Below, piece after piece: positions 1 through 53,427 of a stretch of 53,427 nt of DNA (its first letter is position 1; every line of letters starts with the position of its first letter). Source of the stretch: Cypionkella psychrotolerans (GTDB lineage Bacteria > Pseudomonadota > Alphaproteobacteria > Rhodobacterales > Rhodobacteraceae); contig NZ_LGIC01000010.1 of NCBI RefSeq assembly GCF_001294535.1, positions 1 through 53,427 of the forward strand, written 5' to 3'. The notes under the pieces are model-generated. The model worked only from the letters and a program-made list of their open reading frames with translations. It had not been told where the DNA came from and did not search any database. The translations under genes were made by a program, and so were the position numbers.

Positions 1-27
1 CCTACCGCCACCTTGTGTGACGTTGAC

Positions 28-42
28 CCTGACGTTGCCCCC
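28..42 (+). repeat. Left terminal inverted repeat of the IS3 element
   Basis: CCTGACGTTGCCCCC, exact reverse complement of 1291-1305. A partial second copy (TGACGTTG) lies just outside at 18-25. Confidence 0.85.
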
Positions 43-95
43 TGCGGCTAATCCAGTTTGAGATAGACTCTGGCCCAACCGAAAGGACCAGAGAG

Positions 96-362
96 ATGAA
101 GCGCAGCAGGTTCACCGAGGATCAGATCATCGGCATTCTGAAAGAGCATGAGACCGGGATTTCTGTGGCCGACCTGTGCCGCAAGCACGGTGTCAGCGAT
201 GCGACCGTTTACAAATGGAAGGCCAAGTATGGCGGCATGGATGTCAGCGAGGCAAAGCGGCTGAAGGGCCTCGAAGACGAGAACGCCCGGCTGAAGCGGT
301 TGCTGGCGGATGCCATGCTCGACAATGCGGCGCTGAAGGATCTCCTCGGAAAAAAATGGTAG
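96..362 (+). CDS. IS3-family transposase OrfA
   Basis: 88-residue DNA-binding subunit. It has an N-terminal helix-turn-helix of the HTH_Tnp_1 type ([20 protein letters not shown], about residues 21-40) followed by a leucine-zipper-like coiled coil (about 55-82), as usual for OrfA. It ends at a run of seven A residues (350-356), the expected slippery site where a -1 ribosomal shift would produce the OrfAB fusion transposase. Length and order match the family. Confidence 0.92.
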
Positions 363-1285
363 CGCCCGCCGCGCAGCGGCAAGCGGTAGCACAACTTGTG
401 GAGGGCCATGGGATGAGCGAGCGGCGGGCGTGTCGGGTGATCGGATGTTGCCGGATGACCATGCGGTATGAGGTGGTCCGTCAGGATGACGCGGTGCTAC
501 GGGAACGGCTGAATGAATTGGCCAAGGTCCGACGCCGGTTCGGCTACCGGCGCCTCCATGTGTTCCTGCGGCGCGAAGGCCACGAGGTCAATCACAAGCG
601 CTTGTTTCGCATCTATCGCGAAGAAAGGCTCCAAGTGCGCCGTCGGGGTGGGCGCAAACGGGCGATCGGCACGCGCGCTCCGATGGCGCTGCCGTTTGCG
701 CCGAACCAGCGGTGGTCATTGGATTTTGTGTCTGACCAGTTGACCGATGGACGCCGGTTCCGGATCATGACCGTTGTGGATGATTGCACGCGCGAATGTC
801 TGGCGTTGGTTGCCGACACCTCACTCTCAGGCGCGCGTGTGGCGCGGGAACTGGCGACCCTCTTTGAGGCTCGCGGCAAGCCTGCAACGGTGGTCAGTGA
901 CAATGGCACCGAGTTCACCTCGAACGCGATCCTGATCTTCGCCGATGACCGAAAGATCCACTGGCACTACATCGCGCCTGGAAAGCCGACCCAGAATGCC
1001 TTCATCGAAAGCTTCAACGGTCGCCTGCGGGATGAGCTTCTGAACGAAACCCTCTTCCCGTCCCTGCATCATGCCCGTGTGACGCTGGCCGCCTGGCGCA
1101 ACGACTACAATACCGAACGACCCCACTCGCGCCTCGGCTGGCAAACGCCCGCCGCCTTCGCCCTGACCTTCACCCCGCAACGGGATCTGACGCTCCGCAA
1201 TTCGATCAGCTCCGCGCCAGCCCCCGTTGCCCACCCCGCCCAAAAGGGCCAAACTCAAACCCGGAGTCTCGCTCACGCTGGATAA
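356..1285 (+). CDS. IS3-family transposase OrfB (DDE integrase)
   Basis: 309-residue catalytic subunit in the -1 frame relative to OrfA. An ATG lies exactly at the A7 slippery run (356), but the active product is expected to be the OrfAB frameshift fusion. The HTH_21 segment ([17 protein letters not shown]) is followed by the rve integrase core. The DDE residues are visible as SLDFVSD (first D), VVSDNGTEF (second D) and [14 protein letters not shown] (E). The frame is intact, so the copy may be active. The upstream in-frame stretch (from 176) overlaps OrfA and is only the other frame of that gene. Confidence 0.92.
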
Positions 1286-1290
1286 AACTT

Positions 1291-1305
1291 GGGGGCAACG
1301 TCAGG
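1291..1305 (-). repeat. Right terminal inverted repeat of the IS3 element
   Basis: GGGGGCAACGTCAGG, exact inverse of the left end at 28-42. Confidence 0.85.
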
Positions 1306-1875
1306 CGCTCCGAAATCTGAACCGCAGATCGCCCGTCTCTAGATCGTGCTGTCCAGCTGCGCGGCAGCAAGCCCGAACCCTAGTCTGCCGTGTCTGCTTT
1401 GCGGGACAATGCTGCCATTCATTACTGCTGAATTGGAACATGCTTCAGTGCGGCCTGATCGGCCTGAAGGGCGGAAAGCCGTCTAACGGCAGTGCGGCAA
1501 AGCTACCGCAGAGACCTTGAAAAAGCAGCCATTCCTGCGAACCATGACGAGAAGCCCGCCGGAGCAACCGGGAGGGCGGCAAGCCGCCTGTTCACTCGGT
1601 TGGCTTTTCCCTGAACGGCGCGGCGGGTGCAATTTTGAAATTTGGCTTGAGCTTGGCTGCTTGCGCTGGTCTCCGCCGACGTGATGCCCTGATTCATTGC
1701 GATCAGGAACGCATGACTTTGAAAGGAGTTAGTGTCACGCGATCAAACGGTCAGATCTGTGTGGGCGAACGGCGCGGCCTTCCGTGGAAGGAACTGAAAT
1801 TTAGCCGTCATCACCGGAATGGCTCGCACGTACTGATTTTCACAATGAGTCCCGTCCCCTGAAAGGAACAAACTC
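1306..1875. other. 570 bp without a recognisable gene
   Basis: Open frames here are short and show no family resemblance. The only clear signal is the ribosome-binding site AAGGA at 1862-1866 before the DUF899 gene. It is probably decayed sequence next to the insertion element. Confidence 0.6.
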
Positions 1876-2601
1876 ATGTCACTTAATCTCACGCTGTCAC
1901 CTGCCGAAGAACTGGCGCGAAACAACGGTGTCCGCTTTCCCGGAGAAAGCCCGGAATACCGGCAGGCGCGTGACGCGCTGTTGGCCGAAGAGATTGAACT
2001 GCGCCGCCATATCGAACGGGTGGCTAAGCAACGGCGCAGTTTGCCTTCCGGTGGCATCGTGCCGCAGGATTACCAGTTCTTAGGCGAAGCCGGTCCGGTC
2101 AGCTTCGCGGACCTCTTTGGCGACAAGCAAACCCTTGCGATCTACAGCTGGATGTTCGGGCCGCAGCGCGCGCGTCCATGCCCGATGTGTTCCTCATTGC
2201 TGGCCGCTTGGGATGGCGAGGCGCTGGATGTGGACCAACGCATAAGTCTGGTGGTGACCGCGCGGTCACCGATCGAACGCCTTGTGGCCTTCAAGCAGGA
2301 ACGCGGCTGGCAGCACCTTCGGCTATATTCTGACATCGCGGGAGACTTCACTCGCGATTACGTCAGCGCCGAGGACGAGGATGTTCCCGCATTCAACGTC
2401 TTCACGCGCGGTGACGGGACCATCCGGCATTTCTGGAGCGGTGAGATGGGCGGATCTACAGCCGACCCCGGGCAGGACCCGCGCGGCGCACCCGACCTGA
2501 TGCCGCTGTGGAACATTCTTGATTGCACGCCGGAGGGCCGGGGCACGGATTGGTACCCGACCCTGACATACGACAGAGCGGCATCGGATACATTACGATG
2601 A
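1876..2601 (+). CDS. DUF899 family thioredoxin-fold protein
   Basis: 241 residues, recognised as the DUF899 family (thioredoxin/AhpC-like fold, function not established; often annotated thioredoxin-like). The N-terminus has a charged helix (ARDALLAEEIELRRHIERVA) and the motif LPSGGIVPQDYQF. The core has YSWMFGP and a C-P-M-C pair (Cys102, Cys105) that would be the redox-active or metal-binding site. No signal peptide is seen, so it is probably cytoplasmic. The start is set by AAGGA ten bases upstream of the ATG. The stop codon overlaps the ATG of a truncated GFA-like gene, which suggests the two were once an operon. Confidence 0.85.
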   Translation: MSLNLTLSPAEELARNNGVRFPGESPEYRQARDALLAEEIELRRHIERVAKQRRSLPSGGIVPQDYQFLGEAGPVSFADLFGDKQTLAIYSWMFGPQRARPCPMCSSLLAAWDGEALDVDQRISLVVTARSPIERLVAFKQERGWQHLRLYSDIAGDFTRDYVSAEDEDVPAFNVFTRGDGTIRHFWSGEMGGSTADPGQDPRGAPDLMPLWNILDCTPEGRGTDWYPTLTYDRAASDTLR

Positions 2602-2693
2602 ACGGACGCTGTGACTGCGGCAAGGTCTCAATGACCTTAAAGGGGTTTGGCTCGGCAGGACTTGACTGCGAGCAGATCAACAGAAAGACATAA
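2598..2693 (+). pseudogene. Remnant of a GFA/CENP-V zinc-binding domain gene (5' end only)
   Basis: An ATGA overlap with the DUF899 stop begins a 31-residue frame, MNGRCDCGKVSMTLKGFG and on, ending at TAA (2691-2693). The CxCG-x-V start is the hallmark of the GFA (glutathione-dependent formaldehyde-activating enzyme-like) family, whose full proteins are about 120-150 residues with further Cys pairs. Everything after about residue 22 is lost. The tail does not look like GFA, so the gene appears cut by a deletion or rearrangement that also reaches the decarboxylase start. Confidence 0.6.
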
Positions 2694-2861
2694 ACTGCAA
2701 ACTGGACGGTCCGCAACGAGAGCTGGGTCAGTCACGAAGCGCAATGTATTCCCATCCTGCGGACCTCCTGGAAGGAAAGTCGTATCAAGTTTCACTTCCC
2801 CATCGTTATCATTGACGAAGATTTCCGCTCTGAGAACTCGTCTGGCCTAGGTATTCGGGCG

Positions 2862-5072
2862 GTGGCGCAAGCCATTGAAAATGAAGGTTTCGAAGTGTTG
2901 GGGGCCACAAGTTACGGGGATCTTTCGCAATTTGCACAACAACAATCGAGGGCCAGCGCCTTCATTTTGTCCATTGACGACGAAGAATTCAGCCCCGGCC
3001 CAGATATTGATCCGGTCATCACCAACCTGCGCAGCTTTGTCGAGGAAGTGCGGCGCAAGAATGCCGATGTGCCGATCTATGTATACGGAGAGACCAAGAC
3101 CAGCCGCCATCTGCCAAACGACATCCTTCGCGAATTGCATGGCTTCATCCACATGTTCGAGGACACGCCAGAATTTGTCGCCCGCCACATCATTCGCGAA
3201 GCCAAGATCTACCTCGAAGGCATCCAGCCGCCGTTCTTTAAGGCGCTGCTCGACTATGCCGAAGATGGTTCATATTCGTGGCACTGCCCGGGGCATTCGG
3301 GGGGCGTGGCCTTTCTGAAAAGCCCGATCGGACAAATGTATCATCAGTTCTACGGCGAAAACATGCTGCGGGCGGATGTGTGCAACTCGGTCGAGGAACT
3401 TGGCCAGCTACTGGACCACAACGGGGCCATCGGGGCCTCTGAACGCAACGCAGCGCGCATCTTCAACGCCGACCATTGCTTTTTTGTGACCAACGGAACG
3501 TCGACGTCCAACAAGATGGTCTGGCACCATACGGTGGCGCCGGGCGACGTGGTCGTGGTGGATCGCAACTGCCACAAATCCATTCTGCACAGCATCATTA
3601 TGACGGGGGCGATCCCGGTCTTTCTCCGCCCGACCCGCAACCACTACGGCATCATCGGCCCGATCCCGCAAAGCGAATTCGAGATTGAGGCGATCAAGGC
3701 AAAGATCCGCTCCAATCCGCTCTTGGCCGGTGTTGATGCCGATGCGGTCAAGCCACGCATCCTGACGCTGACCCAGTCGACCTATGATGGCGTCCTTTAC
3801 AACACCGAGACAATCAAGGGCCTCTTGGATGGCTATGTCGACAACCTGCACTTTGACGAGGCATGGCTGCCGCACGCGGGCTTTCACCCGTTCTACGGTA
3901 CCTTCCACTCAATGGGACGCAACCGGGTGCGGCCGAAGGCAACCGTGACCTACGCCACCCAATCGATCCACAAACTGCTCGCCGGCATTAGCCAGGCCAG
4001 TCACGTTCTGGTGCAGGACAGCCAGAACACCAAACTTGACCGGCACCTGTTTAACGAAGCCTATCTGATGCACATCTCTACCAGCCCGCAATACAGCATC
4101 ATCGCCAGCTGCGACGTGGCCGCGGCGATGATGGAGCCGCCGGGCGGCACGGCACTGGTCGAAGAAAGCATCATGGAGGCGCTCGACTTCCGCCGGACGA
4201 TGCGCAAAGTTGACGAGGAATTTGGCAACGACTGGTGGTTTCAGGTCTGGGGCCCGGAAGCGTTGGAAGAGGAAGGCATCGGCCGCGCCAAGGACTGGGT
4301 GCTGCGCCGGACGGACGCCGAGGGCGTGCAAACGGCCACTGGCGACGAGTCTTGGCACGGCTTTGGTGACATGGCGCCCGGCTTCAACATGCTTGATCCG
4401 ATCAAGGCAACGATCATCACGCCAGGCTTGAACATGAACGGCTGGTTCCAGGATTCCGGCATTCCGGCCTCCATCGTCACAAAATACCTTGCAGAACATG
4501 GGGTTGTCGTTGAGAAGACCGATCTTTACAGCTTCTTCATCATGTTCACCATCGGCATCACCAAAGGCCGTTGGAACACGCTTCTGACAGCACTTCAGCA
4601 GTTCAAGGATGACTACGATCGAAACCAGCCGATGTGGCGGACTATGCCAAAATTCTGCGCCAAGCATCCGCGCTATGAAAAGATGGGCCTGCACGATCTT
4701 TGCCAGCACGTCCGCAAGCTCTACGCCAAGTACGACGTGGCGATCCTGTCCACGGACATGTACCTCAGCGATCTGACGCCCGCGATGAAACCCAGCGACG
4801 CGTTTTCTCATATCGCGCGGCGGACCACGCAACGCGTGCCGATCGACGAGTTGGAGGGGCGCATCACCACCAGCCTCGTCACGCCCTATCCGCCGGGCAT
4901 TCCACTGTTGATCCCTGGCGAGGTCTTCAACACCAAGATCGTGCAATACCTGAAGTTCAACCGCGAATTCGCACGCGAATGCCCGGGGTTCGAGACCGAT
5001 ATCCATGGGCTGGTGCAAGAGGTCGGGGAGGACAGTTCGGTGCAGTACTTCGCCGATTGCGTGGCAAACTAG
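2862..5072 (+). CDS. Orn/Lys/Arg decarboxylase, class I, PLP-dependent
   Basis: Large fold-type I decarboxylase of the Orn/Lys/Arg family. It removes CO2 from a basic amino acid (arginine, lysine or ornithine) to give a polyamine precursor, or consumes protons under acid stress. Domains in order: N-terminal wing (response-regulator-like), PLP core and C-terminal domain. The PLP lysine is Lys371 in ATQSIHKLLAG, counted from this start; SWHCPGHSGG, FVTNGTSTSNK and HFDEAWL are also family signatures. The start is a problem. GTG 2862 is the first ordinary start in frame, but the family N-terminus (FPIVIIDEDFRSENSSGLGI) is encoded upstream from about 2796. That frame stays open back to 2694 without ATG, GTG or TTG. 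Either an unusual start (ATC, ATT or CTG) is used or the start was lost by rearrangement. Substrate not determinable by eye. Confidence 0.88.
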   Translation: MAQAIENEGFEVLGATSYGDLSQFAQQQSRASAFILSIDDEEFSPGPDIDPVITNLRSFVEEVRRKNADVPIYVYGETKTSRHLPNDILRELHGFIHMFEDTPEFVARHIIREAKIYLEGIQPPFFKALLDYAEDGSYSWHCPGHSGGVAFLKSPIGQMYHQFYGENMLRADVCNSVEELGQLLDHNGAIGASERNAARIFNADHCFFVTNGTSTSNKMVWHHTVAPGDVVVVDRNCHKSILHSIIMTGAIPVFLRPTRNHYGIIGPIPQSEFEIEAIKAKIRSNPLLAGVDADAVKPRILTLTQSTYDGVLYNTETIKGLLDGYVDNLHFDEAWLPHAGFHPFYGTFHSMGRNRVRPKATVTYATQSIHKLLAGISQASHVLVQDSQNTKLDRHLFNEAYLMHISTSPQYSIIASCDVAAAMMEPPGGTALVEESIMEALDFRRTMRKVDEEFGNDWWFQVWGPEALEEEGIGRAKDWVLRRTDAEGVQTATGDESWHGFGDMAPGFNMLDPIKATIITPGLNMNGWFQDSGIPASIVTKYLAEHGVVVEKTDLYSFFIMFTIGITKGRWNTLLTALQQFKDDYDRNQPMWRTMPKFCAKHPRYEKMGLHDLCQHVRKLYAKYDVAILSTDMYLSDLTPAMKPSDAFSHIARRTTQRVPIDELEGRITTSLVTPYPPGIPLLIPGEVFNTKIVQYLKFNREFARECPGFETDIHGLVQEVGEDSSVQYFADCVAN

Positions 5073-5739
5073 GCCAAGATCGAAAGCATGAATCTCCGGA
5101 AGTCTCCAGGTGCAGCGCCAATACCGGGATTTCCCTTGGGCGCTCGCACATTTCCAGCAGACTTAGCCCTCGCCTCTGCGGATAGGCGCATAGTCGATTG
5201 ATTCTTGCTGCGTCACAAATCGAGCGGCAGGTTCGAGGAATGCTGTCACGCAGCAAGGGGCGAGCTTGACCGGCAGCTATGGGCCGAACGTCGATTGGCC
5301 TATGCCAGACAGGAAACACTCATTGCTGCGCCGCCGAATGACGGCTTTGAGCCCGATTTCGACAGTGCCTTGGGCAACGCAATGGCGGACTTCGACCTGA
5401 GGCGCCGCATCAAGGTGAAAGGGCCGGAGAGCGATCGCGCGAGTTGTTCGTCGATGGCTGAACAATATGATTGGTTTCGTGAAAAGATCGCCTCATCGGT
5501 GAAAATGAGGTTTGGATTTGCCGGCTTTCAAACTCAGCGACATCAACGGGTAATGCAGAGCAAACCATTGTCCGCTGCGCACGAAACACTTGAGGAAAAA
5601 GACCTGATTTCACGCCAAATTACGGATGGCTATCCTGCAACATCCCACGGGCCGGGCTCTGCCGTGCTTGTTCCGCAATGCGTCTTGATCTCTACACCTG
5701 TCGCAAGCATCTTCTGTAGTCGAGATACAGGAGCGTCAG
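5073..5739. other. 667 bp without a supported gene
   Basis: A long open frame crosses this stretch (5205-5879) but runs into the ABC importer gene in another frame and resembles nothing. The identifiable content is one copy of a diverged repeat (5221-5365) and the leader of the importer, with CAGGAG at 5728-5733 as the ribosome-binding site. Confidence 0.6.
5221..5365 (+). repeat. Diverged ~145 bp interspersed repeat, copy 1
   Basis: Aligns almost without gaps, at roughly three quarters identity by eye, to the reverse complement of 9465-9609. Shared blocks include GGAATGCTG, GGCAGCTA and GCTGCGCCGCCGAA. Read in one frame, both copies give a similar peptide pattern (ECC-AA--ELD-QL then AAPP--GFEP). 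Confidence 0.6.
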
Positions 5740-6495
5740 ATGTTGAAATCTCTATCACTTGCCGCGTTGATGGCCGGAGCCGTTGTTCTCCCCGCCGCTG
5801 CAGAGACCATTCGTGTCGGTATGTCCGGCGGATACTTCCCCTTCACCTTTGTTCGGCAGGACAAGCTACAGGGCTTTGAGGTCGATCTGATGAATGCCCT
5901 TGCCGAAAGGACGGGCGATACGGTGGAATTTTCCACCATGTCATTCTCCGGTCTGATTGGCGCGCTGGAATCCGGCCGAATCGACACGATTGCCAACCAA
6001 ATCACCATCACCCCCGAGCGCGCGGCGAAATTCGCCTTTAGTCAGCCCTATGTCTATGACGGCGCGCAAGTCGTGGTGAAGAAGGGCAACGAGACCGAAA
6101 TCACGGGCGTCGAAAGCCTGAAGGGCCGTTCTGTGGGGGTTAACCTAGGATCCAACTTCGAGCAACTGCTGCGCGCACTGCCGTTTGCCAGCGAAATTAA
6201 CATCCGCACCTACGAAAGTAATATCGAACAGGACACGGCGCTGGGTCGGATCGATGCATTCGTGATGGACCGTGTGTCCTCGGCGCAGGTCATCAAGGAA
6301 AGCCCGTTGCCGCTCGCCCTTGCCGGTCCCCCGTTCAGCGAAATTCAGAACGCCTTGCCCTTCCGCGACGATGCCGAGGGCCAGGCCCTGCGTGACAGGC
6401 TGGATGCGGCGCTGACCGAGATGAAAGCTGACGGCACGCTGAAGGCGATTTCTGAAAAATGGCTGGGTCTTGACGTGACCGCGCCGACAGGCTGA
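5740..6495 (+). CDS. Amino-acid ABC transporter, periplasmic substrate-binding protein
   Basis: 251 residues, SBP_bac_3 family (type II periplasmic binding protein for polar amino acids or related compounds). A clear Sec signal peptide occupies about residues 1-21 (hydrophobic core, then A-A-A-E). The mature protein begins ETIRVGMSGGYFPFTF, with the family motif GFEVDLMNALAERTG after it. Two lobes follow, with the hinge typical of the family. The start is fixed by CAGGAG upstream. It is the first gene of a three-gene importer. The ligand cannot be told from sequence; the nearby decarboxylase allows, but does not show, a basic amino acid. Confidence 0.9.
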   Translation: MLKSLSLAALMAGAVVLPAAAETIRVGMSGGYFPFTFVRQDKLQGFEVDLMNALAERTGDTVEFSTMSFSGLIGALESGRIDTIANQITITPERAAKFAFSQPYVYDGAQVVVKKGNETEITGVESLKGRSVGVNLGSNFEQLLRALPFASEINIRTYESNIEQDTALGRIDAFVMDRVSSAQVIKESPLPLALAGPPFSEIQNALPFRDDAEGQALRDRLDAALTEMKADGTLKAISEKWLGLDVTAPTG

Positions 6496-6499
6496 CGCG

Positions 6500-7174
6500 A
6501 TGCGGGCTCTCGACATCGACTACATGCTTGGGCTGGTGCCCGTCATTCTGGGCTACGTGCCGCTGACGATCGGTATGGCGCTTGCCGCGATGGTATGCGC
6601 TCTGCTGTTGGCTTGCCTGATGGCGGTGGAACGTGTGATGCGCGTTCCGGTGCTGGACCAGTTTGTGCAGCTTTTCATCAGCTTCTTTCGGGGAACGCCC
6701 CTGCTGGTGCAGTTGTTTCTGTTCTACTATGGCCTGCCGCAAATCCTGCCGGTTCTGTCCGGGATCAATGGCGTGACGGCGGCGATCATCGGGCTGACGC
6801 TGCATTTTTCCGCCTACATGGCCGAAAGCATCCGCGCCGCGATCCTTGGCGTTGATCGCAGTCAGTGGGAGGCTGCACAGGCCGTCGGCATGACGCAGGC
6901 GCAGTCGATGCGCCGGATCATACTGCCGCAGGCGGCCCGCGTGGCGGCACCAACCTTAGTGAATTACTTCATCGACATGATCAAAAGCACCTCGCTTGCC
7001 TTCACCCTTGGTGTGACCGAAATGATGGGGGCGACGCAGAAGGAGGCTGCTGGCAGCTTCTTGTATTTCGAGGCGTTCCTTGTCGTGGCCGTGCTGTATT
7101 GGGCCATCGTCGAAACCCTGTCCTTCCTGCAAAAGCAGCTGGAACGCCACCTGAACAAGGCTATCGCCCGATGA
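6500..7174 (+). CDS. Amino-acid ABC transporter, permease
   Basis: 224 residues, BPD_transp_1 inner-membrane permease of the HisM/HisQ type, with about five hydrophobic segments. The cytoplasmic EAA loop that docks on the ATPase is visible as [20 protein letters not shown] (about residues 119-138). [19 protein letters not shown] is the characteristic N-terminal half motif. It starts four bases after the binding-protein stop and its stop overlaps the ATPase start (ATGA), so the three genes are translationally coupled. Only one permease gene is present, so the transporter probably uses a permease homodimer. Confidence 0.9.
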
Positions 7175-7902
7175 TCAGCATTCGTGGACTGACCAAACGC
7201 TACGGGACAAACACCGTGCTGGACGGTATCGACCTTGACATCGCGGCGGGCGAGCGCGTGGCGATCATCGGCCCCTCTGGCACGGGCAAGTCGACCCTGC
7301 TGCGCTGTCTGAACTATCTTGACCGCCCCGACAGCGGTGTGATCCGTATCGGGGATCTGACGGTCGACGCCACAACAGCCACCTCTGCGCAAATTCTAGC
7401 GCTGCGCCGCCGAACGGCGTTCGTCTTTCAGAACTATGCGCTGTTCGCCAACAAGACTGCCCGCGACAACATCACCGAAGCCCTCATCACCGTTCAGCGC
7501 AAGCCCCGCGCTGAGGCCGAGGCGCGGGCCGACGCGATCTTGGGCGAGATCGGCCTTTCCGACAAGACCGCGAGCTACCCCGCCGCCCTGTCTGGCGGTC
7601 AACAACAGCGCATCGGCATCGGCCGCGCCATGGCGCTGGACGCGGCCCTGATGTTGCTGGACGAACCCACATCGGCGCTCGACCCCGAATGGGTGGGCGA
7701 GGTGTTGGACCTGATGCGCCGCGTTGCCGAGCGGCGGCAGACGATGCTGATCGTCACGCATGAGATGCAATTCGCGCGCGAAATTGCCGACCGGGTTATC
7801 TTCATGGACGGCGGGCGCATCGTGGAGCAAGGCACGCCTGCCCAAATCTTCGACGCGCCGCAAGACATGCGCACGGCAAACTTCTTGCGGCGTGTCAGAT
7901 AG
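7171..7902 (+). CDS. Amino-acid ABC transporter, ATP-binding protein
   Basis: 243-residue nucleotide-binding subunit. Walker A is GPSGTGKST (residues 34-42), the Q-loop VFQNYALF, the signature LSGGQQQR, Walker B with D-loop [13 protein letters not shown], and the switch histidine VTHEM. Length and motif spacing match the GlnQ/HisP type. The ATG overlaps the permease stop. An antisense open frame covering this gene is a codon-bias shadow. Confidence 0.92.
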
Positions 7903-8209
7903 ATTGATCGTTCTGACGCCACAAGGTTGCGGGTAGCCAGGGCTGGCCCCGTTGATCTCAGGCCTGCGCCACGACCAGGGCGCCTCAAGGAGAGCGATCG
8001 ATGGGCAATCCGGGCTACCCCAGTTATATTGCCCCGCTTCAAACGCCGCGATGAGGGTGTTGGCCGAATACATAGCAAACGACCCAAACGGTGAGATTGG
8101 ACATCTTGGCAGCTCCTGTTCGCCCCAAATGTCCCTGGCTTCGTTATCTGCTTTCACAAGGTCGCCAGACCCAGTAAGCATCCAAATCTTTGAAGTTTTA
8201 GGACAAATC
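7903..8209. other. 307 bp intergenic, nothing recognised
   Basis: Separates the ABC importer from yaeQ. The yaeQ frame is open upstream to 7952, but that extension lacks family resemblance. No terminator hairpin with a T run was seen. Confidence 0.55.
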
Positions 8210-8755
8210 ATGGCGCAAAATGCCACCATTTACAAAGTCGAGCTTTCGGTCTCGGACATGGATCGCCACTATTATGAGACCCATAAGCTGACCGTGGCCA
8301 AGCATCCGTCGGAGACCGATGAACGGCTGATGGTGCGCATTGTCGCTTTTGCGCTCAATGCCCATGAGAAATTGGAAATGACGAAAGGCATTTCAACGGA
8401 TGACGAGCCAGACATTTGGCAAAAAAGCCTGAGCGGCGAGCTTGACGTGTGGGTGGCCTTGGGGCTTCCCAGCGAGAAAGTGATGCGTCAGTCCTGTAGC
8501 AAGGCCGACCGGGTGATCGTTTATCCTTACGGCGGCAGAACGGCGGAAGTGTGGTGGGACAAGATCAAGGGCACCACCACGCGCTTTGAAAACCTGCAAG
8601 TGATCGGTTTTTCCGAGAAAGACACTGGCGAACTGGCCATGCTGGCAAGCCGCACGATGAAGCTTCAGATCAATGTTCAGGATGGCGATGTTATGGTCAG
8701 CGCCGGTGATCGCATCGTTTATGTTACCCCTTTAAAATGGAAGAGTGCTGCGTAA
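8210..8755 (+). CDS. yaeQ: YaeQ family protein
   Basis: 181 residues matching the YaeQ family: IYKVELSVSDMDRHYYETH at the N-terminus, AFALNAHEKLEMTKGIS, and ELDVWVALGLPSEKVMRQSCSK in the middle. YaeQ proteins have a PD-(D/E)XK nuclease-like fold, but no established enzymatic activity; E. coli YaeQ was reported as a suppressor of rfaH loss. ATG 8210 was chosen because the family begins at A-T-I-Y-K; the preceding in-frame extension is not conserved. Single gene, cytoplasmic. Confidence 0.88.
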   Translation: MAQNATIYKVELSVSDMDRHYYETHKLTVAKHPSETDERLMVRIVAFALNAHEKLEMTKGISTDDEPDIWQKSLSGELDVWVALGLPSEKVMRQSCSKADRVIVYPYGGRTAEVWWDKIKGTTTRFENLQVIGFSEKDTGELAMLASRTMKLQINVQDGDVMVSAGDRIVYVTPLKWKSAA

Positions 8756-8796
8756 TTCGAGGGTGCACGCTGCAAAGGCAGACTTAAGTTGCTCCG

Positions 8797-9270
8797 TTGT
8801 GTCCAATGGTCCTTGGCGCATTTGATGCCGCTTTGGACGACATCATCCGCATCCGCTATGGCACCGGCGCTTGGCAGCATGATCACAAGCTGCAACTCTT
8901 TGACGAACAGATCGCGCCCATCGCGTCGCCTGAACTCGCCCAAAGCGGAGGGCACTGGACGAAATGGCCGCGCATTGCCTGTTCCGGCCCACGCCCCGGC
9001 TGGACCGATTGGGCCACCCGCTTTGGCATCTCTACGACGCCGGTGCCCTATTTGCGGTTTGACACATTTCTATCCGCGCTCGGAGCTGCGCGCGCCGGTA
9101 GGGGAGTGCTCCTCGGGTCACTACCACTTTGTAAAGTGGATCTGGCCAGTGGGCGACTTGTCCGGCTTGGTGAGGAGGTACTACAGCATCACGAGAGCTA
9201 TTGGGCCATTGCCGGGCCAGATGCGATCGCGAGAGCCCAATGGGATCAGTTTGTGGAGGCGCTTGCCTGA
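8797..9270 (+). pseudogene. LysR-family regulator, C-terminal fragment (GcvA-like)
   Basis: About 155 residues corresponding to the C-terminal half of a LysR effector-binding domain: GAFDAALDDIIRIRYGTG, then LFDEQIAPIASPELA, FDTFLSALGAARAGRGVLLG, and a C-terminal W-A-I-A-G-P. Full LysR proteins are about 300 residues with an N-terminal winged HTH, and none of that is encoded upstream. The frame meets a stop (TAA) just before 8797 and the preceding gene is the unrelated yaeQ. The first codon would be TTG without a clear ribosome-binding site. It is most simply a 5'-deleted remnant. Confidence 0.75.
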
Positions 9271-10050
9271 CCATCTGCTGCATCGTCATTTTAGACCTGT
9301 CATGGTCCGATCGCCACTTAAGGAATTCTTAGGCAGAACATACTGCGTGATGAATGCTTGGCCGATCTGCTAGACCGTGCGTCAGGCTCCCGTGAACGTC
9401 AGAATTGGGCCGAGTCTTCCACTGCACCAGCGAAGGCTGTGGCATGCTGCTGTTTGGTCGAATGTCTGAGATGGGCTCGAAGCCGCCTTTCGGCGGCGCA
9501 GCAGAGGGGCAGCCCGGTCTGGCGCTGGCCCAGTCGACGCGGCCGGCCCTTAGCTGCCAGTCTAGCTCGATCCATGCTGCGGGGCAGCATTCCCAAATGC
9601 TGTCGCTCGACGTGTGCTGCAGCGAACGGAGGTGTCTGTTGTGCACAGCCCTTCGCGGCTGAGTTACGAGCGTAGCGGGCCGTAGTGCGACTTTGCCTAA
9701 GCTGACTTTCGGTCTCCGGGTGCGCTGCACCGCTGCATCCGGAAAGCTGTTGTTCAATCATGGTCCAGAAAGTGCCTCATCGCTATGGTCGAGCCGGCCC
9801 AGCAAGAGTGCCGTTTGGACCGATATGCCAGTTTGCGGTCATTCGTGAAGAAGCACTACTTTACAATAGAAATTTCAGATATCGCTCAGTACAGATGTCA
9901 TTGGCTTCAAAAGCATATCTCGACTCCCCGGGGCGTATCACTTTCAACTCGTGGCCGGGCTCATCCACTTGAGCGGTCGTAGCACTAAAAGTCCGTGATC
10001 TTATTGGGATCTATTCCACTCCGAGAAACTTTGACGGCAGACCTGATCTG
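9271..10050. other. 780 bp without a supported gene
   Basis: Contains copy 2 of the diverged repeat (9465-9609) and otherwise only short unconvincing frames. Probably decayed accessory DNA between the LysR remnant and the end of the minus-strand operon. Confidence 0.6.
9465..9609 (-). repeat. Diverged ~145 bp interspersed repeat, copy 2
   Basis: Reverse-strand partner of 5221-5365; the two flank the ABC importer, yaeQ and LysR remnant in inverted orientation. Confidence 0.6.
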
Positions 10051-11187
10051 TCACAGCCGCCCACTAAAATAGCCAGAGGCGATCTTGGCGGTAATCTCCA
10101 CCTGCGCGTTGATCGAGATGCGCTCAGCTGGGATTTCGATTTGGGTGTCAATCGTGATCCCAGCCGCCAACAATGCCGCACTTTTCAGGTTGCTCATCGA
10201 CACCCATTTCCAAATGCGTCGCACCCCAAGCCAATGCAAAACATCGGGGAACAGGGCCTGCAGCCGCATGTCTTCGACGCCTGCAACCGCGCAGGTGTGC
10301 TGAAAGTAGGCGGCAGGAACGTCGCCTGCATTCGCACGCTTGCGGGCGTTGTAAACCAGCAGCTTCATGACCTCTCCCAAAGCCCGCCCCTCTTTGCGAT
10401 TGTAGACCACGATCCCCAGCCCACCTGCCTGCGCGCCGCGGATGCATTCCTCGATGCCATGGATCAGATAGGGACGACAGGTGCAGATATCCGAGCCGAA
10501 CACGTCCGATCCGTTGCATTCATCATGCACGCGGGCTGTCACGCGCGCATGGCTTTGTCCAAGCAACGCCGGATCGCCAAAGATGTAGACGCTCGATCCG
10601 CCAATGGGCGGCAAGAATAGCTTCAGATCGGGGCGCGTCATCAGTTCGGGATACATCCCGCCGGAATGATCGACGAGGGCCTGCCGCATGGCGCCCTCGT
10701 CAACCTTCAGACGGGCGGCAATACCCGGCAGATACCAGACCGGCTCGATGGCGATTTTTGTGACGCATATCTCATTGTTTTCAAGCAAAACTTTGCCATC
10801 AGACCTCAGTGCGCCTTGCTGTACGGCCTGCGCGATTTCAGCAATGGCAAGGTGACCGGTGGTGATGGCAATCGACGGACGCAGGTTGCGGCCTGCCGCG
10901 ATATCCACGCGGAAATCCTGCGCTGTACGATGGCCCCAAGGATCAAAGGTGACAATCTTGGCCTTGTCCCGCCATTGCGGAAATGGCCCGATCGAAACGG
11001 CGGGTTGGGTGTCTTGATAGTCGGGTCGATGGTTCGGGCTAAGATCACCGGTTGCGACAGCCAAAGCGCGGTAGGTGGCATATGTGCCGGCGGGCACACC
11101 GATGGTGTTGCGGTCGGGCGCGGGCGAGGTGACTATCGGCCCACGCGACCATGCCGTTGCAGCCCCCCATTGGATCGGTGCGTTCAT
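10051..11187 (-). CDS. GTP cyclohydrolase II homologue, URC1 type
   Basis: 378 residues. The C-terminal half is the GTP cyclohydrolase II fold with all three zinc cysteines in correct spacing (Cys224, Cys235, Cys237 in DECNGSDVFGSDICTC). The loop NRKEGRALGE corresponds to the catalytic QEGRGIGL region of RibA. The long N-terminal part (VTFDPWGH, WYLPGIAARL, GGMYPELMTRPDLKLFLPP) and the end (AGVEDMRLQALFPDVLHWLG) match my memory of URC1-type proteins, known from the yeast URC uracil-catabolic pathway, rather than riboflavin RibA. The usual partners (URC4/DUF1688, uracil phosphoribosyltransferase) are absent. It would open a purine or pyrimidine ring of a nucleotide. Last gene of a six-gene operon; the ATG (AGGAGC upstream) overlaps the preceding stop. 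Confidence 0.85.
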   Translation of the reverse strand: MNAPIQWGAATAWSRGPIVTSPAPDRNTIGVPAGTYATYRALAVATGDLSPNHRPDYQDTQPAVSIGPFPQWRDKAKIVTFDPWGHRTAQDFRVDIAAGRNLRPSIAITTGHLAIAEIAQAVQQGALRSDGKVLLENNEICVTKIAIEPVWYLPGIAARLKVDEGAMRQALVDHSGGMYPELMTRPDLKLFLPPIGGSSVYIFGDPALLGQSHARVTARVHDECNGSDVFGSDICTCRPYLIHGIEECIRGAQAGGLGIVVYNRKEGRALGEVMKLLVYNARKRANAGDVPAAYFQHTCAVAGVEDMRLQALFPDVLHWLGVRRIWKWVSMSNLKSAALLAAGITIDTQIEIPAERISINAQVEITAKIASGYFSGRL

Positions 11188-11786
11188 GACAAAGCTCCTT
11201 CTAACGGAGTGGTCGCAATGGCTTGCCATAGGTGGCGGGCATCGGGGTCGCGACCGCCGCGTGCCATGAACAGAATCTGTTCGATGCGGCTGGCGGCGAT
11301 TACCAGTGCGGCGACAGGCACCAGCCATGTAGCCCCGGTCAGCGCCACTGCGGGCCAGAGCGCAAACAGCACCAGTGCCCCGAGCCGTGCCGAGTGAAAG
11401 TGAAACATGATGACGCGTCCGGTCATCGCCCAAGACACCGCAAGATAAGCAATGGGTGCGATGAACAGTACTGCGAGCGCGAGGGAATAATCTGCGTAAA
11501 GGCTCGGCAAAGCCAGCCACAAAAAGACAGCGATGGAGAGCGAGAATACATTGTCGATCACCGAATCCAGCACGGCGCCAAACTCAGAACAGCGTCCGGA
11601 TCGCCGTGCCAGCCAGCCATCCAGCCCATCCGTCGCCACTGCCAGCACATAAAGCGCCAAGGCCGCCGTATTCATGTGGCGCATTAGCAAGACCACAATC
11701 GGCGGGATCAAGACGCCGCGCAGCAAGGACACCAAGTTTGCGGTTTTGAACGCGCCGCCTTCATCCAGCAGATAGGTCACGCTCAT
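11184..11786 (-). CDS. CDP-alcohol phosphatidyltransferase family protein
   Basis: 200-residue integral membrane enzyme. The full catalytic signature is present: D53-x2-D56-G57-x2-A60-R61-x8-G70-x3-D74-x3-D78. Enzymes of this family transfer a phospho-group from a CDP-activated alcohol, usually CDP-diacylglycerol, to a hydroxyl acceptor (glycerol-3-P, inositol-P, serine and others). About five or six hydrophobic helices follow. The acceptor is unknown; the neighbours suggest it might be a sugar alcohol or nucleotide product made by the operon. It overlaps both neighbours by 4 bp, so its expression is coupled to the cyclohydrolase and Rieske genes. Not a convincing PgsA or PssA on context. Confidence 0.85.
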   Translation of the reverse strand: MSVTYLLDEGGAFKTANLVSLLRGVLIPPIVVLLMRHMNTAALALYVLAVATDGLDGWLARRSGRCSEFGAVLDSVIDNVFSLSIAVFLWLALPSLYADYSLALAVLFIAPIAYLAVSWAMTGRVIMFHFHSARLGALVLFALWPAVALTGATWLVPVAALVIAASRIEQILFMARGGRDPDARHLWQAIATTPLEGALS

Positions 11787-12040
11787 GGCCGGTTTTCCTC
11801 AATGATCAAACGCAGGGTGGTGGGGCGGGCGATCAACCGATCGGCAGAATAGGCATTGCCGTGCATCGGACAGACCACGGCATCGCTGTCGTTGACGTAG
11901 CCAAACTTCAACGGACCGCCGCGATGCGGGCAAAGGTTGTACACCAGATACAGCGCTCCCTGATGCGACAGCAGAAAATAGTCGCGGCCATCGCGAGTGA
12001 TGGGGGGCAAGTCGCGGCCGATCCATGTATGCGCTGCCAT
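11783..12040 (-). CDS. Rieske [2Fe-2S] ferredoxin
   Basis: 85-residue stand-alone Rieske protein. Cluster ligands are Cys37 and His39 in CPHRGG and Cys57 and His60 in CPMHG, with 17 residues between the two boxes, as in soluble Rieske ferredoxins. No signal peptide or membrane anchor, so cytoplasmic. It lies directly between the iron-enzyme gene (2 bp gap) and the phosphatidyltransferase gene (4 bp overlap). A natural inference is that it delivers electrons to the haem-oxygenase-fold enzyme encoded just upstream. Confidence 0.9.
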   Translation of the reverse strand: MAAHTWIGRDLPPITRDGRDYFLLSHQGALYLVYNLCPHRGGPLKFGYVNDSDAVVCPMHGNAYSADRLIARPTTLRLIIEENRP

Positions 12041-12042
12041 GG

Positions 12043-13236
12043 CTACACCTCGCGCCCGATGGACCCGGCCGGAAAGCTGGCAAAGGCGGCAGCCGAGATT
12101 TGACCAATGCCACCGACCTGAAGTCTGGTCGAACCCGCGGCACTATCAGGCGTAACGCACCGCCCCGTCGCGTTGACTGCGGCCAAGCCATAGCTGGCCT
12201 CGCCCGCCTGCACCGCAGCATCAAAGGCTTGGCTCACCGCCAGCAGATGCCGATCTGCGACACCAAAGGCGGCGCGGGTCAGTTCTGCGCCCAAGATGAT
12301 CTCTTGCCCAACATCCTCGCCAAAGCGGGCGACCAGCGGCTTGACCACCTCATTCACCACCATATCCGAGTGATGAATGTCGATATGGGCATGTTCGCCG
12401 AAATAGGTGGCATCCACGGTCGGATGGTATTTGCGCAGATGGCGGTAGTGATCGCCAGTCGAGCGCTGATAGCTGGTTTCGGCATAAAGCAGGAAACCGA
12501 TCTGGCGGAAGAAGTTGCGCGGGCTTTGAAACAGCGAATGGATAACATTGTGCAGCGCAAGCGCAGGAGTGTCGAACAGCGGCCAATAGCCGTTGTACTG
12601 TTCAGACAAGCCAAATCCGCGCAAGGTTTTGCGGTACAGCACGCTGTGTTTTTTGTCATGCACGCCGTAGCCAAATTCGTCGATCAGAATGCGGAACAGC
12701 GCCGATTGCGGCGGGCCGTATTCCCCAATCACCCCCAAAGCCGAGGCAGAGGCTTCCGCCAGCAGGTCAGTGGACGACTGAATCAAGAAGTTCCGATAGA
12801 GATGCTCGCGCTCGTCAATTCCATCCAGCCACAGCAGGAAATCGCTAGGCGGGGCGGATTGTATGCCGCCCAACATATCGTCGATGTAATCGGCGCAGGT
12901 CTGGATCGTCACCTCCGCAGCAACTCGCTCGGCCATCGGTCCGATCAAAGCGGTCTCTAGCGCGCTGCGGTGCTGATCCAGCCGCAGCATGGAGGCCGGG
13001 TCGTAGTGACGGCGCATCTGATCCACCACCGAGCCGTTTGCGACATCCGGCAGCAACACAAACCGCCCCTGATAGCTGCGCATCAACGCTTGATGCTGCA
13101 CATGCTCCATCAGTTGCAGTGAGTGGCTGTCTGCGAGGCTCGGGTCGTCAATCCGCAGATCGTAAACTGCAGGTGGCGCGTCACCCGTCCGCTCACGCAA
13201 GTCCGCACCAAGGATCAAAAGCTCATCGCGTGTCAT
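12043..13236 (-). CDS. Iron-containing redox enzyme family protein (haem-oxygenase-like fold)
   Basis: 397 residues. The segment DEFGYGVHDKKHSVLYRKTL (about 186-205) and the helix FGEHAHIDIHHSDM (279-292) match the E-[FY]-G-x-G...H and E/H-x-H-x-D-x2-H patterns of the iron-containing redox enzyme family. That family has a haem-oxygenase-like fold and includes non-haem di-iron oxidases that cleave C-C bonds or oxidise amines. The protein is longer than many members, with an N-terminal domain of about 110 residues of unknown role. ATG 13236 was chosen because it overlaps the RibD-like stop (ATGA); an upstream in-frame extension to 13296 would run into that gene. The substrate is unknown. Confidence 0.75.
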   Translation of the reverse strand: MTRDELLILGADLRERTGDAPPAVYDLRIDDPSLADSHSLQLMEHVQHQALMRSYQGRFVLLPDVANGSVVDQMRRHYDPASMLRLDQHRSALETALIGPMAERVAAEVTIQTCADYIDDMLGGIQSAPPSDFLLWLDGIDEREHLYRNFLIQSSTDLLAEASASALGVIGEYGPPQSALFRILIDEFGYGVHDKKHSVLYRKTLRGFGLSEQYNGYWPLFDTPALALHNVIHSLFQSPRNFFRQIGFLLYAETSYQRSTGDHYRHLRKYHPTVDATYFGEHAHIDIHHSDMVVNEVVKPLVARFGEDVGQEIILGAELTRAAFGVADRHLLAVSQAFDAAVQAGEASYGLAAVNATGRCVTPDSAAGSTRLQVGGIGQISAAAFASFPAGSIGREV

Positions 13237-13901
13237 TCGGGTGTTCCTTTCAGCGGCTCGTAAATTGAAACGCCGATCCCCCCGATCAGCCGCCAATCGA
13301 CAACCTGCCAGCGCGACAGCGCCATCCCAAGGCTACCTGCGTAAGCCGCGAGATAGGTTGGAGCATCCACGGCCCCACTGATCACCGGAATATGTTTGAT
13401 GACAATGCGGTTCACCAAACCTGCCGCGAACAACCCGTGCAAAAGGCGGCTGCCGCCTTCCACCATCAGACTGCCAACGCCCCGCGCAGACAGCCGCTTG
13501 GCAACCTCCTTCAGATCCACGACAGTCTCACCGCAGTCCATCAGGCTTACGCCGAGATGGGCTGTTAGGCGATCACGCACGGCATGCGGCAGGGTCTGCG
13601 GCACGGCGAACAGTGTCGGAAGGCCATCACTCAGAATATGGCTGCCCGCAGGAATATTGCCGTCATTCGTGGGAATTACCCGCAGAGGGTTGCGGCCTAT
13701 CACATGGCGGACGGTCAGTTCGGGATTATCAGCGCGAACAGTGCCTGCCCCCACCATGATGGCATCATGCGCCGCGCGTTCGCCGTGAAACCATTGGCGC
13801 AACTCGGCTCCGTAGAAGTCGAACAGGGCCTTGCTGGACAGACCGTGGCCCAGTGTCATACAGCCATCAATCGTCAATTCAGAAAACGTGGTGATTTTCA
13901 T
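13233..13901 (-). CDS. RibD C-terminal-type reductase (dihydrofolate-reductase fold)
   Basis: 222 residues corresponding to the NADPH-dependent reductase half of RibD, without the N-terminal deaminase domain. Visible motifs: FSELTIDGCM, GAGTVRADNPELTVR (nucleotide-binding loop) and the conserved VEGGSRLLHGLFAAGLV near residues 165-183. In riboflavin synthesis this fold reduces a ribosylamino-pyrimidine phosphate to the ribityl form. With a cyclohydrolase II homologue in the same operon, a related reduction is plausible here. Coupled by 4 bp overlaps to both neighbours. No lumazine or riboflavin synthase gene lies in the window. Confidence 0.85.
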   Translation of the reverse strand: MKITTFSELTIDGCMTLGHGLSSKALFDFYGAELRQWFHGERAAHDAIMVGAGTVRADNPELTVRHVIGRNPLRVIPTNDGNIPAGSHILSDGLPTLFAVPQTLPHAVRDRLTAHLGVSLMDCGETVVDLKEVAKRLSARGVGSLMVEGGSRLLHGLFAAGLVNRIVIKHIPVISGAVDAPTYLAAYAGSLGMALSRWQVVDWRLIGGIGVSIYEPLKGTPE

Positions 13902-14851
13902 GACGCTTGCTCCGGTTGGTCGCGTCGGGCGAACGCCAGGGCAACCAGCACCAAGCTGGCCAGAAGGAACGGCAAAACGGTGCGCATGGCGCGATACATA
14001 ACCAGCGCCGTGGTGACCGCGGATTGATCAACCCCCTGCATACCCAGCAGAATTCTACCTTCAAAGGCCCCGACTCCGGCAGGAATATGGCTTAGGACGC
14101 CTGCGCCCACCGCCACCACAAACAGTACAAAGAACGACGCGACATCGCTTGCCCCCTCGGCAGGCAAAAAGACATAAAGCACTGCAGCAGATCCGGTCAG
14201 ATCCACCAATGCCGCACCACATTGCGCCAGCGTGACACGCCGTTTCAGTAAGGTAAACCTTTGGCCAACCAGCATGATATGCCTGCCATCGGCCTGCCAT
14301 ATCATCAGCCTGGCAACGCCCAGCAGCAGCGCGACGCCCAATCTTCCGCCGTGCGATGTCAGTCCGGCGCGCATGGTGATTTCGGGGTCCAATAGCAAAA
14401 CCGCTCCAATAATTGCCGCAGCCGTGACCCAGAACGCAACCCACGAGGACAGCACAACAGTCATCAATGCCCCGATGCCCGCCACGGTGTCGCGGTAGAA
14501 CACATTTCGCACCATCGCGCCCGTGAGCCACGGAAAACCGATGAAATTCGTCACGCCGTAGGCTACGGCCCCTGCCGCCGCTGCCCGACGGTTTGAGATG
14601 CCAGACAACCGCAGATGACGGACCGCAATCACATCGTAGGCAACCAGTCCGCAAAAGCTGAATCCGGTTGCCAAAGCTGCCGCAATCAAGCTTTCGGCGG
14701 AAAGGTCACCCACAGATGCTAGGATATCGCTCCATTGAACTTGTCTAAGCAGCCAAAACGCCAACGTCATGACGGCTGCGGTGACTGTCGCGTACAGGAC
14801 GTATTTATGCGCCGAGGTTTGCTTAAACAGTGGCGATGAGATGCTGAACAT
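13898..14851 (-). CDS. UPF0104/LPG-synthase-type transmembrane protein (flippase-like)
   Basis: 317 residues and strongly hydrophobic, with about eight membrane helices. It resembles the UPF0104 (YbhN, lysylphosphatidylglycerol synthetase TM region) family: GVTNFIGFPWLTGAMVRNVFY in the middle and LSHIPAGVGAFEGRILLGM near the end are the recognisable signatures. Related domains in MprF flip lipids across the membrane; others have no proven role. It is the first gene of the minus-strand operon and its stop overlaps the RibD-like start. Start uncertain: ATG 14851 gives a normal N-terminus, while a GTG at 14968 would add a polar 39-residue leader that looks unrelated. Confidence 0.78.
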   Translation of the reverse strand: MFSISSPLFKQTSAHKYVLYATVTAAVMTLAFWLLRQVQWSDILASVGDLSAESLIAAALATGFSFCGLVAYDVIAVRHLRLSGISNRRAAAAGAVAYGVTNFIGFPWLTGAMVRNVFYRDTVAGIGALMTVVLSSWVAFWVTAAAIIGAVLLLDPEITMRAGLTSHGGRLGVALLLGVARLMIWQADGRHIMLVGQRFTLLKRRVTLAQCGAALVDLTGSAAVLYVFLPAEGASDVASFFVLFVVAVGAGVLSHIPAGVGAFEGRILLGMQGVDQSAVTTALVMYRAMRTVLPFLLASLVLVALAFARRDQPEQAS

Positions 14852-15233
14852 TCGCCATCCATAATATGCGAGATCGTCGTGCCATCTGACATCGACATAC
14901 AGTTGAACGCACGGCTCGCAGGATGGTTCCGAAGCAATGCCCTCGGTACTTTCGAAGTGGACGCTCACTGCCTATAGGTCGGATAGGACCAGTGTTTTCG
15001 GCACAGCCATCGCTGTTGTGCAATCACTCGGAACCGCTCATGCGTGGGCGCGCGTGATGGTCCAGGTCTGGATGCGCGATTCAACTCTCCAGCCATTTAT
15101 TCAATTTAGAGTGGTGCCGACCCCGACAAACATGCTATATTGCCTTAGATCGTTGCCTCACCACCTCGGGGTTAAACGCGGTCCTGCCGAGTGATGGCTC
15201 GCTTCGCGAGTTTTCGGCCCATGGGGGCCAATT
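14852..15233. other. Divergent intergenic region, 382 bp
   Basis: Lies between the minus-strand operon and the plus-strand sensor kinase and should hold both promoters. A GGAAC at about 15030 resembles the -35 of stress sigma factors but has no convincing -10 partner. No riboswitch-like structure (FMN or other) was recognised. Confidence 0.5.
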
Positions 15234-16286
15234 ATGCCAACTAAATCTACAGTGTATGTCGAAGCGCCAAGCACGCTTGCAGTGGTGGTCTTCTCCAACG
15301 AGCCACTGCTGTTCCTTTCGGCAGATCTTAAGATCATCGCCGCCAGCATTTCGTTTTGCAGAGCCTTTGACATTGCCCCCGCGACAATTGTTGGCAGACA
15401 CCTTAGCGCGCTTGGGGATGGCGAATGGGCGATACCCAAGCTGACCTCGTTGCTGAATGCAACGGCCTCGGGCAGCGCAAGGATTGAAGCATATGAACTT
15501 GATCTAAAGCGACCCAATCAAAAAACACGGCAACTGGTTGTCAACGCGCAGATCTTAGACGACGGCGAGAAGGATCATATCCGGTTGCTAGTGGCGGTTA
15601 CAGACGTGACCGACGCGCGCGCTGCCGCCCGGCTGAAAGATGATTTGCTGAACGAAAAGGCGATTTTGATTCAAGAAGTGCAGCACCGCGTTGCCAATAG
15701 TCTTCAGATCATCGCCAGCGTTCTGATGCAAAGCGCGCGCCGGGTGCAATCCGACGAAGCGCGCGGCCATCTTCAAAACGCCCATCATCGCGTGATGTCG
15801 ATTGCGGCAGTGCAAAAGCAGCTTTCCACGTCAAAGGGCGGTAAAGTGCCGCTAAAAGCTTACCTGACCCTACTGTGTGAAAGCCTTGGCGCATCGATGA
15901 TCGCGGATGAAGACCGCCTCTCCATCGCCGTGGATGTCGACGACAGCTCGGTCGAAGCCGATGTTTCGGTCAGCTTGGGGCTGATCGTCACGGAACTGGT
16001 GATCAATGCGCTGAAGCACGCTTTCCCCGATCAACCAAAGGGAAAAATCACGGTCAGCTACCGGTCTTCAGACTGTGACTGGACACTGATAATCGCCGAC
16101 GATGGCATTGGTATGCCAGTCGGTCGGGCAGCACCCAAACCGGGCTTGGGCACTGGCATTGTCGAGGCGCTGACCAAAAACCTTCAAGGCGAACTCGAAG
16201 TCAGCAGTGCTGAACCCGGCACCATCGTGACCATCAGGCATCAGGCGGACGCGCAAGACCAAGCCGCCGTTCCAACGGCTGCATAG
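15234..16286 (+). CDS. Sensor histidine kinase, HisKA_2/HATPase type
   Basis: 350 residues with no membrane segment. A PAS-like N-terminal domain (about 20-130) ends in the usual DVTDARAAA linker. The HisKA_2 dimerisation helix follows, with the phospho-acceptor His151 in QEVQHRVANSLQII. The HATPase has ELVINALKHAF (N-box), ADDGIGMP (G1) and GLGTGIVEAL (G2). This soluble kinase class in alphaproteobacteria often feeds the PhyR-NepR-EcfG general stress response or other single-domain regulators. The next gene, 72 bp downstream, is a receiver protein and a likely partner. Confidence 0.87.
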   Translation: MPTKSTVYVEAPSTLAVVVFSNEPLLFLSADLKIIAASISFCRAFDIAPATIVGRHLSALGDGEWAIPKLTSLLNATASGSARIEAYELDLKRPNQKTRQLVVNAQILDDGEKDHIRLLVAVTDVTDARAAARLKDDLLNEKAILIQEVQHRVANSLQIIASVLMQSARRVQSDEARGHLQNAHHRVMSIAAVQKQLSTSKGGKVPLKAYLTLLCESLGASMIADEDRLSIAVDVDDSSVEADVSVSLGLIVTELVINALKHAFPDQPKGKITVSYRSSDCDWTLIIADDGIGMPVGRAAPKPGLGTGIVEALTKNLQGELEVSSAEPGTIVTIRHQADAQDQAAVPTAA

Positions 16287-16358
16287 GAACCAAAATGCCG
16301 CCGAAGCGCTGTAATCGCGGGGATCGCAGAAATCCCGTTTCATATAAACGAGCAATAC

Positions 16359-16739
16359 ATGAAGAACGGTAGAGCAGTCGTACTGGTGGTGGATGACAGC
16401 GCGCTTATTCGGATGGGAGCAGTCGATCTTGTGCAATCCGCAGGCTATGAGTCGCTAGAGGCACAAGATGCCGATGAAGCAATCCGCATCCTGGAATCGA
16501 GAGACGACATTGATCTGGTGTTCACCGACGTTCAGATGCCGGGCACGATGGACGGGATCAAACTCGCGCATTACATCCGTAACAGATGGCCGCCCGTGAA
16601 GCTTATCGTTGCATCGGGGCAGGCCATTCTTGACGAAAGCAGTCTGCCCCTAGGCAGCCGTTACTTCGCTAAACCCTACACCGATCACGCAATAACCGAC
16701 GCAATGGCCCGCCTGCTTGCGAAAGACAGTGCCGCCTAA
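16359..16739 (+). CDS. Single-domain response regulator (CheY-like receiver)
   Basis: 126 residues forming one receiver domain: acidic pocket Asp12/Asp13, phospho-acceptor Asp57 in VFTDVQMPG, switch region VASG (about 84-87) and Lys105 in FAKPY. There is no output domain, so it acts by protein contact or as a phosphate sink. The FAKPY signature (Lys followed by Pro-Tyr) is common in stand-alone receivers linked to alphaproteobacterial stress and HWE/HisKA_2 kinases. Downstream of and likely paired with the kinase gene. Convergent with the esterase gene 54 bp further on. Confidence 0.88.
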   Translation: MKNGRAVVLVVDDSALIRMGAVDLVQSAGYESLEAQDADEAIRILESRDDIDLVFTDVQMPGTMDGIKLAHYIRNRWPPVKLIVASGQAILDESSLPLGSRYFAKPYTDHAITDAMARLLAKDSAA

Positions 16740-16793
16740 TCCCTTCAGTGGATTGCAGAGCAGGGCGCGGACGTCCGCATCCAAAATCCCACC

Positions 16794-17939
16794 TCACGCG
16801 GATTTCGCCAGAAAAAACCGGAGCATCTGTGCTGAGGCATCAGGGCCTTTGGCGTCAGTATAAGATCCCGCCGCACGGCCCCCTGACCAAGCATGACCCG
16901 CGCCTTCGATCAACCAGAATTCTAGCAGAACAGTGCCATCAGGTGCAGTAAATTCGCTGCGGCTATAATTGCGCCCGCGCACTGCGCGTTTGATGACTTT
17001 TGCTGGTTTTGTATCGTCACCTACAGCTGCCGCGACGATCATCGACGCATTGGACGGATGCACAGTGCTGTCGGCATCGCCCTGAAAAATAATCCGCCGT
17101 ACGGGCTCTGAGGGCGGAGCAGCAGGGGCCACATTGCCAGAGGTGCCGCCGTTGCGCATCGCCAACATGGCCGAAAGCATATCGCGGGCAGCGCCTCGGG
17201 CCAGCCCGGAATGCACCCCGGCTGCCGAAAAGATATCCGGGTAGACATCTGCCAAAGTGGCCGCCATCGCGCCACCTGCGGACAATCCAGCCACGAAGAC
17301 CGCATCGCGACCAAGGCCAAAGTCTTTCATCAGCTTGCGCGTCAGCGATGCCAGAATAGCGGGCTCACCCGCGCCGCGTATCTGGTCGTCTGGCCTGAAC
17401 CAATTCCAGCAGGATGCCGCATTGTGGCTGCCAGTTTGCGCCGGATAGGCGACGGCGAGGCCGTGTTTCTCGGCCTGCGCGTTCATGTGGGTGCCAGCTG
17501 CGAAATCGTCCGGGGTCTGTGTGCAACCATGCAGCATAAGGATCAGGCCACGGGGTCGTTTTGGTTGGCTGGCGGGCAAGTACAGTTTGTAGCCGCGCGA
17601 TCCTGCGGCGGAGCGATGCGTGCGGCTAAGATACTGCGCGCCTTTTGGAATACTGGGTGCAGTCATCCGTGCTTTTGAGCGATCCACCGCCGCCGGCATC
17701 AAGGCCCCCGGCATCAGGGATTGCACAGCGCGCAACTGCTTCATCACTGTGCCAAGCGATTGCCCTACTTTATGCGCCACCTTGCGTGGCTTGGTGGTCT
17801 TTGGCTTCGTTGGCGCGGCTAGTGAAGCCAGCATCAATCCTGCCATCATTTTCTGAACTGGGCGGCCTGCTTTGCTCAGCTTGGCAGGTCGCATAAGCCG
17901 ATTTGCCCGGCGCAATGCCGATGCGAAGATGCGTGTCAT
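16794..17939 (-). CDS. PHB depolymerase family esterase
   Basis: 381 residues of the esterase_PHB family (alpha/beta hydrolase). The oxyanion region is LILMLHGCTQ (about 132-141), the nucleophile Ser220 in GLSAGG, and the catalytic His near the C-terminus in GAGHAWSGG. A basic, alanine-rich N-terminal segment of about 100 residues precedes the hydrolase domain and has no clean signal peptide. Family members cleave poly(3-hydroxybutyrate) or feruloyl/acetyl esters; the substrate is unknown here. ATG 17939 was preferred over 17945 because AAGGA lies at proper distance only from the second. Confidence 0.82.
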   Translation of the reverse strand: MTRIFASALRRANRLMRPAKLSKAGRPVQKMMAGLMLASLAAPTKPKTTKPRKVAHKVGQSLGTVMKQLRAVQSLMPGALMPAAVDRSKARMTAPSIPKGAQYLSRTHRSAAGSRGYKLYLPASQPKRPRGLILMLHGCTQTPDDFAAGTHMNAQAEKHGLAVAYPAQTGSHNAASCWNWFRPDDQIRGAGEPAILASLTRKLMKDFGLGRDAVFVAGLSAGGAMAATLADVYPDIFSAAGVHSGLARGAARDMLSAMLAMRNGGTSGNVAPAAPPSEPVRRIIFQGDADSTVHPSNASMIVAAAVGDDTKPAKVIKRAVRGRNYSRSEFTAPDGTVLLEFWLIEGAGHAWSGGRAAGSYTDAKGPDASAQMLRFFLAKSA

Positions 17940-18093
17940 CGTCATTTCCTTAAAATCTGGCCGCCGTGACGGATCGAAAGCAATACGCAAACGCGGATCA
18001 CATCCCGCCACGGATTAGATGGGGATCATCACCCGAGGCACAAGGCAAATATCACCGGCCAAGGCGTTTAATATAAAACATCCCCTCAGCATG

Positions 18094-18122
18094 AAAAATG
18101 GGGCCACAATAAAGTGGCCCCA
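18094..18122 (-). terminator. Rho-independent terminator
   Basis: Perfect 9 bp stem (TGGGGCCAC / GTGGCCCCA) with a 6-base loop. On the minus strand it is followed by five T residues (18098-18094). It ends the two-gene minus-strand stress operon, 31 bp past its last stop. Confidence 0.88.
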
Positions 18123-18152
18123 AGGCACTGATTTCACAATTACTCAGCAAAT

Positions 18153-18785
18153 TCAAAAGCCGATTGGCGGATCCATCGGGCGCGTTACGCGCAGACGCAT
18201 CTCACGTTCCTCATCGGTTTCCTCAGAGCGCCAGCCTTCAGCCTCATAGCCGATGCGGCGATCATCCAGCGACAGTGTCGGGGCGCTGTCCAAAGCCGTT
18301 ACCACGGCGGCACGAGACTCTTCTGGGAATTTGACGCTGACTGCCACACCACCACGCCGGATTGCCTCCGAAAAAACCGGCGCATCCGCTTCCGAAAGAC
18401 CAAGATCGACAATGGCACCGACTGCGCCACCCGCCAACGCGCCGCCAATCGCACCAACGGCAGTTGCGGCCAACCAGCCCGCAGCAACCACCGGACCAAC
18501 GCCCGGAATGGCCAGCATCCCAAGGCCAGCCAGCAGACCACCGCCGCCGCCAAGCACCGCACCAATACCAGCGCCCGTCGATGTGCCAGAGGCATCGGGA
18601 TCAGCGGTGATCGTCACCGCGCGTCCCGTGATGGTGTCGCGCTGGATCATGCCCTGATCATAATCGCGAAAGCCTTCATCGCCGATCAGCGACACATCGA
18701 CCCCGGACAGACCAAGCGCGTTTACGTTCGCCATCGCAGTTTGTGCTGAGGTATAGTCATCATAGACTCTTGTTGTTACAGGCAT
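18153..18785 (-). CDS. Glycine-rich membrane protein, general-stress (YflT/GSP17M-like)
   Basis: 210 residues. The N-terminal region (VYDDYTSAQTAMANVNALG) resembles the small heat/general-stress 17M (YflT) domain. It is followed by a long glycine/alanine-rich hydrophobic stretch (about 70-130) with glycine-zipper character, then a second ferredoxin-like segment (SEAIRRGGVAVSVKF) and an acidic/basic tail. It could insert in or associate with the membrane. ATG 18785 has GGAG at good spacing; the TTG upstream does not. Lies 40 bp after the EF-hand gene and before a strong terminator, so the two form one operon. Precise function unknown. Confidence 0.65.
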   Translation of the reverse strand: MPVTTRVYDDYTSAQTAMANVNALGLSGVDVSLIGDEGFRDYDQGMIQRDTITGRAVTITADPDASGTSTGAGIGAVLGGGGGLLAGLGMLAIPGVGPVVAAGWLAATAVGAIGGALAGGAVGAIVDLGLSEADAPVFSEAIRRGGVAVSVKFPEESRAAVVTALDSAPTLSLDDRRIGYEAEGWRSEETDEEREMRLRVTRPMDPPIGF

Positions 18786-18825
18786 AATATTCTCCAATGC
18801 TGTTGTGGTTTAGGCGCGAAAATGC

Positions 18826-19317
18826 TCACGCTTTCGGCGTGGTCACGACGTTGCCCTTGTAGTCGATGGCAACCGACACATCGGCGCCATCAAGCTTGCC
18901 AGTGCCGCGCCAGACACCTTTTTCATCCAGCGTCAGTGCCGAGACATCCATGACGTTCCACGCGACGGCCCGGTCGCGGGCCTGTTCCTCGGTGAAGCTA
19001 TTTGCGCCCTCGAAAGGCGCACCTTCTTCAGCGGTATTTTGCGTCCAATGATCCGAACCACATAGTTCCAAGAACGCCGCTTTGCTGATGCCGCTGTCTT
19101 CTGGCGTCACAGCATCAACGCGGGCACGTGCGAACTCACGCGGTGCTTCTGCGTCGGTTAGATAGCCGTTTGCATCCGCGTCCAGCGCGGTGAATTGCGC
19201 TTCGCAGTCGCCTGCGGGCGCAGCGGCGGGTGCCATCGTTTCGGCTTGTGCAAATGTGGCACTGCCAAGTGTGACGATAAACGCCGCACCCAGCACATTT
19301 GTTTGAAATCCACGCAT
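18826..19317 (-). CDS. Secreted EF-hand-like calcium-binding protein
   Basis: 163 residues. The N-terminus (MRGFQTNVLGAAFIVTLGSA then TFAQAE) is a Sec signal peptide, so the protein is periplasmic. One canonical 12-residue EF-hand loop is visible, DADANGYLTDAE (about residues 46-57 of the precursor). The C-terminal part (GVWRGTGKLDGADVSVAIDY) resembles PRC-like or PepSY-like beta segments of small periplasmic stress proteins. ATG 19317 was chosen for the signal peptide. An EcfG-like promoter lies 58-85 bp upstream, which suggests control by the general stress response. Confidence 0.7.
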   Translation of the reverse strand: MRGFQTNVLGAAFIVTLGSATFAQAETMAPAAAPAGDCEAQFTALDADANGYLTDAEAPREFARARVDAVTPEDSGISKAAFLELCGSDHWTQNTAEEGAPFEGANSFTEEQARDRAVAWNVMDVSALTLDEKGVWRGTGKLDGADVSVAIDYKGNVVTTPKA

Positions 19318-19374
19318 GATTTTCCTCCTTAGAATGACGGGTTGCGCGCTCGTTTGCGACCACCCAAGTAATAA

Positions 19375-19402
19375 GGAAACACTGCGCTGGGAGGAAAGTT
19401 CC
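19375..19402 (-). promoter_or_regulatory. EcfG-type general stress promoter (GGAAC-N17-GTTTCC)
   Basis: On the minus strand GGAAC (19402-19398) is followed after 17 bases by GTTTCC (19380-19375). This fits the alphaproteobacterial EcfG consensus GGAAC-N16/17-cGTT, and it is oriented towards the EF-hand gene. Confidence 0.65.
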
Positions 19403-19636
19403 GTGGGATCTATCGTCTTAATCACAGTTGGCGGAGTTTCGCCCAGCATTCAAAAAAATCACCACCGTGTAGAAAGGTCTTATTTATTTTTAACAGATGT
19501 GTTGAATCGCATAATTTAAAATATAATCTTAAAAAGTTCTCTCATAGAAGCGTCAAGATCTTCTGATCTCAACGCCATAAACGCTAACTACAGTATTGTC
19601 GCCTTAGCCCGATACGAAGCGCACAGTTGCCATAAA

Positions 19637-19661
19637 GCGCCCGCCCCATAGGGGACGGGCG
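19637..19661 (-). terminator. Terminator-like hairpin after the catalase gene
   Basis: Stem CGCCCG-CCCC / GGGG-A-CGGGCG with an ATAG loop and one bulge, 9 bp past the catalase stop on the minus strand. The following T run is weak (CTTTATGG). Confidence 0.55.
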
Positions 19662-19669
19662 TAATCATA

Positions 19670-21718
19670 TCATGCAAGGTTGCGGATCGTCGCTTCGCGT
19701 GCCCAATAACGCCGTTTGGCGGTTTGAGGAAGGTCGCGGTAATGTCCCACCCCCTCGTCCGGTTCGATGCCTGCACGTGCAAGAATGACCTTTGAGCCAT
19801 TGCAATGACCGACCGCCTTCAAGTGCACGAAGGCATCACTGACAAACCCAACAGCCGCCGAGTCTTTGGTCAGCTTTTCAGCCACCTCTGGCGCAAGGAT
19901 CATGGCAATCGCATCGAACAACACAGAAGGCGACCCAGCCAGTTGGCCATCGGCTTTCATCTCGCCGCCTTTCAGCTTCAACACACCAACCTTCGGCGCG
20001 ACGGTGAAAACGCTGCCACCTTCCGCCTTGATGGTCGCAATGAGTTTGTCTATCTCGGCTTTGTCAGAGCCTTCGCCAAACAGCAGCCCGATCTTGCGAC
20101 CTTTCAGTGTTTGCTGCCAGTTTTTCTGGATCGAAAGCGCATCAGATGGAGCAAGATTTATTGGCGCGCGGAACGGTTTCGACGCTGGGGGCAAGGCCGT
20201 GCCGATGCCATCGGCGACGCGCTGCGCCAGCGCAAGATCAACATTTTGCAGATTACGGAGAACACGTTCGCGGACGTGATCAAGCGCGACCTTCGACAGT
20301 TCAAACACGAAAGCCGATGCGATATGGGCCTGCTCATTTTCGGTTTGCGAACACCAGAACATCCGCGGCTGGCTGTAATGATCACCAAAGGTTTCCGCGC
20401 GGATGCGCAGCTTTTCTCCCGTAACTTCTTGCGGTGAAGTCACAAATCCCGTCGCACTGGCACGGGGGCCGGGGTCTTCACCAGCTTGGTCCAGACTGTT
20501 CGGCTCGTAATTGGCGCGGCCCTTCGGCACAGCGGATTGCATCAGCCCGTCGCGCATCATATTGGCATAGGGGCACTTCGGCGCATTGATCGGAATCTGG
20601 TGGAAATTCGTCGTCCCCAACCGTGATTTCTGCGTGTCCAGATATGAAAACAACCGCCCTTGCAGCAGCGGGTCATCAGAAAAGTCGATCCCCGGCACGA
20701 TGTTTGACGGCAGGAACGCCACCTGTTCATTCTCGGCGAAATGGTTGTCTGGATTGCGATCCAGCACCATGCGGCCAATCACCCGCAGCGGCACGATATC
20801 TTCCGGGATGATCTTGGTCGGGTCCAGCACATCATACGGCAGGCTGTCCGCCAAAGCCTGATCAAACACCTGCACCGCAAAATCCCATTCGGGGAAATCG
20901 CCAGCCGCAATCGCTTCATGCAGGTCGCGGCGGTGGTAATCGTTGTCGGCCCCCTGCAATTTGGCGCTTTCGTCCCAGACCAGCGATTGCATACCCAGAC
21001 GCGGACGCCAGTGGAATTTGACGAAATGAACATTGCCTTCAGCGTTCACGAGCTTGAAGGTATGAACCCCAAAGCCCTCCATCATCCGCAATGATCTGGG
21101 AATGGCCCGATCAGACATCGCCCAGATCACCGTATGCATGGTTTCCGGCATCAATGAGACGAAATCCCAGAAAGTGTCATGCGCAGATCCCGCCTGCGGA
21201 TAGCCCTTGTCCGCCTCCATCTTCACCGCATGGATGAGATCGGGGAATTTGATCGCGTCTTGGATAAAGAACACCGGAATGTTGTTGCCGACGAGATCCC
21301 AGTTGCCCTCATCCGTGTAGAATTTCACCGCAAAGCCGCGCACATCTCGCGGGGTATCAACCGACCCGGCACCACCTGCCACCGTCGAAAACCGAGCGAA
21401 CAGCGGCGTTTTCTTGCCCTTCTCGGCAAACAGTCTGGCGCGGCTGAGCTCTGGAATAGGGTCGGTGCATTCAAAATAGCCATGTGCCGCCGACCCACGG
21501 GCATGAACGATCCGCTCGGGAATACGCTCGTGGTCAAAGTGAAAAATCTTCTCGCGCAGGATGAAGTCTTCCAACAGGGTCGGCCCCCGCTGCCCCACCC
21601 GCAAGCTGTTCTGGTTGTCGGAGATCGGAATGCCATGGTTAGTGGTCAATGCCGGGCCGCCCAGTTGCTGCGTTTCTCCGGCATTTCCAATTTCAGTCTG
21701 ATAGGTCTGACGTGCCAT
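19670..21718 (-). CDS. katE: Catalase, large-subunit clade (HPII type)
   Basis: 682 residues, the length of large-subunit monofunctional haem catalases, which disproportionate H2O2 in the cytoplasm. Catalytic His72 is in RIVHARGSAAHG, distal Asn145 in DLVGNNIP, and the haem ligand Tyr359 in RLFSYLDTQ. The C-terminal flavodoxin/DJ-1-like domain typical of HPII is present (about 530-682, KIGLLFGEGSDKAEID). No signal peptide. It stands alone next to the stress operon, and katE genes of this type are often under general stress control; no convincing EcfG promoter was found upstream. Confidence 0.93.
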   Translation of the reverse strand: MARQTYQTEIGNAGETQQLGGPALTTNHGIPISDNQNSLRVGQRGPTLLEDFILREKIFHFDHERIPERIVHARGSAAHGYFECTDPIPELSRARLFAEKGKKTPLFARFSTVAGGAGSVDTPRDVRGFAVKFYTDEGNWDLVGNNIPVFFIQDAIKFPDLIHAVKMEADKGYPQAGSAHDTFWDFVSLMPETMHTVIWAMSDRAIPRSLRMMEGFGVHTFKLVNAEGNVHFVKFHWRPRLGMQSLVWDESAKLQGADNDYHRRDLHEAIAAGDFPEWDFAVQVFDQALADSLPYDVLDPTKIIPEDIVPLRVIGRMVLDRNPDNHFAENEQVAFLPSNIVPGIDFSDDPLLQGRLFSYLDTQKSRLGTTNFHQIPINAPKCPYANMMRDGLMQSAVPKGRANYEPNSLDQAGEDPGPRASATGFVTSPQEVTGEKLRIRAETFGDHYSQPRMFWCSQTENEQAHIASAFVFELSKVALDHVRERVLRNLQNVDLALAQRVADGIGTALPPASKPFRAPINLAPSDALSIQKNWQQTLKGRKIGLLFGEGSDKAEIDKLIATIKAEGGSVFTVAPKVGVLKLKGGEMKADGQLAGSPSVLFDAIAMILAPEVAEKLTKDSAAVGFVSDAFVHLKAVGHCNGSKVILARAGIEPDEGVGHYRDLPQTAKRRYWAREATIRNLA

Positions 21719-22708
21719 TTGTGCTGCCTTTTCAATGGTTGTAGAGCCTGGATTACTTCCAAGAGTCCGGTCCGAAGGTGAGGAACGTGGGCAGGGTCTA
21801 CATCGAGTTTCGGCCGTAATGGAGGCTCAGCTAGAGAACGGTGTCGAAGGGAATTGGTTCCTGTTTGCCGACATCGGTGCGTTGGCAAACCTCCGATTTC
21901 CAAACCAATCGGATTTTGCAGCGGTCAGTTAGATTAGGAGGTGGCCTGACCCAAGACTGGGACTATCGAGTATGGCCACTTTTACGGCTCTGGGTTTACA
22001 GGCCCTTGTGCAACAGACAAAACAAACACTGGTAGCCGTATTCACTGGAGCTACGCTAGCGCGCCGTGCGCCTGACCTCGTTTATGCGCCCAATTTGCCG
22101 GACGACATCAATCTCTAAGATGGGCCGATGAGCGCGGGCCTGGCCGGTCGCCCCTAGGCCGACGGTCAGGCAGAGATATATTGGTTGAAATGCTTGCCGT
22201 TTGCGTCACCCCGCAAGGTTGGCGCCGCGCTTAAGCCGAAGGTCAGCTTTCGAGCGATGCTGCGACCGCAGTGCTGCATCGCCATCAGTCAGCCTTCCGC
22301 CCTTTGCGACGATCTACAACGAGACGACCCCGCAGCAGGTGATCGCAAGTGAACATCAAGGCGCAATCTTCCTCCGAATCACTCGTGCCACAGCCACCGT
22401 TTCATCCCCGACAAACGCCGCATTTTCTTCAAACGATGGTATTCCACAGCGATTGGCCCAAAAACCGCGCAGTTTTTTGCACACCACAAAACGACACGAA
22501 ATGTCGCCTTGAACGCTTTACGTCTGATCTTCAAATTTAAAGGGTGTTTAAAGGGTCGTTAAACGGGGGTTTAAACGGTCGTTTAAAATCGGCTTGTTTT
22601 CCGCTCGATGTGCGCGGTCAAGCCTCTGATTTTTATGTTGAATTGGTAGATTTATTCTGCACCCTGAGAGTTCTGTGGTGCCGCTCGGGTCCACAATTGG
22701 AGGGTGGG
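21719..22708. other. 990 bp without a supported gene
   Basis: Marks the transition from chromosome to a degraded mobile element. A row of tandem GTTTAAA repeats sits at 22535-22592. The rest shows only short frames with no recognisable protein. Confidence 0.6.
22535..22592 (+). repeat. Five tandem 11-12 bp GTTTAAA repeats
   Basis: Units begin at 22535, 22546, 22558, 22569 and 22581, with consensus GTTTAAAcGGGTC. They are spaced by about one helical turn upstream of the DUF5681-like gene. The arrangement resembles iterons or a repeated operator. Confidence 0.75.
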
Positions 22709-23569
22709 ATGAACGATTTTGACGATATGGTGTATCGCGCAGGTCAGGCAACAGTGCAGGTCCGGAGCGATGGCCGACCGCGCGACATCACGGTGGTTGA
22801 GGCGATTGTGCGCAAGCAGCACGAAGCCGGTTTGAAGGGCAGCGTCGTTGCGCAGAAGGATGCGTTGCAATCGTTCTATCGGGCCTCCGAGCATAAGGCG
22901 GCAGAAGCGAGCCTGCGGCTTGAGCGCTGGGCGAAGATCAAACAAAGCCATGCTGCGTGCATTGCTGAGGCCAAAGCCAAAGGTGAGCCCATCGACGATA
23001 TCCTGCCGCACCCGGCTGACATTGTGCTTGGTGGACCTGAAGGCGTGCGTATCGTCGGCCCGGTGGATCTGGCGGATGCGCAGACTTGCCGCAAGCAGGC
23101 GCGGTTGCGCGATTTGCTCTATATGCAGCAGCTGTTGGACGACGCCCTGAATGGCATAGCTGCGGCGGACCTCCCGTCCCGTGGTACGGCGCTTGTTCTG
23201 GGTGTCTGGTTGAATGATCAACTGCCGCCGAGCCTGCAGGATGCGGAGCATGCCACCCTCATGCGGTGGAGATCCTACACGGCGATGACAAAGCGCGAGC
23301 TGCTGAAAGCCTGCCACAGGGGCTATCAATCGCTGGGCCTAGAGGTTCGGCGGGGGCGCAGCTTTCCAGCGCTCACACCCGCGATGACCTATGTTGATAT
23401 TGCGATGGGGCTGGCAGCCGGGATCGTCGCTGCAAACGGCGATCGCGCAGACGAGGCCGAAGCGATCGGCCAGGCGCAAGCTCGGTTGACGCGGGAACTC
23501 CCGCGCGGACTTTGGCCGTCGCAGGATCATGCCACAGTTGGGATTTCTCATCAGGGGATGGCACAATGA
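22709..23569 (+). CDS. DUF5681-like phage/mobile-element protein
   Basis: 286 residues. The N-terminal region (ATVQVRSDGRPRDITVVEAIVRKQHEAG then LKGSVVAQKDAL) resembles DUF5681, a domain found in prophage-like loci next to ParB-domain methyltransferases. The usual GKPP...GQSGNPKGRP head is missing. The rest is helical and charged. ATG 22709 follows GGAGGGTGGG. Its stop overlaps the methyltransferase ATG. Domain assignment is by pattern memory only; function unknown. Confidence 0.6.
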   Translation: MNDFDDMVYRAGQATVQVRSDGRPRDITVVEAIVRKQHEAGLKGSVVAQKDALQSFYRASEHKAAEASLRLERWAKIKQSHAACIAEAKAKGEPIDDILPHPADIVLGGPEGVRIVGPVDLADAQTCRKQARLRDLLYMQQLLDDALNGIAAADLPSRGTALVLGVWLNDQLPPSLQDAEHATLMRWRSYTAMTKRELLKACHRGYQSLGLEVRRGRSFPALTPAMTYVDIAMGLAAGIVAANGDRADEAEAIGQAQARLTRELPRGLWPSQDHATVGISHQGMAQ

Positions 23570-24918
23570 CGACGCTTCTTAGCCCGCCATCGGAATTTGC
23601 CAGCCAGATCGAGTTGCGATCTGTTGCGACATTGGTGCCCTATGCGCAGAACGCGAGCACCCATTCCAACAAGCAGATCCGCCAGATCGCTGACAGTATC
23701 CGCAGCTTTGGCTTTCTCAATCCGGTGCTGATCGACGCTGCCGGCGAAATCATCGCCGGGCATGGCCGGGTGGCAGCTGCGAAGTTGCTGGGTATCCGCG
23801 ATGTGCCAGTCTTGGCGATCACGCATCTCACCCCTGCGCAGAAGCGGGCCTATGTGCTGGCCGACAACCGGCTCGCCGAGCAGGCGGGCTGGGATCGCGA
23901 GATTCTGGCGATCGAGTTGTAGGCGCTGGTGGATTTGGAGTTCGAGGTGGAACTGATCGGTTTTGCCTTGGCAGAGATTGATCTGATCCTGGATGAAGAC
24001 CGAGGCCGTCGCACGAATGGTACTGCTGGCGATACCGCCGATGAGGTGCCAGCTCTGATTGGCCCCACCGTCACCCGGCCCGGTGATCTTTGGCAACTCG
24101 GGCCGCATCGCCTGATCTGCGGTGATGCGCGCGACGGCACAGCTGTCGAGCGCCTGCTGGCTGGCGACACGGTTGATCTCATCTTCACCGATCCACCTTA
24201 CAACGTGGCGATTGATGGCCATGTCGGTGGCTTGGGCAAGGTCAAGCACCGGGAATTCGCCATGGCCTCTGGCGAGATGTCCTCGGATCAATTCACCAGC
24301 TTTCTATGCGCAGCGCTGGCGCCGGGTGCGGCACAGTGCCGGGAGGGGGCGATTGCTTTCGTGTGCATGGATTGGCGCCATATGCGCGAAATGATCGTAG
24401 CCGGTGACACAGTTTTTGCCGAGTTGAAGAACCTCTGCGTCTGGAACAAGACCAATGGCGGCATGGGGAGTTTCTATCGCTCCAAGCATGAATTGGTGTT
24501 TGTGTGGAAAGTCCGGCCCGGATCGCATGTGAACAGCTTTGGTCTGGGCGACACCGGGCGCTATCGCACCAACGTTTGGGATTACGCCGGGGTCAACAGC
24601 TTTGGCGCCGCGCGCGATGCCGATCTCGCCATGCATCCAACGGTCAAACCGGTGGCCCTCGTTGGCGACGCCATTCGCGATTGCAGCCGCCGCGGCGACA
24701 TTGTGCTCGATATGTTTGGCGGCTCTGGCACCACGCTGATCGCGGCAGATCTTGCGGGCAGGCAAGCGCGGTTGATCGAGTATGATCCGATCTACTGCGA
24801 CACCATCATCGCACGCTGGCAGGCTCTGACCGGCAAGGTGGCGGTGCATGTCGAAACCGGCTCGAGCCGGGAGGATCTGCTGGTGCGGCGATCGGCGGAT
24901 CTGGAAACCAGTGCCTGA
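23566..24918 (+). pseudogene. ParB-domain N6-adenine DNA methyltransferase, interrupted by an amber codon
   Basis: One continuous frame apart from TAG at 23920-23922. Part one (118 residues) is a ParB/sulfiredoxin-like domain: VPYAQNASTHSNKQIRQIAD, then NPVLIDAAGEIIAGHGR. Part two is a beta-class methyltransferase with catalytic TDPPYNV, the AdoMet-binding FGGSGTTLIAA near the C-terminus, and LHPTVKPV-like MHPTVKPV. The stop replaces an expected Gln (IEL-stop-ALVDLEF), i.e. a single C-to-T change. A GTG at 23929 could restart translation of the catalytic half. The first half overlaps the upstream gene's stop by ATGA. Probably inactive as a full-length protein. Confidence 0.82.
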
Positions 24919-25591
24919 GCCAGGATCTGGCCGATTTCTTGCGGGCCGGGACCTCGGTCCCGTCCCGCCGTCCCACCGTCGCGAGCCTTTATCATAGATG
25001 GATGGCCCGCTTTAGGCGTCAGAATCCCGTTCGGGGCGCCACGCTCCGGGCCAAGGTTGAAAGCGGAGATTGGAATGACGGAGGGCCGGAGATCCCCTCA
25101 TGTGCGTCCACTGCGCTAGCGCGCCTGTCGCATGCTGGAGTCCGAAAGTTTCCAGCGTCGTCGTTCCAAGGGCGACAGGGCCCCCCAGTCCGGTTTCCCG
25201 GAAACCCTGCATGGCACTCCGACCCGAAGGTCGTGTTACGGCCGGGAGAATATTACCGCGTCACGCCCAGGACCGAGTTAGACCATGTCGGGGCCGCCAG
25301 ACAAGTCCGAAGCGAGGCCAAAGCGTGCCATCTGGCTGATCTTGGAATCGCCCTTTCAATGGGTCTTTAAAGGCTTCGATAATGTCCACGCAAATGCTGC
25401 CGATTGCTCCTGCATGCCCGCATCGGGGGAGCAACGCGCGATCAGCATAGGCCCTCTCGCTCTTTCTGTTGGATCGGGTTCGAACGTCCAATTATCCCGC
25501 CTTTTCCTGTCGACTTCCGCGCTAAAGCAAGCGGTGCTGATCCGGAAAACCACCTTGGCTGTGGTGTCACCCAGCGAGAGAAGGGATCAGA
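24919..25591. other. 673 bp without a supported gene
   Basis: In related loci a DUF3489 or terminase-type gene often lies here, but no such protein can be read in any frame. It is likely a deletion scar or decayed sequence within the element. Confidence 0.5.
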
Positions 25592-26089
25592 ATGCAGATC
25601 ACGATAGAACGGAAAAACAAGGTCTTGGCGCGACAGGCCGTGCACACCGCAGCTACGGTCGCACTGCTTGACCGGGACGGGCTTGTCGCCTTGTGGTCTG
25701 AGATCATGGGCAGCCCAGCACCGCGCGGCATGAGCCAAGCCTTGCTGCACGCCTTCCTGGCCTTTGAGGTTCAGCAGCGGTCAGACGGCGGCTTAACCAA
25801 AGCGGACCTGGATCGCTTGGACCGCATCGGACTGGGGAAAGTCCGTGCGGTAGCGCCAAAGATGACTGCTGGAGCGCGGTTCCTGCGGGAATGGAATGGT
25901 GTCACCCATGTCGTGGAACGGATCGCCGCAGGCTACCTCTGGAACGGCAAGAGCTTTGCCTCTCTGTCCGCAATCGCCAAAGAAATCACTGGTGCACATT
26001 GGTCGGGGCCACGGTTCTTCGGCGTGAGTAAGGCGGGTGCGGGAAGCAAGTCTTCCGGCGCGCGACGCAAGTCAGGGGCGCAGGCGTGA
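25592..26089 (+). CDS. DUF2924 domain protein
   Basis: 165 residues. The C-terminal half shows the DUF2924 signature FLREWNGVTHVVERIAAGYLWNG then KSFASLSAIAKEITGAHWSGPRFFG. DUF2924 genes sit directly upstream of large serine recombinases in many alphaproteobacterial prophages and islands, as here. The start AGAAGG-ATCAG-ATG is acceptable. It overlaps the recombinase by GTGA. Biochemical role unknown; perhaps an accessory or directionality protein, by position only. Confidence 0.85.
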   Translation: MQITIERKNKVLARQAVHTAATVALLDRDGLVALWSEIMGSPAPRGMSQALLHAFLAFEVQQRSDGGLTKADLDRLDRIGLGKVRAVAPKMTAGARFLREWNGVTHVVERIAAGYLWNGKSFASLSAIAKEITGAHWSGPRFFGVSKAGAGSKSSGARRKSGAQA

Positions 26090-27828
26090 ACGCCCCGGCA
26101 TCACCAAGCCGAAGCCTAGCCGTGCGCTGCGCGATCTACACCCGCAAATCCACGGAGGAGGGGCTGGAACAGGGCTTCAACTCGCTCGACGCGCAATATG
26201 AGGCTTGCGCCGCCTATGTCGCGAGCCAACGCCATGAGGGCTGGAAGCTCCTGCCCGAGCGCTTTGACGATGGCGGCTTGTCCGGTGGCACCATGGAGCG
26301 ACCCGCCTTGCAACGCCTGCTGGCCGAGGTCGAAGCCGGGCGCATCGGCATGATCGTGGTCTATAAGATTGACCGGCTCACTCGCTCGCTTGCCGACTTC
26401 GCGCGACTGGTGGAACAACTGGATCGCCGCGGATGCTCGTTTGTGTCGGTGACGCAGGCATTCAATACCTCAACCTCGATGGGCCGTTTGACGCTCAACG
26501 TTCTGCTCTCATTTGCCCAATTTGAACGCGAGGTCACCGCAGAGCGCATTCGCGACAAGATCGCCGCATCAAAGCGCAAAGGTCTGTGGATGGGCGGCAC
26601 CCTGCCATTGGGGTATGATCCCCCCAAAGATCCTCTCAAGGCCCGTGTCTTGGAGATCAATCCAACCGAGGCCGAAACCGTACGGCGTCTGTTTGCTCTC
26701 TACCTCACGGCTGGCACCTTAGGTGCCACGCGGATCGCTGCGGCAGAGCAGGGCCTGAGCCCACGCAAATCTGATCATGCGACAGGTCGTGCAGCAGGGG
26801 AGGCAACTGGCGCAAGCATTGCCCCGTTCTCGAACGGCCAGCTTCACTATCTGCTGACCAACCCGGTCTATCGCGGTTTGATCCGCCACAAGACCTTGGT
26901 CCATCCGGGCCAGCATGAGGCGATTATCGACGAGGTGCTGTGGTCCGCAGTGCAGACAAAACTGCAAGAGACCGCAGCCCGCAAGCGTCAGCGCCCTGTC
27001 GCGCCCGCTGTTGCGACAGAAGCAGATTCACCAGTCGCCGCGCCGCAAAACTCTGTGGAACCCTCGGCCCCGCTGATGGCAAAGCTGTTCGACGAAACTG
27101 GCGATCGTCTGACCCCCAGCCACACCAACCGCCACAACCGCCGCTTTCGTTATTATATCTCGCGCCGCCTGATCACCAAAGGGGCTGACCCGACGGGCTG
27201 GCGCTTGCCAGCACCACATCTGGAAGCGGTGGTACTCGAGGCGCTGCGAGACTATCTGCGCACCCGGGCAAGGCAGCATGACGTGCTGTTGCAACCTGCG
27301 GCAAACACGGCTGGCATCTTGGCCGAGAGTTTGGACAGGCTATCGGGCGAGGCAGCAGCCCAAGATCTCTGGCTGCTGATCTCAGAGGTGCATATCGCAG
27401 CCGGCAGTATGATCATACATTTGAGCCGGGAGGCGTTGGCCGAAAGTCTTGGTCTGCATCCCGATGCCCTGAACCCCGGCGTGATGAGCGTTCAACAGGC
27501 CTTTCAACGCCGCCGTCGCGGTGCAGAAACTCGATTGGTTACCGGCACCGTTGCACCCCAGCCTGACCCAGTGCTGCAGCAGAACCTCGCACGCGCGCAT
27601 CGCTGGGCAAACCGGTTGCGTAAAGGGGAAAGCCTGAGCCAGATCGCGAAGGCCGAAAACTGTTCCGACAGCCTCGTCCGATCCCGCGTCGCCTTGGCGT
27701 TTCTGGCCCCGGATCTACAGCGCGCCATCCTCGATGGAACAGCGCCATCCCATCTGACGACCAATCTGATCGTGCGCATGACCCTGCCGCATGACTGGCA
27801 AGAGCAAGCCAAGGCTCTGGGACTCTAG
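26086..27828 (+). CDS. Large serine recombinase (site-specific integrase)
   Basis: 580 residues. The resolvase N-terminal catalytic domain has the nucleophile Ser22 in YTRKSTEE, then IVVYKIDRLTRSLADFARLV and FAQFEREVTAERIRDKI. A recombinase domain (LPLGYD, RRLFALYLTAGTLGATRIA) and a zinc-ribbon/coiled-coil-like C-terminal region follow. This class integrates or excises phages and islands without other host factors. It overlaps DUF2924 and lies 180 bp from the 3' end of tRNA-Ser, so the element end may be between them. The gene is intact. Confidence 0.9.
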   Translation: MNAPASPSRSLAVRCAIYTRKSTEEGLEQGFNSLDAQYEACAAYVASQRHEGWKLLPERFDDGGLSGGTMERPALQRLLAEVEAGRIGMIVVYKIDRLTRSLADFARLVEQLDRRGCSFVSVTQAFNTSTSMGRLTLNVLLSFAQFEREVTAERIRDKIAASKRKGLWMGGTLPLGYDPPKDPLKARVLEINPTEAETVRRLFALYLTAGTLGATRIAAAEQGLSPRKSDHATGRAAGEATGASIAPFSNGQLHYLLTNPVYRGLIRHKTLVHPGQHEAIIDEVLWSAVQTKLQETAARKRQRPVAPAVATEADSPVAAPQNSVEPSAPLMAKLFDETGDRLTPSHTNRHNRRFRYYISRRLITKGADPTGWRLPAPHLEAVVLEALRDYLRTRARQHDVLLQPAANTAGILAESLDRLSGEAAAQDLWLLISEVHIAAGSMIIHLSREALAESLGLHPDALNPGVMSVQQAFQRRRRGAETRLVTGTVAPQPDPVLQQNLARAHRWANRLRKGESLSQIAKAENCSDSLVRSRVALAFLAPDLQRAILDGTAPSHLTTNLIVRMTLPHDWQEQAKALGL

Positions 27829-28007
27829 TTCAAACAGCCCAAAAACTGCAAACCGCACCGCGTTTCTGGGCCGCAGAGACGGGCGACCAATTTGGCCGCA
27901 ATCCGCGTACGCTGTGCTGTCTCAGAGATCAAATCTCCTGCGCAACCGTCGGAAATCACGCGGTAATTCCGCGTGGGATCCAGAGATACTCAACCTGCGA
28001 TTGTGGT

Positions 28008-28097
28008 TGGCGGAAGCGGTGGGATTCGAACCCACGGTAGGGTTCCCCCTACGCTCAGTTAGCAACCGAGTGCTTTCGGCCTCTCAGCCACGCTTCC
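28008..28097 (-). tRNA. tRNA-Ser (GCT)
   Basis: 90-base class II tRNA with encoded CCA. The acceptor stem is GGAAGCG/CGCTTCC, the anticodon loop TTGCTAA gives anticodon GCT, the variable arm is long (GCGTAGGGGGAACCCTACC), and the T-loop is GTTCGAATC. Confidence 0.96.
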
Positions 28098-28420
28098 GAC
28101 GGGGTTTATTTAGCGAGGCGAGGGGGCGGGGGCAAGAGGGAAAGCGGGGGCAGGGTGTAGATTTGGTGGGGGAGGGTTGGAGGGATCGGGTGGGGGCGTG
28201 GCGGGGTGTCCACGCGTGGACAGGGGTGGGGGTATGTTATATCAAGAGGTTAGGGGGAGCTGATTAAGGGTTTGTTAGGGTTTCTTATCTTCTGTGCCAA
28301 GTATGTCAGGCTAAGCTTGCTTGATGAGACGGGAACACGGAGATGTTTTCGAACCATCGTGCAAGACGAATGCGAGACCGCCGGGCACCTATATTCGGCG
28401 CAACTCTGCAGCCTTGCGAA
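28098..28420. other. 323 bp intergenic, G-rich
   Basis: Purine-rich (many GGGG runs at 28130-28250) with no reading frame of note. It separates tRNA-Ser from the SUMF1-fold gene. Confidence 0.5.
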
Positions 28421-29365
28421 CTAGTGCAAAGTTTTGATGACGCGAAAGCCGACCATGCTAGTTTGGTGATCGGTATTCAGCGGCGCGCGCCATGCAGAGC
28501 GTAGCAAATCTATGGATGACTTATACGAGCCACCGCGTAGCACCCTTTTTGCACAGTGTGCCATGGTGGCTTCAAACCATTCGCTTGTCACAGACCATTG
28601 CGCCAGTTGTTTGGTATAGCAAGACACAGTGATTTCCATCGCGTTTCCGATCACGTGGCGCAGTCCCCAAGCATTCGCGGTCTCCATAGCGCCAACCTCA
28701 ACCGGAACCCCGCGTTCAACAAGCTCTGGCATTTTCTGCATCATCACAAATTCCGTAAGCTGCTTGGAAAAATTTGCCTGCTCTGACGTGATCGTGTCGC
28801 CTTGAGGGAAGGTTGTTTGTGTTCCAGCTCGCGCTGCGTATTCCCATTCGGCTTCTGTTGGAAGTCGATAGGCATCTGACCCTGTCTTGTCGTTCAACCA
28901 CTGAACGTAGGCCAAGGCGTCGAAATACGAGACGTACAAAACAGGATACGTCCCGACAACCCTGACTTCTATGGGATTGGGGCCGTCTCGAAACACAGTT
29001 TCAGCAGGAATATAACCACCGCATCCGCCATCCTGCACACATGCCATCCAATCGTCATATGTCGTCTCATCCCGCGCCATTGCGAAAGCGATGTCGACTG
29101 TGACCAGATGCTGCGGGCCTTCGTCATCTTTGCGGTAAGGATTCTTTGGATCGCCGCTATACTCTGAGACTGGCGTCACGTTGCGACGAAACTCGCCCTT
29201 AGGCGCTCCCATCATGAAGGTGCCCAAGGGCAGTTGGACCATCTCTGGGCAGGCGGCACAATCGCGGAAGCTTTTAAGCGGTTCCGCGTGGAGGGGGAGG
29301 GCGCAGACTTCCGATAGAACAATCGCCAAGCGCGACAAGAAACGAAGTGACCGCAGCGTTTTCAC
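28421..29365 (-). CDS. SUMF1/FGE-fold secreted protein
   Basis: 314 residues with an N-terminal signal peptide (about 1-27). The formylglycine-generating-enzyme fold follows: MVQLPLGTFMMGAP, ETTYDDWMACV, YRLPTEAEWEYAARAG, and the end RVLRGGSYKSSIDLLRSAWR...VGFRV. The Cys pair needed for sulfatase activation in true FGE, expected just before the GFR end, is absent. No sulfatase gene is nearby. It is more likely a structural or ligand-binding member of the family than an active FGE. Possibly co-transcribed with ychF, 106 bp upstream. Confidence 0.82.
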   Translation of the reverse strand: MKTLRSLRFLSRLAIVLSEVCALPLHAEPLKSFRDCAACPEMVQLPLGTFMMGAPKGEFRRNVTPVSEYSGDPKNPYRKDDEGPQHLVTVDIAFAMARDETTYDDWMACVQDGGCGGYIPAETVFRDGPNPIEVRVVGTYPVLYVSYFDALAYVQWLNDKTGSDAYRLPTEAEWEYAARAGTQTTFPQGDTITSEQANFSKQLTEFVMMQKMPELVERGVPVEVGAMETANAWGLRHVIGNAMEITVSCYTKQLAQWSVTSEWFEATMAHCAKRVLRGGSYKSSIDLLRSAWRAPLNTDHQTSMVGFRVIKTLH

Positions 29366-29421
29366 CTCACACCCCCCATGTCTTGCCGGGGCGCGAAAGC
29401 TTTCGCGCCCGTTCGACCCTC

Positions 29422-29444
29422 AAATCGCTCCACTGGAGCGATTT
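29422..29444. repeat. 23 bp palindrome between ychF and the SUMF1-fold gene
   Basis: AAATCGCTCCA and TGGAGCGATTT flank a single C. It lies 28 bp past the ychF stop. There is no T run, so it may be a weak terminator or a protein site. Confidence 0.55.
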
Positions 29445-29471
29445 GCCCCCGGCAAGGGCCGGGGTCGGATC

Positions 29472-30569
29472 TCACCCATTAAACAAGAAATGCAGCACGT
29501 CGCCGTCCTTGACCTCGTAGGTCTTGCCCTCAACCCGGAACTTGCCAGCTTCCTTCGCCCCGGACTCGCCCTTGCCCGCGATATAATCATCGTAAGCCAC
29601 GGTTTCGGCGCGGATAAAGCCCTTCTCGAAATCACCATGGATCACGCCTGCCGCCTGCGGCGCGAGCATACCCTTATGGATCGTCCAGGCGCGGGCTTCT
29701 TTCGGGCCGACGGTGAAATAGGTCGACAGGCCAAGCAGTTTATAACCCGCGCGGATCAGCCGGTCCAAGCCCGCCTCGTGCAGGCCCATTTCCTCCAGAA
29801 ACATCGCGGCTTCGTCGTCGGCGAGCTGAGAAATTTCTTCCTCGATCTTCGCCGAGATCACCACCGAACCCGCGCCCTGTTTCGCCGCCATCTCAGCCAC
29901 GCGGGCCGATTGGGCGTTGCCATCGGCGGCGCAGGCTTCTTCGACATTGCAGACATACAGCACAGGCTTCGAGGTCAGCAGTTGCAGCAGCCTCCACTGA
30001 CGCTGATCTTCCTCGGCGATCTGGAGGTTGCGCGCAGGATGCCCCGCTTCCAGCAATTTCAAAGCTGCGCGCAGCAGGCGGTCTTGGTCCAAAGTATCCT
30101 GATCGCCGCCGCGCAGTTTCTTGGCAAGGCCGGTCAGGCGCCGCTCGATGCTCTCCATATCGGCGATCATCAACTCGGTTTCGATGGTTTCCGCATCGGC
30201 GACCGGATCAATCTTGCCCTCGACATGGGTGATGTCGCCATCTTCAAAGCAGCGCAGCACATGGGCGACGGCATCACATTCGCGGATATTGGCGAGGAAC
30301 TGGTTGCCAAGGCCTTCGCCCTTAGACGCGCCACGCACCAGACCGGCAATGTCCACAAAGGTCATTCGCGTCGGGATGATCTGCTTGGAGCCCGCAATCG
30401 CCGCCAGTTTGTCCAGCCGCGCATCGGGCACCGCGACCTCGCCGACATTCGGCTCAATCGTGCAGAACGGAAAATTCGCCGCCTGCGCTGCTGCGGTGCG
30501 CGTCAAAGCGTTGAACAGGGTGGATTTGCCGACATTCGGCAGACCAACGATACCCATTTTGAAACCCAT
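29472..30569 (-). CDS. ychF: Redox-regulated ATPase YchF
   Basis: 365 residues, a universally conserved OBG-family P-loop protein that prefers ATP and binds ribosomes. Motifs: Walker A GLPNVGKST at the N-terminus, then FVDIAGLVRGASKGEGLGN, a coiled-coil insertion, the NxxE-type base site CNVEE, and a C-terminal TGS domain (VGPKEARAWTIHKGMLAPQA). ATG 30569 gives the standard MGFKMGIVGLPN start. In many bacteria ychF is next to pth and rplY; here those lie 7-9 kb away. Confidence 0.95.
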   Translation of the reverse strand: MGFKMGIVGLPNVGKSTLFNALTRTAAAQAANFPFCTIEPNVGEVAVPDARLDKLAAIAGSKQIIPTRMTFVDIAGLVRGASKGEGLGNQFLANIRECDAVAHVLRCFEDGDITHVEGKIDPVADAETIETELMIADMESIERRLTGLAKKLRGGDQDTLDQDRLLRAALKLLEAGHPARNLQIAEEDQRQWRLLQLLTSKPVLYVCNVEEACAADGNAQSARVAEMAAKQGAGSVVISAKIEEEISQLADDEAAMFLEEMGLHEAGLDRLIRAGYKLLGLSTYFTVGPKEARAWTIHKGMLAPQAAGVIHGDFEKGFIRAETVAYDDYIAGKGESGAKEAGKFRVEGKTYEVKDGDVLHFLFNG

Positions 30570-30682
30570 CGCGCGCACCCCTGTTGTTGGCCGATTGCCA
30601 AGACCGCCTGCGGCATAGGCAGGACAGGCGGTGCGGTCAAGGCTTTCGCTTGCGAAACCTGCGCGGGCTTGGGCTGTTGCAG

Positions 30683-30715
30683 CCTTTGGCGGGAGTATTT
30701 TCGCCAAGATGAAAT
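30683..30715 (+). repeat. Interspersed 33 bp motif, copy 1
   Basis: Matches the sequence at 45014-45046 at 27 of 33 positions. Core: GGCGGG, TATTT, GCCAAGATGAAAT. Lies in the ychF-trpA divergent region. Confidence 0.65.
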
Positions 30716-30810
30716 TGCGAGGTGGGCTTCGGCTGGGCTGTGAAGGGGCATTGATTTTCCGGGGCTTCCCGTGCAAACCGCTAGACAGATTTGCAGGGAT
30801 GGGCCGGGAT

Positions 30811-31602
30811 ATGAGCAGAATCGACGACACTTTCGCGCGGCTGACATCGCAGCAGAAAAAGGCCTTCGTCGCCTATATCATGGCGGGCGACCCGGATGTG
30901 GCACGGTCTTTGGCGGTGATGCAGGGTCTGCCGGGGGCAGGGGTCGATATCATCGAGTTGGGGCTGCCGTTCACCGATCCGATGGCGGATGGCCCGACGA
31001 TCCAGCTTGCAGGCCAGCGCGCGCTTGAGGCTGGGATGACGCTGGACAAGACGCTGCAAATGGTGCGCGACTTCCGCAGCGGTGACAAAACCACCCCAAT
31101 CGTGCTGATGGGCTACTACAACCCGATCTACTCGCGCGGCGTCGATCTGTTCCTGTCTCAGGCCACCGAGGCGGGCATTGACGGGTTGATCATCGTCGAT
31201 CTGCCGCCCGAGGAAGACGCAGAGCTGTGCCTGCCCGCGCAGGCCGCGGGTCTGAATTTCATCCGCTTGGCGACACCCACCACCGATGCCAAGCGCCTGC
31301 CGAAAGTGTTGCAAAATACTTCGGGCTTTGTCTATTACGTCTCGGTCACCGGTATCACCGGGGCAGCTGCGGCGCAGGCGGGCGATGTCGGGCCGGAAGT
31401 GGCGCGGATCAAGCGTTCGACCGATTTGCCAGTGATCGTCGGCTTTGGCATCAATACGCCTGAGGCCGCGAAAGCCATCGCCAGCGTCGCTGACGGCTGC
31501 GTGGTGGGTTCCGCCATCGTCAAGGAGCTCAGCACCGGCAAACCGGTGTCCGAAGTGCTGGCATTTGTCGCCAAACTCGCAGCAGGGGCTCATGCGGCAT
31601 AA
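30811..31602 (+). CDS. trpA: Tryptophan synthase alpha chain
   Basis: 263 residues, TIM barrel that cleaves indole-3-glycerol phosphate to indole, which is passed to TrpB. Catalytic Glu49 is in [12 protein letters not shown] and Asp60 in [18 protein letters not shown] and the phosphate-binding VGFGI and VGSAIV are also present. The ATG at 30811 follows GGGCCGGGAT and gives the standard start; the in-frame extension upstream overlaps the interspersed motif and is not conserved. No trpB or trpF lies in the window, so trpA stands alone here. Confidence 0.95.
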
Positions 31603-31634
31603 ACCGCCAAATCGTCTAAAACTTATCTAAAATT

Positions 31635-31666
31635 GTCATCCTCTGCGCGCAAATATCCCACCGGGG
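31635..31666 (-). repeat. Interspersed motif, weaker inverted copy
   Basis: On the minus strand: CCGGTGGGATATTTGCGC and then GGATGA, resembling copies at 30683 and 45014 with more changes. Confidence 0.4.
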
Positions 31667-31756
31667 TTTGGGGGTGTGAAACCCCCAAGACGCCAGCCCC
31701 GATCACGCCACAAATCAGTCGCCACACGTTTAACCCGTAAACCTGAAAGGCGCGCC

Positions 31757-32329
31757 ATGCACAAAGGTCGGATCGAAGCGTTCTCGGATGGCGTGCTGGC
31801 CATCATCATCACCATCATGGTGCTGGAGTTGAAAGTGCCGCATGGCCATGACCTTGCGGCGCTCACCCCGCTGATCCCGATCTTCTTCAGCTATGTTTTG
31901 TCCTTCGCCAATGTTGGCATCTATTGGAACAACCATCACCACATGTTCCAAGCGGTCAAACATGTCGGCGGCTGGGTGCTTTGGGCCAATCTGCATCTGC
32001 TGTTCTGGCTGTCGCTGATGCCGTTTGCCACCGCGTTCATGGGCGAGAATGGCTTCACCGCCCCCACCGTGGCGCTTTATGGCTTCGATCTGCTGATGTG
32101 CTCGGTGGCTTATGCTTTGCTGGTGAAGGCGCTTTTGGCAGAGCATGGTACGGATTCCGACTTCGCCCGGGCGCTGGGGTCGGATCGCAAGGGCAAGATC
32201 TCGACGCTGGCTTATACGCTGGCGATGCCGCTGGCCTTTGTGCAGCCGATGCTGGCGCTGGCGCTGATCGCCGTTGTGGCGGCGATCTGGATCGTGCCGG
32301 ATCGGCGGTTTGCGCGGATGCCGCAGTAA
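31757..32329 (+). CDS. TMEM175-type potassium channel family protein
   Basis: 190 residues with about six hydrophobic helices. The hallmark of bacterial TMEM175 (DUF1211), R-x3-FSDGVxAI, is exact here: RIEAFSDGVLAI (residues 5-16). Bacterial members form tetrameric K+ leak channels in which this helix lines the pore. NVGIYWNNHHHMF is also typical. ATG 31757 (after AAAGGCGCGCC) matches the family start; the upstream in-frame ATG adds an unrelated basic leader. It stands between trpA and the dehydrogenase with its own spacing. Confidence 0.9.
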   Translation: MHKGRIEAFSDGVLAIIITIMVLELKVPHGHDLAALTPLIPIFFSYVLSFANVGIYWNNHHHMFQAVKHVGGWVLWANLHLLFWLSLMPFATAFMGENGFTAPTVALYGFDLLMCSVAYALLVKALLAEHGTDSDFARALGSDRKGKISTLAYTLAMPLAFVQPMLALALIAVVAAIWIVPDRRFARMPQ

Positions 32330-32402
32330 GCACGAAAGCCATTGCGTGAAATCGTTGAAATTGGTAATCATCCATGACCAATTTCAGCGAAAAGGCCCGG
32401 AT

Positions 32403-33569
32403 ATGCCCCCTGTGATCACCTGCATCGACGATCTCAAGCAGCTTTACAAAAAGCGCACGCCGAAGATGTTTTATGATTACTGCGAAAGCGGGTCGTATAC
32501 CGAGCAGACCTTCAAGGAAAACACCACGGATTTTGCAAAAATCCGGCTGCGGCAACGGGTTGCGCGTGATCTGACCGGGCGCAGCACCGAAGTGTCGATG
32601 TTGGGCAATCCGGTAGCGATGCCGGTCGCGTTGTCTCCGGTTGGCTCGACGGGGATGCAATGGCCGGATGGCGAGATTCTTGCCGCCCGTGCCGCTGCGG
32701 CGTTTGGTGTGCCGTTCACGCTGTCGACAATGTCGATTTGCTCGATTGAAGACATTGCCGCACACAGCCCGGTGCCGTTCTGGTTCCAGCTTTATGTGAT
32801 GAAGGACGAAGATTTTGTCGATGCCGCCATTGAACGTGCGCGGGCGGCGAAATGCTCGGCCTTGGTGCTGACGCTGGATCTGCAAATTCTAGGTCAGCGC
32901 CACAAAGATCTGAAAAACGGCCTGACCAGCCCGCCGAAACTGACACTTCCGAACATGATCAATATGGCGACGAAACCCGCGTGGTCGATGGGGATGCTGC
33001 AAACCCCGCGCCGCACCTTCCGCAATATCGTCGGTCATGTGAAGGGCATCACCGATCTGGCGGATCTGACCAAATGGAGCAATGAGCAGTTGGACCCGCA
33101 TCTCGACTGGGACAAGGTCCGTCGTATCCGCGACCAATGGGGCGGCAAGCTGATCCTGAAAGGCATCCTCGACGCCGACGACGCCCGTTTAGCGGCGGAT
33201 GTGGGCGCGGATGCGATGATCGTCTCCAACCACGGCGGGCGGCAGTTGGATGGCGCGTTGTCGTCGATCCGCGTGCTGCCCTCGATTGTGAAAGCGGTGG
33301 GCGATCAGACCGAGATCTATATGGACTCAGGCATCCGCTCCGGCCAAGACGTGCTGAAAGCCCTCGCCTTGGGCGCGAAATCCACCTTCATCGGTCGTAG
33401 TTTCATCTATGGCTTGGGTGCGATGGGGCAAGCGGGGGTCACCAAAGCGCTGGAGGTGATCCAGAAGGAACTCGATATCTCGATGGCTTTGTGCGGTGTT
33501 CAACAAGCCCGCGACATCAGCCGCGAGCACGTTCTGGTGCCGCAGGACTTTGAGGGGAATTGGGCGTAG
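32403..33569 (+). CDS. lldD: FMN-dependent alpha-hydroxy-acid dehydrogenase (L-lactate dehydrogenase type)
   Basis: 388 residues of the LldD/glycolate-oxidase family, a TIM barrel with FMN. Signatures: ALSPVGSTGMQWPDGE, FTLSTMSICSIEDIA, the catalytic SNHGGRQLDGALSS (base His and FMN contacts), MDSGIRSGQDVLKALALGA and FIGRSFIYGLGA. It oxidises L-lactate (or a close 2-hydroxy acid) to pyruvate and passes electrons to the respiratory chain. Length and start fit. The exact substrate within the family is inferred, not shown. Confidence 0.9.
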   Translation: MPPVITCIDDLKQLYKKRTPKMFYDYCESGSYTEQTFKENTTDFAKIRLRQRVARDLTGRSTEVSMLGNPVAMPVALSPVGSTGMQWPDGEILAARAAAAFGVPFTLSTMSICSIEDIAAHSPVPFWFQLYVMKDEDFVDAAIERARAAKCSALVLTLDLQILGQRHKDLKNGLTSPPKLTLPNMINMATKPAWSMGMLQTPRRTFRNIVGHVKGITDLADLTKWSNEQLDPHLDWDKVRRIRDQWGGKLILKGILDADDARLAADVGADAMIVSNHGGRQLDGALSSIRVLPSIVKAVGDQTEIYMDSGIRSGQDVLKALALGAKSTFIGRSFIYGLGAMGQAGVTKALEVIQKELDISMALCGVQQARDISREHVLVPQDFEGNWA

Positions 33570-33666
33570 GGGTGCATCCGCAGATTGACGGCTGGCGCTG
33601 ATCTGGTGCTCTCTCCCCGCAAGTGCGCAGTGTCGCATGATGTGAATGTGCAAGAAGGATTGTGTA

Positions 33667-35850
33667 ATGGGTGGCGTTGTTGAACCGGTTGTCGAACCCC
33701 CGCTGGTGACAGCCTCAATCCTTGGCACTGCTGGCAATGATACGCTCATTGGAACACTAGGCTCGGATACCATCACTGGTCTCACGGGCAATGATGTGCT
33801 GTTCGGCGGCGGTGGTGGCGATAGCCTTTATGGTGATGCTGGGGACGACTATCTGGTCTATAAAGCTGGGGATTATCTGTTTGGTGGCGCAGGCATCGAC
33901 ACCGTTTATTTCGATCTGAGCGCGCGCAGTGCTGGCATAGAACTGAACAACGTCACTGTTGGCAGCCCTTTCGTAGGCTTTGAGACGCTGACCGGAAAGT
34001 TGACCGCCTTTGATGATACCTTGTTCGCGGGAGCGTTGGGGGGGGCGGATCCCTCGAGCCTGTCCTTTGTCTATGCAGGGGCTGGTCAAGACAGCCTTGT
34101 GTTGAATTACAGCAGCTTGGCTGTAGCCGAGCGTGTGGTGGCTGGCACTTATGGCAGCGCCATCGTCGCGGGGCGCTACCAAGGCACAACCCAACTTGGC
34201 TCGGCTAATTTTCATGATTTTGAGGCGGTCACCCTGCGCGGCAGCCTTGGCGATGATAGCATGGACCTTTCCGGCTGGACCGGTGGCACGACGCTGCGGT
34301 TGTTTGGGGGCGCGGGCAATGACGACCTGCGGGCCGGCGCTGAGGACAGCAATTTGCTTTATGGCGGCGATGGCAATGATCGGCTGGCGGCAAGATCAGG
34401 CAATGGCGCGGCGGATCGCCTGTATGGCGGCAGCGGCAACGATGCGTTCTGGTTTGTCACCGGGCAGGATCAGATCTTTGGTGGCGCTGGCGTGGACGAG
34501 GTTATTCTTGATCTTTCGGCCTCAAACGCTGGCGTGAGCATCGGCAAGATCCTTGATGCGGAGTATAGCGACGTCGAAAATTATTACGGCACTCTGACCC
34601 AATATGCCGACACTGTCCGCTTGGTTTGGGCGGCGACGGCTTTTGGCGGCGGCAGTGGGCAGTTGGATGCGGGCGCAGGCAATGACACGCTGGTGCTGGA
34701 TTTTGGCCACATCACCGCTTTGGGCTACTCGGCGGTTTCCAGTATTGGCACTGGGGTCGGCAGTAACTTTGGCGTGGATTTGTTTGGCGCGAATGGCGTG
34801 CGCTCAGACAATCTCAGCTATGTCGGGTTTGAGAATATCACGCTGCTGGGCAGCAGCGGAAATGACAGCCTGCGGGGAGTCGACCTTGCCGAAACCCTGC
34901 GCGGGCGTGACGGCGATGACTGGCTGCGTGGCGGGCGTTTGGGCGATCTGTTGGATGGCGGCGCGGGCAATGACACGCTCCAAGGCGATTCAGGCGGCAG
35001 TCCGGGTGCCGACGATACGCTTTATGGCGGCAGCGGCGATGATGCGCTGGAGGGTGAAGCGGGCAATGATCTGCTGTTTGGCGGCGATGGCGCTGACGGC
35101 CTGTTCGGTGGTTATGGTGACGCTCACAGCTATGGCGGCAGTGGCGACGATACGCTGTTGGGCTGGTTTGGCAACGATCTACTCAGTGGTGGTAGTGGTA
35201 ATGACAGTATCGACGCCGAGGTCGGCGCGGACACTTTGCACGGCGGGCAGGGTGATGACTGGTTGGGTGGTGGTTTAGGCGCCGACTGGATGACGGGTGC
35301 GGATGGCAACGACAGTCTTTACGGCGACACTGGCTTTGACGACAGCGGCGGGGCGGACAGTCTTTTTGGGGGCGATGGTGATGATTGGCTGTCCGGCGAC
35401 GGCGGCTCGGATCTGCTTTACGGCGGGATGGGCAATGATGTGCTGGACGGGGGCAGAGATTACGCGCTTTCGCTCGGTGATGACAGCCTTTTCGGTGGCA
35501 GTGGCGATGACAAACTCTACGGCTATGACGGCAACGACGTGATGTCGGGCGGTGCAGGCAGTGACAGTTTGCGTGCTGGCATTGGCAATGACGTGATGAC
35601 GGGCGGCGGCGGCGTCGATCGGTTCATCTTCGATTTTAACGGCTACGCCTCGGACGACCATGACACGATTGCCGATTATGCCACAGGCGAGGTGATCAGT
35701 TTTGCCAGATTTACCCCCTATAGTCTTGCCGATTTCACCATCACGCAAGACGGGGCGGATCAGTTGATCAGTTGGAGCAATGGCACGCTGACCTTGTTGA
35801 ATTACAGCGGGGCGGTGACTTTTGCGTTCGGGGTCGATCAGGGCCTTTAA
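33667..35850 (+). CDS. RTX (haemolysin-type calcium-binding) repeat protein
   Basis: About 727 residues, acidic and glycine-rich. More than a dozen nonapeptide repeats of the type GGxGxDxLx are visible (GGAGNDTLQGD, GGDGADGLFGG, GGSGDDTLLG). They form Ca2+-binding beta-rolls in proteins exported by type I secretion, with the signal at the C-terminus. Between repeat blocks are sheet-rich segments (TVYFDLSARSAGIEL, EVILDLSASNAGVSI). No enzymatic domain is recognised. ATG 33667 has AGAAGGA upstream; ATG 33646 is possible. No TolC/HlyB/HlyD genes are in the window. Its 3' end overlaps the MFS gene's end by 4 bp. Confidence 0.88.
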   Translation: MGGVVEPVVEPPLVTASILGTAGNDTLIGTLGSDTITGLTGNDVLFGGGGGDSLYGDAGDDYLVYKAGDYLFGGAGIDTVYFDLSARSAGIELNNVTVGSPFVGFETLTGKLTAFDDTLFAGALGGADPSSLSFVYAGAGQDSLVLNYSSLAVAERVVAGTYGSAIVAGRYQGTTQLGSANFHDFEAVTLRGSLGDDSMDLSGWTGGTTLRLFGGAGNDDLRAGAEDSNLLYGGDGNDRLAARSGNGAADRLYGGSGNDAFWFVTGQDQIFGGAGVDEVILDLSASNAGVSIGKILDAEYSDVENYYGTLTQYADTVRLVWAATAFGGGSGQLDAGAGNDTLVLDFGHITALGYSAVSSIGTGVGSNFGVDLFGANGVRSDNLSYVGFENITLLGSSGNDSLRGVDLAETLRGRDGDDWLRGGRLGDLLDGGAGNDTLQGDSGGSPGADDTLYGGSGDDALEGEAGNDLLFGGDGADGLFGGYGDAHSYGGSGDDTLLGWFGNDLLSGGSGNDSIDAEVGADTLHGGQGDDWLGGGLGADWMTGADGNDSLYGDTGFDDSGGADSLFGGDGDDWLSGDGGSDLLYGGMGNDVLDGGRDYALSLGDDSLFGGSGDDKLYGYDGNDVMSGGAGSDSLRAGIGNDVMTGGGGVDRFIFDFNGYASDDHDTIADYATGEVISFARFTPYSLADFTITQDGADQLISWSNGTLTLLNYSGAVTFAFGVDQGL

Positions 35851-36986
35851 CGCCGCAACAACACCCGTGCCAACACTGGGATGCCCGCCAGCATCACCGC
35901 GGCACAGACGAAGGCAAAGCGCAGGCCGAACTGGCCTGCGACAAAGCCAATCGCAGGCGGGCCGAAGAAATAGCCGAAATAGCCGATCAGCGTCGCCCGT
36001 GCCACCGCTCGCGCTCGCGCGGCGGGGTCAGACAACTGGCCCACCAGCGAGAACACCGTGGGTGCTATCACCGATGATCCGATGCCCATCACGATAAACC
36101 CGGCATAGGCCATCGCGGGTGTGATCGCCAAAGCGGCCCCCAACGCCCCCACAGCCGAGATCACCGCCCCGCCCGTCAGCAGCCACACCGCCGGGACACG
36201 GCTGGCCAAACCTTGCCCGAACAGCCGCGCCACCCCCATGGTGATCGCCATCACCGCGGGCCCCATTGCGCCATCGGAAGGGCTGCCACCGAGGTTCTTC
36301 TCAATATGCAAAGCCGACCAATTCTCGGCCGCATTCTCGGTCAGAAACGCGATCAGCACCATCGCCCCGCCGATCACCGGAACCCAGCCTAAATGCGCCG
36401 CCCCCTTGCCCTTGGGCCGGGCCAAACCCAATATCCGGCCATCTTCCTCATAACTCGCCAGCGCAATCACCCCGGCCAACAAAGCCATGCTGCACAAGAC
36501 CCAAGCCGGAGACCACCCGGCGCTGCGCAACGCCCCCGTTGCAATCGCCCCGCCTGCATACCCAAAACTATAGGCGGCATGGCACAGGTTCATCAGTGGC
36601 CGCCCGCTTTGGGTCTCAATCGTGGCCACCCGCGCGTTCATCAGCACATCGGTCAGCCCAGTGCCAGCGCCACAGGCCATCATCGCCAGCGGGAATAGCA
36701 GCAGATGACTGAACTGCCCCGGCAGAGTGAACGCCACACACATCAGCAGACACGAGATCAGCATCGCGCGGCGCCCAAAGGCCACGCCCAGACGCGGTGC
36801 CACCAGCATCGCGCAGACCGCCGCAATCGGGGTCATGAACATCAAGGCCCCCAAGCGCGACTCGTCAATGTCGAGCATGGTCTTGATATCGGGCAGATCG
36901 GCAGCGAACGACCCCCACAGCACGCCCATCGCGGCAAAAGCCGCCACGGCGGGGCGGGCGACGCGAAGGGTATTCAGGGCGGTCAT
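35847..36986 (-). CDS. MFS transporter
   Basis: 379 residues with about 11-12 membrane helices. The loop 2-3 signature is seen as PRLGVAFGRRAML. The middle has GTGLTDVLMNARVATIE, NLCHAAYSFGYAGGA and NWSALHIEKNLG, which recall the FucP/YbjJ-like or inner-membrane MFS subgroup with short loops. Substrate unknown. The start is supported by GCAGGAG upstream of ATG 36986. Transcribed towards the RTX gene, with overlapping stops. Confidence 0.85.
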   Translation of the reverse strand: MTALNTLRVARPAVAAFAAMGVLWGSFAADLPDIKTMLDIDESRLGALMFMTPIAAVCAMLVAPRLGVAFGRRAMLISCLLMCVAFTLPGQFSHLLLFPLAMMACGAGTGLTDVLMNARVATIETQSGRPLMNLCHAAYSFGYAGGAIATGALRSAGWSPAWVLCSMALLAGVIALASYEEDGRILGLARPKGKGAAHLGWVPVIGGAMVLIAFLTENAAENWSALHIEKNLGGSPSDGAMGPAVMAITMGVARLFGQGLASRVPAVWLLTGGAVISAVGALGAALAITPAMAYAGFIVMGIGSSVIAPTVFSLVGQLSDPAARARAVARATLIGYFGYFFGPPAIGFVAGQFGLRFAFVCAAVMLAGIPVLARVLLRR

Positions 36987-37196
36987 AAAATTCTCCTGCG
37001 GACTCAGGCGGGATAGCGCGCGGCGGCTGGAAAGACTATCCTACCCCCGACATCGCATCTCTCAGAGCCGCCAGCCGGGCATAGCCCCACAGGCAGGGGC
37101 ACTTTCCGGCTTCCCTTCCCGGTGATTCCCCGCTATAGGCCCGCGATCGCGCCATGCACCCTTGAACGTTGGCGGATATATATATGGAGAAACACT

Positions 37197-37793
37197 ATGG
37201 CACGCGAGATCCTTGATCTTCACGCCGAAGCACGCACGGGGACAGGCAAGGGGGCCGCTCGTCAATCACGTCGTGATGGCTTCGTTCCCGGTATCGTCTA
37301 TGGCGATAACGTGGCCCCTCTTGCAATCAAGATCCCTTACAACGCCCTGCTGAAGCGCCTGAAAGCTGGCCGCTTCCTGTCGTCGCTGTTCAACCTGAAG
37401 GTTGAAGGTCAGCCGGACGTGCATGTGATCTGCCGCGCTGTGCAGCGTGACGTTGTGAAAGATCTGCCGACGCATATCGACCTGATGCGCCTGCACGACG
37501 AAAACCGCATCAATCTGTTCATTCACGTGACCTTCATCAACCATGAAGCGAGCCCGGGTCTGAAAAAGGGCGGCACTTTGACCGTTGTGCGCAACGATGT
37601 TGAGCTGAACGTTCTGGCAGGCGATATCCCGGATCACATCACTGTGGATCTGACCGGCAAAAACATCGGCGATGTGATCCACATCAATGACGTGGTTCTG
37701 CCAGAAGGCACCAAAGCCAGCATCGACCGTAACTTCGTGATCGCCAACGTGGCGGCTCCGGCGGGTTACGTGGAAGTCGCTGAAGCTGAATAA
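37197..37793 (+). CDS. rplY: Ribosomal protein bL25 (general stress protein Ctc type)
   Basis: 198 residues: an N-terminal 5S rRNA-binding L25 domain ([20 protein letters not shown]) and the C-terminal TL5/Ctc domain ([22 protein letters not shown], then IPDHITVDL). This is the long form usual in alphaproteobacteria. It binds 5S rRNA in the large subunit. The start ATG 37197 follows GGAGAAACACT. In many genomes rplY and pth are adjacent in one operon; here a minus-strand glycosyltransferase lies between them. Confidence 0.95.
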
Positions 37794-37870
37794 GCCTTTC
37801 AGGGTTTGAAGTTCGGGGCGCAGGGGGAAACCTCTGCGCCTTTGCTTTTGGCCGCGCGCTGTGACGCAGC

Positions 37871-37918
37871 CGATTTATGAAGTCATAAATCGTCGACGAT
37901 TTATTTCTGAATAAATCG
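37871..37918. repeat. Two tandem CGATTTAT hairpins forming a 20 bp palindrome at their junction
   Basis: Hairpin 1, 37871-37892 (10 bp stem, 2-base loop). Hairpin 2, 37897-37918 (9 of 10 paired). The junction 37885-37904 is itself a perfect 20 bp palindrome. It lies between convergent rplY and the glycosyltransferase and may be a bidirectional terminator or a REP-like element. Confidence 0.7.
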
Positions 37919-37922
37919 GCTC

Positions 37923-39017
37923 CTAGGCCTGATCCGCCAGCGCCTCCGCCTGCGCCAGAAACGCCGCATATCTCGGATCATCCTCCACCCGCTTGCCTGC
38001 CTTTTCGGCAATCGCGCGCACATGATCGGCGCAGCACAAAGCATGCAGGCGAGCCACATCCGGCAGCGCCATCACCTGTTCATACAAAGCATCAAACCGC
38101 GCCGAATAGCGGAAGGCGGAAATGTCCACCGCGCGCCCCGCATCGGCGGTGCGGAAATATTGCGCGCGGTAGCGGTTGCTGAGCCCCACGGGGGATTTTG
38201 TGCCGCGTTTCAGCCGATAGGTCTCAACCGAGCGCAGCATGTAATGGTTGATCTGTGCCACCTCATGGCTGACCAGCGCCGCGGGCATCAGCGTCAGATG
38301 GCGGTCCAGCGGTGCCCAGTGCGGCAGCGTTTGGCCCGCGGTGTTCACCCAAATGCCCCCCGGCTTGCCGCGCTTTTGCGCCGCGCGCTCATAGTCAAAA
38401 CCGCGCGGGCTGTGCTCGCCCAGATGGCTGAAGAACTTCACCAACCGGAAGATCGACTTCACAAATCGCGACGTGCGATGCGCCGCCTCATGCGCATAGG
38501 TGAACTGGCGATGCACCGGGCGGTCCTCAAAGCTTTTCCGTCCCGAGGTGCCAAACACCCGCCAGTTGATCGACATACCGAGATAGGCGGGCTCGGCTTT
38601 GGTCAGATCAATCAGATCGCCGATCAGCCCTTCGCCGCGATGGATCACCAGAAACTCGTCAACATCACAGATCATCAGCCAGTTGCAGCGCCGCACCGCC
38701 TTGTGGCTTGCCGCCGCGTTCAGCTTGGCGCGGGTGATGCGCTGGCCGGGTTCAAGATCATGCCGAATGTGATGCACCAGCCCCGCCGCTTGCAGCGCAT
38801 CCAGCAGTTGCGGCGAATGGTCGGTGCAGTTGTTGGTGACCACCACCGCATCGGTAAAGCCGAGCATCCGATACCAGCACAGCCATTCGACGATGAACGG
38901 CCCTTCGTTTCGCATCGAGGCTAAAACCGTAATCCGCACGCCTGTTGTGTCTTTCTTGCTTGGGCCGTTTGGGCTTGCTTTGTTTGCTAAGCTGAAGGGC
39001 GCGTCATGGCAAGTCAA
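37923..39017 (-). CDS. Glycosyltransferase family 2 (Glyco_tranf_2_4-like)
   Basis: Up to 364 residues. The GT-A nucleotide-sugar domain starts at RITVLASMRNEGPFIVEWLC, typical of this GT2/GT92-like subgroup. NNCTDHSPQLLDALQ and the metal-binding DVDEF motif (ICDVDEFLVIH) follow. A conserved C-terminal half with KSIFRLVKFFSHLGEHSP and a final charged helix completes the protein. It probably adds a sugar to a cell-surface polymer; acceptor unknown. Start uncertain: a TTG at 39017 gives the longest form, while GTG 38939 begins right at the domain (VRITVLASM). A strong terminator hairpin lies in its 5' flank. Confidence 0.8.
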   Translation of the reverse strand: MTCHDAPFSLANKASPNGPSKKDTTGVRITVLASMRNEGPFIVEWLCWYRMLGFTDAVVVTNNCTDHSPQLLDALQAAGLVHHIRHDLEPGQRITRAKLNAAASHKAVRRCNWLMICDVDEFLVIHRGEGLIGDLIDLTKAEPAYLGMSINWRVFGTSGRKSFEDRPVHRQFTYAHEAAHRTSRFVKSIFRLVKFFSHLGEHSPRGFDYERAAQKRGKPGGIWVNTAGQTLPHWAPLDRHLTLMPAALVSHEVAQINHYMLRSVETYRLKRGTKSPVGLSNRYRAQYFRTADAGRAVDISAFRYSARFDALYEQVMALPDVARLHALCCADHVRAIAEKAGKRVEDDPRYAAFLAQAEALADQA

Positions 39018-39098
39018 GCGCGTGGCGAGAGGGTAGATGCGGCGAAAGATTAAGATTTCGTTAAAACCCCTAGGCTATGCCATTGATATAAAACACCT

Positions 39099-39121
39099 AA
39101 AAAAGGTCCCGAGTTGGGACC
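39099..39121 (-). terminator. Rho-independent terminator on the minus strand
   Basis: GGTCCC / GGGACC stem with a 5-base loop (39105-39121), followed on the minus strand by six T residues (39104-39099). It sits upstream of the glycosyltransferase start, where no minus-strand gene ends. Confidence 0.75.
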
Positions 39122-39193
39122 AGCCGCCCCGGCTTGCATCCCAGCCCGCGCCGGGGCATTTATGGCAGGCAAGCGGCAGATCGGCGGGGCATG

Positions 39194-39877
39194 ATGAAAC
39201 TCTTTGTAGGCCTCGGCAATCCCGGCGCGAAATATGCTGGCAACCGCCACAATATCGGCTTCATGGCCGTGGACCGGATCGCCGAAGATCACGGGTTTTC
39301 CCCGTGGCGGCGCGGCTATCAGGGGCAGGTGTCGGAGGGGCGGTTGGGCTCGGAAAAGATCGTGCTGCTGAAGCCCGAAACCTTCATGAACCTGTCGGGC
39401 CAATCGGTGCGCGCGGCGGTGGATTTCTTCAAGATCGACCTTTCAGACATCACTGTGTTCCACGACGAGCTAGACCTCGCCCCCGGCAAGTGCCGCATCA
39501 AACAAGGCGGCGGTCATGCCGGACACAACGGCCTGCGCTCGATCCACGCCCATCTCGGCGAGGCTTACGGCCGCGTTCGCCTCGGCATCGGCCACCCCGG
39601 CCATAAAGATGCGGTGGCGACCTATGTGCTGCATGATTTTGCCAAGGTCGATCAAGATTGGCTGGATGATCTGTTGCGCGGCATCTCGGACGGCGCGCAG
39701 GCCTTGGCCCAGGGTGACGGTCAGCGGTTCATGAACGCGGTCGCCCTGCGGGTGGCGCCGTCACGGTCGTCCGCGAGTGTGGAGAAACCTGTCAAACCGA
39801 CAGCAAAGCCTACGCCGGAACCCATCCCCGAACCCTCCGCAAACCCGCTGCAAAAGCTGCTGGACCGCTTCAAATGA
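39194..39877 (+). CDS. pth: Peptidyl-tRNA hydrolase
   Basis: 227 residues. It releases tRNA from drop-off peptidyl-tRNA. Motifs: [20 protein letters not shown] with catalytic His19, [24 protein letters not shown], and [13 protein letters not shown]. After the usual end it carries a lysine/proline-rich tail ([18 protein letters not shown]) of about 35 residues, which is common in alphaproteobacterial Pth. ATG 39194 is preferred over 39191 for ribosome-binding-site spacing. It overlaps the DUF2332 gene by ATGA. Confidence 0.95.
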
Positions 39878-40929
39878 CCACAGCGGTGCGCGAGATGTTT
39901 CTTGCGCAGGCGGCGGGATGTGACAGCCTCGGCTCGCCGCTGACCGCGCGAGTGCTGCGCTTGCTGGCTGCGGCGATGACGCCGGGTCACGCCATAGAGG
40001 ACCGGGTGTTGGGGTGGCAGGGGGATCTTTCCCGCGCCGGGGATGCATTGGCTTTGCGGCTGGCGGGCGGGCTGCATGGGTTGGTGCTGAGCGGGGCTGC
40101 GCCAGATTTGGCGGCATTTTACCACGCGCCAGAGGCGGTCTCCGATGCCGAGGCGACGGCTGTGCTGTTGGGGGTGATCCGGGCGCATCCGGCAGCTCTG
40201 CATCAGTGGCTCGATCATCCGCCGCAAACCAATGAAATCCGCCGCTCTGCCGTGTTGATCGCGGCGGGGCATTGGTTGACAGCGCAGTTGGGTCTGCCGC
40301 TGGTGCTGTCGGAATTGGGCGCAAGTGCAGGGCTGAACCTGCTGTGGGATCGCTATGCGCTGGAGATTGGCGCGCATTATGGCCCGAAGGATGCGGCGAT
40401 CCGGCTGAACCCTGTGTGGCACGGAGCCTTACTGCCCGAAGTTGCCCCGCAGGTCGCTGCGCGGGCGGGTGTGGATTTGCAGCCGCTTGATCCGGTGCGG
40501 GATCGGGTGCGGGCGTTGTCCTATATCTGGGCTGATCAGCCAGAGCGGTTGGCGCGCACGGCGGCGGGGTTGGATGCCTTGGCGACTTACGGCCCGGTGG
40601 TGAGCCAAGGCGACGCGATTGACTGGTTAGCGCAGCGCTTGGCCGAACCGCAACCGGGTCACTTGCACCTGATCTATCACACCATTGCTTGGCAGTATTT
40701 CCCTGCCACCGCAAAGGCGCGCGGGCTGGCTTTGCTTGAAGCTGCGGGGGCGCGGGCAACGCTTGCTGCGCCATTGGCGCATTTGGCGATGGAGGCGGAT
40801 GCGCAAGAGCGGGGTGCGGCTTTGACTCTGCGGCTGTGGTGCGGTGGCCCGGTACAAGACATCGCCCTAGGGCGCGCGGATTTTCATGGCCGCTGGGTGG
40901 AGTGGTGCGCGCCTAGCGCCCGAGTTTGA
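39874..40929 (+). CDS. DUF2332 family protein
   Basis: 351 residues of the DUF2332 family (function unknown, common in alphaproteobacteria and actinobacteria). Visible signatures: [49 protein letters not shown], and [12 protein letters not shown]. The E-x-G-A-S-A-G-L-N segment looks like the SAM-binding loop of a Rossmann methyltransferase, so a methyltransferase activity is conceivable, but this is inference. Translationally coupled to pth; the 3' end overlaps the convergent DUF1287 gene by 17 bp. Confidence 0.83.
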
Positions 40930-41515
40930 TCAGTTCTGCCACAGCATCGGGGCCAAGGCGGTAGTGGCCTGTTATGGGGAAGTCGAACAGACGGTCTTCC
41001 TCCTGCGCGCCTGCGCCGATGTTGTGCAGCACTTGCGGGCGGGTGCCGTCCATGCTGCGGGTATCCGAGATCAGGCCGATATGCGGCAGGTTGCAGGGCA
41101 GCAGCCATGTCACCACATCGCCGGGTCGGTAGTCGGCGGGATCGGTGGAGGTGGGCAGTTCGGCACCGACGCGGGCGAACAGGGTTTGCAGGTTCGGCAC
41201 CCGGCGGTGGTCGATGTTGCGGTCAATGGTCTTCAGGCCCCATTGCTGCGGGTAGGCCGCGAAATGCGCCTTCATGTCGCGGTTGACGGCCAGTTGCAGA
41301 TCTATGCCCCAAGCTGTGCGCAGGGTGCGGATGATGACATCGGTGCAGACGCCGTGGGCGGGGTCGACATCGCCACCGGGGAAATCAAGGCTTTGATAGC
41401 GGGGATCGTAGGTCGTGGTGACGCCGACTTGCGCGCGAGCGGCGGCGACCAGTGCCGGAGCGTCTTGGGCGGCGGCGGGCAGGGCGAGGAGGAGGCAGAG
41501 CAGCAGGATACGCAT
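40913..41515 (-). CDS. DUF1287 family secreted protein
   Basis: 200 residues. A short signal peptide (MRILLLCLLLALPAAA) precedes the DUF1287 domain: ARAQVGVTTTYDPRYQSLDF, HGVCTDVIIRTLR (Cys57) and RPGDVVTWLL. The fold belongs to the NlpC/P60 papain-like group, so a periplasmic peptidase or amidase role is possible with Cys57 as nucleophile; activity not established. The Asp-x-His partner may be in LPHIGLISD. Start set by the signal peptide at 41515. Convergent with DUF2332. Confidence 0.83.
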   Translation of the reverse strand: MRILLLCLLLALPAAAQDAPALVAAARAQVGVTTTYDPRYQSLDFPGGDVDPAHGVCTDVIIRTLRTAWGIDLQLAVNRDMKAHFAAYPQQWGLKTIDRNIDHRRVPNLQTLFARVGAELPTSTDPADYRPGDVVTWLLPCNLPHIGLISDTRSMDGTRPQVLHNIGAGAQEEDRLFDFPITGHYRLGPDAVAELIKLGR

Positions 41516-41608
41516 CGTAGGATTTAGCCAAAGCTCTGTGCAATCCGCTAGCGGGGCGTTTGCGGTCCGGCACCTTTCCGCCAAGCCGGGGATCGGCTAT
41601 GCAGGGGC

Positions 41609-42658
41609 ATGGCGATCACCCTGACCTCACTCACAGACCTCGCAGCGCATGGCTTTGATGACATCATCGACGCCCGCGCCCCAGCTGAATATGCCGAGGA
41701 CCATCTGCCAGGGGCGATCAGCCTGCCTGTGCTGGATGATGCCGAACGGGCGCGCGTGGGCACGATTTACAAGCAGGTCACCCCATTCACAGCGCGCAAG
41801 GTCGGCGCGGCACTGGTGGCGCAGAATGTCGCCCAGCATTTGCAGGGGCCATTGGCGGATAAGCCGGGGGGCTGGCGACCGCTGGTGTATTGCTGGCGGG
41901 GCGGGCAACGCTCGGGGTCTTTTGCGCTGATCTTGGGCCAGGTGGGCTGGCGGGTCGAGACGATTGCGGGCGGCTATAAGGCGTGGCGCGCGCTGGTGGT
42001 CAAGGCTTTGTATGATGCGCCATTTCCTTGTCCGGTGGTGGTGCTGGATGGCAATACCGGATCGGCCAAGACCGAAGTGCTGAATATGCTGCCCGCGCGG
42101 GGTGTACAGGTGTTGGATCTTGAGGGGCTGGCCAACCATCGCGGCTCGGTGTTCGGGCATCGCGGGGGGCAGCCGTCGCAAAAGGCGTTTGACTGCGCTT
42201 TGGCAATGGCTATCTCGCGGTTGGACCCGACGCGTCCTGTGGTGATTGAGGCGGAAAGCGCCAAGGTCGGCGAGTGTCGCCTGCCATCAGGGATCTGGAA
42301 GGCGATGACAGCAGCGCCACGGGTGGCGATAGCCACGGGGGTGGCGGCGCGGGCCGCGTATCTGGTGCAGGCTTACGGCGACATGGTGGCGGACGGCGCG
42401 CGACTGGTGCGGGTGATCGAACGCTTGCGCCCCTTGCACGCCGCCGAGCGGATTGAAACATGGCAGGCGATGGCGGGGGCAGGTGCATTTGTCGATCTGG
42501 CGGCGGGGTTGATGCAGCATCACTATGACCCGCGCTATGACAAGCACCGCGCGCGGCAAGAGGCGCGGTTTGTCGAGATTGAGGCGGCTGGTTTGGGGCC
42601 AGATGATTTGACGCGGCTGGCGGATCAGGTGGCAGAGGCTGTGCGGGCGGCGATTTAG
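41609..42658 (+). CDS. mnmH: tRNA 2-selenouridine synthase
   Basis: 349 residues. An N-terminal rhodanese domain carries the catalytic Cys95 in LVYCWRGGQRS. A P-loop domain follows with GNTGSAKT (148-155). The enzyme geranylates and then selenates 2-thiouridine at the wobble base of Lys, Glu and Gln tRNAs, using selenophosphate. The partner selD is the next gene, on the opposite strand and convergent (62 bp gap). This pair makes the SeU trait; selA/selB for selenocysteine are not in the window. Confidence 0.94.
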   Translation: MAITLTSLTDLAAHGFDDIIDARAPAEYAEDHLPGAISLPVLDDAERARVGTIYKQVTPFTARKVGAALVAQNVAQHLQGPLADKPGGWRPLVYCWRGGQRSGSFALILGQVGWRVETIAGGYKAWRALVVKALYDAPFPCPVVVLDGNTGSAKTEVLNMLPARGVQVLDLEGLANHRGSVFGHRGGQPSQKAFDCALAMAISRLDPTRPVVIEAESAKVGECRLPSGIWKAMTAAPRVAIATGVAARAAYLVQAYGDMVADGARLVRVIERLRPLHAAERIETWQAMAGAGAFVDLAAGLMQHHYDPRYDKHRARQEARFVEIEAAGLGPDDLTRLADQVAEAVRAAI

Positions 42659-42720
42659 CCGAGTTGGCGGAACGCTTCGCGGGGCGCATTGTTGCCACGA
42701 TGAAACCGCTCGGCGCAAGG

Positions 42721-44883
42721 TTAGTCAGCAAGAGTTATTCTGGGCGGGCCTGCGGTGATTTCGCCGATGAGGGCGGCACCTGGGATATATTTCAGCAGAG
42801 TTTCCGCGATATCGGCGGGGACGGCGGCAAGCAGGCCTCCGGCGGTTTGCGGATCATAGAGCAGGGCTTTCAGCGGGGAATCTGTGCCTGAGATGCGGCC
42901 TATAGTGGCGGCGCGGTTCGCGGGAGCGAGGCTGGAGGTTTGGCCAACTGCGGCTAGGGCAAGCGCGCCGGGCAGGGTTGGGATGGCTGCGCTGTGCAGG
43001 GTGGCGGCGGTGTCGGACGCATCTAGAATTTCCAAGAGGTGGCCTGCGAGGCCGAAGCCTGTCACGTCGGTCATCGCATGGGCGTAGGGGGCAAGATGTG
43101 CTGCGGCGGGGCCGTTGGGTTGGCTCATCTGGTGTAGAGCGCGGGCGACGGCTTCGCCGAGGATCAGGCCGGGAAGTTCGGCCATCGCCATCTCTGCCGC
43201 CATGATGGTGCCGGAGCCGATGGGTTTGGTCAGGATCAGTTTGTCACCGAGCTTTGCGCCGCCCTTGCTGATGGCGCGGGTGGCAAGGCCGGTCACGGTG
43301 AAGCCGATGGTGAGTTCGGCGCCCATCGAGGTGTGGCCGCCGACGATATCGGCCCCGGCCTCGCGGAAGACTTCCGCCGCCTCGGTCATGATCTCGGCCA
43401 ACATCTCGGCGGATTTTTCCGGCGATAGGCGCGGCAGGGTGATTTGGGCGAGGGCTATTTGCGGGTTGGCCCCCATTGCCCAGACATCCCCAAGCGCGTG
43501 AATCGCGGCGATGCGGGCCATCAGGCGGGCGTCGTTTGTGAAGGCGCGCAGATGGTCAGTGGTGATGACTTGCACGCCGCCGGGCACGGTCAGGATGGCG
43601 GCGTCGTCGCCGGGGCCGGAGATGACCTCGGGGCGTTGCGGCTTCGGCAGGGTGGCGAGCGCGGTGGCAAGGTCTGATGCCCCAAGTTTCGCGCCGCAGC
43701 CGCCGCACATCGGTTTGTCACCAATAGCATCCAGCAGGCCGGGGATGGCGGGGTTTGGCGTCGGGCGCGGCATCGCGGGATAGCTGGCAAATTTCGCCAT
43801 GAATTTGCGGTCGATGCGGTCTTTCCAGTGCCACAGCCATGCGCCGTCCAGCGGCAGACTCCATTTGTCGGCGACGGCACCTCTGGCTCCGGTCGAGATC
43901 AGTTTGAGATAATCGCGCTGCGGTTTGAAGGGCTTCAGCGGTTGATTGAGCAGGCTGGCGCGCAGGTTGTGCAGCAGGATCGGCGCGGCCCGGACGGCGT
44001 AGACTCCGGCTTTCGGGCGCGGGGCGAAGGGCAGGTGGGCGCAGTCTCCGGCGGCAAAGATCGCGGGGTCAGAGGTTTGCAGGGTGTCGGATACGGTGAG
44101 GAAGCCATTGTGCAGGGTCAGGTCGGCTTGGCCCAGCCATGCGTGCGGGCGGCTGCCTGCGACGGCGAGGGTGAAATCGGATGGCAGGCGGGTGCCGTTG
44201 CTGAGGGTGACGGCGGTTGCCTGGATTTCGGCGGGTTTGGCGTTGGTGATCAGGGAGATTTTAGCGCGGATGAGATGGGCGAGCAGGGCGTTGCGGGCTC
44301 CGCTGCCGATGGCGGGCAGGGCTGTTGGGCCTTGTTCCAGCAGGGTGACATTGGCGCTGGGTAGGCGGTGTTTGGCGGCAAGGGCGAGTTCTACACCGCC
44401 AACACCTGCACCGATCACGGTGATCTGCGGGTCAGGCAGGGCGCGGGCGACAAACTCTGCCCACTGGGTGGCAAAATCGCCCAAGGGTTTGGCGGCATGG
44501 GCGAATTGGGTGAAACCGGGGATGTCTGGTAAATCGGAGGTGATGCCGATGTCGATGCTGCACAGGTCGTAGGAGATCGGCGGGCGATGGGCGAGATGCA
44601 GGCGGCGGGTTTCGCGGTCCATCCCTGTGACGTGATCGAGGATCAGCCGGGCACCCGCAAATCGGGCGAGGCGGACAAGGTCGATCATGATCTCATCGCC
44701 GGCATAATGGCCAGCGATCAGGCCGGGCAGCATGCCCGTGTAGGGCGCGGCGGGGTCGGAGTTGATCAGGGTTAGCCGCACACCTGGAAGCGGGCTCATC
44801 GCCCACATCCGGGCGACAAGGGCATGGGCATGGCCGCCGCCGACCAGCACCAGATCTTTGACGATGGGGAAATCGGGTTGCAT
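42721..44883 (-). CDS. selD: Selenophosphate synthase fused to an NADH-dehydrogenase-like domain
   Basis: 720 residues. The first ~370 form a two-dinucleotide-fold flavoprotein of the NDH-2 type: LVLVGGGHAHALVARM, then ITVIGAGVGGVELALAA, and FAAGDCAHLP for FAD. From about 385 comes SelD: MCGGCGAKLG with Cys396 and Lys399 at the positions of catalytic Cys17 and Lys20 of the E. coli enzyme. GPGDDAAIL, DHLRAFTNDARLMARIAAIH and DVTGFGLAGHLLEILD follow. The residue is Cys rather than Sec. SelD makes selenophosphate from selenide and ATP; the oxidoreductase domain may supply reduced selenium. Such fusions are known in several bacteria. Convergent with mnmH. Confidence 0.93.
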   Translation of the reverse strand: MQPDFPIVKDLVLVGGGHAHALVARMWAMSPLPGVRLTLINSDPAAPYTGMLPGLIAGHYAGDEIMIDLVRLARFAGARLILDHVTGMDRETRRLHLAHRPPISYDLCSIDIGITSDLPDIPGFTQFAHAAKPLGDFATQWAEFVARALPDPQITVIGAGVGGVELALAAKHRLPSANVTLLEQGPTALPAIGSGARNALLAHLIRAKISLITNAKPAEIQATAVTLSNGTRLPSDFTLAVAGSRPHAWLGQADLTLHNGFLTVSDTLQTSDPAIFAAGDCAHLPFAPRPKAGVYAVRAAPILLHNLRASLLNQPLKPFKPQRDYLKLISTGARGAVADKWSLPLDGAWLWHWKDRIDRKFMAKFASYPAMPRPTPNPAIPGLLDAIGDKPMCGGCGAKLGASDLATALATLPKPQRPEVISGPGDDAAILTVPGGVQVITTDHLRAFTNDARLMARIAAIHALGDVWAMGANPQIALAQITLPRLSPEKSAEMLAEIMTEAAEVFREAGADIVGGHTSMGAELTIGFTVTGLATRAISKGGAKLGDKLILTKPIGSGTIMAAEMAMAELPGLILGEAVARALHQMSQPNGPAAAHLAPYAHAMTDVTGFGLAGHLLEILDASDTAATLHSAAIPTLPGALALAAVGQTSSLAPANRAATIGRISGTDSPLKALLYDPQTAGGLLAAVPADIAETLLKYIPGAALIGEITAGPPRITLAD

Positions 44884-45013
44884 CGGCCTCTCGGTGGTTT
44901 GCTCCTTGGTAGCTGTGTGGGGTTGGAAAGGCCATGCTTGCTGGAGAGGGGATGTTGGACGCTTGCGGCGCCGTATTATCTAGGGTGCGGTTTGCGGTGT
45001 TGGCTGGGGGGAG

Positions 45014-45046
45014 CCTCCGGCGGGGATATTTGAGCCAAGATGAAAT
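45014..45046 (+). repeat. Interspersed 33 bp motif, copy 2
   Basis: GGCGGGGATATTTGAGCC then AAGATGAAAT; pairs with 30683-30715. In the selD-rpoN divergent region. Confidence 0.65.
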
Positions 45047-45135
45047 TGGCGGGGCGAGAAAGGGGTAGGGGGTGAGAGCGCGCGTCGCTTCTGCTGGCGG
45101 TTGCGCGGCGCGGCGCTGAAGGCTAGCCTTGCGCT

Positions 45136-46467
45136 ATGAGATCACCCCAGCAGCGCCTTGGCCTGACCCAGACCCAGCGGCTTGAGCTGAACACCAGCCT
45201 GCAAGCCTCGATTGCGATTTTGCGCACCGATGCGGCGGGGCTGACGCGCTATCTGGAGGAGCAGGCGGCGGAAAACCCGCATCTGCGGCTGGAGCCGCCA
45301 CCTCAGCCCGGTCTGCACGACTGGCTGCCGCGCTGGGCAGGGGTGTTGGGGTCGGGCGGCGGCGGTCTGGGGCTTGCGGCGGAAACCGCAGATACCAGCC
45401 CCAGTCTGATGGCGCATGTGATGGGCGCGATTGAGGCGCTGAAACTCGGGCCAAGGGAACAGCGGATCGCGGTGGCGCTGGCGGAGGTGTTGGAGCCGTC
45501 GGGCTGGCTGGGGGCCGAGCTGAGCCTTGTGGTGGCCGAAACGCGCACGACGCTTGCCGAGGTTGAAGCCGTGCTGCACCGCTTGCAAAAGCTTGAACCA
45601 ACAGGAATTTTTGCACGCAATCTGGCGGAGTGCTTGCGGTTGCAAGCGATTGAAGCGGGGGCGCTGGACAAAGAGATGGCGGCAGTGCTGGCGCATCTGG
45701 ATCTGCTGGCCTCGGGCGATCTGGCGCGGTTGGCCAAGACCTGTCACATCTCGGAAGCGGCGGTGTTGCAGCGGTTTCGGATCATTCGCGCGATGAATCC
45801 CAAACCGGGAGCGGAGTTTGCCAGCATCAGTGCCGCGCAATCGCGTGAGCCTGATCTGGTGGTGAAGGCGACGGCGACGGGGTGGAGCATCGCGCTGAAC
45901 CGCTCGGCTTTGCCAACGTTGCGGGTGGAGAAGTCGGAGGCAGGCTCGGCAGAGCGGCTTTCGCAGGCCAAAGCGTTGGAACGGATGGTCGAGGCGCGCA
46001 ATGCGACGCTGCTGCTGGTCGGGCGCGAGATTTTGGCGCGTCAGCAAGAGGCGATCCGGCTGGGGCCGATTGGGCTTGCGCCGATGAGCATGGCTGATCT
46101 GGCCGAGGCTTTGGGCTTTCACGAAAGCACGATCAGCCGGGTGGTGTCGGGGGCCAGTTTGGACAGCCCGCGCGGCACATGGTGGCTGCGGCAGATGTTC
46201 AGCAGCGCGCTGGGTGGCAATGGCCAGCCGCTGATCTCGGGCGCTGCGATGCGGGGGCGGCTGGCGCGGCTGGTGGCGGCAGAGAACCCGGCGCGGCCGC
46301 TGTCAGATGCGGCTTTGGCGATGGCCTTGGCGATTGATACCGGGGTGACCATCGCGCGCCGCACCGTGGCGAAGTATCGCGAGGCCGAGGGGATTCCGGT
46401 GGCGTCACGCCGCAAGCGCAAGCCGGTTTTGCCGCGAATGGGCCGAAAAGGTCGCGCAGAGGGCTGA
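45136..46467 (+). CDS. rpoN: RNA polymerase sigma-54 factor
   Basis: 443 residues, compact for RpoN because the acidic region II is short. Region I has LTQTQRLELNTSLQASIAIL, which binds enhancer proteins. The core-binding region includes LEPTGIFARNLAECL. The C-terminal HTH contains GFHESTISRVVS, and the RpoN box ARRTVAKYRE (407-416), which reads the -24 element, is intact. It directs transcription from -24/-12 promoters with activator ATPases. No activator or nif genes are adjacent. Followed after 51 bp by the hyuA-like gene on the same strand. Confidence 0.94.
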   Translation: MRSPQQRLGLTQTQRLELNTSLQASIAILRTDAAGLTRYLEEQAAENPHLRLEPPPQPGLHDWLPRWAGVLGSGGGGLGLAAETADTSPSLMAHVMGAIEALKLGPREQRIAVALAEVLEPSGWLGAELSLVVAETRTTLAEVEAVLHRLQKLEPTGIFARNLAECLRLQAIEAGALDKEMAAVLAHLDLLASGDLARLAKTCHISEAAVLQRFRIIRAMNPKPGAEFASISAAQSREPDLVVKATATGWSIALNRSALPTLRVEKSEAGSAERLSQAKALERMVEARNATLLLVGREILARQQEAIRLGPIGLAPMSMADLAEALGFHESTISRVVSGASLDSPRGTWWLRQMFSSALGGNGQPLISGAAMRGRLARLVAAENPARPLSDAALAMALAIDTGVTIARRTVAKYREAEGIPVASRRKRKPVLPRMGRKGRAEG

Positions 46468-46518
46468 CTTCGCCGCGCAGCGCCGCTATCGCTGGGGCGA
46501 AATCAAACGGGAAGTCAG

Positions 46519-48543
46519 ATGGCGCATTTTCTGGGCGTGGATACGGGCGGCACTTACACCGATGCGGTGATCGTTGATGAGGCCGCCGATCTGGTGATCG
46601 GCAAGGCAAAATCACTGACCACGCGGGCGGATTTGGCCTTAGGGATTGGCCGGGCGGTGGATGCGGCTTTGGCGCAATCGGGGGTGGCGGCTGCGGACGT
46701 GGCCTTGGTGTCGCTGTCGACGACTTTGGCGACCAATGCTTTGGTTGAGGGGCAGGGCGAGCGGGTGGCACTGATCTTCGTCGGCTTTGACGAAGGCGAT
46801 TTGGAGCGCGGCGGGCTGATTGAGGCCTTGAAGGGCGATCCGGTGGTCAAAATCGCAGGCGGGCACAGCCATGCCGGGGTGCAGTTGGCCGCTCTGGATA
46901 TGGCAGCGCTTGAGGCGCAGTTGCGCGAACTTGGCCCACAGGTGATGGGCTTTGCCGTCGCCGCCCGCTTCGCCACCCGCAATCCGGCGCATGAGATTGC
47001 GATCCGTGATCTGATCCGGGCTGTGACGGGCCGCCCGGTGACCTGCTCGCATGAGTTGTCAGCGCAGTTGAACGGGCCGAAGCGGGCGCTGACCGCGGTG
47101 CTGAATGCGCGGCTGATCGGGATGATTGACCGGCTGGTGGCGGCCTGTGAACGGCATCTGGCGGAAATCGGCATCACAGCCCCCCTGATGGTGGTGCGCG
47201 GCGATGGCGCGCTGATCTCGGCGGCGATGGTGCGCGAGCGCCCGATTGAGACGATCCTGTCGGGGCCAGCGGCCTCGATTGTCGGCGCACGGTGGCTGAC
47301 CGGGGCGAAGGACGCTTTGGTTTCAGATATTGGCGGCACCACCACCGACGTGGCGCTGTTGCGCGATGGCCTGCCCGAGATTGACCCGCAAGGCGCGCGG
47401 GTCGGCGGCTTTCGCACTATGGTCGAGGCTGTGGCGATGCGGACCAGCGGCCTCGGGGGTGATTCCGAGGTGCATTTGATCACCGAAGGCCTGACGGGCG
47501 GGATGCGGCTGGGCCCGCGCCGTCTGATCCCGGTGTCGCTGCTGGCATCCGAGCATGGCGCGATGGTGCATGCGGCGCTGGATCGGGCTTTGTCCTCGGA
47601 CAAGGCGGGCGAGATGGATGGGCGGTTTGTGGTGCCGATGGCGGGGCAGACCGGGGGGCTTTCTGCGCGCGAATTGACGGTGCTCGCGCGGATCACGCAG
47701 CCGATGCCGATGGCGCAAGTGTTGACGACTCGGTTGGAGATTGCGGCGCTGGAGCGGTTGGTGGCGCGCGGCTTGGTGATGATGGCGGGGGTAACGCCGT
47801 CGGATGCCAGCCATGTTCTCGGTGGGCTAGAGGCTTGGGATGGCTTGGCTGCGGCGAAGGCGGTGGAATTGCTGGGGCGCAGGCGTAATGGCTCGGGCGA
47901 GCGGTTCTCGACCGATGCTGCGGTCTTGGCGCAGGGCATTGTCGATCAGTTGACCACGCAGACGGTGGAATGTTTGCTGGAAGCGGCGTTTGATGAAGAC
48001 CCCGGTTTTGCCGGTGAAAGCCCGGAAGTGCTGGCGCGGCACGCTTTGACGCGGGCGGCTTTGGGGCGGCATCGTGGGGTGATCGAATTCACCGCGCGGC
48101 TGGGGGTTCCTGTGATCGGGCTTGGTGCCTCGGCACCCTATTACTATGGTGCGGTCGGCAAGCGTTTGGGTTGCGAGATGATCCTGCCGGAACACGCAGG
48201 CGTTGCCAATGCCATCGGTGCTGTGGTCGGCCAAGTCAGCCAGCGGGCGACAGCGATTGTCACCAGCCCCGGCGTTGGCCGCTTTACCGCGCATTTGCCG
48301 GAAGGCTTGCTGAGCTTCACCGACCCGGAGACCGCGATGGCTGCCACCGAAGCGGCGTTGACACTGGAAGCGGTGCGCCGCGCCAAACATGCAGGTGCCG
48401 AGGATTTGCGCATCACCACCGCGCGCGATCTGCGCTCCGCCTCGGTCGAAGGTCAGCCGATGTTTGTCGAGGCGACGATCTCGGTGACGGCTTCGGGGCG
48501 GCCGCGGGTGGCGCATGCGGTGCCGGAAGAAGCGGCAATCTAA
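46519..48543 (+). CDS. Hydantoinase/oxoprolinase family protein (HyuA-like)
   Basis: 674 residues with the actin-like ATPase fold of the HyuA/OxoP alpha family: LGVDTGGTYTDAVI at the N-terminus (phosphate 1), SLSTTLATNALVEG, and SDIGGTTTDVALL (phosphate 2), then LGASAPYYYGAVGKRL near the C-terminus. Family members use ATP to open 5-oxoproline, hydantoin or related rings, or carboxylate acetone/acetophenone. A HyuB partner, usual for ring-opening members, is not next to it; tRNA-Met follows. The substrate is unknown. The frame is complete and starts 51 bp after rpoN. Confidence 0.87.
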   Translation: MAHFLGVDTGGTYTDAVIVDEAADLVIGKAKSLTTRADLALGIGRAVDAALAQSGVAAADVALVSLSTTLATNALVEGQGERVALIFVGFDEGDLERGGLIEALKGDPVVKIAGGHSHAGVQLAALDMAALEAQLRELGPQVMGFAVAARFATRNPAHEIAIRDLIRAVTGRPVTCSHELSAQLNGPKRALTAVLNARLIGMIDRLVAACERHLAEIGITAPLMVVRGDGALISAAMVRERPIETILSGPAASIVGARWLTGAKDALVSDIGGTTTDVALLRDGLPEIDPQGARVGGFRTMVEAVAMRTSGLGGDSEVHLITEGLTGGMRLGPRRLIPVSLLASEHGAMVHAALDRALSSDKAGEMDGRFVVPMAGQTGGLSARELTVLARITQPMPMAQVLTTRLEIAALERLVARGLVMMAGVTPSDASHVLGGLEAWDGLAAAKAVELLGRRRNGSGERFSTDAAVLAQGIVDQLTTQTVECLLEAAFDEDPGFAGESPEVLARHALTRAALGRHRGVIEFTARLGVPVIGLGASAPYYYGAVGKRLGCEMILPEHAGVANAIGAVVGQVSQRATAIVTSPGVGRFTAHLPEGLLSFTDPETAMAATEAALTLEAVRRAKHAGAEDLRITTARDLRSASVEGQPMFVEATISVTASGRPRVAHAVPEEAAI

Positions 48544-48694
48544 GGGAAATTTCTCGGCGGGACCGCTGATCCAGGCGGCTTTCGCTGCCAGCAAGGTCTG
48601 GGCGGTTATTCCGCGCGCAGCCCGCCAAAATCCACACTTTGCCCCAGAATACCCCTTGACGCCCCCCGCCCCCCAAACTACTCACCGCGCCAGT

Positions 48695-48771
48695 GGCGAG
48701 GTAGCTCAGTTGGTTAGAGCACACGACTCATAATCGTGGGGTCGAGAGTTCAAGTCTCTCTCTCGCCACCA
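48695..48771 (+). tRNA. tRNA-Met (CAT), elongator
   Basis: 77 bases with encoded CCA. The acceptor is GGCGAGG/TCTCGCC, D-arm AGCTCAGTTGGTTAGAGC, anticodon loop CTCATAA (anticodon CAT) and T-loop GTTCAAGTC. It resembles elongator Met tRNA rather than initiator, whose anticodon stem has three G-C pairs. An island with recombinases begins at its 3' side. Confidence 0.93.
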
Positions 48772-48844
48772 CTCTTTTACAGTTTCCGTAATTTCCCTGA
48801 ATAATCAGGTGTTTACGGGGATTTTGGGGAGTGGTTGGCAATTC

Positions 48845-48869
48845 ATTCCTACCAACTATTCCTACCAAC
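48845..48869 (+). repeat. Tandem direct repeat ATTCCTACCAAC
   Basis: Two exact 12 bp copies (48845-48856 and 48858-48869), about 75 bp past the tRNA 3' end, where integrase arm-binding sites are commonly found. Confidence 0.7.
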
Positions 48870-48901
48870 CGACGCCCTTTAAGGGAACCTCAGAGGGGCC
48901 G

Positions 48902-49051
48902 CTAGTCAGCGCCGCGCCAATAATGTTCGGTCACACCGCCTGAGCCACCCCCAGATATTGAAAGCACGGTAAGGGTGAGGGGTGTTCCAAGTATAAGCAG
49001 CACAAAAAAGACAGTCTTAAGCTTGTCGATGATGTTTTCCCGGTTCAACAT
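48902..49051 (-). CDS. Small single-pass membrane protein, 49 residues
   Basis: Too short for ordinary gene calls. ATG 49051 is preceded by GGAG four bases away; the frame ends with TAG at 48902. The peptide has a charged start (MLNRENIIDKLK), one hydrophobic span (TVFFVLLILGTPLTLTVLSI) and a glycine/serine-rich tail (SGGGSGGVTEHYWRGAD). No family recognised. It could be a phage or plasmid small membrane protein. Confidence 0.5.
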   Translation of the reverse strand: MLNRENIIDKLKTVFFVLLILGTPLTLTVLSISGGGSGGVTEHYWRGAD

Positions 49052-49269
49052 TTTGCTCCATTTATTTAAGCGGGTATCTACCCACGGAATATTTTACCGC
49101 ACAAGTGTGAGACCCAGAGATAGTATAAGAGGCCCAGCGCGTTCCCCCCATGCCGCCCACGGAACACCTCACGAGGCAATGATAGTTCCACTTGCGGGAA
49201 ATGTGCATAAGTGGAATAAAAACAAGGGGTTGACTGGGTTTACAGCGTGACTCACCATTGGGAGGCGCG

Positions 49270-49476
49270 ATGATGCGCCGCACCTTGGAGACATGCACCA
49301 TGACATTGACCTTTGAAGCCCGTGGCTTTCCCGTTTTCATTCGCTTGGGTCGCTTTGAGTTCTACGCCCAGCGCGAAACCGTTAAGCCTCTTCAACTCAT
49401 TTCCAGACCCGGACCGGGGGAGATCATCATTGATCTGCCGGGGGTCGCGCTGATGTTCACCAAACATAGCCTGTAA
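49270..49476 (+). CDS. Small hypothetical protein, 68 residues
   Basis: Frame from ATG 49270 after GGGAGG. The sequence MTLTFEARGFPVFIRLGRFE, RETVKPLQLISRPGPGEIII and so on is not a family I recognise; an alternative start is ATG 49300 (GGAG nine bases upstream). It is soluble and beta-rich by appearance. Its stop lies at the left arm of the inverted repeat before the recombinase promoter, so it could be a small regulator or cargo gene of the island. Confidence 0.5.
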   Translation: MMRRTLETCTMTLTFEARGFPVFIRLGRFEFYAQRETVKPLQLISRPGPGEIIIDLPGVALMFTKHSL

Positions 49477-49520
49477 CGGTCACAACGACCGTTGACATTT
49501 GCAACAGCCCTGCTTTACAT
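49475..49520 (+). promoter_or_regulatory. Promoter with operator-like inverted repeat upstream of the small recombinase
   Basis: Perfect inverted repeat AACGGTC-ACAAC-GACCGTT (49475-49493) overlaps a consensus -35 TTGACA (49492-49497). After 17 bases comes a weak -10, TTACAT (49515-49520), 33 bp before the recombinase GTG. The repeat suggests repression, perhaps autoregulation. Confidence 0.6.
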
Positions 49521-49553
49521 GGTTTCAAGATCATAGAAGCGAGGGGCAGGGCT

Positions 49554-50231
49554 GTGCAGCAATTCATCGTCTACTATCGGGTCAGCACCAAGGGACAGGG
49601 CGACAGCGGGCTGGGCCTTGAAGCGCAGGAACGTGACACCGCTCTATTCCTGACCACCTATGCGGAGACGCCCTTTGAAGTGGTCGCAGAGTTTACCGAT
49701 ATTCAGTCAGGCAAAGACAATGACCGCCCCGAACTGGTGAAGGCGCTGGACATATGCCGCAAGACCGGGGCCACGCTACTTGTGTCCAAGCTGGACCGCC
49801 TATCCCGCCGCCTATCCTTCATTGCTACCCTGATGGAAGACCCCAAGGTTTCTTTCCGCGTTGCTTCAATCCCGCGCGCGTCAAAGATTGAACTCCACCT
49901 CTATGCCATGCTGGCAGAACAAGAGCGTGACTTCATATCCATGCGCACCAAGGCAGCACTGGCAGTCGCCAAGTCCAGAGGCACCAAGCTGGGGGGCCTC
50001 AGAGACGCAACAGGTAAGCGCAACGATACCCTGCAAGCAGAGGCCCAAGGGCGGGCCGTTAAGGTGGCCGATCTGGTGCAACCTTTGCGGGCCGCTGGAA
50101 AGACCCTAAGGCAAATCGCTGATGCCCTGAACTCCAACGCAGTCCCCACGGCACGGGGCGGGGCATGGTCGGCATCGCAGGTTATGCGAGTTATTGAGCG
50201 GCTAGAGGCGGTGGAAATATCGGCGGCGTGA
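49554..50231 (+). CDS. Small serine recombinase (resolvase/invertase type)
   Basis: 225 residues. The catalytic domain begins IVYYRVSTKGQGDSGLGLEA with nucleophile Ser11. It continues TLLVSKLDRLSRRLSFIATL and LYAMLAEQERDFISMRTKAAL. The C-terminal HTH is GKTLRQIADALNSNAVPTARG. Length is that of resolvases and invertases rather than large integrases. GTG 49554 follows GAGGGGCAGGG. It likely resolves multimers or inverts a segment in the island. An operator-like repeat precedes it. Confidence 0.9.
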   Translation: MQQFIVYYRVSTKGQGDSGLGLEAQERDTALFLTTYAETPFEVVAEFTDIQSGKDNDRPELVKALDICRKTGATLLVSKLDRLSRRLSFIATLMEDPKVSFRVASIPRASKIELHLYAMLAEQERDFISMRTKAALAVAKSRGTKLGGLRDATGKRNDTLQAEAQGRAVKVADLVQPLRAAGKTLRQIADALNSNAVPTARGGAWSASQVMRVIERLEAVEISAA

Positions 50232-50275
50232 AGTTGCGAGGGGGTGTCGGTTAAAGCGGGCAGAGGGCGGCGTGT

Positions 50276-50680
50276 TTAATCGAATAGTTCAGGGTGTTTG
50301 TCGTGGAAGGCCAAAATGTAGTCGTCCATCGCAGCCCCAAGTCCGCCGCAGACCCCACGCACTTGTGCTTCTGTAACTAGCTCTCGCTTGATAGCTAAGT
50401 TTCCTTCCATCTGTGTTTTCAACATTACTTCGTATTCAGCTTTCTCGTTGCTGGTCAGTGCTCCGTATTCCAAACGCGAGACTGTCGTGGCGTGCAGTTC
50501 GAAACGATAAGGTGGACAAATCATCTTATGAAACGCGCGGTTCGCAGTGAAGAGCGCCGCATCGAGTAGGACTATGTCGCCAAGAATGTTGCGAATCTCA
50601 GCCTGAGTGTCAGCACAAGCGGGTGCGGCGGATAGTGTCGTGACAAGAAGAGCGGCTATGGCGGTCAAACGGGAAGGCAT
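50276..50680 (-). CDS. Secreted hypothetical protein
   Basis: 134 residues. ATG 50680 with GGAG upstream gives a Sec signal peptide (MPSRLTAIAALLVTTLSAAP, then ACA-DTQ). The mature part is helical with three Cys (MICPPY, RGVCGG). No domain recognised. An in-frame TTG 15 bases upstream is a weaker start. Transcribed against the recombinase and divergent from the ParB-like gene. Confidence 0.7.
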   Translation of the reverse strand: MPSRLTAIAALLVTTLSAAPACADTQAEIRNILGDIVLLDAALFTANRAFHKMICPPYRFELHATTVSRLEYGALTSNEKAEYEVMLKTQMEGNLAIKRELVTEAQVRGVCGGLGAAMDDYILAFHDKHPELFD

Positions 50681-50817
50681 TCCGAACTCCGACAAGGTAA
50701 AGTGCTAGTTCCGCGATAGACCACAATTTGGACCACCTCAGCAATCCCTTGTGCGGCCTTCGTGTTATGTAATCACCCACACTCTAGCCCATACAAACCC
50801 GCCTTACACCATCCCAC

Positions 50818-50845
50818 AGCCTCACCCAACCCGGTGGGGCTTTTT
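50818..50845 (+). terminator. Rho-independent terminator in the leader of the ParB-like gene
   Basis: Stem AGCCTCAC / GTGGGGCT (one G-T pair) with an 8-base loop, followed by TTTTT (50841-50845). It ends only 22 bp before ATG 50868, on the same strand. It could be an attenuator or the end of a short RNA. Confidence 0.7.
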
Positions 50846-50867
50846 CACGTGCCCGAAAGGCCACCCC

Positions 50868-51722
50868 ATGAACGACACCACCAAGCTCAACGCTCCGGCA
50901 ATCGACCATCCCGAGACGCCGTTATTATCTGCCAAACCAGCCGTGATCAGGCTCACGCTGGACAGCCTCACATACGACCCGGCCTTTACGCCCCGCTTAG
51001 GAACCGCCAAGAACCACGTTCACGACCTTGCCCGCGCGCATCGCAACTGCGGTGATCTGGACCCCATCAAGGTCTGGGCCGAACCGGGGACGGGCAAGCT
51101 GATCATTCTTGATGGCCGTCACCGCGTTGCGGCTTACCGCTTCAATCGGGTCAGCATCATCCCTGCGGTGATCTTTCGCGGGGACCGTAAAGATGCCCGC
51201 TTGGAGGCCGCAAAGGACAACGCCAAGACAACCTTTCCTTGGACCACTGCCGAATGCACTCAATATGCGTGGGGGCTGGTGATCGAAGGCGGCGTATCGA
51301 AACGGCAGATTGTGCAGGCAGCAACAGTCAGCACTGGCACAGTCACCAACATGCGGAAACGGTTGGCGGACATGGTTGCAGCGAGGGCAACGCCATGCGG
51401 CAACTGGTGGCGGGACCGCAGCGACAATCAGCCAGACGGGCAACCCGAAAACGTCAGTGATGCGGTCAAACAGGCGCGCATCAAATTCCTAATGAAAGCG
51501 CAACAGGAGATCGAAATGCAGTTCAAGGCCAAGTATGGACAGAGGCCCGCCCTGACAGAACTTGGGGAGTCTTGGCGGTGGTCGCTCGGACAAGCCCGGT
51601 TCAAGGCGGCAGTGTCGGGCGGTTGTCTTTGCGATGAGGACGAGTTCAGCGACAACTCCGAACTGCCATCGCTAGCACACCCACAGGAGCAGCCAGCGGA
51701 CATTACCAGCGGGGACTTTTAG
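50868..51722 (+). CDS. ParB-like nuclease-domain protein
   Basis: 284 residues. The ParB/Srx-like domain is visible at about 30-125: LTLDSLTYDPAFTPRLG, then LDPIKVWAEPGTGKLIILDG and RHRVAAYRFNRVSIIPAVI. An HTH-like helix follows (SKRQIVQAATVSTGTVTNMRKRL). It resembles ParB proteins on phages and plasmids, used for DNA binding in partition or regulation; no ParA is nearby. The start is a plain ATG with weak ribosome-binding site (AAAGGCCACCCC). A terminator lies in its leader. Confidence 0.82.
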   Translation: MNDTTKLNAPAIDHPETPLLSAKPAVIRLTLDSLTYDPAFTPRLGTAKNHVHDLARAHRNCGDLDPIKVWAEPGTGKLIILDGRHRVAAYRFNRVSIIPAVIFRGDRKDARLEAAKDNAKTTFPWTTAECTQYAWGLVIEGGVSKRQIVQAATVSTGTVTNMRKRLADMVAARATPCGNWWRDRSDNQPDGQPENVSDAVKQARIKFLMKAQQEIEMQFKAKYGQRPALTELGESWRWSLGQARFKAAVSGGCLCDEDEFSDNSELPSLAHPQEQPADITSGDF

Positions 51723-51890
51723 ACTCCTAGCTGGTCAGCCTGACATGGTCAAAATGACCACCCTGCGCCGCTTCTGACGGCCCCTGCGCTTCGGCGCAAC
51801 CTTCCCCCACCAGCATGATGCAACAGCCCCCAGCAACCCGCTGACGGGGCGTGAGGGGCATCGTTTACAAACACCTGAAAGACCAACACC

Positions 51891-52433
51891 ATGACAATCT
51901 TGACGACCATGACCAAGCCCAGCGCGGCACCAACCCCATGCAGTGACCAGCCCAAGGGCCAGACCAGCATACTGATTTACGCAGATGGCTCTTGCCTAGG
52001 GAACCCCGGCCCCGGTGGCTGGGCTGCGACTCTGCGGCGATATAGCGGCAAGGACCAGATTAATTACCGCGCTATCAGCGGCGGCGACAAAGCAACGACA
52101 AACATGCGGATGGAAATGACAGCCATCATCATGGCGCTGGGCTTCCTGCGACCCGATGAAACCGCGCTCATCACCATTCGCACCGACAACCTGATAATCG
52201 TGCGGGGCATGACGGAATGGCTTCCCGGCTGGATTGCGAAGGATTGGAAAAAAGCCAAGGGCAAGCCAGTTGAGAACCGCAACCTATGGGAAGAACTTAT
52301 CCGGCTTTCCGAAGGCCGCAGCATCACTTGGGAATGGGTCAAAGGCCACGCCGGGGACGTCATGAACGGGGAAGTTGATCGACTTGCCAAGGCCGAAGCT
52401 GAAAAAGCACAGGCCAATGGGTTCATCGACTGA
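51891..52433 (+). CDS. rnhA: Ribonuclease HI
   Basis: 180 residues. All active-site acids are present: Asp32 in YADGSCLGNPGPGGWA, Glu75 in MRMEMTAI, Asp99 in IRTDNLI and Asp163 in GEVDRLA, with the His153 loop (VKGHAGD). It cleaves RNA in RNA-DNA hybrids. It sits inside the island between ParB-like and integrase genes, so it is probably an element-borne extra copy rather than the housekeeping one. A second in-frame ATG at 51909 is possible. Confidence 0.9.
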   Translation: MTILTTMTKPSAAPTPCSDQPKGQTSILIYADGSCLGNPGPGGWAATLRRYSGKDQINYRAISGGDKATTNMRMEMTAIIMALGFLRPDETALITIRTDNLIIVRGMTEWLPGWIAKDWKKAKGKPVENRNLWEELIRLSEGRSITWEWVKGHAGDVMNGEVDRLAKAEAEKAQANGFID

Positions 52434-52447
52434 GGGCGTTTTTCTAG

Positions 52448-52921
52448 TTAAGCCGCCTTGATGCGCGCGGGCAGTTGAACGGCCTCCACACAAGCCTGCC
52501 TTTGCTCCTCGGAGATACCCTTGATGTAAACCCCAAATGTGATCTTCTTTTTGTCAGGACGATGCCCGATCACGCTGCCAATGGTGTTCTCATGCTGCCC
52601 CGAAATGCTGGCATTATATGCAAACCAGTGACGGGCGGAATGGAACGTCACAAGACTCCGCCGCTTGCCTTCTCTCATATCATCAACGCCCAGAGCGACA
52701 CGGTAGCGGCGGAACCTCTTTCCTAGAATGTCGCCCGCGTCACGTTCTTTGGTGAGTTCGTGGAACAGCCAATCCTTTGGCCCCTTTCCCTCGGTCCTGC
52801 GTTTGATGATTTCGAGAAGGGAAGGGTGGATGGGAACCGGGCGCGCGGCGGCGGTAGTCTTCCCCTGCTGAATGTCAAAGACCCCATCACGGACTCCCTC
52901 GACCTGAATAGCCCCTAGATT
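52448..52921 (-). pseudogene. Tyrosine integrase, C-terminal part cut by an IS3 element
   Basis: The remaining ~155 residues hold the second half of the catalytic domain: the conserved Lys turn QQGKTTAAARPVPIHP, FHSARHWF (H-x-x-R), VIGHRP (His), and Tyr in FGVYIKG. The first catalytic Arg box and the whole N-terminal DNA-binding region are missing. The frame runs into the left end of the IS at 52922. The original gene would have been about 350-400 residues. The island has therefore lost its tyrosine integrase unless the other part is usable in trans. Confidence 0.85.
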
Positions 52922-52964
52922 TGTAGACGCCTTGCTTGGTAATTTTGGAAGCAAGGAGGACGAT

Positions 52965-53243
52965 ATGTCCACGAACAAATTCACAGATGAGTTCAAGCGC
53001 GATGCGGTCGCACAGGTCGAGGATCGGGGCTACCCGGTGCGCGAGGTGGCCGAGCGATTGGGGGTCAGCACCAAGTCGATCTACACATGGCAGAAGCAGT
53101 TTTCGCGGCCCGCAAAGGTGATCCAAGAGGTCGATGCGCAAGCTGATGAGATCCGCCGGTTGAAGCGAGATCTGCTGCGGGTCACGGAGGAACGGGACAT
53201 CCTAAAAAAGGCGACCGCATACTTCGCCAGGGAATCCCGGTGA
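52965..53243 (+). CDS. IS3-family transposase OrfA
   Basis: 92 residues: HTH_Tnp_1 motif (YPVREVAERLGVSTKSIYTW, about 23-42) and a leucine-rich coiled coil (EIRRLKRDLLRVTEERDILK). ATG 52965 follows AAGGAGGACGAT. AAAAAAG at 53204-53210 is the expected -1 frameshift site to make OrfAB. The stop overlaps the orfB GTG. Confidence 0.92.
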   Translation: MSTNKFTDEFKRDAVAQVEDRGYPVREVAERLGVSTKSIYTWQKQFSRPAKVIQEVDAQADEIRRLKRDLLRVTEERDILKKATAYFARESR

Positions 53244-53427
53244 GGTATGCGTTTATCGCCGAACACCGGCCAATCTTTGCCGTCAGGGCTATGTGCCGGA
53301 TGCTGGCCGTTCATCCGAGCGGCTTCTATGCATGGCTGCGTGAACCTTTTTGTCAGCGTGCGCTGGAGGATCAGCGCCAAACGGTGCTGTTGAAGCAGGC
53401 TTGGGATGACAGCGGCGAGGTCTATGG
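53240..53427 (+). CDS. IS3-family transposase OrfB, 5' part (cut by window end)
   Basis: In the -1 frame after OrfA, starting at GTG 53240. The visible 62 residues (RYAFIAEHRPIFAVRAMCRM, then LAVHPSGFYAWLREP and QRALEDQRQTVLL) match the HTH_21 head of IS3-type OrfB. The DDE core lies beyond the window. The gene is open to the edge. Confidence 0.9.
   Translation, partial: MRYAFIAEHRPIFAVRAMCRMLAVHPSGFYAWLREPFCQRALEDQRQTVLLKQAWDDSGEVY

Follow-up and report, generated by a model that had tools for sequence, protein, structure and literature searches.

We identified a six-gene operon in Cypionkella psychrotolerans, within a stretch of 53,427 nucleotides (the window), that may be a stress-induced member of the EcfG regulon and build the head group of a phospholipid from a uracil nucleotide, a reading to which we give a probability of about 0.5. 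The head group is probably of a ribityl-urea type and N-oxygenated; we infer the substrates and the product. In the proposed pathway, UTP would lose pyrophosphate as URC1 opens its uracil ring, which would give first a phosphoribosyl-ureido compound and later phosphoribosylurea, the compound that URC4 uses up when uracil is catabolised. A RibD_C-type reductase would turn the N-ribosyl into an N-ribityl group, just as related enzymes do on the way to riboflavin, and a SznF-like diiron enzyme, with a Rieske protein supplying electrons, would oxygenate a urea nitrogen. A CDP-alcohol phosphatidyltransferase would move the phosphatidyl group of CDP-diacylglycerol to the ribityl (phosphate) part, these three steps presumably following in this order, and an MprF-type flippase would carry the lipid outward in some hosts, that of the window included.

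More tentatively, the product might be a stress-made phospholipid with an N-hydroxy-ribitylurea head group, derived from UTP by URC1, the RibD_C reductase, the diiron enzyme with its Rieske partner and the CDP-alcohol transferase, and acting as a membrane-anchored metal binder or radical trap. The lipid pathway and uracil catabolism would then have one enzyme in common, and the operon copy would therefore be missing where a catabolic copy is present. If the main reading is true, the opening of a pyrimidine nucleotide is tied to membrane lipid synthesis, for which we found no precedent in the literature searched. No paper describing the operon was among those listed in searches of the open-licence literature, not all of them aimed at it, and within that literature the statement of the first-pass annotation that no characterised system has such a combination was borne out. 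The operon looks able to make a lipid type of which the literature searched yielded no earlier description.

The array occupies positions 10,051 to 14,851 of the minus strand, as read directly from the open reading frames and their junctions. ATGA overlaps join flippase to RibD_C, RibD_C to diiron enzyme, Rieske to CDP-alcohol transferase and CDP-alcohol transferase to cyclohydrolase, and a 2-bp gap separates the diiron enzyme and Rieske genes. The open reading frames and profile matches confirmed the layout and the families named in the first-pass annotation; the overlaps, the gap and the recurring gene order also support its prediction of a single operon, and the gene set is consistent with its reading as one pathway.

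The core order, RibD_C, diiron enzyme, Rieske and CDP-alcohol phosphatidyltransferase, recurs in 16 other alphaproteobacterial loci, one of which ends at a contig edge. The arrangement is therefore more than chance, and the order is not confined to one strain, an outcome that the first-pass annotation had set against its own proposal. Of the six genes that it treated as one set, these four are conserved as a core, and the flippase, present in 2/17 loci, is accessory and stands outside it. The cyclohydrolase follows the core in 9/17 loci, the RibD_C gene is present in 17/17, and the CDP-alcohol transferase is found in 16/16 loci that reach that far, where by open reading frame coordinates it overlaps or abuts the Rieske gene. 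The locus at a contig edge (L021) has neither the CDP-alcohol gene nor most of the Rieske gene, and those alignments comprise 16 rows. Fifteen loci were fetched with an alignment query on contigs, a search that needs short exact peptide patterns and so misses some members; 13 of them are metagenome-assembled and 11 bear Caulobacteraceae names, so that the counts are not independent. The same kind of contig scan with a single diiron enzyme as query, likewise liable to miss members, returned no loci. A four-row profile of this enzyme, searched against 385 genomes of the class at E 1e-20, matched the window's own core and four distant homologues only. L004 and H2, the latter being the third record from R. 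leguminosarum, do not count as loci of their own.

The last gene of the array (10,051 to 11,187, minus strand) encodes a predicted UTP cyclohydrolase of 378 aa, with the Pfam domains GTP_CH_N (2.7e-65) and GTP_cyclohydro2 (8.5e-10). It scored 579.3 bits against the NCBIfam model PRK07198 (URC1 / UTP cyclohydrolase; cut-off 403) and 37.7 bits against the ribA model TIGR00505 (cut-off 205.85), and was far closer to the solved chains 7eev and 7ej3 (5e-143) than to RibA 2bz0 (2.2e-6). We take 7eev and 7ej3 to be UTP cyclohydrolase, reportedly the subject of an ACS Catal 2021 paper; their entries are labelled "GTP cyclohydrolase II", and such labels on URC1-type proteins may mislead. By these comparisons the cyclohydrolase is of the URC1 type known from uracil catabolism, as first annotated, and not RibA. 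Five residues are invariant across 9 operon and 36 catabolic URC1 sequences: C224, C235 and C237, which we take from E. coli RibA roles to be the GTPCH2-type Zn cysteines, and Y279 and R308, presumably catalytic on the same grounds. Operon and catabolic copies share a mean identity of 58%, and differ at 15 shifted columns to which we attach no functional reading. The URC1 tree, which left out the truncated URC1 of G688 (L043, L052), places the nine operon copies, including that of the window, on one side of a branch with support of 100/99. On the core tree, the presence of an operon URC1 requires two changes.

A strong URC1 match was identified in 15/15 core genomes searched, or 16/16 with the window's own, compared with 35/384 other genomes of the class sample (Fisher 5e-16, uncorrected for relatedness). 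URC4 was present in 6/8 core genomes without an operon URC1 versus 0/8 with one (p 0.007), and these six keep URC1 beside URC4; in the remaining two without an operon URC1 the contig stops at URC1, hiding any URC4 neighbour. Neither an operon URC1 nor URC4 was found in the core genomes at L014 and L023. Outside the core, URC1 adjoins URC4 in 28/29 loci examined, from the 29 of the 35 other URC1 genomes that gave loci. A search for URC4 (DUF1688) found none in the window's own genome (G000), with matches in 6/16 core genomes as positive control, and none in 14 control genomes. The earlier claim that no uracil-catabolism partners are present thus held here for URC4, the one partner searched for, but six relatives pair URC1 with URC4. 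In those relatives the pair stands outside the operon, which makes the connection with uracil chemistry a real one. What URC1 yields, UTP opened in the direction of phosphoribosylurea, is probably the starting point of the pathway, and GTP is not, since URC1 occurs in all core genomes searched and the operon URC1 is exchanged for the catabolic one; the ring opening first proposed was kept, with a uracil nucleotide in place of GTP as its likely substrate.

The operon shares a homologous URC1 with the uracil catabolism system (URC1-URC4-Upp), but has neither URC4 nor Upp, and its URC1 product is apparently built into something and not broken down. The mutual exclusion of operon URC1 and URC4 in the 16 genomes would also suit an alternative, oxidative breakdown of uracil, with RibD_C, diiron enzyme and Rieske protein replacing URC4. 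We consider this very improbable, as six genomes carry core and URC4 together, the phosphatidyltransferase would have no obvious role, and a stress promoter site, found at 12/17 cores, precedes 1/36 catabolic URC1s.

The reductase gene (13,233 to 13,901, minus strand) encodes 222 aa with a RibD_C domain (PF01872, 2.7e-35; 122.4 bits, cut-off 24.1) and no deaminase domain. Its best profile match, 2azn (3.6e-39), is labelled a putative 5-amino-6-(5-phosphoribosylamino)uracil reductase; its scores lie below the cut-offs of the riboflavin reductase models TIGR01508 (103.4/186.45 bits), TIGR00227 (102.8/150.15) and TIGR00326 (73.2/156.35). Like riboflavin biosynthesis (RibA, RibD), the operon pairs a cyclohydrolase with a RibD_C-type reductase, for ring opening followed by conversion of ribosyl to ribityl; unlike it, the operon has the URC1 type, lacks the deaminase domain and any lumazine or riboflavin synthase, and stays under the model cut-offs. 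With its nearest chains labelled as riboflavin-pathway reductases, and a cyclohydrolase that bears GTP cyclohydrolase II names, the operon might instead start from GTP, the cyclohydrolase working as a GTP cyclohydrolase II and the RibD-like enzyme acting on its usual riboflavin intermediate towards a compound or lipid resembling a flavin or pterin. This is improbable: RibA model scores lie far under their cut-offs, each of the 8 core genomes that lack the operon copy has URC1 elsewhere, next to URC4 in 6 of them, and were the RibA product the substrate, the riboflavin pathway expected in the host would supply it and URC1 would be needless.

The diiron enzyme (12,043 to 13,236, minus strand; 397 aa) belongs to the haem-oxygenase-like diiron enzymes (HDOs; Haem_oxygenas_2, PF14518, 1.7e-26). 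Its best sequence match was the N-oxygenase SznF (9.7e-52), and its structural model (mean pLDDT 87.7) has a haem-oxygenase-like fold, in which SznF 6vzy ranked first (E 1.8e-15; TM 0.73 by query length; rmsd 7.4) and the top 18 fold matches were all chains of SznF, HrmI or RohS, three N-oxygenases. The candidate iron-ligand positions E161, E187, H197, E253, H282, D286 and H289 are invariant in 17/17 loci, and align with SznF E189, E215, H225, E281, H311, D315 and H318, which we take to be its iron ligands, giving three histidines and four carboxylates. Together these matches point to N-oxygenation as the predicted activity.

An extra Glu ligand is described, without residue number, in the review PMC13108848, which also reports a fourth carboxylate for roughly one HDO in four and none for the N-oxygenase HrmI. 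The fourth carboxylate is thus not decisive. SznF, of the streptozotocin pathway, has a cupin domain, which a Pfam scan did not find in the operon enzyme; unlike SznF, HrmI and RohS, this operon enzyme adjoins a Rieske gene in a nucleotide and lipid context. If the main reading is true, SznF-type N-oxygenases also act, with a Rieske protein as donor, on a substrate linked to a nucleotide or lipid. The Rieske [2Fe-2S] protein itself (11,783 to 12,040, minus strand; 85 aa; PF00355, 6.8e-11), the probable electron donor, keeps C37, H39, C57 and H60 unchanged across all 16 aligned sequences. The core holds no reductase for it, and no phosphatase.

The CDP-alcohol phosphatidyltransferase (11,184 to 11,786, minus strand; 200 aa; CDP-OH_P_transf, PF01066, 1.9e-17) contains a complete DxxDGxxAR-x8-GxxxDxxxD, which we take to be the motif of this family, and D53, D56, G57, A60, R61, G70, D74 and D78 are invariant in 16/16 aligned sequences; domain and motif support the lipid-joining role first suggested. 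The motif is shared with PgsA, ClsA and PssA. PgsA and ClsA are its nearest named NCBIfam models, the enzyme scoring 40.7 bits against a PgsA cut-off of 109.1, and the nearest solved chain is PssA (7b1k). Substrates of RibD_C and CDP-alcohol enzymes vary. The first-pass annotation had also set against its own proposal the case that every gene lies closest to a known enzyme of riboflavin, uracil or phospholipid pathways; this applies to the cyclohydrolase (URC1) but not to the set, because the RibD_C and CDP-alcohol enzymes reach no named cut-off.

The flippase-like membrane protein (13,898 to 14,851, minus strand; 317 aa) had no Pfam match at E 0.1, and covers positions 4-303 of the 841 in the MprF model NF033480 (2.5e-44; 151.8 bits, cut-off 600), with a match to solved MprF 6lvf at 3.8e-21. 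The operon resembles the MprF aminoacyl-phosphatidylglycerol system in setting an MprF-type flippase half beside a head-group enzyme, but lacks the synthetase half. A divergent gene adjoining the Notoacmeibacter operon is 33% identical to the flippase-like protein. No flippase was found in the other 15 loci, two of which (L014, L023) hold less than 200 bp upstream, and HDO-Rieske pairs elsewhere adjoin ATP-grasp, methyltransferase or transporter genes, more as in small-molecule clusters. Both observations would fit a soluble N-oxygenated metabolite of a uracil nucleotide, such as a metal binder or radical scavenger, with the transferase working on a different donor or substrate and without any phospholipid being formed. 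We regard this as unlikely, given a CDP-alcohol transferase with a full catalytic motif that overlaps or abuts the Rieske gene wherever the locus reaches it.

A perfect match to the EcfG site motif GGAAC-N16-CGTT, as given in PMC3892343 and PMC7083833, lies at 14,906 to 14,930 on the minus strand, 79 to 55 bases 5' of the first ATG. Within 150 bp upstream, an EcfG-type site with at most one mismatch was identified in 12/17 loci, including the window, compared with a shuffle mean of 0.57 and maximum of 3; among the 12, those of L014 and L019 have their mismatch in the AAC part of the -35 box, and the five loci without a site are L003, L011, L016, L020 and L021. Permuted motifs reached at most 5 loci, the signal was limited to spacings 16 and 17, and 15/350 other upstream regions carried such sites. 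Scans for sigma-70 promoters and terminators gave chance-level results. PhyR, NepR and EcfG lie side by side in the window's own genome (L087), and PhyR_sigma2 matches were found in 15/16 core genomes, G675 being the exception and the matches of G682 and G687 all weaker. The newly found promoter-like site suggests that the operon is under the general stress response via EcfG; if true, the alphaproteobacterial general stress response gains a lipid output. In L016, L020 and L021 the core is preceded by a 440-aa open reading frame, whose own 400 upstream bases hold no EcfG site and whose L020 copy gave no Pfam match.

The genes could also be co-regulated stress genes with no common pathway, held together by block transfer: flanking genes vary between loci, and stress-like open reading frames, judged by eye, lie near several operons, with YflT in L003 by Pfam. 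The fixed order, the overlapping starts and URC1 in every core genome searched make this highly unlikely. The sole other perfect EcfG site in the window is about 119 bp 5' of a catalase gene, two perfect sites per window being not significant (17/100 shuffles reach as many).

ORF reading and family searches bore out the six-gene operon proposed in the first-pass annotation (window 14851 to 10051, minus strand) in its coordinates, strands, overlaps and families, with genes for a flippase-like protein, a RibD_C reductase, a haem-oxygenase-like diiron enzyme (HDO), a Rieske protein, a CDP-alcohol phosphatidyltransferase and a URC1-type cyclohydrolase. We conclude that the operon encodes a real, conserved pathway with an undescribed product, which is probably stress-controlled, and we put the probability that its genes act together in a single pathway supplied by URC1 at roughly 0.85. 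For the flippase-like ORF, an alternative long GTG start at 14968 is less likely than the ATG at 14851, because a promoter-like site (14906-14930) falls within the longer form.

We identified the HDO in Rhizobium leguminosarum megaplasmids (~61% identity) by a protein search of plasmid records, and one of these (L003) carries the RibD_C, HDO, Rieske, CDP-alcohol transferase and cyclohydrolase genes in the order of the window, the flippase being absent. Scanning genomes with an alignment as the query added 15 further loci, from a Rhodobacterales MAG, Notoacmeibacter, Phenylobacterium, Caulobacter and other alphaproteobacterial assemblies. The RibD_C-HDO-Rieske order is intact in all 15, and the CDP-alcohol transferase, which completes the core, comes next in 14, the contig of the remaining locus (L021) stopping inside the Rieske gene. 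Across 17 loci (the window, one R. leguminosarum record and the 15 scan loci), the cyclohydrolase follows the core in nine, and a flippase-like gene adjoins it in two, the window and Notoacmeibacter (divergent), two loci in this count (L014 and L023) having less than 200 bp of upstream sequence. Besides the core and its shadow frames, no ORF family was common to more than six of the 17 loci, indicating that what is kept is the block itself. The operon is rare: the HDO was matched only in the source genome and one other, the Rhodobacterales MAG, among 295 genomes of its family, and a core-type HDO only in the source genome among a 385-genome class sample. In a further R. leguminosarum record (RCAM0610, L004 8327-12248), the HDO and CDP-alcohol transferase frames look interrupted, and both are missing from the gene table.

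The operon cyclohydrolase scores above the PRK07198 cut-off and matches PDB chains 7eev and 7ej3 at 5e-143, versus 2.2e-6 for the true RibA (GTP cyclohydrolase II) 2bz0, which places it by sequence with the uracil-pathway kind. We take both chains to be the UTP cyclohydrolase reported by Zhang et al. (ACS Catal 2021). That study is cited as a URC-pathway reference in the accessible text of PMC12507026.

We additionally identified a tie between URC1 and the core outside the operon. One strong URC1 match was found in each of the 15 core genomes searched (16/16 with the source genome; one copy, in G688, is cut by a contig end, and G675 has an additional weak match), the background rate being 35 of 384 other genomes of the class sample. 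URC4 (DUF1688), the catabolic partner, occurs in six of the 16 core genomes, all with operons that are without URC1 or cut before it (L021), and in all six it adjoins URC1. It was found in none of the eight genomes with an operon URC1 (Fisher p 0.007, kinship ignored). Two loci without operon URC1 (L014, L023) lie in genomes where the contig stops at URC1, hiding its neighbourhood; a URC4 search of these genomes found none. Outside the core genomes, URC4 adjoins URC1 in 28 of 29 loci examined, the exception (L075) having other genes downstream. A phylogeny of 45 URC1 sequences separates all nine operon copies from the rest by one branch (100/99), and the seven usable copies from core genomes without operon URC1 group with catabolic sequences. 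Three of the operon sequences have long branches, however, and the bootstrap had not fully settled. The tree of core proteins requires two changes to explain where operon URC1 is present. The simplest reading is that operon URC1 is ancestral and was lost where a catabolic URC1 supplies the same product; therefore, the core is probably fed by the URC1 product, shared with URC4.

The RibD_C protein is closest to chains labelled phosphoribosylamino-pyrimidine reductases (2azn, 3.6e-39; 6p8c, 1e-38) and retains the GAxTVxxDxPxLTVR and EGG stretches. Since phosphoribosylurea bears the same kind of N-ribosyl group, the natural guess is that RibD_C would, by analogy, reduce this group to N-ribityl.

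For the HDO, the closest solved relative is SznF (9.7e-52), and in a fold search with its predicted model (mean pLDDT 87.7) the best 18 matches were chains of SznF, HrmI and RohS, which are N-oxygenases, with CADD, FlcD, BesC and UndA ranking behind. No variation occurs across the 17 loci at the six usual ligand positions, nor at E253, a fourth carboxylate that lines up with SznF E281. A review (accessible text of PMC13108848) assigns this extra-carboxylate set to SznF, which hydroxylates guanidine nitrogens, as well as to CmlI and AurF, N-oxygenases of the ferritin-like type, and estimates that roughly one in four HDOs has it. The same source gives the N-oxygenase HrmI a smaller set, so that the ligand set alone is no proof of reaction. 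We propose N-hydroxylation because the urea group is closely analogous to guanidine: an SznF-like HDO might hydroxylate a urea nitrogen, and an N-oxygenated head group is a tentative suggestion. A Rieske gene is annotated beside an HDO gene in four other plasmid contexts (a fifth record is unannotated), indicating that the Rieske protein is probably a dedicated electron donor of the HDO. We read the pair as a wider two-gene oxidation module (L005, L006, L007, L008); in these plasmids of Gloeothece, Pantoea, Methylobacterium and Azospirillum, the pairs (~8.5-10.5 kb) adjoin ATP-grasp, methyltransferase or transporter genes.

The CDP-alcohol transferase has a complete catalytic motif; its nearest named models, PgsA and ClsA, are both below cut-off, and its nearest solved chain is the serine transferase 7b1k (1.2e-7). 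The flippase-like protein resembles the flippase half of MprF. We somewhat favour a phospholipid as the product. We know of no system that makes a membrane lipid by way of an opened pyrimidine nucleotide, and a literature search found none joining the two; thus, we judge the pathway to be new in kind, a claim that would weaken if the product were soluble.

The site of EcfG, the alphaproteobacterial general-stress sigma factor, is published as GGAAC-N16-CGTT (accessible text of PMC3892343 and PMC7083833). PMC7083833 ranks GGAAC and GCAAC as the two commonest -35 boxes and describes AAC as hardly varying. Within 150 bp upstream of the operon's first gene, we identified an EcfG-type site (at most one mismatch, spacing 16 or 17) in 12 of 17 loci, at positions -51 to -104; that of the window (14906-14930) matches perfectly. 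Dinucleotide shuffles (300) gave a mean of 0.57 and a maximum of 3 of the 17 loci, random stretches of the same loci a mean of 0.53 and a maximum of 4, and the best of 359 permuted motifs reached 5; among spacings of 10-23, only 16 and 17 yielded more than one locus. Such sites precede other ORFs in 15 of 350 regions and catabolic URC1s in 1 of 36 (250 bp searched). Two loci (L003, L011) have a site only at two mismatches, L020 has a sole site with two mismatches at -110, and L016 and L021 have none even at two mismatches; the sites of L014 and L019 break the AAC of the -35 box. The PhyR, NepR and EcfG genes lie side by side in the source genome, and PhyR_sigma2 was matched in 15 of 16 core genomes (G682 and G687 having only weaker matches), with none in G675 (2.7 Mb). 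The words cyclohydrolase, Rieske and phosphatidyltransferase are absent from the main text, as accessible, of three EcfG regulon papers, among them PMC3892343 and PMC7083833. EcfG control of the operon is likely in most hosts.

A ~440-aa protein is encoded directly 5' of the core in L016 (1194-2513), L020 (7914-9236; no Pfam match) and L021 (6766-8088), the three genomes also being without an EcfG site. The window's only other perfect EcfG-type site (21837-21861, minus strand) lies ~119 bp upstream of the start of a long catalase gene (19670-21718, minus strand; PF00199, 6e-178); two perfect sites per 53 kb are not unusual in themselves. Divergent from the operon, a gene for a PAS-HWE/HisKA_2 histidine kinase (window 15234-16739, plus strand) is followed by one for a response regulator, and ORFs resembling these by eye occur close to the operon of R. 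leguminosarum (L003). Kinases of this type coordinate the general stress response (accessible text of PMC12148442).

A LysR-type ORF (window 8797-9270, plus strand) has the substrate-binding domain only, the DNA-binding domain being absent in that frame. By eye, we additionally noted a large serine recombinase look-alike (26086-27828, plus strand) and methyltransferase-like and ParB-like ORFs (~23.5-25 kb), which together possibly represent a mobile element on the operon's contig.
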